Both the position numbers and the translations under genes were made by a program. From positions 70,696,300-70,760,299 of the forward strand of contig CM049314.1 in the NCBI GenBank assembly GCA_026874595.1: a DNA stretch of 64,000 bases, written 5' to 3'. Numbering within the stretch: position 1 is the stretch's first letter; every line of letters starts with the position of its first letter. This document shows positions 1 through 64,000 of this stretch, in pieces. Below the pieces are notes generated by a model. The model did no database searches. It saw only the letters and a list, made by a program, of their open reading frames with translations, and had not been told where the DNA came from. This DNA comes from Sipunculus nudus (lineage: Eukaryota; Annelida; Sipuncula; Golfingiida; Sipunculidae).

Positions 1-1354
1 ATGGTCAAAATACCATGCTGATCTAAAAGAATATATTTTCCCCATTGAAACGGAGATACATCAGTTGTATTTGAAAATAATAAGAGCTTAATGAGACATT
101 TGATGATTGCAGATTTAGACAGAAGAAAAAAATAAAAGGAAAAGAGAGGAGAAAAAAATCCGAAAAACCTTGACGCCGTTCTTTGATTAAATCTTTAAAA
201 ATGCTTTTCATCCTATTTATAGTTGTCTGTTCCGTCCACTCATGTCCACCTGTTTTTCTATATATGATCATTTCAATGGTAATATTTCAAAGAGGAAAAG
301 GTAATGTAGGGTAGCAACTAAGAGGGTAAATAAATACCTACCTGACACCCTTTTACAGAAACAGAATTATTTAAAATATGAGAAAACAGTGTACATTTCA
401 CAACATATCAACATCACTTATGGCATTCAGATTCATTGGTCACATAAAAACATCCTATATTGGCTAATGATTTATAAAAGAAAATTATCCAAAAAGAAAC
501 CAGGTGGACCCAATTGGTTGAATCCAGTATAAAACTTTTCATAAACACTCCTTAGAAAATGACTAGGTCTTTGAAAAGTCCAGTGACAGAAAGAATAAAA
601 GTAGGAAAGAAAAAAGGCTCAGTTTATTACACGGACCAAAATCAAACTTTGTCTTTTCAAACATTATATTTAAACTAGCAATCTGCATTCTAGCAAATGC
701 TAGCTTCAGTCATTCGCTTATTCGTCCAATATTCAAAGGTTCATTCGTGCATAAATTACTCAACGTTTGTGGATATTTGTTGATAACATTCCTGAATCTC
801 GACCATGTTCCGGATCGACACCAAAAACAATTCTGCATTTTCCTTTTCCGGAAACGCCATGATTGCATGAGTAATGTTGTAATATGTTATAACAAACAAA
901 TACACACACGAATGGGAATGAGCGCATACATTAGTTGCGGAGGCAATTAGATAGTACATGCACTTAGTAATGAAAAAAAAAATGTTTCAGATATTTTGAG
1001 TTACGTTGCTTACAGTCTGAAACCTGCAGCTGACGCCTTTGACGCACGAATACATATCAAGTTTTGAACAGATAACAGACTTGTAAACAATGTTAAACAT
1101 CGAGCCATGTTTCGAGAAGACTTGAACAGGTTAAAACATGGGCAAGTACTTGTATTTAGGAATGTTTCTGTCTAGCTTTTATCTTTTAAATGATTGTGGA
1201 GTAGTTTGCATCTCGGGATATGGAGTTATTTGCAAAAAGATTTATTACATGACTGATTAGACACAAAAGCTTGCTATAACCATTCTCTCATAACATCTAG
1301 TACTTTTATTATGTTAATCACCAACTTCTGTTTACCCCAGATATTCATCATGTG

Positions 1355-1440
1355 ATATACTGTGGTTGTCTTCTTATTTGCGGTGGTTTCAAATTCGCGA
1401 TATTCGCAGTCGCTCCCTGACCGCAAAATTGAAACCACGC
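1355..1440. repeat. MITE-like repeat end (ACTGTGGTT terminus)
   Basis: Begins with ATACTGTGGTTGTC and contains TTCGCGATATTCGC followed by an inverted copy of its own GTGGTTTCAA arm. The same terminus in reverse (AACCACAGTAT) ends related pieces at about 2600-2618 and 12130-12150. CGCGAA-rich pieces also lie near 11715-11770, 19290-19350 and 21555-21640. Class unknown; a small non-autonomous DNA transposon is plausible. Confidence 0.4.
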
Positions 1441-4055
1441 AGTTTTGAATTCATATATACAAGACCATGATCATTAATTTCAGAAGCTGCAGATAGTTTG
1501 CGACATTTGAGATTTTTCTTCAGCTACGTAGTGATGTTCATCGAGCCTGGTGCATATACGTTAAATGATTCAGGGAGAATGACAGGGCCCATTTAAAATA
1601 ATATTGGTTGGCTTAGATGCAAAAACCGTGACCCTTTGCAGGTGCGTGCTAACGCCGGCAGACGCGCCCGGCAGTTTTTCCTGTCCCCCGGCACATGACT
1701 GGAAAGTGTTAGTGCCCGCTGGGCAGTAATATTTAAAAATTACGTGTATGTGTGCCAAGTTAGATGACATACAGTGCCGCTTAAAATGAATATTGAGAAG
1801 AAGTACTCTTTCACATTGTACCGTATTTACTCATGTTAATGAATAAAATATGCAATCAAAGTAGTGAACGTAGCCGCTAGGGTCGCGCCACCTTGTAACT
1901 GTATAAAGGACTAATTCTGTGAAATCGTGACTCGCCAAAGGATATATGATTGGCTAGTGATGACGTGAATTTTAATATATTTGAAAGGTCACAGTTCATT
2001 TTGGGGCCAAAGTGCCGTAAAACAGTGGAATATTATGTTTTGCTTCAGATTCTAACTGTAAGAAAATGAATACGGTTCCTTCATCCACCTATAGGGAAGT
2101 AATTAGCAACATAAACGGCACTCAAATTAATCGGGGCACATCGCTGCCTTTGATACTGAAACAAGGGGGCTCCCTACAGGCGTCCCTTGTTGGTTGAGCA
2201 GGTGATTACGACTCGACTTTTAATTAACAGGAGTAAGATACCCTTATCAAGACAGTTTCCCTAAACAAACTTAATATACGGCTTTGTAGTTACAGGTTTG
2301 TTTCTCGACATACCTTAATAACGTGTGAGTTGTTTTTAATGAGCCTCGGCTCTGAACTTATTACAGCCAGCGGGGTCAATGCTTTCCGCAGGCGTCGGCT
2401 CAGCCGTCTGTGAATGTTCGAACATGCGATGTCCGGACAGAGAAATTGTAGACCTAGATAATAGTGAAATCACCGGTTAATGAAATAAATTTTGATAATA
2501 AAATATACTACTAGACCAATGATAGAACGCGAAAAAGGAACCCCGTGAAACTTTTTAAAATATAGAAACCGCGAAAATTCAGCCCGCCGAAGTAAAGGCA
2601 ACCACAGTATGTTATAAAAAATTATCTCAAGATATTTGACCTTATACGTGATATTACGTATACGCGATGACCAAGTATACAATTCCCTTTTACACTTTGC
2701 TTTACGGTTATTTTGGTCAATACTATATTAACAATACAGTACATGAGCGTTTTACATTATAGCTAGCTTAGTTTTTATAGCTCGGGCCATAAACCATGAG
2801 TAGTTGGTATATACAATGCCCTTAGAACATCAATATTTCGTTTAAAAAATAACGGAAGATTGCATGATAGATTGTTATCCAAAATGTCTGACTACAAATC
2901 GTTTTTAGAAAATACGCTCTTGACCCCCTCTGTGCTATTCGCACGCCCCCTCCCCCCCCCCCCCCCCCCCACACACACACACATACACACACAAGCGCCA
3001 AGGATCACTTCTGTGTCTGCTAAAAGGGTTATGACGGCCGAAGAAACAACTGTGAAAATAATTAAACCATTAAACAGTTGTATCAGCCGAGTGCAATGTT
3101 AGCCGTGAAAACACGACTCAGAAGGCGCCCCAATTGGACCGATACGGACTACATTGAGTGGTTGACGCCATCCTGTCGAAAACTGCGCTGCAGTGACCGT
3201 GTATACGATATCGCTGTGCAAAACAGGTGTTCTAAACATTAGGTAATGTATGAGAAAATAACACAAAATTTAACATGAAATCCTTTATTTCGAAGCCTTT
3301 GGTGAACACCAAATTCCCTCGCACGACCTTACTTTCACTCACATTATTCTTCGAAAAACATGCTTATTTCAGGGTAAAATCAATTTCGTACATTGCGGGT
3401 GTTTTAAAAAGCGGAAAACCACTTAACACCTTATACTTCTAAGAGGTAACAAAATGTTTCCCCATCGCGATTTTGAGTGCAGTTTTTGACATGGCATATC
3501 ATGCCACCCTGATATCTTGATTCACTCTTATATGTCGGAGGTAAAAAAAAGCAAATATGTGGTCTGTTGAGTTTTATACGTGACATTTATGAATTATAAT
3601 GAAGATTTCCTGTGGCCGATTACAATGGCCTTTCCTATCTGCTGTTTGGTTTTAAATCCTTTAAGTTTGAAATTTAAGATCAGCAGAATAAAATTTTATC
3701 AATATTTGCTTCGCATTTTTTTAACTGCGATAATATGACTTTGTTTGGACAACAAGCGGTTGAGCATTATCAGACCATTCGACCACCAGTGTCGTTTATC
3801 ACTGTTCACACGATAAGTCTTATACACAGCAACTCCTGAGAGTATAAAAAACTTTTTTACTTACTACAAAAAATAAATACATTCAAAATTTCACAACTCC
3901 TTGGCCTTGTTAAAATACTAGGCATATCACAGGCGAAGTAAAGAACGATCATTTGCATATTTAATACACAGGTGACAAAAATCGGCCCTTTATCAATGAC
4001 TTCAACACTTTATAGTTATCTATTAGTATTTAGAATTTTTAAGTCCGTTTCTTTA

Positions 4056-4092
4056 TAATATATTTATATATATATATATATATATATATTAT
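4056..4092. repeat. (TA)n microsatellite
   Basis: Pure TA dinucleotide run following an AT-rich lead-in. Confidence 0.9.
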
Positions 4093-4521
4093 TGACTTCG
4101 AATGTCACCTCAACATCGAGATACATAATATATAGTTTCAGCAATTTGTACAATATCACACCATAAATAGTGTCCACGAGTATAAACGTCAGCAATGGTG
4201 ATAACAGTAAATTCTCGATTATAAGTCGAGAGAACAGGTGGCACGTTCGGAAAATCGGTAATGGCATGAACAAATCCGTCAGAACTTCAATATGAGAGGA
4301 TGTTGATAAGGAAAGGCTAATATATATTTAAAAATTTCGAACTTCCTTCTTGATGACAAAAATCCCTTAATTCCAACTGTATAAATCCAAAATCTTTGCT
4401 AAAACATAAAACCGCAGTAAATCTTAACGATAATATCATTCTCTCTCTCTCGTATTCCATTTAAGAAATTTAAAACTACTTCTTTCATGGACACTCACAC
4501 ACAAACACCATCACACACAAA

Positions 4522-4544
4522 TATACATATATATATTATATATG

Positions 4545-4625
<81 letters not shown>

Positions 4626-4626
4626 T
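4522..4626. repeat. compound (TA)n-(GA)n microsatellite
   Basis: About 80 bp of TA repeats passing directly into about 22 bp of GA repeats, just downstream of the protease stop codon (in gene orientation). Confidence 0.9.
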
Positions 4627-4864
4627 ATTTCCTCCATCTTAGTAAGTTTCTTTGGCATTTAAATAAAAGAGGAATATGAAATTATATATATGGAATACAG
4701 CACGTGGGAGCATCAGTATTGTATGATGATAAAAAATGTATATAAAAAAACTTGAAAATAGGTATATAAGCTTTGGTATTATTATGGACATATTTTTTTG
4801 TAAAATGAGTAATGAAAAAAAAACTGAGTACACCACCAAACACACAATATACATCATATAGCTG

Positions 4865-5197
4865 CTAATGTTTTACAAGAAGATATATCATTATCAAAAA
4901 GATCATAACGCGAAATACATTGCCGTGCACTGTTCCACGAGCATTTATAGCTGTCACTCCCGTGGCTATCATCGCATTACTGGCGGTGTTATTGACAGGA
5001 GTATTTACGGTAACGTTCGTATCGTTATTGTGAATATTGTTTATCCAGTCAATATAGCTGCTTATTCGAGTGTATACGGACGGATGACTCTGATAACACG
5101 TGATGTTGTCGTCACCTTTACCCCATGACGTAATACCAGCCACGATCCAGGGGTCATTTGGGCTCCGCCGACACTGCAAGGGGCCGCCACTGTCACC
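4865..5197 (-). CDS. protease exon 6: catalytic Ser, stalk and hydrophobic tail
   Basis: Acceptor ATTTTACAG, then GDSGGP in frame. It continues with [17 protein letters not shown] and [14 protein letters not shown], then an Asn/Thr-rich stalk with sequons (NDT, NVT, NNT) and a hydrophobic end before TAG. Confidence 0.92.
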
Positions 5198-8100
5198 CTG
5201 TAAAATATTACACCGATTATATATGTATCACAACCAGCAGCAGATGTCATTAACAAAAACACGAATACCACAAATAAAATCATCGTCTAAAACATATCAG
5301 TTAATATAATTATGTTACGTACAATTACATAAACGTGATCCAGTCCCCAACAGTTGTATACTGTGTGAGGATAGTTAAAACGGGAGCTCAGCGCTCAAAT
5401 GCTGGTTCACTGGTACTAGAGATTGCAACCATAACCCAATGGGAATCGGTCGCCACTATAGCAGAGCTATTCATGAATATTCATAACCATTAACTTGGTG
5501 TGCTTTTTAAATCGATTTTTATCAAAGGTGTTTTCTCACACTTGATTCAGACCCGTGGACCATAATATTATACAAGAGTAGAACTTCTTTGTGCTATAAA
5601 GGTTGCTGTTTTTAGAAATGGCTTCGGCAAGGAAAAAATAACCCATCGATCACTGCTCATGGGTTGTCCTTGAAGGTAAAAATATAAATAAATTTCAAAT
5701 GGAGATAAAGAGGAAGAGGTAATGACGGCCATGATTGGTTGTAATTATCGGTAAGTAAGAAATTGTTGCAAATAATATGTTGTGATCTTACCATGTGTTT
5801 CCTAATTTTGAAACTGAAACATGTGAGCAGTTTGTGAACCTAAGATCTATACTATTACTATGATCATTTGTTGGCTTTATGATAAGCTGTTCACATTTTA
5901 TCAGTTTACACATTTGCTCATTAGATCTATATTTTGTTATCATATTTCCAATTTTATAAAATGTATACAGTTGCAATATAACTAATTGCCAAGTTCAGTG
6001 GTGCAATTACTTGGTTAGGAGGGGTAGGGATTAAAGTTACAACATCTCTTAATGTAACAAACAAAGCTGATCACTTTATCTCCGATCCTGCTTAGACAGG
6101 AAATAATACTTGTTTCAATCAAATCTTAATTTTTTATTATATATATTTCCTGTATTTGATACATTTTATGGATCCCCAGTGCACAGATGAAAGGACTCAG
6201 TTGGGATGGGGGATGATAAGAGATGGAAAAGCAAAGCAAATTATTTTGTTTCCCATTCTACGGAGTCAGGAAAATAATAAACAAATGTTTGCGTTAGATC
6301 AATTTTTAATTACAACAGTTTTGTTTCAGTTTATAAATTTTATTAATTTACAGTGTAAAATTTATGTTTGAATATATAATTTGATTCACAATTCTAAATT
6401 GCATCAACATATAACGCTAATTTGGTCAGATAACATTATATTTTGCACACATATGAACTAATTTTTTTAAATATAAACATTATTTTTATTTATTTACAAA
6501 AAATAAATATCAGAATTCACAATTCTAAATTGAACCTTTATTTATCAATTATTTGACTCATATATCATCAAATTATGAATACTGATGCTTTCAACTATAT
6601 TTGAATTCGCTTAAATTATTTAAAGGAAATTAATTTTTATAAAATGCTAAATCACAACAAAATGACATCTTCTGGATTACTCCTTGAATTACTATTTCAT
6701 CAAACGTTGTGTGAATTGGAGTGGCAACAGAGACAGTTCGAACAACACCAATTATTGTAATAAACTTGGTGGGGGGGGGGGGGGGGGTCGAAGGGACATA
6801 AGAATTACTGTACGACTGTTAAAGCAGGGGTGCTCTCCTAGTAATGCATTACAAATCAGGTATAAACAGGCAGACTTATATTAAATGATATACAATGACC
6901 AGCATTAGGCTGCCTGGATCTTGACATTTTAAGTGAACACAATAACGCCACTGAAAAAAATGATAACTAGTCTATTTTGTTAGCTTTTATTTAAATTTTT
7001 TTATAATTTAAATCTTTTTGTATGCCTTGTGTGAAATTTGTATTAAGAATGTACTTACAGAAAAAGACGTTCCATAGTCAAGGTTAGGCAAAATTTAAGG
7101 TACTGATTTTATATTTATTCTAATAATCTAAAACAAATTAAAAAATTCTTATCTAATTTGGGTACACAATAGAACTGTGATTAAATGTAGTAATATACTA
7201 GGGAAAAAAAGGCTCTAGCTACAGCATTTGTCAGGTGATGTGAGTAAATATTTTCGGTAATATTTTACAAAGTGTATTGTTTTGCCCATAACTTTTTTTT
7301 ATTATGTAATACTGACCTAATTAGTGATGGAATGTACATAGAAAATATATAAATATATAGGAGAATACTTATGGTAAATATGAAGAAAAACAGATAAGTG
7401 GTTTTGATATGAGGAAGTCCTGAAGGGTTTTAATGGTAAATTGAGTTTTTTTCTCGAAGGAACGAAGCCGCAGTGACCCAGTTTTCTGTTTAATTGGAAA
7501 TTTTGCGAACATCTAACAGTTTGCCACATTTTGGATTTGTAGATCTAACTGTTTCAAAAGGTGCCAGTCTTAGGGACGGATGGATGGACAGAGGGACGGA
7601 CAATATATAGACCATAACTAGAGGTCATTGTTGCATGTCAGAGTGATGACTGCATGATTAAGAAAGAATACTGAAATTTTGAATTTGATATTTATAAATT
7701 ATTGTTTAACATGTAATCAACGGAAATCAACAAATAAGCCTTTTGGCTCAACCAAAATGTATTTAAGTTCTAAGGAAATTAGAAAATGTTCAGTGTCAGC
7801 AACAACGACAAAATTGGTCTCAAAGGCTTAAACAATACCCGAAGGAGAAACGTCATTTCATGGAATGACTTTCTCGATATTTAAATGATTGCATTAAACT
7901 CCGCACTGATAAGTACGGACGCTTATAAGTGTTCACTTAGCTGTCTTATTTCATACGATATCCATACGCAATACGAAGATTATTTTGTTATTACCGTATT
8001 ATGAATCTTGATCTTACCTGACAAGCGGAAGCATTTTTTGACTCGTGTATGACACAGATATGGGTGTGGTAAATCTCTCTGTCTTTATCATCAGCCATCG

Positions 8101-8261
8101 CTGATAAACAGGCATTGTGGGATAGCACGGTCATGTTGACCTCGTGTGGTATATCCGGTTTCTCATCAACACGACTATCTATCGTCAAGAATCGTGACAT
8201 TATGAATTATATTACATATAATATGACTATGATATTCAGGCTATATGGTAGACCTACATTT

Positions 8262-8329
<68 letters not shown>

Positions 8330-11300
8330 TGGGAAGCCTTTTGTTTATATTATTTGATATGTTTTTTATTATTATGGTTGGCGTATGGTTGCTGTCCGTG
8401 TGCACGTACATTGGATTACTCCATACTCGAATACAAGCCGCACCCCAACTCCAACGAGGACCATAACAGTGAAGGGAGAAGACGCAAAAGACGGAGAAAT
8501 ATACCTGGTTTAACCCACCATTCAGTGACAACGAGACCACCAACACTGGACACAAATTCTACACGCTGCTGAACAAAGCTTTACAGCTGGGCATTAACTA
8601 AATTAATTACTGAATTTAAACAATGTTAAATTAATTTAGAGCAGCATGCAAACATGGGCCAGATCATATCAGCGCACAACAAGTCTATATTGAATGAACA
8701 TAAATCACAGCAAATTAATCAGAACAACTTTAACTGAAGAAATAGACAAAAACTGCCTCATTAGTAATGTACTATACCAGGCCACTGTGATACGCAGGGA
8801 CAACCTGAGACCAGAAACATTCATTGGACTGACAGAAAACTCGTTTAAACTCATTACAATGCCCACATCAAGCATAAAAATGCTGAGCACAACAAACATC
8901 ATCTAACAGATCTCTGTGGCCTGGGGATAGAGCAGAGGACTCAAAACCGGGAAACTGTTACTTAAAATCTCAACTGAGAAGAGGTGAGATCTTGTAGGGT
9001 CGGCTCCCACCCAGGGTGAGCGTTCTGCAAGATTTAATGGGAAGGTTGTGCACCTCGGCCGAGTTTCACATGCAAACGAGTAAGACCTAGAATGGAGGTG
9101 GGGGCTCGTGTAATAATTCCTCAGACATTAAACAAACATGATCTGTAGGCGTGGAAGACACCGGGCTTGGTTGACATCATGGAAATGGAATTCTGCTGAT
9201 TAACCTACTTATCAAATGTAATGGGATGGTTACTGTTTTAAGAAAAATAAAGCAGAATTTTAAATCAAACCTGATATGGCCTACCTGTTTTCCCCCACCC
9301 GCTGATGAAACACTCGTTGTTCTGGAAGTCGTCTCCTGGTTGAGGAAGGCGGGCAAGTTGTGCGTAGTTACTCAATGTCACTGGCCGTGACAACTCCGAC
9401 ACGGAGATGTCATTAGGGAAACTTTTGCTGCTCCCGTTATAGTTGGGGTGCTGCTAGATACAAATATAAAATAAATTAGTGAATATTGAACCATCATACA
9501 CGATGCTTAACATATGTATATGGTACCATAAAATAAGTGATTGGTTCATGAGTCCAAATGTTTTTAAAGTTTAAAATATTCCCTGGCTTCCAAAAAAAAG
9601 CCAAAATATTTTTTGCGAATAGTAATCATTCGATATTGTTTATATTATCGAGGACTTGTAGAGGGAGCTTGCATTAAACATGAACCAATCTGTCATGAGT
9701 TATGGATTTTCTGTTAGGTTTGTTCACTCAATTGTTTATCTACATCAATGGCCTTTTGGTGTTTCATCCCAAAAGCAATTAATGCTGCTAAGACTGTTAA
9801 GCCAATATTTACTTAATTGAGCACAAGCTATATTGAGCACACAAAGTGTAGCCCCTTGTTTAGGGTAGCCGTTTACGTTTACTCCGACAATAGGTTCAGA
9901 CTGAAAGTTACATTAAAGGGAACTATTCATATATTAGGTACATTAAGTATACATGCAATATGATGTGTTCTTCTTAAAATATCATAGTATCTCTCAATAT
10001 TTCGTTATATATCGTTTGGTTACTAATGTACACGAGTAGAAAAAAACTTGCATCTGGCGCGATCAGTTGAGCTAAACAGAAACATGGCACGAACGCCATC
10101 TGGAGGCCGAACTGCGTAACTCCACAAATCAAGTTTTTTTCAAGATTAAAACCGTTGTTCCTTCTTTCATGATTCTTCTTCGTTGGGGTAAGGCGTTATG
10201 GTAAACAGACACACGTGGACAGTGTTAACTTACACAGAGAATCATAACAACGTATGAAACAGGTTATTCGAGGGAATATATCCGTGTGCAGGGATGATTT
10301 GCTGAGAAAAATGTGTATACAGCCGTAATGAATTAATAGCGTGGGATAATACACATATTATTGCATATGAATATATAACTTAAAATAGATTTTAAAACCA
10401 GTAAGGTAGGTGAGGTTGACGAATCTGACTTTGAAAGCTTTTACAAACATTTTTGAATTCACACATATGTTTTTAAACGGATAATAATTAAGCCAAATAC
10501 GCTACAAAGGACTGGAAATGTATGCATAACAAATAAATGTGTTACGCACGTTAAATATTCGCTCTATAGGAATGAGTTGTCCTTGATCCAGGTCACTGAT
10601 GTCGTGACCTCCGACCCAGACTTGGTAAAACGCTTTATCACTGTAAAACAGACACATGTCATAATTTGCCTCTTATTTATACTTGAATATTCACACGAAT
10701 ATTTATCTTCGCCAAGGGTTACGTTTTTGCCGGCGTTAGTTTGTTTTTCCGTTAGCAACATTACTCACAAAGTTATTAACGGAGTTTTCATAATAGCTCA
10801 ACGATGATACAAGAAACAATTGATTAAAATTTGGAAATAGGATTTTTTAAAGGAAAAATGCTACATTTCCGACAATGCCATCACTAATGAGCTGCCTTGG
10901 CGGAGGTCTGCGCTCTCTGAGCGCGTTTCTAGTTTCAGATAAAGTTACATTACCATTTAAAGATAAAAAAAAAAGAAATAGTCAACTTAAATAAAAACGA
11001 ATGTATATAACTAATTTAACGGAATAATGTGTATATATTACACAATTATGCATTTTTCGTCAACAAAATAAGAACGAATTAAAGATGTGTCATACTTACT
11101 ACTGTGTGCAGTGTGCAGCGCTCAGGATAAGGTTCCGTGATATAAGGACTGCACCACACGCCTGACGGTATGTTGTTATGCCGAGCAAAATGGTTACCTG
11201 CCACGGCCAGCGCCCTCTAGCGGTTTCCCATCCATTTACGATGAAAGGGACTTGCTTTGACTGTTGATTCTTTCCTGAAAAACATCAATTTTACAATTGA

Positions 11301-14300
11301 CCTGGTTATGACCTTAACGTGACCCTGTTTGAATATTCATATTTTGGCTATGTAATATTTAAACCATGACATATTCCGCCTATGAATAACATATTTCGGA
11401 GAAAAAAAGGTACAATCGATTCAGCCTAATTGAATATCGTATGTCACGTGATAATATTCATTTAAGCGACGTATTCAAATAAATGGTGTGTATACCTTCA
11501 AGGTTTTAGCTGTCATTATGATAATATGAACTGACGTTTGATGACATGCGTATTTTTCGCGTTATTCAGAGCGTTCCCGATTATCACTTTTTTTTATTTT
11601 TCTTTTAAGGATTTTTCTTTTCAGGTCATTGATTTATTTACTATGTACATGTACTAATTTTCCGGAACATTTACCCCAATCCTATCTAAAGTGTATTTTG
11701 TTAAATGGTTGCTGTGGATGACTTTCGCGATTTTCAATTTTCAATGTTTCGCGATGGTTAAATTTTCGAGATCTTATCATACAGCTCCTCCACGTATTAT
11801 ATCTTTAATAACATTAGTTATTAAATATGCGCTAAAATAGCTGACATTTTAGGACCCATGGTAACATTGAACGAGCTGGACTTATGTTAACTACTTGCAC
11901 TTAATATAAAAAAATGTTATTATTTATGATAGCAATAATTTATTCATGGATAACATATGGCGAAAAGACTGATTATCATATGTTGACCGACGATTTTTGC
12001 GCATGCGCAGTGATATCAGTTAAAGTGAGGGTACATATCATTGATGACTCTTCATCTGTGTTGATGAGTCATCTTATTCACGAGGCTTAACTTCCGCGAT
12101 ATTTGCCCTTTCGTGAATTGGAACTTTCGCGAACAAAATGCAACCACAGTATGTAACAGACTCTATAATGATATGTGGAAAGGGAAGTAAATAAATAAAA
12201 ACATCCGGGAATTGAAATACAACGTATATCATTGTATAAGTTTGTATAAGTTTGTATAAGTTTGTATAAGTTGTATAAGTTGTATAAGAGAATTTTCAGA
12301 TGATATAATATTGGGATTATTTCGTTTTGCTCATTTTATAATTTCATTGTTATCATAACGAAAGATACTATTTTTCCATCCTCTTTTCAACTCTATATAA
12401 AACAAGGTGTTGCAGGTCGAGATACAAATTTGTTGTAATTTTAAGCAATTAACTTTCCGTTCTTATTATTACCTTAAATAATAAATATCGAGTGCAATAT
12501 TTTCTATACATCTTTAAACAATATTTAATGTGATATATAACACGTAGTAAAATCTTATACATATAGGCTAGCTACAAAACGATTGGCATCGCCTTTTCAG
12601 TGTTCACGATTTATTAATATAATATGGCTTCTGCACGGAATACCCTCATCTTTATTGCTATTAGACGGCCATGAGTACGCAAACAAACCCCGAGCACCTG
12701 TTGTGGGAACGCCCAACACGGAGACGTCAAGGCTGGTGATCTGGTGATACGTTTGTAGTGTCAACGGCCAACCCATAATTAACTAGAATTATGACGCAAA
12801 CCAACCTCTTATTCTTAAATTAAGTAATATAGATTAACAAAAACTCGACCCCCTCAAAATGTAACATTTGGCACAGCGTCATATAAAAAGTTTTGCAATG
12901 TTTCCGTGTGTATCTAATCTTGTATACACTTTGTTGTCCTGTTAACCACTTTATTTCGACATGATAACAGACCAAAGGGGCTGTTGAAAATATTTAGTTT
13001 TTACATGCAATGCATTGACCAACTATTTACATACAGTGTGAAAAATATTAAAACATTAGTGGCCACATCTGCACCATTAGTTTATTATTCATATGCTAAA
13101 AGTTATAACATAATCAAAACCTAGTAGTCAGTGATGCAGTCGAACTACGAGGGCAAGAGTGACACCGGGACCGAGACCTTGGGAGCCACAGTATCCCAGG
13201 ACGAAAGTCTGAGACGTGTTTTTACCAAATGTTATCTACTGCTTTGTTCCATAAAATATCAATGAACCCAATATATTAAGAGTAATAATAATCAATAATA
13301 AATTATTATTAACAGATTGTGTTAGCGGTGTACATTTACAAATGATGGTGAGGGAATAAATAAATAAATGAATAAATAATGAGTCTCTTTTTGCCACGCA
13401 AGTCTCCCCTCCTTAAGGGCCTCCAATACAAAAATTTTAGGGGAAAATATGGAGTAATTCAAAAGTTTGAGGTTTACAAAAGTCCTAGATGTTTTAAGAT
13501 TTAACCTTAAGGATAAAGGTCAAGGTCACCAGTTTTCGAACACATCCGAGATTTTGGTAGAAAAAAAAATCACTTTTCACAGACCACCACTAAATGTCTA
13601 ACCCAAGGAGGGGACATAATAAGCAGAGAAGGCAACATAAACAGAGAGTTAATCACACATACATATAGTTTGTTGCATACTTAATAAAACCTAAATATCA
13701 ACTAGGTTTACATAGAATTATAGAAGGCCACACAAAAATCTGATTGTTTGAAAACCTAGACGAAGAACCTCTGAGGCCAGGGACAAGACCAGGACCTATG
13801 AGACAAAGACCAGGACCGCCTAGACCAAGACCGAGGACTTTTAAGACCAAGACCTCCGAGACTAAGACCTAGACCAGGACCTCCGAGACCAGTACCGATT
13901 AGACCAAGACCTAGACCAGGACTTCCAAGACCAGGACCACCTAGACCAAGACCTAGACCAGGACTTCCAAGACCAGGACCGATAAGACCAAGACCTAGAC
14001 CAGGACTTCCAAGACCAGGACCACCTAGGCCAAGACCTAGACTAGGACTTCAAAGACCAGGACCACCTAGACCAAGACCTAGACCAAGGCTTCCAAGACC
14101 AGGACCGATTAGGCCAAGATCTAGACCAGGGCTTCCAAGACCAGGACCGACTAGATCAAGACCTAGACCAGGACCTCCAGGACCAAGACTTCAGAGACCA
14201 AAACCTACACCAGGACTTCGAAGACTAGGACCGCTCAGACCAAGACATGGACAAGGCCTTCCAAGATCAGGACCTCCGAGACCAAGACCTAGAACAGGAC

Positions 14301-17300
14301 TTCCAAAACTAGGACCGTCTAGACCAAGACCGCCTAGACCTAGGCCGGGACTCCCAAGACCAAGACCTCTGAGACCGAGACCAAAACCAAGACCATATAC
14401 AGGAATCATTGTCTCTATATCTGTCTCGAGACCATCATCACGGCTTGCTACACCCAGCTTTGGCCATCAGCCAAACAATTCAGTCAATATACAGACTTGT
14501 GCGCTTCGACCGTGCTGGTGTTGATTTGAAATGCACAACTACTACTACTTTGAGAGGGCGAGTCACCTGTGTTGCACTTTCGCTTACATTAAAATGATTC
14601 TTTATTTATAGACCCAACACATGGTATTACTCAGTCCCCACAAAATCACTTTACAACGAACTGGAACAAAGTTTACTGATGTTTGTCTGTCTGTTTGTCC
14701 CCTGGTTTGTTCATGAACGAGATCGCTAATGTATTTTTAAAGCAGTCAGTGACCGCATACCTGCACAATCATACTGAATCACCAGAACCGAAATATTTAC
14801 CATATATTATTGGTAATGAAGTACGGAGTTAATGAAGACGTTAACACAGAATATTCCTCGCAATGTTTCAAAAACAGCACTTTTTCTTTTCCGCGGCGCC
14901 CGTTATAAATTGGGTACTGAATTTGTTGCTCATTTAATCAATGTAAAATGCCTAGACGTTCATAAATTCCCCATTTGTGCTTAAACATTATTTTGGCCTC
15001 GTATGCTCAAGATTATTTTCGTTACAAATAAAATGAAATTACGGATATTTTTTTTTATTAAAGGGACATATAATCGTAATCAAGATTTTGCCTATTATTT
15101 CACACTGTCAGTTCAGTTTTGTTTTATACAAAGGTTTCCAAGCAGAACCATCACAGCACACAGTTTCATTTCCTCGCATACGGCTGTTTAACACCTTGTT
15201 ATGACCGTGCGTGTTGTTAATCATAACAAGGTCGCGTGACCGGAGGTCAGATTAATATAAGGGTAACCCGCGGTGTTTCAACCAGCAGAAACATGTATTA
15301 TATATTTTGGCCAAGTCAGTCAGAGCATCTCCTGATTGACACGTGTTGTGGCTCCGCGCTGCACACGGCCCCATGGACTGTGTTCATGTTGACACCTGCC
15401 ATCGCGCCCGGTCCACTGTTTTCAACACTCCTTTACAGGAATAAGCAAATGGTTTCAAGGCATTATTTTGGCAGGTACAGATTTATTTAAAGGGAAGAAA
15501 CTATTTTTTGTATTAACACAACATGCTTAATAGGTGATTGGGCCCCTTTAATTAATTTTTTTTAGGTAGAGGGCCCACATTTTGCCCTAGTCGAACATAT
15601 GACGCCTTTATGACGAATGGTTCAGCACAACAGTCTCATTAACAAGCTCCAAGAATTAACAATACATATATATTCTGCCCACCGTGGAAAGAACAGTACG
15701 GTACAATCACGCCATGTATAATATATATCTGAAATCACACGTATCAACTCCAGCTGCAGGAATATAAAAGTAACCACAAATAAATTCATATTAATCCAGC
15801 GACCACCATCCCCTGCCCACATAAAGTTTCACAGAAAAAAAAGCATTCTGTCCAAATTAAAGGAATATTCAGATACACAGATTAATAAACACACACACAA
15901 ATATATCTGATTAACTTTTTTAAAGTGAAAGTAGTTCTTATTTTCTCGTGCTCGCACATTGTACATTTTAACCCGAAATGTCCATGGCCATTGTGAGGCT
16001 TCCGAGCATCCTGGTGAGCCGACGGTAGACACATGTAAGTCCTTGGTGCGGTTTTACACTGCGGTGGGCTACTTTCACTCAAATTCAGATTCGAGGGCAT
16101 CTGCCCCTGATAACGACTTACATTTTTTATATTTCCGTTTCGTGTAAATATGTTGCCCAGGAGAAGGCAAGCACGTGGAATTACCTGTTATGAAATATAT
16201 AACAAAAACCCAATTATATTGATTAAAATGTTGTTTGACTCCGCTAACAATGATTGGTTTATTGTAATATACGGCCACTAACCGCGAAAATAACTGGTTT
16301 ATTCTTATACAAGGTCACAACCTACTAACAATGACGGGTTTATTGTTATGCAAGGTCACAACCCGCTACAAATGACAGGTTCTTTGTTATGTACGGTCAC
16401 AACCCGCTACACGTGACTGGTTTATTGCTGAATACGGCCACAAGCCGCTAACAATGACTGGCTTATTGTTATATACGGTCACAACTCGCCTGTTAGACTA
16501 GTTTAATGTTATGTACGGTCACAACCTGCTATAAGGGACTGGTTTATTGTAATGCACGGTCACAACCTGCTAAAATGAATGGTTTATAGATATATACGGT
16601 CAGAAGCCGCTTAACTTGACTGTTTTATTTTTATATATATACGGTCACAACCAGCTTGACATGACTGGATTATTGTCATATACGGTCACAACCCGCTTGA
16701 CATGACTGGTTTATTGTAATATACTGTCACAGTCCGCTAAAATGACTGGTTTATTGTGATATACGGTCTTAACCCGCTAAAAATGATTAATTTACTGTTA
16801 AATACAGTCATAATGACTGTTTTCAATTACCTGGTTTCAGACATAGAACTTAATTAGATTTGATAATTTAATGTTCATGGCATAAGTAATAACACCGTCA
16901 GAAATGTCGCAGACATCTGCATAACTAAAACACAGACCCATAGATTTAATTGGTCTGTCACGCCGACATCTTCAGAGCATAAACTTCCACTTTGAGGCTC
17001 CCTGGCTTGGGATCATGATACAGGTAGCAACTGACATGACTCTCTGACATTGGTATTTCCTGATAGGAACCTTGAAGTCATGACATACACTAAAACTTAC
17101 CACTCGAGATTCTCCAAAACGGTCCTGGTGCTTGTATTCCAGATATTTTTTTTTTTATGCCTGTATACTACGCTTCTTCAATAAGTAAAACTGATAAACG
17201 TAACGGAGGCATCAGTCCTTAGTGGTTTACTTAATTAGTAATCCTACGCTTTGGAGCGTATCTGAAAGCATGGAGGGGCGCATTCTGCAAGTGTACCCAG

Positions 17301-19686
17301 TGAAGTAGGGTTGAGAGCGTGTAAGCGCCCGAGGGGGGGGGGTGTATTGGAAGGGTCAACCCCCCACACGGTATGGACAATTTTGAAAAAAAATAATCAT
17401 ACAATCTGCATTTTCAATTTAGTATTTTGATCAATTTCCGATTTTTTAATCACATGATGCACTACACAAAAATGTACTGAATTTACAGAATCAAGTGTGC
17501 CAAATTTATATCCTAAAACAATCTTTTTTCAAATTTTAACAAAACTTCACATCCGTTAATGTTTTTCAATGTTCCTCAAATCTATGGGCGTGCATGGTAT
17601 GAAGCACGTAACAAACATACTGAGAGACAATGGATTTACCATTTTCATTTTTACATGAAGTCTAAGATGTAATTATCAAATCAATATTGACATGAACAAT
17701 TTACAGAACACTGACCTGATTTCAATAAATTGTGCAATAGTTATATCCCATAATAGTCATATTCCAATGCTATAAGGTTATCCGTTTGAATAAAGAGCAT
17801 TCAAGTGTGTTTCCAACCGTTCTCATAAAAATGAATTGCATTATATAAAAGTCCCTTCCCGAAAAACTGACACAGTTTTGACCTATATCACTAAACACAA
17901 TTAAGGAATAAAGTCTTCATGTTTTTATTTGAGGCATGTAGACAGAGAAGAAATACAAAGCATGGATTTTCTTTCCGCCAGCTGCAATCCGATCCTATTT
18001 TAAAGAGGAGTATAGCGATTACCGAGACAAGTCCGCTGGATGTGCTAACGGTCTCTGTGTAAAATAAAATAATATCAGTAAATGACAGCGTAAACACGTC
18101 CCAAAGTTTGCTGTTAGGAGTATTATTAAGTAGTACCCTTCTCTAAATATGACTGCGTTTCCCTAATACATTTAATTAAGTAAACTGCGCTGGTACTTAC
18201 ATGCGTGGAATTATAGAGGTTGTGAGTTTATGATAAAAAAGAGTTTTTTTGTAAATGCCAATTTCATCACAAATAAAAGATACTAAAGTTCACGAAACAA
18301 GAGCGTCAACAATTATGCCCAACACACGGGAAAATTTCTGTTAAGTTCCTTACTTGTTTGAACCATTCCAGCTGTACCACGCTCTTCGTATTCTGAGGTC
18401 TAATAAATATATTCATTTGCATGAATCTAGAGCTGAACCTAGAGAGACAGAGCTATCAGTTTCCATGCTCTAGCTCTGTAGTAAAGTTTGCCAGACCATA
18501 ATAAATGATGTGATTCAGTTAACAGGTTTAAAGTTGCATTACAAATTTAATTATTTTATGCAAGTTTCAGTGATACTTAATAATTCTTTTTGTGAACTTA
18601 AATGTTTAAATATATTTAATACCTCCCTTAAACAGGTAGTTTATAGAGTTATATAAATAATTTAAGGATATATGACATAAACTTTGTGTGAAGGATGTAT
18701 GACTATACATAAACATTGCATGTATAACGTAATTTTATGCATGTTTGCATGTTTTTTTGGGCGCTTTGGGCGATTCATTTAACTTAGGAATACATGCACA
18801 TTATCAGAATATATTATTATTTATAATTATTATTAATTTTAATTATTATTAACGTATATGAGGTAATTATCATCTACACATATTCTGTACTTCATCATTG
18901 TGGTTGATAGATTTGTTAACGTTCCTCGTCAGGGCATAGATTAAATATTCCCGATTTTCACTTCTTCGCTGTTTTGCTAGGGTTTTATTTATCGTTACCT
19001 ACAATACAGTAACTTACAACATATAACAAATATTATATCAGTTTCTTAATATGTAGGCAAAATTTTATCAATTGCACGCGGAGCTACTGGAGCATCGAAC
19101 AGGTCAAAATTCTTTATGATTTAGTGACACATATACAACAGCATTTATATCATTTAAATTATAAATTTCTGAAATACGAGTAACATGAATGTGACATGTA
19201 TGCTACAATACACGCTAGATGGCATTGATGCTCGAGAATGAATTATAAGCTGTTCCTCTGTGTGGATGCGGCGTGTTATTCCGATTTCACGAAGAATTCT
19301 TATTCGCAATAATTTTCTACTCGCTATTATCGTGAATTTGAAACCCGCGCAGTATATCCGCAGTATATCGACGTTTGGCTGACAACACCCAGTTCAACGT
19401 GTACACCACGTTAATATGTTATCTTGTATAATGAATAAAACAGGACGTTTTCATTATTACTGCACAGCACAGAGTGTTTATGACATGTACTTCACGAACT
19501 CTGAAATCAAAGTTCTCTGTATTTAAAAATAGCAGTGATAACTTGAGTCAGAAATCACAATTCTCAGACTCCAAGACTGTCAAAAATTAATTGATTTTTC
19601 CTACCTTCGGTCCTTGCGTAATCTGTGAGGCTGAATATGCCTACAACCAGCGCTGCCTGGAGTACGTTACACAAGCACTGCTTCAT
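4865..19686 (-). CDS. trypsin-fold serine protease, chymotrypsin-like pocket, probably membrane-anchored (6 exons)
   Basis: Secreted S1-family endopeptidase. Exons on the minus strand: 19605-19686, 11100-11274, 10550-10640, 9285-9453 (or 9450), 8018-8178, 4865-5197. All junctions are AG/GT and the phases (1,2,0,1,0) join into one 335-336 aa frame. Order: signal peptide (about 24 aa), short pro-segment, mature N-terminus IVNGWE, LSAAHC (catalytic His), NDI (catalytic Asp), SGWGKT, CQGDSGGP (catalytic Ser), SWG. A tail of about 60 aa follows with several N-glycosylation sequons and a hydrophobic C-terminus ([14 protein letters not shown]), suggesting a GPI anchor or tail anchor. By chymotrypsin numbering, residue 189 is Ser, 216 Gly and 226 Ser, so the pocket is chymotrypsin-like rather than trypsin-like. 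The residue before IVNG is Phe, not the usual Arg/Lys. The family and catalytic competence are firm; substrate and anchoring mode are inference. Confidence 0.9.
5198..8017 (-). other. protease intron 5
   Basis: AT-rich with a poly-G run near 6772-6787 and a GGATGGATGGACAGAGGGAC-type low-complexity stretch near 7575. No exon or mobile element recognised. Confidence 0.7.
8018..8178 (-). CDS. protease exon 5
   Basis: Acceptor GACGATAG, donor GTAAGA. Encodes [20 protein letters not shown] and runs to ESKNASACQ. The last residues place Ser at the S1 pocket base (position 189) next to a possible N-glycosylation sequon (NAS). Confidence 0.85.
8262..8328. repeat. (TA)n microsatellite
   Basis: More than 30 TA units immediately 5' of a decayed PLE fragment on the plus strand, within protease intron 4. 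Confidence 0.92.
8400..8905 (+). pseudogene. decayed Penelope-like element fragment (linker and GIY-YIG part)
   Basis: Three pieces in different frames match the C-terminal half of a PLE protein: RRRKRRRNI near 8478-8502, [15 protein letters not shown] from about 8505 (one base lost before the Trp codon), and [13 protein letters not shown]...[10 protein letters not shown] at about 8750-8850, which is the GIY-YIG endonuclease core. The intact copies at 29-32 kb have RKRRRNITWYNPPFS, VIYQATV and [10 protein letters not shown] at matching places. Stops and frameshifts make it dead. It sits in protease intron 4, antisense to the gene. Confidence 0.75.
8905..9240 (+). mobile_element. SINE copy 1 (tRNA-like head, shared core)
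   Basis: Contains CACCCAGGGTGAGCG, TTTAATGGGAAGG and, near the end, ATGGAATTCTGC. The same blocks recur in the same order at about 52195-52560 and, more diverged, at 62850-63115. The head (GGCCTGGGGATAGAGCAGAG) resembles a pol III A-box region. It lies in protease intron 4, directly after the PLE fragment. Confidence 0.65.
9285..9453 (-). CDS. protease exon 4: catalytic Asp
   Basis: Encodes [20 protein letters not shown] and continues to [10 protein letters not shown]. The NDI triplet holds the catalytic Asp. The acceptor is CTAG or CTAGCAG (a NAGNAG site), so one Gln may be included or skipped. Donor GTAGGC. Confidence 0.88.
10186..10360 (+). repeat. dispersed repeat, partial copy
   Basis: TATGGTAAACAGACACACGT and the following 150 bp match the right part of the repeat at 53085-53240, including the TGCTGGGATG/TGCAGGGATG block. 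Class unknown. Confidence 0.5.
10550..10640 (-). CDS. protease exon 3
   Basis: Acceptor TTTTACAG, donor GTGCGT. In the frame set by exon 2 it reads [20 protein letters not shown] and onward to IERIFN, the usual strand after the catalytic His. The longer open frame visible here is a different frame and is not used. Confidence 0.85.
11100..11274 (-). CDS. protease exon 2: activation site and catalytic His
   Basis: Acceptor TTTCAG, perfect GTAAGT donor. Encodes the pro-segment end (SKQVPF), the mature start [15 protein letters not shown], the CGAVLISRN strand and LSAAHC. The cysteine pair around the His matches the family pattern. Confidence 0.9.
11705..12152. repeat. MITE-like element with CGCGAA-rich ends
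   Basis: The left side carries GCTGTGGATGACTTTCGCGA and the right side ACTTTCGCGAACAAAATGCA followed by ACCACAGTATG. The ends are imperfect inverted repeats of each other and match the pieces at 1355 and 2600. No coding capacity. Confidence 0.45.
12236..12290. repeat. short tandem repeat TTGTATAAG (9-10 bp unit)
   Basis: Six successive GTTTGTATAA/GTTGTATAAG units, in protease intron 1. Confidence 0.85.
13770..14405. repeat. 42-bp minisatellite built from ACCAAG/ACCAGG hexamers
   Basis: About 15 copies of a 42-bp unit of the form CAAGACCTAGACCAGGACTT plus CCAAGACCAGGACCxxxTAG. Each unit is seven degenerate hexamers. On the minus strand this gives an open Gly/Leu/Pro-rich frame, which is an artefact of the repeat. 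Confidence 0.9.
15185..15565 (-). repeat. dispersed repeat family, copy 1 (about 370 bp)
   Basis: Its reverse complement matches 52745-53100 closely. Shared blocks include AAAGGGGCCCAATCAC, GTGTTGAAAACAGTGGACCG and CGTGTCAATCAGGAGATGC. The copies are inverted relative to each other and about 37 kb apart. No open frame is common to both; transposon class unknown. Confidence 0.7.
16225..16830. repeat. about 41-bp satellite array (about 14 units)
   Basis: Unit reads approximately TGACTGGTTTATTGTTATA then TACGGTCACAACCCGCTA. Units differ by several substitutions and by small indels. It lies in protease intron 1. Confidence 0.88.
19605..19686 (-). CDS. protease exon 1: start codon and signal peptide
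   Basis: ATG at 19686-19684 opens [20 protein letters not shown], a typical signal sequence, then TDYARTE. It ends at a GTAGGA donor in phase 1. The next exon supplies two bases to make a Gly codon. A TATA-like box lies about 100 bp upstream. Confidence 0.85.
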
Positions 19687-19785
19687 GTTTAGCTCCTAGT
19701 GGCGTATCGTGACCCGGATAGGCTGGGAGCGTCGCTAGCTTTATGACAGCCAGGTTGTTTATGCGTACACATATACATGGGTGGG

Positions 19786-19793
19786 TTTTTATA
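19786..19793 (-). promoter_or_regulatory. putative TATA box of the protease gene
   Basis: TATAAAAA on the minus strand, about 100 bp before the ATG of exon 1, which would give a 5' UTR of roughly 70 nt. Based on motif and position only. Confidence 0.4.
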
Positions 19794-22109
19794 ATCCACG
19801 TGTTGCCATGTTTTAAAGCTAAACTCGAGAGGATATCGGGAACTGCACGTGACACTATAACAAACTCCAGTGCTTGCTCGGCCGACGTTAATCAAACATA
19901 TCCAAATTAATAGACCATACTGAAAGTGTTTTCATTCTAATAATAGAATCATTGACTTTAGCCTTTTGGCCTTAATCTGTTTGTACTGTCTTCTATATGT
20001 ATGTCCCTCTTTTGGTCAGATTTCTCGAATTTGTTTAGCTCAGCTAAAAATGTCAGTTATATTGAGCAATAGCCATAAGGTAGACCGACAGTAAGAGGGC
20101 CTATATTATCTGTCTACCAAGGCTACAGTACCTTTTACATTTTGCCTCCTCACTTTCAGGGGCGTACATATGTTTTAACATTACGATTTCAAGATAATTC
20201 TGTTATCCACATATTTATTAGTTATATATAATTAGAATATGGTACATGTATTGTGTACGTCTAATGACTCATGGGAATCATTACAAATATCAGCCCATAT
20301 TATAGCATAATATCGAATGTTTATACACGGAGGTGATTCCTAATTTTGAACCATGCTTAAATAAGGAACAAAATAAAATTTCGAAAATTTAGCATAAATT
20401 TATTTCCCATAAAATAATTATACTTCATAATAGTTGGCCCGTGCGGAAAATTTTAAGCATTGGTTCCTTTCTTTATGAGGAGAGTGCCGAGGAAGGGGGG
20501 GGGGGGGGGGGGGCTTCTGACCGTCAATCTGTAAACGACAAAGGCTTCAGGTTCTTGAGTGCTCAAACAAACTTTTCGTCTCGTGACCCAGAAGATACAG
20601 GTAATACATGTAGGCCTACGGTGATTTAATTTTGGATTTCTACTGGAGAGCCTTCTAGAACGTCCATGGTGTCCGGTTATGATTGGTTCCCCATTTAAGG
20701 ACGGGCAGTGGCTTCTGAGGTCAAATAAAATTAAAAAAATAAATATCACAACCTTCTTTTCAGTTTCAGAACTTGTCTGTAGTTTGAAACTCTGAGGCAT
20801 AACGGTTCGATAAGTGTAATATCAAACGACGTCCTATGCTCAAGTTGGTTTCCGCTGCGGCCACCAGGTGGGAGCACCAAAGCCGTCATACTGTAAGACA
20901 TTAGGCCAACCTACGCCTATATTTCGGCTGATCCATTAATAGGCCACCTTATTGCAAAGAATGCTGCCCTAGGGCAGAGTGCAAAAACGTCACTTATCAT
21001 TCTGCATCTGAAGGATCAAACCGTGGACCTAGCAGGCCACGTGTTGGCGGCAAACAGATTAATCAGTCGTTTTGATGTGCCAAGGGGCTAAACGTTAATC
21101 GACATAAAGTAAATTTATAGTAGCCGCCGCCATTGTTTCTAACTCCCTGATTATTACGTTTAACTGAAAGACTAGAACTATATGTGCGGCTCATTGATAA
21201 AATCCATTCCGAATTCGGACATATCTTTCGGCCATTTGGTGACTTTAAACTTTTAATTCCTGTGTTGTTTTATATTATCTGTGGGTAAAATCCCACAATA
21301 CATCACTCCAGCCTTTGTCAGTGAACCAACTGCAACAAAAAACCAGTTTGAGTTTATTTCAAATAATTAATAAAATAACGAATATATAGCTTAAGTCAGT
21401 AATTATTGTATACTGATTCCAGTATTTGCCTTCTAACTAGAAGTCACTGGGTTCGCCCGATGTATGTTTGGTGGTTCATCTCCAGGATCGCGCTGACGGA
21501 CGAAGTGATGGCTTGCAACTAGATCACGTCAGGGATGAAGAAGGTGTCCACAGACTGTGAGTTTAAAAAAGGAACCCTCGCGAAACAAAGAATAAAAGAA
21601 AGAAAAAAAGGCGATATTTTTACCTCCCGAATATAAAGCCAACCTCAGTATTGGTCTGACCTTATCCAGTTCAGAATCAATCTAAAGCCAGATCTAAATA
21701 CACTAACAGTTAATCACTACGGTCGTTACAGATCTCCTTCGCTTTGGCCGCTGCTTTGTTCAGCAAGTTTCCCGGGGTCTCAACACCAGGGCTGGCACAG
21801 GGCCAGGAATCAGACCAACGAGAGCCGGGTGTGGCGGAGTAAAATTTGGAGACGGATATACTCAGATTCTCAATGCGATACCAAGCATTCATTGGTCTGG
21901 TTATTTTTCTCTCCTCTGTACGAGCCTTGGTGATTTTACCACCAGAGCAGCGGTTAAAACGAAGGAGATCTTGAATGGTTGCAATGTATTACCTATGCGT
22001 AAGGAGTGTAAAAACTGAGATGGTGGCTCCAGATTTGACCTGACACACATATCAACGGAGATTTGACTGATCAAGACCAGATCGGAGCAGTGATATAGTC
22101 GAGTATACA

Positions 22110-22240
22110 CCTTCAGGGTCCAGGTCCGAGTCCAGGAAACTCGAGTCTGAGTTTAAGTCCATGTCTTTGAGGTTCGAGTCCAACTCCAACTACTTCAAGT
22201 CCGAGTCATCTGAAACCCGAGTCCAAGTCCGAGTCCAACA
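22110..22240. repeat. degenerate GTCCGAGTCCA hexamer minisatellite
   Basis: Runs of TCCGAG/TCCAAG/TTCGAG hexamers, resumed at about 22490-22550. Built on the same principle as the 42-bp minisatellite in protease intron 1. Confidence 0.7.
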
Positions 22241-22675
22241 ACTCTCCTTATTAACAGAAAATAAAAAAAAATCGGAAATTGTGATAACGTTAGTATTTTA
22301 ATGTCAGTTTACACGTGCTTTTTTCTTGAATGATAATTTACATTTAGCTCCCGTTGCAGAGCTTAAATGGCTATAAATATTAATTTGTTAACAATTTGCA
22401 TTTATAAATTTCTTTATAGTATATGACAGAGCCTTCCTTCTACTGGACTCCAGAAGGACTATAGGCCTGATTTCTGGAGTACTTACCCCTAGTCCGAGTA
22501 CAAGTCCGAGTCCAGGGCCCTCGAATTTAAGTCCGAGTCCCTGATAAAGAGTCCTCCATCACTCGCTAGTTTAAGCTGCGGAGATGAATCAGCCCACTGG
22601 TGTTTGGAACTTTCAAGACATACCTAACAAATTATAATTAAATCCTTTAAAGCTAATCTTGTTTCTTCATCAGCC

Positions 22676-22844
22676 ATGTCGTCAGAGAATCCTGTTGAGG
22701 GTGATGAAATATACACCCTTCCTAGCCAACACTGGATTCAGGGAACCCGTTTTGCAGTGACCGTAAAACCAGACGCACTCTCCCGTATACTTGACTTCCC
22801 TGTACACGATGACGATGTGCTGGTCTGTGGCTACCCGAAATCAG
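22676..22844 (+). CDS. orphan first coding exon of a cytosolic sulfotransferase
   Basis: Reads MSSENPVEGDEIYTLPSQHW, then FAVTVKPDALSRIL, and ends VLVCGYPKSG at a GTAAAA donor. It has exactly the same length (169 bp) and phase as exon 1 of the intact SULT at 37230-37398. The start codon, donor, and TTTCTTCATCAG acceptor-like sequence two bases before the ATG are intact. No matching exon 2 occurs downstream on this strand; the next SULT exon 2 copies are more than 12 kb away and on the opposite strand. Probably a dispersed, inverted duplicate that cannot make a full enzyme alone. Confidence 0.75.
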
Positions 22845-24341
22845 GTAAAAAGTAAATAAGTATATAAAGAATGTTAATAAAGGGATTGCTTGATCAGGGT
22901 AAACAAAAAATTTCGATTTTTTTTTTAAACGTGTGCATTTATGCCATTATGCAAAGATGACGCTTTCGAGTGTACAACTTTTATTTTAAAATAAACACGA
23001 ACATCGTCTAGTTATAATATCCATGGGTCGCTTGTTTCAGTGACTAGTGTATTGTAACGTCGTCGATATCGCTCGGTATTTATGTTACATAGCGTACGGT
23101 AATGGTTAAAAAATGGTGTGTTAATTGTCCGGGAGGCATCCATGTTTTGAAAAAACGCTCTATTAGCTTATAACCAACATGCAGAAATAATCATTGAGAA
23201 ATAGGCGATTTTATGGCAATCTTGTTAAATATTTAAATGGATTCATCCCTGTGTAATTTTGAAACCGTTTTTATAAGTCGTGTAAATAATTTTTGTGCAA
23301 TGTTTGCACTTATTTCCCCCCCCCCCCCCCCCATCAGCGGAGCGGGGGGTATAGTAACAGCTCCGTCCGTCTATCTGACCGTCGTGCCGTCCATATGTCC
23401 GTTATCGATTGTTAAGCGACCCGATATCTGGAAAAGTTTTACTCAGACCTACTTTCTCATTGTACTAACAGGTGCATCTTATGAATTTTCAGAACTGATT
23501 AGGTTTTGGTCACACTTTAGTATTTTTTTTTAATTTTTTATGATTGTTGTTAATACATAATTATTACATTTCAAATGCGACGCGATATCTCGAAAATATT
23601 TCTCAGATATTTTTTAATTGTAGTAGCAGGTGCATCTTATGGGTCTCAAAAGCTGATTAGGTTTTGGTCACACTTGAATGATTTTTTTTTTATTTTTTAA
23701 TTATTATTAATTTAAAAAATTACATTTCATATGCACCCCTTTTTCCAAAAAAAGTTTTAAGGGTATTTGATTCTTATTATTGAAGTAGGTGCATCTTACA
23801 GGTCTCCAGAGCTGATTAGGATTCTGTCATATCTAAATAATTTTTCTTACACCCGTCTATGACAGGACGTATTATGGTATACAAACCGTCCGTCCGTCTG
23901 TCCGTTTACATTTAGTGTCACCGCGATAACTTACCGAGGCTTTGATGGATTTTCACAAAACTCACTTTAACTACTTACCAATAGATTATCATGCCCTATT
24001 TCGATTATGGGCAAAATTTACGCATATTTAATAAAGTCATAGGTCACTGGGCAACTTTATGGTTCCGCCGTAATAACTTACGAGGAATATGGTGGAATTT
24101 TGATAAAACTCAACAGAACTGTTCATCAATTAAATATCTTACCTTAATTAAATTTCCGGCAAAAAAACATGCATATTAAACGAGGTCAGAGGTCACAGTA
24201 TATTGGTGGCACCACCCTGACCATAAAAATGCACAATATCAAATTTATGCCAAATATTAAGTGCTGAGTTAAATCTTTGATATGGCTTTTTTTTTTAAAT
24301 CATTATCATGCTATAATACCGTTTATACCATTTCAGGAATT
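22845..24341. other. intergenic with diverged tandem repeats
   Basis: A poly-C run at about 23317-23332 is followed by three units of about 160 bp (near 23400-23540, 23580-23700 and 23730-23850), each with CAGGTGCATCTTAT/AC and CTGATTAGGTTTTGGTCACA-like blocks. Two looser units with TAACTTACCGAGG or TAACTTACGAGGA follow at 23925-24200. Confidence 0.6.
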
Positions 24342-26164
24342 ATGGCTGCGTCCGAAGAGATTAATCTGTTCGTTGATTTCCTAATTTGTGGAAGAAGGCG
24401 GTCTCAACATAATCCACGTCAACTGATATGCAAGCATGGATTTTTGTGAAAACTGCCTGCTGTCTACCACAGCTCTGTTCACTGAAGGCTTTATACAATG
24501 TCCTGCATGCTGGCGCAAGACAGAGTTTAAAGGAAATAACATAACGGCACTTCCAGCCGATGAAAAAGTTCAGCTCGCTGATAAAGCACGAAAGGTTTGG
24601 AGTGCAGGCTACTCATGCGCCATATGCATGACCAAGGGATCGTTAAAGAAAGCATACGCCCAATGTTTGGACTGCGAATTCAAATTATGTGAAGAATGCG
24701 TCAGGTCCCATCGCACAAAATAAACCTTTGCAAACCATGTGATCATTGAGGACCTGTGTAAACTGCACATCCGTAATTTCACTAACGCTTGCTTGACCTG
24801 TCACAAGGGACTTTGTTATGAATGTGTCAAATTCGAATTCCATGAGAACCATGAGGTTTGTCACATTGAAGAGGTAAAAGAAAAGGTTTCACCCCTGATG
24901 GCTGAGAAGCAAACCCTCATGAGATCGGAAATAAAAGAAGTAGATGATATACTTGACATGACGATGGACAAAGCAATGAAGTCACTTGCAAAACGGAGAA
25001 AAGAGAATGAAGAATAGCTTGAAATGTATAAAGCCAAATTGCTCGAGGATATTACAGACTCTAAGGGCAAACGTGATGAGCAATTCCATAAGGCAATGAC
25101 AACTGTACTTAAAAAACAGAACTCTGTTTCTTCGACAGCATCCAATTGTTTAAATGAGATCAGCGTCATCAAAGATGAAGGGAAACTAAGCAGCCTATAT
25201 CAACTTACTCAGACAAGCAGCCGGATATTCAAGTCAGTCAATGCCCTGCGTGTAACCAAAGCGATGCCGGTGCTGCAACCGATTCTAGCCGAGGATGATT
25301 ATGTTACTTAGAGTGAAACTGAAGAAGGAAAGTTTGCATTTCAAGTTTCTTTAGATCAATTCTACCTGCTTTCGAGTAAACCGAAGACAGTTTTGAAACT
25401 TGCCAAACTGCCAAAAGAGAAAAAAAACTTTTGAGAGTTTATGGTCACTTTTGGCTCTACAAGATGGCTCAGCGGTAGTAGCAGATAGCTCAACTGATTT
25501 TGCAGCTAGAGTCAGCGACACTGGAAAAGAACTTCGCAGAAATCATTCACCCACGAAGGTACAAGTGCGAGGACTAACCACCCACCATAAGGACATTTAT
25601 ATATGGTCACGGAGCGGAGATGTTCTACTCCCTGTTCGCGGAGAGGAAACAATATCCATCGATTTAGAACCCAATGTTAAAAATATATCCGGACTGGCCA
25701 TACGTGATGATCAAATTCTCCTCGTTGATAATGCCCGAACTCTGCGAAAATACAACTTGCAAGGTGAATTGTTACATATTTTGGCTACAAGGCGATTATA
25801 ATCTGTTACAGTTGCTGAACACCCCGAAGTAGGCACAGTTTATCTCGTACTTGAATATAATAAGAACCATCTGCAGGTATTGAGACCAGATGGTAGTTTA
25901 GTAAAAACATTTGGCGAGCAAGGAGATAAAGATGGTCAATTTAGTGATATCAGAGATACAGAGGTGTTACCCAACGGCCACATTCCAATGGCTGATAAGA
26001 AGCTGGGCAGAGTTTCCGAGTTCCGATTTGATGGAACATTCATTCGACATCTTCTTACTCAAGATGATGGTTTAGAAAAACCAGTAGGTATCAGTTTCTC
26101 TTATCCACACCTCTGGGTTGCTTGCTACAGGGCAGCATTTCTGTTTGAATGGAAATACTCATAG
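24342..26164 (+). pseudogene. TRIM-like (RING/B-box/coiled coil/NHL-like) pseudogene
   Basis: In order: a RING remnant (CKHGFCENCL and CPAC, readable only if one T of the run near 24430 is skipped); a B-box region with CAICMTKGSLKKAYAQCLDC; a B-box 2 with CKLHIRNFTNACLTCHKGLC; a coiled coil rich in Glu/Lys (about 24880-25280); and a C-terminal beta-propeller-like half with NHL-type phrases such as RPDGSLVKTFGEQGDKDGQF. Damage: frameshift near 24430, in-frame stops at 24721, 25015, 25309 and 25799, and a frameshift at an A-run near 25425. The coding part is a single exon preceded by an acceptor-like ATTTCAG. In the family these act as E3 ligases or RNA-binding regulators; this copy should not. 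Confidence 0.82.
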
Positions 26165-26315
26165 TAGGTGAGTGGAAATAACAAGGTGGAAGTAATCATA
26201 GTGAGTGTGTGGAACTAAAGAGGTGGAAATAATCACAGTGAGTGTAAATAATAGGATGGGAATAACAATAGTGTGTGAGCGGAAATAACAAGGTTGAAAT
26301 AATCATAGTAAGTGC
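26165..26315. repeat. degenerate minisatellite after the TRIM pseudogene
   Basis: Repeats of GTGGAAATAACAAGGTGGAA-like units of roughly 40 bp (AATCATAGTGAGTG spacer), four copies. Confidence 0.65.
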
Positions 26316-26572
26316 TTGTAAATTTTTAATGTCAGAAAAAAAAACAAATAATGTATTTATGCATGCTTTTATCAACGCAGAAACGGAAAACTTTTTCGCA
26401 TCAAACGTAGGATTAAAATGATTTTACCCATTCACTGCCAATCCCATGTTTACCCCGAGTGCTAGGGCCATATCCAGCAGCCCCGAGAGCTGCAGTGGTA
26501 TCAAGCCTAGTATAGGTGATTTGCACCCGGGGAATCATAGTAAATGACGGTATAATCACGGGTATATCTCTG

Positions 26573-26629
26573 AAGAAAAACAACACTGTAAATTTCACGG
26601 GATGCGACCCGATCATCAGGTGAATGTGG
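26573..26629 (-). ncRNA. broken hammerhead-ribozyme copy, left arm of inverted repeat
   Basis: On the minus strand it carries ATTCACCTGATGA, the CGGG/CCCG helix and GTGAAA, identical to the intact motif at 26748-26795. It lacks the 15 bases that form helix III and the cleavage side, as if lost between two GTGAA repeats. It should not self-cleave. Confidence 0.6.
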
Positions 26630-26741
26630 TGAGAGTTTACGAGATTACGAGATTATGCTTTGTGCGATTCGGGGCGGGGGAGAGGGGGGGGGGGGGGAAT
26701 GGGGGTCTCGGCTTTTCAAACCACGCCGTTAGCTTCATACT

Positions 26742-26870
26742 AACCACATTCACCTGATGATCGGGTCGCATCCCGTGAAACAGACTGTTGTGAATTTACA
26801 CTGTTGTTTTTCTTATACCGCTCTGGCTTAGTCTGTAGGCCATAGAGCACTTTACATCGGAGGGTAATAC
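26742..26870 (+). mobile_element. Penelope-like element terminal fragment (solo pLTR piece)
   Basis: After the hammerhead motif comes a GCTCTGG...CCATAGAGCACTTTACAT segment. It parallels the reverse complement of the ends of the PLE copies at 29-31.5 kb (GCTCTGGTTATACCATAGAG then CACTTTGCC). It ends next to a (TA)n tract. No PLE coding sequence remains upstream. Confidence 0.6.
26748..26795 (+). ncRNA. hammerhead ribozyme, type I, complete fold
   Basis: Read directly: helix I ATTCAC/GTGAAT (6 bp), core CTGATGA (26754-26760), helix II CGGG/CCCG with loop TCGCAT, core GAA (26777-26779), helix III ACA-GAC-TGT, and cleavage triplet GTT with predicted cleavage between 26789 and 26790. The only oddity is a T-T apposition at the base of helix II. 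All invariant core bases of the hammerhead family are present. Hammerheads are known in PLE terminal repeats, and this one lies in such a fragment. Self-cleavage is inferred, not shown. Confidence 0.72.
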
Positions 26871-26874
26871 TACC

Positions 26875-26875
26875 T

Positions 26876-26925
<50 letters not shown>
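26875..26925. repeat. (TA)n microsatellite
   Basis: TA run directly after the PLE terminal fragment. Confidence 0.9.
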
Positions 26926-26926
<1 letters not shown>

Positions 26927-27478
26927 TTCGTTTATATATATTACTTAAACTTGCATAAACTAGCATAAACTTGCTTTTACTAATCAAGTACTCATTGTTC
27001 TGGCAGTCGCTGTACAAATTTACTGTTTGTCCTATGAGGCAATCGAATAACACGTAGTGAAGCTTAAATTCCTAGGTTCATATACTGATAGGTGTACAAG
27101 TAGACTCATATGTGGCATTAAACGTAACAGAGATAGAATACCACTCTGTTTATCCATTGCTTAACAGTAAACATTATATATTGTATGTAACCGATTACAT
27201 TTATCCAATATTTATGATGTATCATATATCAAACATGCACGTGGTGGCTTATCAGTGGACTGGTTAAAAAACCGCTGTTGTGTACAATATATTATCTAAA
27301 GATCACGTGACATCTTTTGTCGGTGTAATTGGCTGTAACCATAGAGTGATTAAAGTTTTTTAACAACAGTAGAGTCGGTAAAATGTAAGGTAACTTTCTC
27401 ATTTTGATACTTTTCCGATCGAGTTTCTGCGGTAGAGAATATAAAACTAGCAATCAGGAAAAAAATCAAATTATGCGT

Positions 27479-27479
27479 A

Positions 27480-27517
<38 letters not shown>
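27479..27517. repeat. (TA)n microsatellite
   Basis: About 18 TA units. Confidence 0.9.
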
Positions 27518-27924
27518 ATATCTGCAGCATGTGTCATTTCTCTCTTAGATAGTTTTTCTTAGAACAAGTAGTATGTATTTAAAAAAAGTTTCTTTTAAAT
27601 GCAGTCTAATTAAAAAAATGTTATTTCAAAACATTGAAAAATATTCTGTTTGCTTTTTATATGATAAGTCTATTTACATTTACTGATAAGCTGTTTCTTT
27701 GTTTTCAATTCATAATGAACTTTAAACCTTTATTGTGTCAGAGGACCTCAACATAACCCGGACACTCATAACCTAGCATTATGGGTAAATAACAATGACA
27801 CACTCGGAACCTGGGTGAACATGATACAAATTCAGAGTAGTCAATCACAGATCCATTTCACATGCATTATGGTCATTAGAAATTGTTTATCTAACATATA
27901 TATACAGCCAATTTCTGTACCTTT

Positions 27925-28012
27925 TCACTTGACACCTGATGAAGAAGCTATAAGCTTCGAAAGTTCGTGGTTGAATTAAACAGTTAGTCAACACTAATGC
28001 GTCTTCATCCAG
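27925..28012 (+). mobile_element. possible PLE 3' end with hammerhead-like core
   Basis: CTGATGA at 27936-27942, then GAAGC/GCTTC helix (loop TATAA) and GAAA, the layout of a hammerhead core; helices I and III are weak. CTGATGAAGA is also nearly complementary to TCTTCATCCAG at the far end. A (TA)n tract follows directly, as after the other PLE ends here. Suggestive only. Confidence 0.35.
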
Positions 28013-28013
28013 T

Positions 28014-28073
<60 letters not shown>
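28013..28073. repeat. (TA)n microsatellite
   Basis: TA run abutting the preceding PLE-like terminus. Confidence 0.9.
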
Positions 28074-28075
<2 letters not shown>

Positions 28076-28282
28076 TTTTCAACATGTATATTTAAATTTA
28101 TTTGAAAGGATAAAATTGTTTTATGACGCTGTTTTCTGCATATTTTGTATATATTCAAATTAATTTTACTGTTTTGCTGTTGCAAAACCTTGTTTTGTTC
28201 AACTTCATGTATAAAATCCAGAAGCCAGTTTATATTGGTCATGCCATCAGTGTCCCTAATGTGTGTTAAAGCTGTCATAAAT

Positions 28283-28311
28283 TATGACTATTTTTTTTTT
28301 TTTTTTTTTTT
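28283..28311. repeat. poly-T run
   Basis: About 25 consecutive T in an otherwise featureless AT-rich stretch between 28.1 and 28.9 kb. Confidence 0.8.
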
Positions 28312-28931
28312 GCTTTATTATAAATACGATAATCACTTTGAAATTATGATTGAGAACATAGTCTTTGGATAACTAGGTGGAATTAAAAAAAATGCAGCGC
28401 GACAAGACCAGTCGAGAAATTTAACTGTTCAAAGATGAAGAACGAGATAGAGCGACATATAGACATGTAAACTTAATTTCAATGACAACGCATATGTGTA
28501 TATACTACAACCAGTCTGGATTATATACTTATTATATTCATTTCATACTGGTAAAAGATATTATAAAATAGCATTATTTTACATGTTTCATATTTTTAAT
28601 CATAATATCTCCTTTATCGCAAACACATATACATATAAAGTTGTCTTTTGTCACTTAACCATGCACCACATACTTAATTAATGAATTCCTTGTTGCCTTT
28701 GACTTTTCTTAAAAAGACAAGATCAGTATGAGAGATTAATGGAAACAGAAACAAATAACAGACAACCCTCAGTTCTTATTGGACTTGAGATACATAGTCA
28801 AACAAGTTACCAATGACAAGAATTGCAAAAAATGCAATGAAGAATACTGATCTCTCACAGTAAATGAATGGCTTTTCATGTGTGATATAAAACGAGATGA
28901 TATATGTTAATTGTGCACATACAACTAGGGG

Positions 28932-28934
<3 letters not shown>

Positions 28935-28972
<38 letters not shown>
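28935..28972. repeat. (TA)n microsatellite
   Basis: TA run just outside the 12-bp direct repeat that bounds the PLE dimer. Confidence 0.9.
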
Positions 28973-28974
<2 letters not shown>

Positions 28975-28982
28975 CATACACA

Positions 28983-28994
28983 TATACATAAATA
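28983..28994. repeat. target-site duplication, left copy
   Basis: TATACATAAATA, repeated exactly and in the same orientation at 33321-33332 on the other side of the PLE dimer. Confidence 0.75.
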
Positions 28995-29109
28995 AATATG
29001 TACAATTGTTCTTTCTAGGCTGTTGGCAATGTACTGAAGGCAAAGTGCTCTATGGTATAACCAGAGCGTATCAATATATATCATGTATAAGGAATCAAAC
29101 GATTGTAAG

Positions 29110-29165
29110 CATCGTGTTTACTAATCAGTTTCGTACCGTTGTACGGCACTCATCAGAACGATATG
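29110..29165 (-). ncRNA. hammerhead ribozyme motif in PLE copy 1
   Basis: Minus strand: helix I CATATCGTT/AACACGATG (two 3-bp segments around a 3x3 internal loop), CTGATGA (29156-29150), helix II GTGCCGT/ACGGTAC with loop ACA and one G-T pair, GAA (29132-29130), helix III ACT-GATT-AGT, cleavage triplet GTA. All core positions fit a minimal type I hammerhead with a very short helix III. It lies in the non-coding 3' part of the element, downstream of the endonuclease stop. Confidence 0.72.
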
Positions 29166-29247
29166 AATGAAGGGGTTGTACATTGAACAACTGGTTGTTC
29201 ACTGGAGCGTGTTTGTGGTTATTACAATGTGGATTTGTACAACGTGC

Positions 29248-31405
29248 CTAATCTGGATTACTCTTTGTGCTAAGTTTACGTAACAGGAATTTGTTAGCGT
29301 GTCTGCAACTTGTTACAAGTTCATTGCGTTGGTTAAGCGTGGCCATGTTTTGTTTACATAAAATGAAATATTTCTCCCACAGGCATAGGTTGCATCTGTT
29401 AGTTTCTGGGGAATGTGCTTTGGCTTTTCTGAGTATTTTCCACTGTATTTCAAATTTGACGTTGTTCTCTTTTAGTTCCCAAATGTATTTGCTGAGTTCC
29501 GTACTATTCCTTTTTTCCGGGTGTCTGAACGATGTTTTATGGTTGTTATATCTTGTTTTGAAGGAGTTTTCCGTGAGACCTATGTACGTTTCATCCGCCT
29601 TTCCGTTTTCTGTACTGACTGTGGCTTGGTATATGACAGATTTTGTGAGGCATTGTCCGGGTGTTGGGCATTCACGGGGATTCCTGCAATTGCATCCGGT
29701 AGATGGCGCTGTACTGTTCCTGGAGATGATACATTTGTTATGGCCTTCTATGTGTTGTTTCAGGTTGGGCATACAACTGTAGCTTATTTTGACTGTATTA
29801 CGGTTGAAAATTTTGTGGAGAACGTGTTTTTTTGGGAATTCTTCGTCCAGGATTTTCAAGAAGGATTGTCCTATGTTGGTGGCGACGTTTTTGCTGAAGG
29901 GTGGGTTGTACCAGGTAATGTTTCTGCGTCGTTTTCTCTTTTGTTGTGTTTGTTGGTCTGAATTGACTTTAAATTGCAGTTGTCATTTAAATCCACTTCT
30001 CCTGAGAGACTCTTGGTATAAAGGGGCGGCTTTGGTGAAGGTTACCTCGTCACACGAAATTTCGCAGAGTCTGTTGTTTATTGATTCTGGTATGTTCCTG
30101 ACTATTCTTGGTGGGTGGTTGGATTTGTGGTTCACGTATGATGGGGTGTTGTTGGGTTTGTTGTATGGAGCGTATTTGCCTATAGTAAGGTTAAATGTGA
30201 CGTCCAGGAAATCTACAACTTTCTTGTTTGCTTCAATTTTTATTTTTAGTCCATGCTTTTTGAATATAGTGTTTAAGTCTTTTTTTTATGTTTTCTATCC
30301 GGCGGGGGGTCGCGTTAATAATCCCAAGTCCGTCGTCCCGGTAAAGCCCGAAGTCGTTGCCATGTTTGCTGGTGATCTCGTCAAGTAGGAATAGGCCGAC
30401 TAGTTCGCAGGTTTCTGCTCCGTCAAAGCTGCCCATCGTCACGTCGAATAACTCAGGTGTGGTCCTTTTCACCCATGGCTGTCCAGAGTGGTACAGGTAG
30501 GCTTTTTTGGAGTGGATGATAATGTTTTGTTCCTCGGGGGTTATCTTGGCATATTTTGTGGCAAATTCTAATGCAGAGTTCAGTAGTTTGGCGGAAATTG
30601 ATGGGTAGAAGTCGACCACATCGAATGTGATGAATGAGTGTTTGTCTTTCTGCCCTATGCTATTAAACCATGATACAACCGCTGTTGTGTTTTTCCACTG
30701 GTTCAGTCCTGTATGTTCCCGGATGTCTCTATTGATTCGTTCCAACAAATGTTTGCTGATTTTTCCAATTTCAGATTTAGTTGGATTGATAAGGCGGCAT
30801 GTTGGGTTGTTGTCGAAATTTGGTTTATGATCTTTCAGAGTTATAAACGCTTCTCTCTTCGCTGTAGTGCTAATTCTGTCGTCCAGTCCAAGTTTTTCGG
30901 AAATATGTTTGGCCTCTAGCTCGATGTTGTGGATAGCTTCCTGGTTCGTCTTCTTGTATGATTTTGTAATGCACTTTTCCAGTAGTTCCGTGTATGTAGT
31001 TTCCTCCAGTTTGTAGTAGTTGTTAGTTTTATCTGCAGGTACTAGCAGTTGGTCTGTTCGTTTTATTTTCTCACGGATGTCTGTTGTTAGCTGTCTTTGG
31101 AACCGGCAGTTGATTTGGCGGAATTTAATCGTTTCGATCATTTGTTGCATTCTTTTCTCAAAGTTTGACATTTCTGGTAAGGAGGGCGGTGTTCTTCTCG
31201 AATTAAATCCAAAGTGTTCTTTATCTTCTTTTGGTTTTGCTTCGGGGTTCAGGTAGAAATAAGCTTTCCATCGCATTCGTTTGCACAGTTGTTCTGTTTT
31301 CTCGATCAGTTTTACCAGGTATTCCCTTCGGCTGGGCAACGGGATGTTTTTGGTGGAGTAGTCGAAGTTTGTAGATTCCGTGCTATCAGTCCTTGCACAG
31401 AGTGC
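29248..31405 (-). pseudogene. PLE copy 1: RT and GIY-YIG polyprotein, two lesions
   Basis: Open from 31405 (just after TGA) through FDYSTKNIPLPSRREYL, ITLKDHKPNF, FDVVDFYPSIS (RT motif A), MGSFDGAETCELVG and FGLYRDDGLG (RT catalytic motif C). An extra T in the T-run at about 30289 (8 T, against 7 in copy 2) shifts the frame. An in-frame TGA at 29983-29985 then separates RT from the linker (KRRRNITWYNPPFS). The GIY-YIG part has CNCRNPRECPTPGQC, SVIYQATV and [17 protein letters not shown], ending at 29248. No start Met is obvious upstream, so the 5' end may also be missing. Domains are certain; activity is unlikely. Confidence 0.88.
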
Positions 31406-31537
31406 TCAACATATTATGGAGCAATAGATACAATTGTTCTTTCTAGGCTGTTGGCAATGCACTGAAGGCAAAGTGCTCTATGGTATAACCAGAGCGTATC
31501 AATATATATCATGTATAAGGAATCAAACGATTGTAAG

Positions 31538-31593
31538 CATCGTGTTTACTAATCAGTTTCGTACCGTTGTACGGCACTCATCAGAACGATATG
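31538..31593 (-). ncRNA. hammerhead ribozyme motif in PLE copy 2
   Basis: Identical to the motif of copy 1, 2428 bp further on. In a transcript of the dimer it lies upstream of copy 1 coding sequence, where it could set the RNA 5' end. Confidence 0.72.
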
Positions 31594-31675
31594 AATGAAG
31601 GGGTTGTACATTGAACAACTGGTTGTTCACTGGAGCGTGTTTGTGGTTATTACAATGTGGATTTGTACAACGTGC

Positions 31676-33320
31676 CTAATCTGGATTACTCTTTGTGCTA
31701 AGTTTACGTAACAGGAATTTGTTAGCGTGTCTGCAACTTGTTACAAGTTCATTGCGTTGGTTAAGCGTGGCCATGTTTTGTTTACATAAAATGAAATATT
31801 TCTCCCACAGGCATAGGTTGCATCTGTTAGTTTCTGGGGAATGTGCTTTGGCTTTTCTGAGTATTTTCCACTGTATTTCAAATTTGACGTTGTTCTCTTT
31901 TTGTTCCCAAATGTATTTGCTGAGTTCCGTACTATTCCTTTTTTCCGGGTGTCTGAACGATGTTTTATGGTTGTTATATCTTGTTATGAAGGAGTTTTCC
32001 GTGAGACCTATGTACGTTTCATCCGCCTTTCCGTTTTCTGTACTGACTGTGGCTTGGTATATGACAGATTTTGTGAGGCATTGTCCGGGTGTTGGGCATT
32101 CACGGGGATTCCTGCAATTGCATCCGGTAGATGGCGCTGTACTGTTCCTGGAGATGATACATTTGTTATGGCCTTCTATGTGTTGTTTCAGGTTGGGCAT
32201 ACAACTGTAGCTTATTTTGACTGTATTACGGTTGAAAATTTTGTGGAGAACGTGTTTTTTGGGGAATTCTTCGTCCAGGATTTTCAAGAAGGATTGTCCT
32301 ATGTTGGTGGCGACGTTTTTGCTGAAGGGTGGGTTGTACCAGGTAATGTTTCTGCGTCGTTTTCTCTTTTGTTGTGTTTGTTGGTCTGAATTGACTTTAA
32401 ATTGCAGTTGTCATTTAAATCCACTTCTCCTGAGAGACTCTTGGTATAAAGGGGCGGCTTTGGTGAAGGTTACCTCGTCACACGAAATTTCGCAGAGTCT
32501 GTTGTTTATTGATTCTGGTATGTTCCTGACTATTCTTGGTGGGTGGTTGGATTTGTGGTTCACGTATGATGGGGTGTTGTTGGGTTTGTTGTATGGAGCG
32601 TATTTGCCTATAGTAAGGTTAAATGTGACGTCCAGGAAATCTACAACTTTCTTGTTTGCTTCAATTTTTATTTTTAGTCCATGCTTTTTGAATATAGTGT
32701 TTAAGTCTTTTTTTATGTTTTCTATCCGGCGGGGGGTCGCGTTAATAATCCCAAGTCCGTCGTCCCGGTAAAGCCCGAAGTCGTTGCCATGTTTGCTGGT
32801 GATCTCGTCAAGTAGGAATAGGCCGACTAGTTCGCAGGTTTCTGCTCCGTCGAAGCTGCCCATCGTCACGTCGAATAACTCAGGTGTGGTCCTTTTCACC
32901 CATGGCTGTCCAGAGTGGTACAGGTAGGCTTTTTTGGAGTGGATGATAATGTTTTGTTCCTCGGGGGTTATCTTGGCATATTTTGTGGCAAATTCTAATG
33001 CAGAGTTCAGTAGTTTGGCGGAAATTGATGGGTAGAAGTCGACCACATCGAATGTGATGAATGAGTGTTTGTCTTTCTGCCCTATGCTATTAAACCATGA
33101 TACAACCGCTGTTGTGTTTTTCCACTGGTTCAGTCCTGTATGTTCCCGGATGTCTCTATTGATTCGTTCCAACAAATGTTTGCTGATTTTTCCAATTTCA
33201 GATTTAGTTGGATTGATAAGGCGGCATGTTGGGTTGTTGTCGAAATTTGGTTTATGATCTTTCAGAGTTATAAACGCTTCTCTCTTCGCTGTAGTGCTAA
33301 TTCTGTCGTCCAGTCCAAGT
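31676..33320 (-). pseudogene. PLE copy 2: 5'-truncated RT and GIY-YIG
   Basis: Starts abruptly at LGLDDRISTTAKREAF within the RT domain. It has the full RT palm (FDVVDFYPSIS, YRDDGLG) and no frameshift at the T-run, so RT reads through to the TGA at 32411-32413. The frame continues after that stop to the GIY-YIG domain ending at 31676. The same TGA occurs in copy 1. One difference in the endonuclease is NSFIT for NSFKT, which changes a conserved Lys. Confidence 0.88.
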
Positions 33321-33332
33321 TATACATAAATA
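33321..33332. repeat. target-site duplication, right copy
   Basis: TATACATAAATA, exact match to 28983-28994, at the point where copy 2 departs from the PLE sequence. Confidence 0.75.
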
Positions 33333-33479
33333 TATAAATGATATTACAAAATATAAACAGGAGTTTAACGTGACCAATTCAGTAAAACGTGACTGACTAA
33401 TATAGGTCAACCCTGTCTTTGCTGTTTCCTTGCGAGCATCAACCCAGTTTATTTTAAAATAATTAGAACCGGCGAATAG

Positions 33480-33640
33480 AAATAATACACAATTCGCAAA
33501 TTTCATGAAGAAAAAATACCGCCAAATCTATGATAAATATTTTGATTTCTTTTCTCATTGTACACAAAGCAGTACGATATAGATGCAGACTTCCCCAGAT
33601 ATGTTGCAACCACATAATACCCTTCAATTTATTTCAAAAT
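33480..33640 (-). repeat. diverged repeat shared with 63530-63690
   Basis: Both read GAAGGGTAT(T/C)ATGTG, then TGCAACAT or TGCGACAT, then a TACTTTGTATAC/TGCTTTGTGTAC block and TTTGCGAAT(T/C)GTGT in the same order. The minus-strand peptides align loosely (EGYYVVAT.L/EGYHVFATSP, then FVYN/FVYK). Could be an old transposon or a duplicated exon; unidentified. Confidence 0.45.
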
Positions 33641-34163
33641 TATAATTAATTATTTTTTATATATTATTTTTAATTATTTCAAAAAAATAAAATAGCACTG
33701 AAAGGTGCTACGAAGGTGTCGAGGTATACGATTATCTTATAGTGTTCCTCCAATGCACCGGTAAATTTGAAAAGTCCTTTGTGGGCAAAGAAAGCTCGAG
33801 CAAAAGTGTTGACATAAAAACAACACAGTCGTTCATACATATAACAACCAAATTTTAAATATTCTCAACCATATAATCGTTCGTCTGTTAATTATGCCAT
33901 AACAAACCGGCATTTTAAAATAAAATGATAATAAAAACCTGAAATCTATAAATGTGTATATATAGATACAAAAGTCAACAAACATCTGTGGCTATACAGG
34001 TGTCACAATTTGATGTGAAATGAGGCTAAAATATCCAAACATGCTATAAAATGCAGCTAAACTATACATTATGTATGATTATATTTTTATATTCCTTACT
34101 TCCAATTGCGTCTACTGAAAAAGCTAAATAAAATATTTTGAACAATGTACGTTGTTATAGTGT

Positions 34164-34212
<49 letters not shown>

Positions 34213-34360
34213 GAATTGTCCATTGATAGACAAAAATACATGAAAACACTAATCATACAAATTATATCAACATATTTATTTCATGATGACAGTCGTATAA
34301 CCCTCGAAATTCCTTAATTCTGTTCAATAATGTCTTGGTAGCCTTAAGATAGGGTTTGAT
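33641..34360. other. AT-rich intergenic stretch
   Basis: Contains a (TA)n tract at 34167-34210. Nothing else recognised. Confidence 0.6.
34167..34210. repeat. (TA)n microsatellite
   Basis: About 22 TA units. Confidence 0.9.
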
Positions 34361-34636
34361 TATCTTGAATCTGGGTAATTTGTTACAAAAATATTTTTTT
34401 TCAGTCCCTCTCGTTCAAGAGATGTACATTTTTGCTCGCCTGCTACTGTTACCGGTAAAGGCTGTTCAGAAGGTGACGCAACATGATCTGTTGATCGATG
34501 CCATGTCTCTTCAGATAAGAGTTAGGCGATGGTGTTGAGATTGATCACTATTTGACGCCAGTGTTGTAGGAGAGAGAGCGATTTATTGAGAGAGATGTGC
34601 ATCTGGTTTGTTCCCAAGATGACATTTAAATGGATA

Positions 34637-34642
34637 TTTATT
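34637..34642 (-). terminator. candidate polyadenylation signal of SULT A
   Basis: AATAAA on the minus strand about 370 nt after the stop codon; a second lies at 34582-34587. Motif only. Confidence 0.3.
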
Positions 34643-35011
34643 CTTGTCCGGACTTTTTTTATGATGTGTTCTGTACTGGATTCGGTTCAGTCGTGGCTGC
34701 AGTTATATGTTTACTTTCTTCTTCGCTTTTGATTTTTTCTGCATATTTTTTTTGCTACTATATCTTCTGCTGCTATCGTTAGATGAGAAACACAATGACA
34801 CTTATTAGCCTTGACGTCATCTCCCAGTTTGTATCTTTTAAAACAATATAATCATGGTTCGGCTGACATGGTGTAGCTTACATACCGGAATATTCCAGAT
34901 ACTAACTCCACTTGAATCAATAACCTGATGAATCAATAACCTGATGAATCAATGTGATCGCAATAGAATTGAAGAGTTAGCCTTGATGTAAGTATGAGGA
35001 TATTACCGTCA

Positions 35012-37398
35012 TTAGGGACACATTCCTGTTTCCTCACACAGCTGTCGATATAACCCGTCCGTCTGACGTTGCTGTTCTTCAGTGAACAGATGTCTCCAAT
35101 CACCGATCACACCTTTACGTAGAATTGACGTCCCGGGCTTAAGATACAGCATTCCAACAATTTTCTCATCTCTGCAGGCTGTATCTGGGTTCAGGGTTGG
35201 GGTATTTTTCATGTTGCTGAACTCTGTCATCTTGATAATCTCATCTAACTTCTCTGTTGTGAGCGGCTTCCCGAGAAATTCCGCCATTGTAGATATCCAG
35301 ATTCTGCGGTCCCGAAGCAGATTTTCGTAAGTAATTTGCATAATGTTCGGATTGTCCTTCTGAAGCCAGTATGAACGTACCGTGTCGAAGTAATTGCCAT
35401 ACAAAAGCTGGCCACTGATAAAGTTGTCATAGAAGAAATCCCAAGAACCCTTATACGGGCCAAACACTTTGAGATTTTGGTGAAAATAGTAATACGATAC
35501 CGCCACATCTTTCGGCTCTCGCGAGATGTGCACGATCTTCACGTTTTTGTCACGTGCCTCCGTCGGCAGTTGGTGGTAAAGTACATGGGTGAAGAACACT
35601 TCAGGACGGGGGCAATCTACGGCTTGTTCAACTTTCATCGTTAAGGGTGGAATGGTGTCTATGTGTTCCTCTTGTACCCAAGAATCCAGGTCATCTTGGT
35701 GCAAGATAGCTCTTAAAATTATTGATACCCAGTGGTGGCCTAGAAGAAACGAAAAAATATACAATTTAAAATATACGATCGATTAGGCCTATTCCTATAT
35801 CTAAAAATCAAGATGATCTCTTGGTCCCTTTTTACAAAAAAAAAATAAACATGAGAGAGTCGATCCCACGGTGCACCTGTCAGACAGAACATTTTCAGTG
35901 TTTATAACATGTGGAGCAAAACATGGCCAGCAAGGACATCTATCGGCAATCAGAGGGAACAGAGGTCTGCAAATGAAAAAAGTGAAGTGTTTGTTTACAT
36001 TCTTCCACCAAAAATAGCTAGTGCTTAATCAACAAAACTTTTTTTTCTGTTTGTCAAATTGACATCTCTACCAGTTTCATTACTTACTTGTAAATACACA
36101 GGCTCCTGCATCCTCACAGTGACGGTGTAAACACTTTCTTTGCTATAGTTAACTAACATGTGCCCAGAGTAAGCCACAAATCACAAAGAGCGTCGTTCAT
36201 CCAAAATTCATAACTGAAAAATGGTGACAATTTGTCCGAAATTCTGAGTTTCCAGGACCATTATCAAACATATTGTTGCATGGATTAGCTTCATTAATTC
36301 GTGTCTGTCAGGATCTTGTAAAGTCCGGTGCTCACAGGCAGGTTGGCAAACAATCCCATGTCACCGAACTTTTCGATAAACGACCTTGTACTGTAACTTC
36401 TACAACTTAGGCAAGTGAATAGCTGGCTAGTATTTATAATATTAATAAATACATGCATGCTTACTGAGAAGAGAGAAGGAAAGGGCCTGATCTTTGAAAA
36501 GTAATTAGCTCGGTATATCTATTTTGTTGTATAGAACCGTGGAGGCAAAACATCCTGCTATTTAATGCAAACTTTTCAGAACCGCGCAATATAGCTCCCC
36601 TTATTGTACTGTACGATGACTGTGACGGACTCCGATTCAGTCTTACGGAAAATTTTCTGCAGCGTGACCTCCAACCGGGGTTGTTCATAAAGAGAGGAAA
36701 ATACAATAAATCTTAATCATTTAGGCCCGAATATTTTCCGCGAAGGATAACATCAAATCGTATATAAAATTACGGATGTTAAATAATATCTTTTTATATG
36801 ACACATTATAAAGTGTATAATGCATGATAATTGGCTAAAATATCAGATATATGTTTAGCGTATCATGTTACCACTTAAAGCATGAAGGCACATGCTAACC
36901 CATACATGGCGGCAAAAAAGAGGCACGTGTCGTCCGTTCACATATGTAATATTGCAAGATTTATGGGAGTTCGAAGTTCACTCTTGATCAGCTTGTGTCA
37001 CATAATAAAGTAAAAGCATATTTGACCTTTTATATATATTATATGCACAAAATAAATTTTTTTTCGGTCATTACGTTTCTAGTTTACGCGGTCCTGTACA
37101 TAAAGCATTGGTTCCCTCGTCCACGACGTCGTATGAATATAACTTGTGTTAGGAATATCAACTCGTGACCGCGACAACTCCCTTAATAATTAACTTATTT
37201 GGATCTAAATCATGTATTTCAGTGTTTACCTGATTTCGGGTAGCCACAGACAAACACATCGTCATCGTGTACAGGGAAGTCCAGTATACGGGAAAGTGCG
37301 TCAGGTTTTACGGTCACTGCAAAACGTGTTCCCTGAATCCAATGCTGGCCCGGGAGGGCGTATATTTCATCACGCTCAATTTGATTCTCTGACGACAT
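35012..37398 (-). CDS. cytosolic sulfotransferase (SULT), intact copy A
   Basis: Transfers sulfate from PAPS to hydroxyl or amine groups of small molecules in the cytosol; acceptor unknown. Coding exons 37230-37398 and 35012-35739 join in phase 1 to give 298 aa, the usual SULT length. Motifs: PAPS loop CGYPKSGHHW (the common form is PKSGTTW), FFTHVLYHQLP with the likely catalytic His, HISREPKDVAVSYYYF (3'-phosphate binding), and RKGVIGDWRHLFT (C-terminal PAPS signature). A TTTCTTCATCAG acceptor-like site ends two bases before the ATG, so a 5' non-coding exon probably lies upstream. It is the only copy in the window with both coding exons undamaged. Family is certain, expression unknown. Confidence 0.9.
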
Positions 37399-38612
37399 GG
37401 CTGATGAAGAAACAACATACATTGTATATTAACAAATGTATAAGTAAACATATTAAAAAATAATTATATATTACTAGCGTCTACAACCCGTTCATTTTTG
37501 AACCTGAAGACCAGTTTAGTTTATCCCTAAAACGACAGATGGTGCTTATAATATTCTGAAAACTAAACTGGCTAAACTATAACATGCCTATAGATAGTTT
37601 CTAAATTTATAACCAATTGATCAGACAAAAATTTATTTCAAACCCTGTCCACTGCATATTTTATTTATAGAATCAAATTGTTTGTTAATGCTCTTTTAAC
37701 GTCCGAACATTGTAAAATATTTGCCTCATTAAGACTCAGGAAATGTAAAGATAAGTTGGCCTGAGGCCCAGATTCTGACATATAACACCAACTGCATCGA
37801 ATTTTCAGCTGCGGGTCCAGGCAATTTACCTGAAACCTGTTATTTATTCATTATGACTATTGTTATAATGTAAACCTTTTGTTTATTCATAAGCTGTTAA
37901 AAACTCGTGGCTCTGCTACCGTTTTTTTGTAATAGTTTTACCTGTATTTTAAAGTTTCACAAATAACGACAATGGTGTTAGCTTTTCACCTGTGGTTTCA
38001 TCAGGTGTTCTGAAACCTAATAAACCTACGTAATAAATAGTTTCATCATTTGCCCTCCAAGACGGGCAAATGATAAAAAAAAAAGAACAAAATGAAATGA
38101 TAATTTTCTCTCGCAACGGTTTGAGGCTCAAACAATTTTGAAACGATGGTGTTACACTCGAGAGTCCTAAGAAGCAAGGAAAGCTAAATAACAATAACAC
38201 ATACAGAAATTTAAAATAGTATGTACTGCAAAATCATTCATTATTACCAAATAACTCCGGAAATTTGGCCAATGAAGAATAAGTTAAAGTTTGGTGTAAA
38301 TCCGGCACATAATCCAGCTTCAAGAACGTCATCAAAGAATATGATAAATGTACAGTCACAGAGGCACAAATAATACTCTGAATATTGGCCGAACTAGTGC
38401 TTGCAAACAAGGGGGACTGGAGCATCCCACAATAAGGACCTCCCAACTGCGGAAGCAAGCATTCATTAAAATGCAGATTTCTAATTAGTGTTGTTTTTTT
38501 CGTCATAATATATGGCATGTCTTTTTACCGGTAGGTCATTATTGGCCTAGTATGATAAGAGACGATAGATCATTTGTAGTCGGGGATGCCTTGGGGTTGG
38601 GCTTTAGGGAAG

Positions 38613-38641
<29 letters not shown>
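38613..38641. repeat. (TG)n microsatellite, longer than in copy B
   Basis: GTGTGT run in the 5' flank of unit A. The matching run in unit B (about 45218-45238) is shorter and interrupted by a T. Confidence 0.8.
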
Positions 38642-38643
<2 letters not shown>

Positions 38644-41600
38644 AACATTAAAGTCGTTTATAGTTAAACATAAGGCCAAATATCGTTGACTTACATATCA
38701 AATGTTAACCTTCCCTGCAAGCACATACCTTTCTTTTTTTTTTGGGGGGGGGGGTCCAGGCCTGTTGGTGTTTGTGTGTGAACTGCGTAAAATTCGACTA
38801 TTGATATCCTTATAACGTTAACTAACAAAACAATTTTAGGCTTTCTTGCAAACAAACACCTACCTTGTCTCGTAGAGAAAACACAGACCTCTAAAGAAGC
38901 TTGATCTTGACGATGTCTTATATACACATAGTCAATGGCCTTGGCAAGCTTTTTTTACTTTTTACTCTAGCCTCGTGATCATAACGTGAACTTTGTCCGT
39001 CTGCGTGCAACCAGGCTGCTACGATCTAGCGCCAGATCGGTCCTCTAAATTAGGGCCAGATCACTGGCCTGGAAGAGTGCTTAAACATTCAAGTCTGTGC
39101 AACGCATTATAAGGCCCAATGAGGATGCGAATACTTTCGTCATTATTGACAACGCCTCATTGCTCACAAGTATGGCGTCAATCCAAATAAACCCGCTAGA
39201 ACAATTAATAAGTTTTTTTGCCTCTTCAACGACACCTACCATGTATGTGAAATATTCCGTGATAACCCTATATATTAGTATATTTTTCTGCATGGATTGG
39301 AGAACTCTGCCCGCATGCGGTCCGATCACAGGTGAGTATGTCTGCCAAGGCATCTCTGATGGGCTAATTGTGAGGGTAGCAAAAACACTTGGTGGTGCTT
39401 ACCTTCGTCACTAGAGGGCCTCACTGTTATAAGCAAAATCACGCTTGCACGTGGCTTGGTTCATGCCAGCGGAGAAGCAGTTCTCGTTGTTTATTAGATA
39501 ACTCCTCGGTGTGAAAAGTCAATGACGCACGTCCAGGTGTATGAGAAAACCAGTGTGTGTGTACTGAAGCATCACTCCCAGCGAAAATTCAGCGAGAGCG
39601 CTGGAGAATTCACGGAGAATTTTCGGAGACTTTTAAAGGATTTTATGCAATAATTGTAAAAAAAAATAAGTATTAATACCAACTGGAAAATGTTACCATA
39701 TTACTATTCACATTTTGTCAACTGTTAAATTATCGATATTATCAATAATCCTAGCATAATTATTGAAGAGCTATCAATGTAGACTCTTTGCTGATATCAT
39801 GAAAATTTATTGTGATTTCTCAAATTGGATGTCAGGATGATATTTATAACTGTAAAATCATATGCCCAATACGTGTATTAATAAAGCAATATTTTTTATT
39901 TTAAAATAGCTCCATAACAATATTATTTTAAGATGATAATTTTGCAAATATTGGTACTTAAAATTACAACCTAAGATTAAAATATACGATTTTAATACAA
40001 AAATCATTACTACCAATAAAGAAAAAAAAAAGAGAAAAAACTTAACAGTGTCGATCTAATTTATTCTTTTATTATTGATAATAAATTTATAATTATCTTA
40101 AGCATTTAATGATATGATGGTAAAGATAAAAGTAATAATTATTCTTATTCTCATTCTTCCTCTTCTTCTTCTCCTTATTATTATAATTATTATTATTATT
40201 AATATTATTATGAGTATAAACATCAGCTGGGAAAGAAAACTGGAATCACCGGATAAATATTTATCTATTCGGCGAGGGCACGCTTAAAAATTAGCTTTAA
40301 ATACTCAAGATTTAATTTGTTTATTAGTGGAAATAAATATGTGTAACTTGGTAAAGGTTTTCTGTGGATTTCAATGCTTATGCTCAGCTATCAGAGCATA
40401 AATAGCCATAAAAATCTATCCAAGATATACCCTGTTCCTCCGACCTTTAGACTCTAATTATGTCAGTCTCTCATACCCAGATCTCATTCAGTTTGCTTTT
40501 AGCGGCTGCTTGCCGCCGTTACCTGATGAGAGCATATGTTATACTGTCATAAAGCGGTCACATAACATGTAAATGGGGACCTAATGGGTCTGTTTGGAGC
40601 ATTAGGACCTTAAGAGCATTCATACTTGCGTTTGATTGGTAGCGGTTGTGGCCGGCATTTTATGGAGCACCCCAACCGAAGGTATAACAGCTGAGTGTGG
40701 TATCATTTTAACCGTTAGGATGTCTGGGTTTTTTTTATTTGACGTTGTGGTTGCCGCAAGTGTGCACAATACACTAATTTAACCCTTGGCTGCCAAAATG
40801 TGGAAAAATGAAATTATGTGGAAAAAGTTTACCAAAGATGGTTAACTCTATTTGATTGGAAGGACACAGAAAAACATATTCTATAGCGATTTATGAAAGT
40901 TATTTGTTTCAGACCAAGAATATACACTAAAATTCACAATTATATATATATAAACAATATGAACGTTAAAAATGTGATACAGAATTTCTTTTTGATTATT
41001 CAGAATGTCTTTGTGTTAGAAAATTTCAGATAAACACAGTGATAATGAAATTGTGCGGTCTTTAAACTCCTTAACTAAGACGCGTAAAATTCATATTTTC
41101 AGGTATCTATCATTTCCACAAAACATGGAATATCAACTATCAACAAGTGCCATATAACATGTCACACAGCTGCAAATATCAAAGGTGTTCATTCCGAAAC
41201 ATTTTATAAGTAAAACTTTGTGTAAGTTAAAGAAATTATAAATACATATTATACTTAAAAGATCATTTGAAATCCCTTTTTAACGTATTTACACATGAAA
41301 TACTGAATGTACGTACTGCCTTGCATTATTCCCAATTGAAATAATTTGATCCAATCGATCCAATAGATACAAGCAAGGATACCCAAAATACTTTAAACTG
41401 CTAATAATTAACATGAAAATTATAAACTTCTCCACAGAGCACGAGGGGGACATCCCCGATCCAGATCTCCCCTCTCTGCCTGTGCACATCGACAACCTTG
41501 CTTTGAGGCCTTGAAAATACATGCCCCCACCTTTGGAGATTTGGGTCTTGGATCCTTCACAAATAACGTTACGTATATTAAGAAAATGTGTGTGTTGGGG

Positions 41601-42077
41601 GTGTGTGGGGCTAAATACATATATATACACACCATCTCTCGTGGTGGGATGCATGAGGATTCTCATATACCCACATTACAAACGGTAATGGCGCCCCTGC
41701 AAATCAAATCAAAACTTAAGATTTGCTAAAAAGAGATTATATCAGGTAAAAAAAGAACAGGTATGTTCTATAAGGCACAAAAGGCATAATTTGTTGATGC
41801 ATGATGATGTAAATAAAAAGATCCTAACGCTGATGATTAAACATGGCATTCACCTTTAAAATGTTATTGGTATGAAAAATAAATCTGTTCCTGTAAGACT
41901 TGGCATCAGAGAATAGGCTCCGATTCATGCATACGGAAAATTATCTGCAGCGCGACCTGCACCTAGGGTCGTTCATAACAAGAGGAAAAATACAACAAAT
42001 CTTAATCGTTTAGGCCCGAAAATTCATTGCGAAGAAAACATCAAATCGTATATAAAATTAGTAATTAGTGAAATTAG

Positions 42078-43998
42078 TGAAAATAGTAATACGATACCGC
42101 CACATCTTTCGGCTCTCGCGAGATGTGCACGATCTTCATGTTTTTGTCACGTGCCTCCGTCGGCAGTTGGTGTTAAAGTACATGGGTAAAGAACACTTCA
42201 GGACGGGGGCAATCTACGGCTTTTTCAACTTTCATCGTTAAGGGTGGAATGGTGTCTATGTGTTCCTCTTGTACCCAAGAATCCAGGTCATCTTGGTGCA
42301 AGATAGCTTTTAAAATTATTGATACCCAGTGGTGGCCTAGAAGAAACGAAAAAATATACAATTTAAAATATACGATCGATTAGGCCTATTCCGATATCTA
42401 AAAATCAAGATGATCTCTTGGTCCCTTTTTACAAAAAAAAATAAACATGAGAGAGTCGATCCCACGGTGCACCTGTAAGACAGAACATTTTCAGTGTTTA
42501 TAACATGTGGAGCAAAACATGGCCAGCAAGGACATCTATCGGCAATCAGAGGGAACAGAGGTCTGCAAATGAAAAAAGTGAAGTGTTTGTTTACATTCTC
42601 CCACCAAAAATAGCTAGTGCTTAATCAACAAAACTTTTTTTTCTGTTTGTCAAATTGACATCTCTACCAGTTTTATTACTTACTTGTAAATACACAGACT
42701 CCTGCATCCTCACAGTGACGGTGTAAACACTTTCTTTGCTATAGTTAACTAACATGTGCCCAGAGTAAGCCACAAATCACAAAGAGCGTCGTTCATCCAA
42801 AATTCATAACTGAAAAATGGTGACAATTTGTCCGAAATTCTGAGTTTCCAGGACCATTATCAAACATATTGTTGCATGGATTAGCTTCATTAATTCGTGT
42901 CTGTCAGGATCTTGTAAAGTCCGGTGCTCACAGGCAGGTTGGCAAACAATCCCATGTCACCGAACTTTTCCGATAAACGACCTTGTACTGTAACTTCTAC
43001 AACTTAGGCAAGTGAATAGCTGGCTAGTATTTATAATATTAATAAATACATGCATGCTTACTGAGAAGAGAGAAGGAAAGGGCCTGATCTTTGAAAAGTA
43101 ATTAGCTCGGTATATCTATTTTAGAAGTTGTATAGAACCGTGGAGGCAAAACATCCTGCTATTTATTGCAAAATTTCAGAACCGCGCAATATAGCTCCCC
43201 TTATTGTACTGTACGATGACTGTGACGGACTCCAATTCAGTCTTACGGAAAATTATCTGCAGCGTGATCTCCAACCGGGGTTGTTCATAAAGAGAGGAAA
43301 ATACAATAAATCTTAATCATTTAGGCCCGAATATTTTCCGCGAAGGATAACATCAAATCGTATATAAAATTACGGATGTTAAATAATATCTTTTTATATG
43401 ACACATTATAAAGTGTATAATGCATGATAATTGGCTAAAATATCAGATATATGTTTAGCGTATCATGTTACCACTTAAAGCATGAAAGCACATGCTTACC
43501 CATACATGGCGGCAAAAAAGAGGCACGTGTCCTCCGTTCACATATGTAATATTGCAAGATTTATGGGAGTTCGAAGTTCACTCTTGATCAGCGTGTGTCA
43601 CATAATAAAGTAAAAGCATATTTGACCTTTTATATATATTATATGCACAAAATAAATTTTTTTTCGGTCATTACGTTTCTAGTTTACGCGGTCCTGTACA
43701 TAAAGCATTGGTTCCCTCGTCCACGACGTCGTATGAATATAACTTGTGTTAGGAATATCAACTCGTGACCGCGACAACTCCCTTAATAATTAACTTATTT
43801 GGATCTAAATCATGTATTTCAGTGTGTACCTGGTTTCGGGTAGCCACAGACAAACACATCGTCATCGTGTACAGGGAAGTCCAGTATACGGGAAAGTGCG
43901 TCAGGTTTTACGGTCACTGCAAAACGTGTTCCCTGAATCCAATGCTGGCCCGGGAGGGCGTATATTTCATCACGCTCAATTTGATTCTCTGACGACAG
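42078..43998 (-). pseudogene. sulfotransferase copy B, inactivated
   Basis: Nearly identical to copy A (offset about 6600 bp) but broken in four ways. The start ATG is CTG at 43998-43996. The PAPS-loop Ser of PKSG is Pro (YPKPG). A TAC-to-TAA change makes a stop at 42173-42175, straight after FFTHVL. Exon 2 breaks off at 42078, removing the C-terminal two-thirds including RKGxxGDW. Exons: 43830-43998 and 42078-42336. The high identity of flanks and intron to copy A shows that the duplication is recent. Confidence 0.88.
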
Positions 43999-46900
43999 GG
44001 CTGATGAAGAAACAACATACATTGTATATTAACAAATGTATAAGTAAACATATTAAAAAATAATTATATATTACTAGCGTCTACAACCCGTTCATTTTTT
44101 TAACCTGAAGACCAGTTTAGTTTATCCCTAAAACGACAGATGGTGCTTATAATATTCTGAAAACTAAACTGGCTAAACTATAACATGCCTATAGATAGTT
44201 TCTAAATTTATAACCAATTGATCAGACAAAAATTTATTTCAAACCCTGTCCACTGCATATTTTATTTATAGAATTAAATTGTTTGTTGATGCTCTTGGAA
44301 CGTCCGAACATTGTAAAATATTTGCCTCATTAAGACTCAGGAAATGTAAAGATAAGTTGGCCTGAGGCCCAGATTCTGACATATAACACCAACTGCATCG
44401 AATTTTCAGCTGTGGGTCCAGGCAATTTACCTGAAACCTGTTATTTATTCATTATGACTATTGTTATAATGTAAACCTTTTGTTTATTCATAAGCTGTTA
44501 AAAACTCGTGGCTCTGCTACCGTTTTTTTGTAATAGTTTTACCTGTATTTTAGAGTTTCACAAATAACGACAATGGTGTTAGCTTTTCACCTGTGGTTTC
44601 ATCAGGTGTTCTGAAACCTAATAAACCTACGTAATAAATAGTTTCATCATTTGCCCTCCAAGACGGGCAAATGATAAAAAAAAAGAACAAAATGAAATGA
44701 TAATTTTCTCTCGCAACGGTTTGAGGCTCAAACAATTTTGAAACGATGGTGTTACACTCGAGAGTCCTAAGAAGCAAGGAAAGCTAAATAACAATAACAC
44801 ATACAGAAATTTAAAATAGTATGTACTGCAAAATCATTCATTATTACCAAATAACTCCAGAAATTTGGCCAATGAAGAATAAGTTAAAGTTTGGTGTAAA
44901 TCCGGCACATAATCCAGCTTCAAGAACGTCATCAAAGAATATGATAAATGTACAGTCACAGAGGCACAAATAATACTCTGAATATTGGCCGAACTAGTGC
45001 TTGCAAACAAGGGGGACTGGAGCATCCCACAATAAGGACCTCCCAACTGCGGAAGCAAGCATTCATTAAAATGCAGATTTCTAATTAGTGTTGTTTTTTT
45101 CGTCATAATATATGGCATGTCTTTTTACCGGTAGGTCATTATTGGCCTAGTATGATAAGAGACGATAGATCATTTGTAGTCGGGGATGCCTTGGGGTTGG
45201 GCTTTAGGGAAGGTGTCTGTGTTTGTGTGTGTGTGTGTGAACATTAAAGTCGTTTATAGTTAAATATAAGGCCAAATATCGTTGACTTACATATCAAATG
45301 TTAACCTTCCCTGCAAGCACATACCTTTCTTTTTTTTTGGGGGGGGGGGGGGTCCAGGCCTGTTGGTGTTTGTGTGTGAACTGCGTAAAATTCGACTATT
45401 GATATCCTTATAACGTTAACTAACAAAACAATTTTAGGCTTTCTTGCAAACAAACACCTACCTTGTCTCGTAGAGAAAACACAGACCTCTAAAGAAGCTT
45501 GATCTTGACGATGTCTTATATACACATAGTCAATGGCCTTGGCAACCTTTTTTTACTTTTTACTCTAGCCTCGTGATCATAACGTGAACTTTGTCCGTCT
45601 GCGTGCAACCAGGCTGCTACGATCTAGCGCCAGATCGGTCCTCTAAATTAGGGCCAGATCACTGGCCTGGAAGAGTGCTTAAACATTCAAGTCTGTGCAA
45701 CGCATTATAAGGCCCAATGAGGATGCGAATACTTTCGTCATTATTGACAACGCCTCATTGCTCACAAGTATGGCGTCAGTCCAAATAAACCCGCTAGAAC
45801 AATTAATAAGTTTTTTGCCTCTTCAACGACACCTACCATGTATGTGAAATATTCCGTGATAACCCTATATATTCGTATATTTTTCTGCATGGATTGGAGA
45901 ACTCTGCCCGCATGCGGTCCGATCACAGGTGAGTATGTCTGCCAAGGCATCTCTGATGGGCTAATTGAGGGTAGCAAAAACACTTGGTGGTGCTTACCTT
46001 CGTCACTAGAGGGCCTCACTGTTATAAGCAAAATCACGCTTGCACGTGGCTTCGTTCATGCCAGCGGAGAAGCAGTTCTCGTTGTTTATTAGATAACTCC
46101 TCGGTGTGAAAAGTCAATGACGCACGTCCAGGTGTATGAGAAAACCAGTGTGTGTGTACTGAAGCATCACTCCCAGCGAAAATTCAGCGAGAGCGCTGGA
46201 GAATTCACGGAGAATTTTCGGAGACTTTTAAAGGATTTTATGCAATAATTGTTAAAAAAATAAGGATTAATACCAACTGGAAAATGTTACCATATTACTA
46301 TTCACATACACCCAATACGTGTATTAATAAAGCAATATTTATTATTTTAAAATAGCCCCATAACAATATTATTTTAAGATGATAATTTTGCAAATATTGG
46401 TACTTAAAATTACAACCTAAGATTAAAATATACGATTTTAATACAAAAATCATTACTACCAATAAAGAAAAAATAAAAGAGAAAAAACTTAACAGTGTCG
46501 ATCTAATTTATTCTTTTATTATTGATAATAAATTTATAATTATCTTAAGCATTTAATGATATGATGGTAAAGATAAAAGTAATAATTATTCTTATTCTCA
46601 TTCTTCATCTTCTTCTTCTCCTTATTATTATAATTATTATTATTATTAATATTATTATGAGTATAAACATCAGCTGGGAAAGAAAACTTGAATCACTGGA
46701 TAAATATTTTATCTATTCGGCGAGGGCACGCTTTAAAATTAGCTTTAAATACTCAAGATTTAATTTGTTTATCAGTGGAAATAAATATGTGTAACTTGGT
46801 AAAGGTTTTCTGTGGATTTCAATGCTTATTCTTAGCTATCAGAGCATAAATAGCCATAAAAATCTATCCAAAATATACCCTGTTCCTCCGACCTTTAGAC

Positions 46901-47135
46901 TCTAATTATGTCAGTCTCTCATACCCAGATCTCATTCAGTTTGCTTTTAGCAAAATTTAGCAGAATTTCTTTTTGATTATTCAGAATGTCTTTGTGTTAA
47001 AAAATTTCAGATAAACACAGTGATAATGAAATTGTGCGGTCTTTAAACTCCCTAACTAAGACGAGTAAAATTCATATTTTCAGGTATCTATCATTTCCAT
47101 AAAAATGGAATATCAACTATCAACAAGTGCCATAT
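42078..47135 (-). repeat. SULT duplication unit B
   Basis: Matches 35481-41155 with sparse substitutions; for example, one difference in the 300 bp at 44821-45120 against 38221-38520. Two internal deletions relative to A: about 150 bp at 46308 (A 39713-39865) and about 460 bp at 46951 (A 40511-40975). Confidence 0.85.
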
Positions 47136-47339
47136 AGTCTTATTATAAGTCTTATTATATAAGTCTTGTTTTTGAACATTCAGTTTTTAGTTTACACTGG
47201 TCCTGCACATAAATCATTGGTTCCCTCGTCCACGACGTTATATGCATATAACTTGTGTTAGGAATATCAACTCATGACCGCGACAACTCCCTTAATAATC
47301 AACTTATTTGGATCGAAGTCATATATTTTAGTGTTAACT

Positions 47340-47507
47340 TGATTTCGGGTAGCAACAGACAAACACATCTTCATCGTGTACAGGGAAGTCCAGTATACGG
47401 GAAAGTGCGTCCGGTTTTACGGTCACTGCAGAGCGGGTTCCCTGAATCCAGTGCTGGCCCGAGAGGGCGTATATTTCATCACGCTCAACATGATTCTCTG
47501 ACGAAAT
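47340..47507 (-). pseudogene. sulfotransferase exon 1 relic, copy C
   Basis: Matches exon 1 of copy A, but the start codon is ATT, the donor AG|GTAA has become AAGTTAAC, and a Gly codon of CGYPKSG is Cys (CCYPKS). No exon 2 exists in unit C. Older than the A/B pair judging by many more substitutions. Confidence 0.8.
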
Positions 47508-49306
47508 GGCTGATGAAGAAACAATATAGTGTGTATTAACAAATGTATAAGTAAACTTATTAAGAACATTATTATATATTACTAGCGTCTACAACCCGTT
47601 CATTGTTTTTAAACCTGAAGACCAGTTCAGTTTTATCCCTAATACGACAGATGGTGCTTAAAATATAATAAAGATTGGATAAATTATAACATGCTTAAAG
47701 ATAGTTTCTAAATTTATAACCAACGGCTTAAACAAATTTATTTCAAACCCTGCCCAGTTCAAATTTAATTTATAGAATCAAATCGTTTTTAGGGGTTCTT
47801 GGAACATCTGAACATTATGCAATATTTGACTCTTTGAGTCTCATAAAATGTAAAGATAAGTTGGGCCTAAGGTCCCGATTCAGAGATACAAACTCGGCGT
47901 GATACACACTCGAAGTTACAGCCAGTTTGCGCTGCTATCGCCCCTTGGAAAAAAAAAATTGAAATATCTCCGGATTTAGGTAAATTATGGGAAATGACCC
48001 CCCTTTGGACACATTTTGCATAATTCCCAGCCCAGGCCAGAAGTAATTGTTTCGTTAGCAAAATTTGATACAGGAGCTCGATAATTCTTGCATGAATCGC
48101 CATGAATCTTGCTTTACTTTTTGATCTTGAACAGTTTCATTAGTGATGCTCTCTTTTATTTATCTCTATATTATTTCATGATTTTTACTAATTTTTACCC
48201 GTGAATTTTGAGACATATAACACCAAGCGCATCAAATTTTCAGCTGTTAGTCCAGCTCATTTCCGTCGTTTCTTATTTATTCATTATAATTATTGTTATA
48301 AAGAAAACTGGTTCTATTCATACTATTCAATACTATGCTAGTATTTTATAAGCTGGTATAAGTCGTGGCTCTGCTCCCTTTATTTTGTATTGTTTTTATC
48401 TGTATTTTAGAATTACACAAATTACGACAATGGTGTTAGTTTTTCACCTGTGGTTTCATTCAGTGTTCTGGAACCTAATTAACCTAAGCAATAAATGGTT
48501 TCATCATTTGCTGAAGGCCAGTGACACCACCTGTAAATCTTTTATTTTCACTGCACTTTTAGACCGTGGAAAAGCAGTAGTCATATCTTTATACGTTAGC
48601 ACAGAGTTCGTTTAGTGTCTTGAACTCTTGTATGCTTTTGGGTCATGAATATTGCGACCCTAGTCCTTCCATCTGTCTGTCTTTGCATTCATCCTAGCTT
48701 CCGTTTTTACGTTGTGAACATATTTATACAACACTTCTTATTGCAAACACTAAAAGACGGGCAAATGATAAAAAAAGAGAACAAAATTAAATGATAATCT
48801 TCTCTCGCAACGGTTTGAGGCTCAAACACTTTGGAAACGGTGGTGTTACACTCGGGCTTCCTAAGATTATGTGTTCTGGCTTAAAAATGTTTAACTCTAA
48901 AGTTCTAAAATATGAAACCATTACTGAGCCCGGTGTCTTTCTCACCAACAGGGCCGTTGAAGAATCGGTTAGATATTCGTGTTAATCCGGCTCATGATCC
49001 GGATTCAGAAACGTCATCAGAGAATATTAGAAAATGTACAGTCACTAAGGCACGATTGAACCTCGAAATATTAGCCAAATAAGTGCTTGAAACATGGGGG
49101 TGGCAACATCCAACGATTAAGACCTCCCACACTGCGGAGGTTTGCATTCATTTTAATTCAGATATCTGGTTAGTGTATGGGTTTCCCATGTTCGTCATAA
49201 TTTAATGCGTATCTTGCTCTCATAAGTTTAGCGGTACGTAATTTTTGGACTAGGTGGATCAGGGTCGATTGACCATTTGTAATCAGGAATGCCTTAATTG
49301 TGTGAG

Positions 49307-49329
49307 TTTGGGGGTGGGGGGGGGGGGGT
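49307..49329. repeat. poly-G run
   Basis: One of about a dozen G or C homopolymers in the window. The others lie near 2948, 6772, 17330, 20497, 23317, 26690, 38745, 45340, 58242, 59525, 59880 and 62347. Their lengths are likely to vary and be error-prone. Confidence 0.8.
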
Positions 49330-52194
49330 GAAATCCATAAAGTTCGACTTTTAAAGGCCTAATAATGTTGAATAATACAACATATTTTAAGCGTCATTGC
49401 AAGCACACACCTGCCTTGGGTGAGGGTTCGTGTGTATGTGAACTCCTTTAAATTCGATAATTAGAGGCAAACACATACCTACTTGACTGGCTTAAAGTCA
49501 GCACATCTACCTTGTTTCGTAGCAAAAAAAGACCTGTAAATAAGCCTGATCTAGGCGATGTCATATATACACAGTCAGTGGCCTTGGTGGGCTTATTTTA
49601 GTAACCTAGCCACATAACGTGAACTTTGTCTGCATGCTTTCAATCAGGCTGCTATGATCAATCATACTTGCGCTTTTTAATGTAGCGGTTTTGGCCGGCA
49701 AAATGTGGTCTACCCCTACCAAAGATATAACAAGCTGAATGTGGTATGATGTTGTGATTGCCGCAAGTGTGCACAATGCACTAATTTAACCCTTTTCCTT
49801 TCCAAAAATAAAAAAAAAAAAAATTTTTTTCATTATCTTATGGAATTATGTAGTTAAAGTTAACTATTTTTGTTTGTATCAATTGTGTTTAATAGATAAG
49901 GCACACAGAAATATATTTTATAATATTTTTAAATTGAATACTGTTTTATCATTTTTCTATTTTTCGCACAAAATGAATGTTAAAAAATGTGAACCAGATT
50001 TTCAGTTTTTTTTTATTCTGAATTTCTTTGTGTTATAAAATTTTATTCGAGCGTTGTGGTATTTGCATTGAGTGGTTTTAAACTCCCTTACTGCAACGAG
50101 TAAATTCAAATTTTCATATATCTATCATTTCAACAGGAATAACATGAGTTATTACCTGTCAACAAGTGCTATATATAACTTGTCACATAAAAGCAAATGT
50201 TATAATTGAAGCTTTTTCCGAAGCATTACATAAGCAAAACTTTGCGACAGTTAAAGGAATGATAAATACTTTTTATACTTATAAGATCATATGAAATCTT
50301 TTTAAACAATGTTACACCTGTTTTTTATGAAATACCGAGTCTCGGTACCGCCTCGCATTATCCCTTTTATGGTAAAAACTTAGTTCTAATAGATCTCTCG
50401 AAAACGTTTTGATAGCCTATCATTCAAAATATAGTGTGCCGAATATATCAGGAAGCATTAAGTTCAAATTTGTTTCCATTTCTTTATATATTACCAATAA
50501 TAACAGTCATTAACAATAATGATTCACGGTGTGGCAAAGTTCCTTAAATATCAATGAATTTTCAGAAATGAATAAAATATCAAAATGAAAGATGATGTGA
50601 CGTATGGAACCGATATGCCCAACATTGTGTAACCAAGCCATTAAAAGTAATTTAGATATGTCATGAAGATTTCACCGATTTAAAGCATACCATACTTTCT
50701 TTTTCGAAATATTTAGTGAAGGATCCATGAGGGTACTGGGGGCCTTCACCAATTCCCAAAGAATTGTTAAGGCAAAGGCTTTCACTTGTATTTGGATACA
50801 TGCAAGGATACCCAAAGTGCTTCAAACTGCTAATAATTAACATGAAAATTATAAAACTTCTCCAGTCAATTCGAGGGGGGCATCCCCTATCCAGATCTTC
50901 CCTGTCTGCCTGTGCACATCGGAAGCCGCGCTTTGAGGCTTGAAAATACATGCCCCACCCAAATCCCGATTCTACAATGAGTCTTGAATATACCACAATT
51001 AAAGTTATTTATATTGAGAAAATATGTTGTGGGGGACGTGTGGTGCTATATTTATAGTACACCCTATTGTAAGGGATGGGGGATGGGGGTGTGCGTTTAC
51101 GTGCTTAGGGGGGATGTTGGGATGCGAAGTCCCCATTTACCAACCCCCAACCCCCCGTAGGGAGGTGCATGTGATTCTCCTATACCGACATTGCAAATGG
51201 AAACTGCTCCCCTGCAAATCAAAATCAAAACTTCAAAAATCAAAAAGTTTGTTGATACATGATGCTGTTAAAGGATAATGACCCATAAGCTGCTGATTAC
51301 ACGTGACATTTACTTCTCAACTGTTATTGGTATGAAAAAATAAATCTGTTCCTGTAAGACTTGGCATCAGAGAATAGGTTTAAATCACTGGTGCCATAGT
51401 ATATGATGCTCGACCTCAACGAGGAATCCAAAATGGGACTTTGTGCGAAACAACTCTGTCAAAACGGCGGGTTCTCCGAGAGGAAATAATGAAAAAAATT
51501 GTCCAATAATTTACATTATTTAAATGTGAAGGTATAGTGAAATTTACAGTTGGTAGTGGACACTTGTAGTAAGTTTAGTTTCTATAAAACTAATCAATAA
51601 GATACATGGCATTGCTTAGCTGAAATAGTTCCTTCTATCAGTATTTCTCAGTCTAAAACTGCTAATATTGGAAAATGGCAGGTAGCCGAGTGACACAGGC
51701 AAGATCTCGATTCATTTTGTAAAATCATAATTAGAACAACCAATAAAATCGTTCATGAATACGCTAAAACATATTCAAAGTCAGTCATAACCATGCATGT
51801 TCTTTTTCCCACTTTATTGAGTTCTGCCTGATGACCCTTATTTATAGCAAATATAACCAGTAAAACGATAAAATCTAGTACTGAAGTTATTACTATCGTA
51901 TGCACTTTCGTTGATAATGAAAGGGAAAATAAATTTACTAAAATAAAATAAAGATTGAGCTACAGAGAGCATAACAATGTCAGTATTGTTAAAAATCACA
52001 TCGTATCAGACCTCACCATAACCGTTCCTGGTATACCTATTACGAAACATTAGAAATACAGAATTAGAATTTTTTATTGTTATTCAATTAATAAATTTGA
52101 TATAAACCAATATTTTTATTCATTAGACAGATTTTTTGTATAGTGACTGTAAAATTTAATAATATAAGTCCCTGAAGTATGTTCAATCGGAATA

Positions 52195-52565
52195 ATGAAG
52201 CTTAAGCAGTAACATAATGGGAGAGCCGGGAGATCTTGAGTTCGAATCGCAGCCAAGGCGGTGAGATTTTTCAAGGTCGGTCCCAACCCAGGGTGAGCGC
52301 TCTGCAGGCTTAATGGGAAGGTCGTTTCCCCTATAGTCGTGTTCCATTACAAAAAAGTGCGATTTCGGGGGCTCCTCGGTGGTATGACCCACCCACGATT
52401 ACACATCCACGGCTCGCAGATGCAGTAGTCACTGGGCCTATTTGACGCCAGGATAAAAAAAATTAGAGGAAGGGTGTGATACTGCCATGTCACGTAGTCC
52501 GAAACCGGAATGGAATTCTGCGGATGTACTGATATGTAGCTAAGTAAGCATTAAAAATGGTAATC
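52195..52565 (+). mobile_element. SINE copy 2 (best tRNA-like head)
   Basis: GGGAGAGCCGGGAGATCTTG followed by AGTTCGAATCGC gives a B-box-like element of a tRNA-derived head. Then come the family blocks CAACCCAGGGTGAGCG, CTTAATGGGAAGG and GGAATGGAATTCTGC, and the tail AAGCATTAAAAATGG. Not a functional tRNA gene, as no cloverleaf closes. It lies between SULT units C and D. Confidence 0.7.
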
Positions 52566-52744
52566 GGTTACCTCCACCAACAAAAATTATAATAAAATAA
52601 AACATAATTGTCCAAGCTATTGGACGGACAACAGATCAGTGTAGCTCAAAACTGAATAAAGCATTTTTTTCCAAGTGTCCATGTAATTAGGTATGGATCA
52701 GAGGTCATGCAGACTCTTCACTGCATGAAGGACTGGCCTTTAAT

Positions 52745-53240
52745 TCTTATTTGGATTTAAAGGGGCCCAATCACTTATAAAGCATGTTGATTTAACACGA
52801 AAAATAGTTTCCTCCCTTTAAAATAAATCTGTACATGCCAAAACATCGCCTTGAAACCGTCTGCTTACTCCTGTAAAGGAGTGTTGAAAACAGTGGACCG
52901 GGCGCGATGGCAGGTGCCAACATAAACACAATGCGTATGGCCATGTTCAGCGAGGAACCTCAAAACGTGTCAATCAGGAGATGCCCCCACTGACCTGGCA
53001 AAAAAAAAATAATACATGTTCCCCCTGGCTGAAACCCCGCGAGTTCCCCCCTATTAATCGGACCTCTGGTCTCGCGGCCTTGTATGGTAAACAAACACAC
53101 GTGGACTGTGTTTACCGACACGCACGGTCAAAGTGTTAAACAGTCGTATGCGAGGAAATGAGACTGTGTGCTGGGATGGTTCTGCTGGGAAACCTTTGTG
53201 TAAAGCAAAACTGAACTGATAGTGTGAAAGAATAGGCATA
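52745..53240 (+). repeat. dispersed repeat family, copy 2
   Basis: The left 360 bp match the reverse complement of 15185-15565. The right part (53085-53240) matches 10186-10360. It is therefore the most complete copy and shows that the two other pieces belong to one family. Confidence 0.65.
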
Positions 53241-54026
53241 ATATTTATCCTGATTGTGTCCCATTAAAGTATAAGATACTAAATTAAGGTTAACTTTAAA
53301 AGACGACTGTGAAAATTCATGACTTAACCCAGAAGTTCAACAAAACAAAGCCCCCAGTGCAGCCTTAAGAGTTAGTATTTTCACTAAAACATCAGAACTA
53401 AGAGCACTTCTACAACCAGATATTAAATTTATTTTCAGATCCCTTTCAATCAAGAGATGTATATTTATGTTAAGCTTCTACTGTAATCGGTATTTGCTAT
53501 GGCTGACGTAATTTGGTCTGTCGATCGATGCCGCGTCTAATCAGGTAAAAGTAAAAACGTTGGTGTTGAGATTGATCGCTATTTGGCGCCAGTTTAGTGG
53601 TTTATTATTATTTATAGTGATTATAGTTGAGAGAGATGTCTCTCTGGTTTGTTCTCTGGTTGTCTTTTACGGTTTATTTCATTCTTGTTTTAATGTATTT
53701 ATTCTGTGTGTGATTCTTTATTCTGTTTCAGTTGGACTGCGGTTATATATTGACGTTCGCCTTTGCTTTTGATTGAGAAGATTTTCTAGGGTCTTTTTCT
53801 TGGATACTATATCTTCAGTTCCTTTCGTTAGACGAGAACTACGGTGACCTTCCATCGGCATTCTGACCTTGGCTCTATCTCCTAGTTTGTATCATATAAA
53901 GGCATATAATGATGTCTGGGCTGATGTGGCATATCAACCGGATAAATCCAGATACAAACTCCACTTAATCAATCAATGTGATCGAAAAAGAAGCGAAGAG
54001 TTAGCCTTCAAATAGGTATGAGTATA

Positions 54027-54763
54027 TTACTGTGAGGAGTGACACATTCCTGTTTCCTCACACAGCTGCCGATATAACCCATCCGTCTGACGTCGTTGTT
54101 CCTCAGTGAACAGATGTCTCCAGTCACCGATCACACCTTTACGTAGGAATGATGTTCCGGGCTTCAGATAAAGCATTCCAACATTTTTCTTGTCTCTGCA
54201 AGCTGTATCTGGGTTCAGGGTTGGGGTATTTTTCATGTTGCTGAACTCCGTCATCTTGATGATCTCATCTAACTTATCTGATGTAAGCGGCTTTTCGAGA
54301 AATTCCGCTAATTTAGATATCCAGATTCTTGGGTACCGACGAAGATTTTCGTAAGAAAGCTGCATTATGTTAGGGTTGTCCTTCTGAAGCCAGTATGAAC
54401 GTACCATGTTTAAGTAATTGCCATAAAATAGCTGCCCACTGATGAAGTTGTCATAAAAGAAACCCCAAGAACCTTTATACGGGCCAAACACTTTGAGATT
54501 TCGGTGAAAATAATAATACGATACCGCTACATCTTTCGGATCCCGCGATATGTGCACGATATTCACGTATTTCTCACGTGCTTCCCTCGGCAGTTGGTGG
54601 TACAGTACATGGGTGAAGAACACTGCTGAACGGGGGTAATCTACGGCTTGTTCAACTTTCCACGTTAAGGGCGGAACGGTGTCTCTGTGTTCCTCTTGTA
54701 CCCAAGAATCCAGGTCATCTTGGTACAAGATAGCCCTTAAAATCATTGCTACCCAGTGGTTGC
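54027..54763 (-). CDS. sulfotransferase exon 2, copy D (open, partner exon damaged)
   Basis: A full-length open exon of 244 codons plus stop, with the CTATAG acceptor intact and all body motifs: FFTHVLYHQLP, HISRDPKDVAVSYYYF, RKGVIGDWRHLFT. The PAPS loop would continue as G-NHW. It differs from copy A at many residues and ends MCHSSQ rather than MCP, yet has no stop or frameshift. Its own exon 1 (56735-56860) is frameshifted and has lost its 3' end. Either it died recently or it is spliced to another first exon. Confidence 0.8.
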
Positions 54764-56734
54764 CTATAACAAACATAAAAAATATACAATTTAAAGATAC
54801 AATTCAATGGGCCTTTTCCGAAATTTAAAATAAAAATATCATATGTAGGGCCGAACACATACAGCAAACACATCAAGCTGCAGATCAGAATAAACAGAGG
54901 TTTGTAAATGGAAAATACAGTGATGCTTTACATGCTCTCACCAATATATTAACTGCTTAATCAACAAATTTTTTTGGACAAATGGGCATCTGCACCAGCA
55001 TAACTAATAGCTCATAAATAAACAGGCTAATGCACCGGTCACGGTGACCTAACATGTACCCAGAGTGTAAGGCAGAAATTACATAGAGCGTCGTTCATCC
55101 GAAATTTAAAACTTAGAAGCAAAATGTTGACAGTTGTCCGAAATTCTGATTATTGAAGACCATTAACAACGATGATGTTGCATGGACTAGCTTAATTTAT
55201 TTGTGTCTGTCAGGATCTGGTTAACTCCAGTGCTCGCAGGCATGTTGGTAATCGTAGTAAATGTTTAGGACCGTTTTTCCGATCCATCGTTTATCCGAAC
55301 AAAACAAATACACCGAACTATTCCGATAAACAAACCTCATCTGTAACTTCTACAAGTTAGGCAAGTGAATAGCTAGCCATAATATATAATATAAATAAAT
55401 GAATGCATGGTTGTCTAGAACAGAGAAAAAATAGGACTAACCTTTGCAAAGTAATTAGCTCGGTAGGTCTGTTTTGGAAGTTGTAATGTACCTTGGAAGT
55501 GAAACACATCCTCACATTTAATGCAAGATTTTCAAAACCAAGCAATATACCATATACCCTCCCCCCCTTCCTCCCCAATTGACCTATCCACCGCGGCCCA
55601 AATGCTACGCCTTTTAAACATAATTATTATGATGAGCCCCCAGAAATGCTCCTACACAGAAGGTCGTCCTTGCCCATGGTAGCGAGAGCTGCTTACTACA
55701 TAATAATGACGTCACAAAGGTCGATGACGCATGACCTCGTTTTGACTGACGTCTTCAACTGGTATCGCTGTCCTTCATTGTTTAATATATCTCAGTCATT
55801 GTGAACTGTCTTGCAATATTTTGATTACTAGTCTCATGCGAGTTAGATGCTGGGTAAGACATAATTATTTACTCAATAGTCGGAGGGATGGCTCCTGCAA
55901 CCTGTAGACTAGAACTTTTTTTTACTGTCTCCTTTGTATAAAAAAAAATCCCGGAAACATTCCGACATGGGTAATGGTAAAAACCACAGGTGTTCTGTTT
56001 GACAGAGCACTGTCAAATTATGAAAAGTTTTTTTTCGGATGATTGACGCTTTACAATGTTTACGGTCACCTGATTGGTTGCTCGTTAGTCCCATGCTTTA
56101 GATTATTCATTGAATGAATATGCGAATATGCGATTAATGTCACATAGATTTCATGAATAGGTCAATTGTCCTGTACTATGACTGCAACGGGCTCCGCCTC
56201 AGTCATACGGAAAATTATCTGCCGCGCGACCTCCATTCAGGGTCGTTCATAAATAATGGAAAAATATACCAGTTTAGAACGGTTCAGGGCGGATAATTTA
56301 TTGCGATGGAAACATCAAATAAAATCAAATGCATGTTAAATAAAGCCTTCATATAACGCATAATAACGCATATTACGCATGATAATTGACTTAAATATAA
56401 GGTATATGTAAAGCGTATCAGCTTACCACTTAAGGCATCAAAGCACATGCCAACCCTAATACCTGGCGGGAACAAAAAGGAATTGGTCCTCCGTTCACGT
56501 GTGTATTGATGGAAGATTTATGGGAGTTTAAAGGTCACACTCCAGTTGCGGGTTTCATATTATTTAAAGAAAAGTGTATTTGACCAATGAATCTTGTTTT
56601 CGGTCATTTCTTTTCTAGTTTGCGCTGGTGCCTCCATATAAATCATTAATTCACTCGTCCACGACGTTTTATGAATGAAACTTGTGTAAGGAATGTTAAC
56701 TTGTGACAACGACAGTTATGTAGATACAATTAAT

Positions 56735-56860
56735 GTAGGGAGTCAAGTATACGGGAAAGTGCGTCAGGTTTTACGGTCACTGCAAAACGGGTTTCCTGAA
56801 TCCAGTGCTGGCCGGGAGGGCATATATCTCATCACTCTCAACAGGATTCTCTGACGACAT
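56735..56860 (-). pseudogene. sulfotransferase exon 1 remnant, copy D
   Basis: The ATG (56860-56858) and MSSENPVESDEIYALP are intact. One G is then missing in the run coding for Pro-Gly, shifting the frame. The last part, coding for VHDDDVFVCGYPKSG and the splice donor, is replaced by unrelated sequence. Confidence 0.78.
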
Positions 56861-57126
56861 GGCTGGTAAAGAAACAACATACAGTGTGTATTAACAAACG
56901 TATAAGTAAACATATTAAGAACATATTTATATATTACTACCGTGATATAATCAAATCGTTTGTTGGTGCTCTTGGAACATCTAAACATTGTACAATATTT
57001 AACTCTTTAAGTCTCAGAAAATGTAAAGAAAAGTTGGGCCTGAGGCCCTCATTCAGAGTTACAAACTCGGTCGTGATAAACACTCGTAGTAAAAGTCAGG
57101 TGGCGCTGCAATCGCAATTAAGTTGA

Positions 57127-59700
57127 AACTAGCTACTCCCGTGGAAAATCCACGGCTCTATCTGATGTATAGTTTTGTAATGAGCTGATAGGAACCAAAC
57201 GGCGCATATTTTATTCAAAGGTTTTTCCAGGAACTGTTGTCATGTGTTTCACTTATATGATGTAAAGATTACTTCTGCTAGAATTCTTCAGGAACATCCT
57301 CCCCAACATTTTAACATTGAAAGAAAAATTATTCTATTCCAAAAATCTCACAAAAAATAATTTTTGGAAAGAGACGTGAGGCATATACAAGGTGTACGAA
57401 TTTTTAAGTGAGAATTTTCTTCCCGATAAACAACAAAGGTCCGACAGCTTCATTGCTTGGGAAATATCGTAGGTGTAATGATTGTATAAAGAAGCATTCT
57501 ACCGTGAAATCATATGAAAGATGCTTTGTATTATTTGAAGCTGAGGTGACATCGTCAAACACGATGTTTATTCAGTGTTGTCAGTTGAGAGTGTAGTCAA
57601 AGGCATATTAACAGACACATGCGTTATTTTTATACACATACATATGTCGTTGGTGTCTTGTACGTGAAACGTATAGCTGCCAATGTGAAAAAGATAGGCC
57701 CAGAAAAAAAATATTCCAACAGTATCAAATTTTTGGTTTTAGTACTGTAAATTGTTATGGAATAGGCAGGTCTGATGCAAAATTGACAACTTTCCCAGAT
57801 AAAAAGAAAGCAGGTTGATCTATTTCGATGAACGCATTTAGCAAAAAACCACTTCAGCCTTTGTTCCTTGCATTGTTTTTCAGCAAATTAACGCAAAATG
57901 TAATATACAAATTTTGCTGAAATTTTGTAGAGGGGTAGAGTAAAACTGCATCCGTAATCTATTACATTTTTTTAGGTAATCGGAATCACCATAATATATT
58001 TTTTCTTAAGTTCCATAATCACAATTCCACAAATGAATAATTATAAGGGCCTATTCCTTTGTCTCTGAGTATGCAATTCGTATGCAGTTGTTCTGCCACT
58101 CGCCTGGTGAACCCGTATTTCTGAACAATGACGATGTTTTACATGAAACGTGCACGTAAGAACGAACGACTGATTAGTAGATTCTGACGGGGGTTTCAAA
58201 GTCCCCAAAAGATTGAGGACACTTAGAAGTGTGTGCAATGCCCCCCCCCCCCCCGGCTTCCTTTTTGAAAACAACTTTTTATCAAACAACCCATAAATCG
58301 GCCGAACTATTAAAACCGTGGTTATCATGGAAAGACACTTCTGAATGTATAAAAATCAACATACCTGTAAACGTATAAACCGGTGATCGTGTAAAGAGCC
58401 TCAGCTCTTTGTGTCCACTCAACGAAAAAGTGCTCCCTATTTAATGATTCATGTGGACATGTGTTCCGTGCTTGAATTTAAATCTTTACTTCCTTTTGAC
58501 AGAGTAAAATTCCTTAGCATTCGATAAAATGGTAATGGGGTCCAGTGGGGATTACAGGTCGCCTCCTGAAAAAGCGTGACAGGCGAAAAATGTTTTGCTG
58601 AACATTTGTAGAGGGTTAGGGCAAAGACATATCATAGTTAATTTCATTTTGGAGGTAATACGAATCACCACAAAATATATTTTCTTATAAACCATTATGA
58701 CAAAGGACCGTTACTTTGTCCCCGTGTGGAAGCCACCCATTCGTATTTATTTGTTCTGCCACTCGCAAGGTGAACAAATATATGTGAACCCTCTACCCCC
58801 CCACCCCCCCTCCCCCAACCCCACCCAGTCCGAATGATAATTAAGTTGTGGGGCTCTTTTTGAAAAAAAAAACTTCATAAAACACATGACTTGGCCAAAT
58901 ATTTGAAACCATGGTTATCATGGAAAGATATTATTGAATGTATAAAAATCAACATTCTTGTAGCCCCTAAAATAATTTGTCAAATGGTGGTCACATCACT
59001 GGACTCCGTGCAAAGTGTTGACCACACTGAAAAGCCCTCGCATTGAAAGCGGAGTCATGCGGTCTTTTCATTAAAAACCTTTACTTCCTTTGAGAGAGAA
59101 AATTCCTTTACAAGCGTTACAATGGATATAGGGGATCAATGGGGATTATAGTGGACCCGCGTGACCGCGTATTGCACGGAAAGGCCTTTTGGGCAGGACA
59201 TGCGCGCTGGCCACGGTCTTAACAGGCCAGTGAAAATCCCCGAAGCGCCTCCTGAAAAAGCGTCACAGGCGTGGAGGACCTTGCAACACGAACGAAATAG
59301 GGGCACCTAATGGGGAAATATTTAATTTATTAATTATTCAGCTTAATAGGGCATTATCCTGCAAAATAAAACAAACTTGTCCTAGAAGAGCACACCACCG
59401 ATACGTCTGCCGAATTTGGAAGTTAAATTAGAACGGAAGCAGGTAAACCGTGGTCTAGAAAAAAACCAACTCCGTATTAATTATATTGATATCTCAGGAT
59501 GTAGGTGACAATATGGGAAATGACCCCCCCCCCCCCCCCAAGGACACATTTTTCCTAATGCATAACTCCCGACAGTTCAATACATAAAACGTGCATATCC
59601 GTGACACGGTCACGGACAGATGTGTCAAAAGCCTTGTGTAGCCACCGTCAGTTATATAGACATATCATATTATATTAAGTCTTGGGACAGTTATGAACCG
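57127..59700. repeat. imperfect tandem duplication of about 700 bp, no gene
   Basis: 57890-58580 and 58590-59275 share blocks in the same order: TTTGCTGAAATTTTGTAGAG/TTTGCTGAACATTTGTAGAG, TTGTTCTGCCACTCGC, GGTTATCATGGAAAGA, TGTATAAAAATCAACAT and CGCCTCCTGAAAAAGCGT. No coding potential seen. Confidence 0.65.
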
Positions 59701-60989
59701 CCAGCTTGTGATTAAACATTGTAGTGAAACACTCGTTGTCCGTATGTCATTAAAAGTTCATAAATCGTAACATATGGACCTAGAAACTTCTTACAAAATG
59801 GAATGTTAATCCCACGTCGCAACGGATTTAGGCTTAGTCATTTTTTTGGAAACGATTGGGGTCCTAAGTAGCCAGTACCCTCCCCCCCCCCCCCCTTCCC
59901 CATAAAAAACAAGGGAGGCTAAATAACAATAACACTTGTAGAAATGTAAAATAGTTTGTAAAGCAAAATTATTCATTAATACGAAATAGGAATCAAATCA
60001 CCTGTGTATACATCTGGGCTCACTCTTGAAGCCCCCGACACACACACATGTGCACGCACACTATAATACATACTTACTACATATTTACATATGTATTAAT
60101 TATATACAGCATAGGCATTCTCAGGATCAGGCATATAAGTATTCAGACTAAAAATATGTTAACTCTATGGATCTGAAATATGTAGCGCCTGCTTGGTCTG
60201 GTGTCTTTCTAACCAAGAGTTAAATTAAAGTAAAATAATTTAATGACCTGAATATCCGAATTCAGAATTGTCATCAAAGAATATTGGAAATGTACAGTCA
60301 CTAAGGCACGAATGAACCTCGGTGTATCGCCGAAAAAGTGTCTGCAAACACGATGAATCGAGCATCCAACAAGAAGGACCTCCAACACTGCGGAGGTTTG
60401 CCATTAATTAAATCAAGGTTTACAGTAACTCTGTATGTTACTTTTTTGTTTGTCATAATATATGGCGGAGATTGCTCTCATAAGTTTGACAGGTGAGTCA
60501 TTATTCCTAGTTGGATAAGAGACGATGGACAATTTGTATCAAGGGATGTCTTAATTATTTGTGTGTGTGCGGATGGAGAGGTGTCGGCAGGGGGAGGGGG
60601 TGGGACGGATAAAGAAGGCGTATAAAATCGACTTTAAAAAGCCTTATAACGTTGACTATCAAAACAAATTTTAAGCTTCCTTGCGAGTACAAACCAACTT
60701 TGGGGTGGGGGATGTAAACTGCGTTGATTTCGACTATTATAGGCCTAATATCGTAAACTTACAGAAGAATTTTAATCTTTCTTGCAAGCACACACCTAAC
60801 TTGTCTCGTTGAAAAACACTGACCTCTAAGTAGGCCTGATGTTAACGATGTTCTATATACACAGTACGTGGCCTGGACAGGTTTTTTTCTTTACGCCACC
60901 TAGCCACATACCATGAATAATTGTCAGTCTGCATGCAGCCAGTCTGCTTCAATAAAACATACTTGCGTTTTAAAGAGACTGCGCTATTT

Positions 60990-62840
60990 TATTCTGCGCG
61001 TATTTGTTCATTGCCTAGTCAGAGGGCTCAAACAGGGGTCCGTGCACGAGTAATTATCTACTTAATATGTTCAGGTTTTAATGTCTTATAATTATGTGAA
61101 TGAAAGCGACACGTGATACATGTACTGACTGGTTCGCTTTGAAAAATGCCAGCGATTTCCAGTTTAATTTGTTTAGATTTTTCTTTCACCCGATTTTTTT
61201 GTGAACTAGATTTTTGGTGGACTATCAGCCCCTAGCGGTAGGATTTGGAATTACACTTTGCGATTGGTTTCAAAGTTTTATATAATATTGAGTTTGTGTA
61301 AGTTATCCGTGATCATTCCCAGATTACAAAGCAGAAATATCATATGAACGAATTCCAGGTGCTTCGATGTTGCATGAACAAAGATAACGCCCTAATGTGA
61401 TTGACTGGTGAAATTGTGACGTCATGAACAGTACATACCACATAGGAAATAATTAAATCTAGAACTGCATGCTATTTTAATTTCATTTTAACAGTATCAA
61501 TGATGCTAGGCTGTTATGTTTATTATTAAGTCATTGTGCAGTTGAAAATGGCAGCACAGCCTTTCATGAAAAAAATAATAAGAACAAAATAATATTGCAT
61601 TTCTCATAGATCTCACAAGCAATTACCACCTACGTCTATTTCAAAGAATATAGTTGGCATGTAGAACATGAAAAGCTAATTTTTTATAAATAACAGATAT
61701 GTATATTAACATAACAAGCATTAATATTTTTGATGATTAATTGGTTTTATTTGTAAAATCAGTCTGGTTATGCTGCCTACATTTCCTAAAATTTCATCCG
61801 TTTTATTTTGTGTTTCTAAGAATAACAAATACAGCCATTGATCCTTATATCATTTTGCATGATTGGATCTTCCAGGATTATCTGAAAGTCTCACCCTCGA
61901 GACAGAATTTTTCTAACTTGACATATTTAATTTAGACGCAACCCATTTTGAACCTTGAAATTCACAACTTTCAGTGATTCTAGCATGGTATAACCTTCGT
62001 TGTAATACATTAAAACAGGCACATGTCCGCATGTCCCCATCATTTTCCCTGACACTCCTTCGTCTAAAACGGGAAGGCTGTTGAGCCTTTTCCTAACCTT
62101 TCAATGTTCTAGTTCCATCCCTTTCTTTTTCAAGCTAGAAAATTCTAGGTGCTAAGTGGCTCCATTCCTACATCACCGATCTGGATAACAAGATTCGGAA
62201 TGTAACCAGAATCTTAATCGAACTTTCATGGTTGGTATCAGACCCGCAGCACAGATATGAACCCAGCTGTGAGGAACGTATGTCACGCTTCACCATTCGG
62301 TCGTTGGAGAGCTGTGCCAGCGCAAAAAAGGCTGCTCTTCAGGAGCGGGGGGGGGGGGGGGAGATCCTGCCTTTCACCTCGTTCAGAAGTTTACTCTGAG
62401 GTTGTTCTAAATACAGTGAATTCCAGGACTGTTGACACCCCTCTTGTATAGACTACACGGCATAACGGACAAGCTTTGGAGTAGAGCCCGCCGCCGGCGC
62501 CATTTTTGGGCCGCCGCCAGCTGAGGTAATTCAGGTGGAGCTGAGGCGAGTTTATCAGAAGGCACCACCGATATCCAATTAAGCCGAAGTAAGCCGATTT
62601 TTGTGCAGTTTAATTTGTCTTAGACATACATGAATAAAAATATATAAATCTTTTACAATTAAAAATTCCCGAAACATATAGAGACTGATACATTTTTAAA
62701 GAAAAAAATCGCTTAAAGGAAAGGGTGTGATTGTTTCAGTAGAATTGCTGGCTCATGAAACATCAGAAAAAAACTGCTAGATATTTAATCACAAATTAGT
62801 GATATATAAAACGTGTATAACATCAACAAATGAATAGGCT
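60990..62840. other. intergenic, nothing recognised
   Basis: AT-rich. A poly-G run lies at about 62347-62360 and a short GC-rich patch (CCGCCGCCGGCGCC) near 62487-62515. No exon-like block with good splice context found. Confidence 0.5.
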
Positions 62841-62849
62841 TTCAGATTA

Positions 62850-63115
62850 TCCGAGAGAGACTTTTCAGGTTGGGCCCTAACCCAGGGTAAGCGCTCTGTA
62901 GGCTTAATTGGGAAACTATTCCCAAAAGTGTTGCCTTTCGGGAGTTCATGGGCGTTATGACCAAGTAATACGGATGACACATACACAGGACCCACAGGAC
63001 ACACAGGGATTGGTTGACACTAGGAATATCGCGTGTATACACTCTGTCAAGTCGACCGAATTCTTAATTGAAATCTACAGATATCCAAAGTACTTATAAG
63101 CAAGCATTAAAAATA
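62850..63115 (+). mobile_element. SINE copy 3 (diverged, head missing)
   Basis: TAACCCAGGGTAAGCGCTCT, CTTAATTGGGAAAC and the tail AAGCATTAAAAATAGAGG match copies 1 and 2 in order. No B-box-like head, so it is 5'-truncated or decayed. Confidence 0.6.
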
Positions 63116-63399
63116 GAGGCGGTCATATCCATAAAAATATATGAACGATACAAATAATTTGTAATAAGATATATGTCCTTGTTTTTTATTAATCCTGTCA
63201 ATCATTTATTAGTTGCTTTATGGCCAGTATATAGTTAATTTACATAAGCTTGTGTAAAATTCAAGAAAATACTTATAGAAATATATGGAAAATAATAAAT
63301 ATTTTGCAATTTGTAAACCTTATTTTGCTGATATTTTTATACAAAAACTGTTCAATTTAATTCATATTTTGTGCACTGAAAAGACGATATTGAAGGAGT

Positions 63400-63720
63400 T
63401 TATACGTTTATAACTACATCAGTAACAACTTCAGTAAAAATTGCCGTGAGTGAGAAACATGGGTCCACCTTATCTTCGATGTTATCTGGGACCTTTGCCT
63501 CAGTTTGTAACCGGCGTTTATATATATATATATATACAAGACACGATTCGCAAATGACAAAAAGAAAAATGACCGCCATAAGTGTGGTAAATATAATGAT
63601 TTGTTTTAATTTGTATACAAAGTAATACAATACAGGTGCAGAATTCACAGGGGATGTCGCAAACACATGATACCCTTCTGTTGAAAGGAAAAATGATTAT
63701 AACACAGACTTTGACAGCTA
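63400..63720 (-). repeat. second copy of the repeat at 33480-33640
   Basis: See the shared blocks listed for 33480-33640. The minus-strand frame here is open for 88 codons with a hydrophobic stretch (TLMAVIFLFVICESC), but it reads into a (TA)n tract at 63515-63538, so it is doubtful as coding sequence. Confidence 0.4.
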
Positions 63721-63889
63721 TTTACAGCTATAAAATAGCTATTTTTAACTTAATTTAACAACATTATCTAGCTTAAAAACACAGATGAGTATGCATAAAA
63801 TATGTATGTAAGGCGCTACCAATATAGTTTTATCATATTAGTTTCAAAGTCCCGGTGCAGATACTTAAGATGGTTCAGGATTTTTTTTC

Positions 63890-64000
63890 TCGAAGAAGAG
63901 ACTATTTTATGATGTGCTCTTTACTCTTTATCATGTACGTTAAGGACCTTCCGAAGACGGGACAAGGGGTCAGCGTTTCACAATACGCTGACGATATAGC
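63890..64000 (+). mobile_element. non-LTR (LINE) reverse transcriptase fragment, cut by window end
   Basis: MMCSLLFIMYVKDLPKTGQG then VSVSQYADDIA: the LLF..Y..DLP segment and YADD catalytic box typical of LINE reverse transcriptases. Upstream sequence is not RT-like, so the copy is probably 5'-truncated near 63895. The remainder lies beyond the window; the clade cannot be told. Confidence 0.75.

What the first reader, a model, noticed from the sequence alone, without database searches (positions are those of the whole stretch)
26748..26795. A complete type I hammerhead ribozyme outside any coding element
All three helices and every invariant core base can be read by eye: ATTCAC/GTGAAT, CTGATGA, CGGG/CCCG, GAA, ACA/TGT, cleavage triplet GTT. 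It sits in a solo PLE-like end with no PLE gene attached, so it could be a non-autonomous ribozyme-bearing unit (retrozyme-like) or a relic. Hammerheads in PLE ends are established knowledge; this sequence variant, with a T-T apposition at the base of helix II, is the part to test.
Basis: partly seen in the sequence, partly recalled or inferred. Interest (0 to 1): 0.72.

Follow-up and report, generated by a model that had tools for sequence, protein, structure and literature searches.

The report
Ribozyme relic in a retrotransposon end
A small self-cutting RNA motif (a hammerhead ribozyme) sits in what looks like a leftover end of a Penelope-type jumping element; the motif is real by sequence, but it is an ordinary example of a well-described kind, and its one odd base pair is already known to be tolerated.

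Summary
Window 26748-26795(+) has every invariant hammerhead core base and three helices; a descriptor finds it once in the window and in 0 of 150 shuffles. Rfam gives no match, but also missed hammerheads in 7 of 7 control loci. A covariance model trained only on viral-contig hammerheads scores it 19.8 bits (E 0.00085, filters off), beside two hammerheads of a neighbouring Penelope-like element (PLE) at 20.5 bits; with default filters it is not listed. Its 3' flank shares three collinear exact blocks with that PLE's ends (0 of 3000 shuffles). It lies in a head-to-head inverted pair, a described PLE arrangement (PMC3846280, passages); the partner ribozyme has lost 14 nt including the cleavage site. 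The T-T apposition is not new: PMC3088659 reports natural U10.1-U11.1 mismatches, axolotl HHR_Amex2 has one (PMC7229834), and so does one of 31 descriptor hits in fetched loci. Best reading: an ordinary PLE hammerhead in a solo, probably inactive relic. The retrozyme reading is not supported. Cleavage, host-genome copies and expression could not be tested.

The parts
26748..26795 (+). type I hammerhead ribozyme; predicted cleavage between 26789 and 26790
   Evidence: sequence; descriptor scan; covariance model R2 19.8 bits with filters off
26748..26753 (+). helix I 5' strand (pairs with 26790-26795)
   Evidence: sequence
26761..26776 (+). helix II CGGG/CCCG with TCGCAT loop and the T26761-T26776 apposition at its base
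   Evidence: sequence; descriptor
26780..26788 (+). helix III ACA/TGT with GAC loop; ACAG/CTGT is self-complementary around a central A, so a dimer pairing is possible (inferred)
   Evidence: sequence; self-duplex -6.9 kcal/mol against 0.0 for the isolated 9-mer hairpin
26796..26872 (+). PLE-type 3' flank: CTTATAC, CGCTCTGG, CCATAGAGCACTTT in the same order as in the neighbouring PLE ends, then (TA)n
   Evidence: three collinear blocks, 29 nt, 0 of 3000 shuffles
26573..26633 (-). inverted, head-to-head copy of the same end; ribozyme broken by a 14-nt deletion (helix III, cleavage site, most of the helix I 3' strand)
   Evidence: inverted repeat; 59 of 61 aligned bases identical apart from the deletion
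26634..26739 (.). 106-bp spacer between the arms, with a G run
   Evidence: no other BLAST match in the window at E<=1
28995..33325 (-). neighbouring PLE-like partial tandem: longer unit 28995-31422 preceded on its strand by a 5'-truncated copy from about 33325 to 31423
   Evidence: copies 2427-2428 bp apart, nearly identical; ORFs
29111..29162 (-). PLE hammerhead, 3'-terminal copy
   Evidence: R2 20.5 bits; core pattern
31539..31590 (-). PLE hammerhead, junction copy
   Evidence: R2 20.5 bits; core pattern

Best explanation
26748-26795 is a type I hammerhead ribozyme of a Penelope-like retroelement, left in a solo head-to-head pair of pseudo-LTR ends. In the parent element it would cut tandem PLE transcripts once per unit, perhaps best as a dimer through the near-palindromic helix III. 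At this locus it is most likely a relic: no gene, no tandem partner, a broken inverted partner, and a transcript across both arms would form a long hairpin instead of the ribozyme. Shown here: motif, covariance-model score, sequence shared with PLE-like ends, inverted pair, deletion. Predicted: the hairpin. Inferred: role in the parent element (the review PMC7761336 calls the in vivo role of PLE hammerheads still a mystery), dimer mechanism, inactivity here. Not testable here: cleavage.
For: Intact core and helices. R2, built without window sequence, scores it 19.8 bits beside two PLE hammerheads at 20.5. The 3' flank shares three collinear exact blocks with the PLE ends: 0 of 3000 shuffles reach it, and the five best of 3168 window segments (those around the focal site left out) lie at the two PLE ends. 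Both PLE hammerheads lie in the repeated ends of a partial tandem, an arrangement described for PLEs (PMC3846280, PMC11167929; passages). Inverted pair with a 14-nt deletion in the partner. Fold of 26576-26797: MFE -108.7 kcal/mol, z -10.7, hammerhead helices at probability 0.0.
Against: No Rfam match. R1 missed it and R2 needed filters off (against 54). The free 48-mer's hammerhead fold is 4.4 kcal/mol above the predicted minimum (-6.9 against -11.3) and its MFE is like that of shuffles (z -0.59). The hairpin is not a clean contrast: without the left arm the energy model also gives helix III 0.002-0.013 in four stretches tried and helix I 0.001-0.151 in three of them (0.865 in the 48-mer), while helix II is 0.45-0.94; with wider flanks (26500-26870) helix III is 0.176. 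Gapped alignment alone does not separate the PLE ends (46.5) from an AT-rich segment at 33651-33701 (46.0). The PLE proteins are identified mainly by motifs recalled from memory: RVT_1 E 0.0043-0.009 below its cut-off, from the truncated copy's frame only; the longer copy's frame gave no RVT_1 at E<=1; no GIY-YIG model. PMC3088659's authors rejected hits mispaired at 10.1-11.1 from their final alignments, many being mutants in repeated elements.
Confidence: 0.8

Rival explanations
1. A non-autonomous retrozyme-like unit that spreads through self-cleaved circular RNA, using PLE enzymes in trans.
For: Intact type I hammerhead with a 3-bp helix III and no gene attached; a PLE-like element with related ends 2.1 kb away.
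Against: Animal retrozymes are direct tandem repeats of about 150-450 bp (PMC7229834, passages). No direct repeat in 24500-33500 contains the focal site, and BLAST of 26735-26870 against the window finds at E<0.1 only itself, the inverted arm and a 14-mer in the two PLE ends.
Confidence: 0.08
2. A locus where the ribozyme is still active and used, for example cutting a host transcript.
For: The + arm keeps all core bases and helix I while the - arm has the deletion.
Against: The arms differ at only 2 of 61 aligned bases besides the deletion, so preservation says little; the inverted arm would pair with the ribozyme in a transcript covering both; no frame of 110 aa or more spans the site (introns not examined).
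Confidence: 0.06
3. A chance match to the hammerhead pattern.
For: No Rfam match; fold energy like shuffles.
Against: 0 of 150 shuffles; independent covariance model; PLE-end context.
Confidence: 0.03

Closest known systems
Minimal type I hammerheads of Penelope-like elements (Cervera & de la Pena 2014: not held; known here through passages of PMC7761336 and PMC7229834. Lunse et al. 2017: seen only as an entry in a reference list)
   Same: Type I core, short helix III, place in a PLE-like end, possible dimer pairing; PMC7761336 says that many metazoan genomes hold thousands, mostly dispersed in non-coding DNA.
   Different: Helix III (3 bp, 3-nt loop) is more complete than the form said to lack helix III; U-U at the base of helix II.
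Axolotl HHR_Amex2 (PMC7229834, passages)
   Same: Type I, weak helix III, a U-U mismatch at the base of helix II; 22% cleavage in one hour as a monomer, more efficient as a dimer.
   Different: Sits in a retrozyme tandem repeat of about 350 bp, not in a PLE end.
Natural hammerheads with U10.1-U11.1 (PMC3088659, passages)
   Same: Same mismatch at the same position; the paper says it supports more cleavage than any other mispair there.
   Different: The passages read do not mention this sequence or PLEs.
PLE insertions with head-to-head inverted and solo pseudo-LTRs in a rotifer (PMC3846280, passages)
   Same: Inverted head-to-head ends, solo ends without a gene, partial tandems.
   Different: Here a 106-bp spacer separates the two ends; in the rotifer example they overlap by 15 bp. 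The passages do not mention hammerheads.

Membership tests
Hammerhead ribozyme, type I | Invariant core C3 U4 G5 A6 N G8 A9 / G12 A13 A14 / A15.1-U16.1 / H17 | tested here: met
Hammerhead ribozyme, type I | Three helices, open at helix I | tested here: met
   complementarity for 6 bp, 4 bp above T-T, 3 bp; not the predicted minimum-energy fold
Hammerhead ribozyme, type I | Standard pair at 10.1-11.1 (usual, not treated as defining because natural U-U cases are in print) | tested here: not met
   T26761-T26776; PMC3088659
Hammerhead ribozyme, type I | Match to a hammerhead covariance model | tested here: inconclusive
   Rfam none, R1 none, R2 19.8 bits E 0.00085 with filters off but not listed with default filters
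Hammerhead ribozyme, type I | Self-cleavage | not testable with these tools
   needs an in vitro assay
PLE pseudo-LTR end | Sequence shared with ends of a PLE | tested here: met
   three collinear blocks, 0 of 3000 shuffles; depends on the neighbour being a PLE (next rows)
PLE pseudo-LTR end | PLE gene attached | tested here: not met
   no frame of 110 aa or more overlaps 26165-29247
PLE (the neighbouring element 28995-33325) | RT and GIY-YIG domains | tested here: inconclusive
   RVT_1 E 0.0043-0.009 below cut-off, one copy only; NCBIfam Drt3a RT E 0.00052 far below cut-off; no GIY-YIG model; motifs FDVVDFYPSI, YRDD, TYIG recognised from memory; AlphaFold models at mean pLDDT 34 and 38 not usable
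PLE (the neighbouring element 28995-33325) | Partial tandem with a hammerhead in the repeated end | tested here: met
Animal retrozyme | Direct tandem repeats of about 150-450 bp with the hammerhead | tested here: not met
   (this window only)
Animal retrozyme | Circular RNA | not testable with these tools
   needs RNA

The most novel reading that the evidence does not exclude
The head-to-head pair with one intact and one broken hammerhead is itself a small mobile foldback unit, carried in trans by PLE enzymes, in which the broken arm acts as a built-in antisense lock on the ribozyme.
Probability: 0.05. Interest if true: 0.5.

Novelty: new member of a known kind. Interest (0 to 1): 0.15.

Why it matters
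It adds one more dispersed PLE-type hammerhead and is a reminder that Rfam at its gathering thresholds misses such motifs. The feature put forward as new is already in print. It would matter more only if many copies of the inverted unit existed.

Tried and rejected
Rfam as a test: no match for the focal site. Control: at gathering, Rfam found no hammerhead in 7 of 7 viral loci that hold descriptor hammerheads. With a relaxed threshold L024 gave 27 and 18 bits to RF00008 and 23.4 bits to RF03152, all below gathering, and the PLE hammerhead gave 10.8 bits, E 8.1. So the Rfam miss carries little weight, though the focal site scored below even that (nothing at E<=10 in 81 bases).

Relatives elsewhere: exact patterns in viral contigs gave 0. 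In genome contigs the end motif matched 4 bacterial contigs; I read only L126, where the match lies in a bacterial reading frame; R2 gave at most 11.4 bits in the four, so I take all four as chance. PLE RT in viral contigs: 2 weak loci, 38% over 48 residues, no hammerhead pattern. Endonuclease: none. RT in phages: none. PDB: one irrelevant match.

T-T frequency: 31 descriptor hits in the 122 loci then held: 29 G-C, 1 T-T (L069), 1 T-A (L109, probably chance); 4 rows are the same or nearly the same as others (L104 as L024, L109 as L052).

Model training: I gave 62 of those 122 loci, picked by me and including most with descriptor hits, to R1; its 30 matches at E<=0.5 trained R2. The weakest (L037, E 0.46) may be false.

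Gapped alignment as proof of homology was dropped because an AT-rich segment scored almost as high; exact collinear blocks were used instead, a statistic chosen after seeing the blocks. The (TA)n tract after both ends is weak evidence: the window has several such tracts. AlphaFold models were too poor for a fold search. Target-site duplications were not tested.

Full report
Observation. The sequence at 26748-26795(+) is as described: all invariant core bases, a 6-bp helix I, a 4-bp helix II above a T-T apposition, and a 3-bp helix III with a 3-nt loop. A descriptor scan of both strands finds one place, and none in 150 dinucleotide shuffles. Because the descriptor was written after seeing the candidate, I built a covariance model from hammerheads in viral contigs fetched by a generic pattern; no window sequence was used. 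With default filters the focal site is not listed, the first narrow model missed it, and Rfam does not match it. Rfam at gathering also missed the hammerheads of 7 of 7 control loci.

Context. A PLE-like element lies at 28995-33325 on the other strand, as a longer unit preceded by a 5'-truncated copy, 2427-2428 bp apart and nearly identical. Its ORFs look like reverse transcriptase and GIY-YIG endonuclease by motifs that I recognise from memory. Profile searches are only suggestive: RVT_1 at E 0.0043-0.009, below its cut-off and from one of the two copies; no GIY-YIG model. Structure predictions failed. Each copy has a hammerhead in its end. Downstream of the focal hammerhead the blocks CTTATAC, CGCTCTGG and CCATAGAGCACTTT occur in the same order as downstream of the PLE hammerheads: 29 nt in chain, 0 of 3000 shuffles (largest 23), and the five best of 3168 window segments, those around the focal site left out, are at those ends. 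So the focal site is most simply the end of a divergent relative of that element.

Inverted pair. The focal end has a head-to-head partner at 26573-26633(-), 106 bp away. The two agree at 59 of 61 aligned bases, but the partner lacks 14 nt that hold helix III, the cleavage site and most of the helix I 3' strand. Head-to-head inverted and solo pseudo-LTRs are described for rotifer PLEs (PMC3846280, passages). Both arms carry the T-T, so most simply it predates the pair. A transcript over 26576-26797 is predicted to fold into a long hairpin (-108.7 kcal/mol, z -10.7) in which the hammerhead helices have probability 0.0. This is not a clean contrast. In four stretches without the left arm, helix III also has a probability of only 0.002-0.013, and in 26500-26870, with the arm, it has 0.176; helix II is 0.45-0.94 without the arm and 0.0 with it.

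The T-T. [quoted passage not shown] the same paper rejected mispairs there from its final alignments. PMC7229834 (passages) describes the axolotl HHR_Amex2 with a U-U mismatch at the base of helix II and 22% cleavage in one hour. Of 31 descriptor hits in 122 fetched loci, one (L069, 5952-6010) has T-T and scores 23.0 bits with R2, which was not trained on it. The variant is known and compatible with activity.

Mechanism. PLE hammerheads in tandem may self-cleave as dimers, and their role in vivo is called a mystery (PMC7761336, passages). In one PLE tested in vitro, hammerhead mutants did not affect insertion, and no RNA-seq reads began or ended at the cleavage site (PMC11167929, passages). 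The focal helix III is nearly self-complementary (self-duplex -6.9 kcal/mol), which fits a dimer, but no tandem partner is present here. The free 48-mer is not predicted to prefer the hammerhead fold (-6.9 against -11.3 kcal/mol), although this energy model ignores the tertiary contacts of the core. I conclude that it is a relic of a PLE hammerhead, probably inactive at this locus.

Limits. The host genome could not be searched, so copy number, family and conservation are unknown. I made no search of the literature for this exact sequence; the seven paper searches were by topic, and no paper was read whole.

Noticed in passing
window 27931-27971 (+): Another hammerhead-like remnant (CTGATGA, helix II, GAAA) that also runs into a (TA)n tract; only 6.0 bits, E 3.4, with R2.
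   Followed up: partly
window 35012-35782 and 54027-54803 (-); repeats at 35468 and 42065: A sulfotransferase-domain frame (35012-35782, Pfam) with a similar frame at 54027-54803 (not scanned) and a third copy of part of it near 42065; the first two lie in a duplication of about 6.6 kb.
   Followed up: no
window 25397-26164 (+): Two adjacent frames separated by a stop that read like one host protein (impression from memory); no Pfam match at E<=0.01.
   Followed up: no
window 13802-14524 (+): A 240-aa frame rich in proline and arginine over a 42-bp tandem repeat.
   Followed up: no
L069 5952-6010: Viral-contig hammerhead with T-T at the base of helix II, about 0.6 kb from a canonical one.
   Followed up: partly
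L016, L024, L062, L069, L071, L090, L100: Rfam at gathering thresholds reports no hammerhead in these seven loci, each of which holds a descriptor hammerhead.
   Followed up: partly
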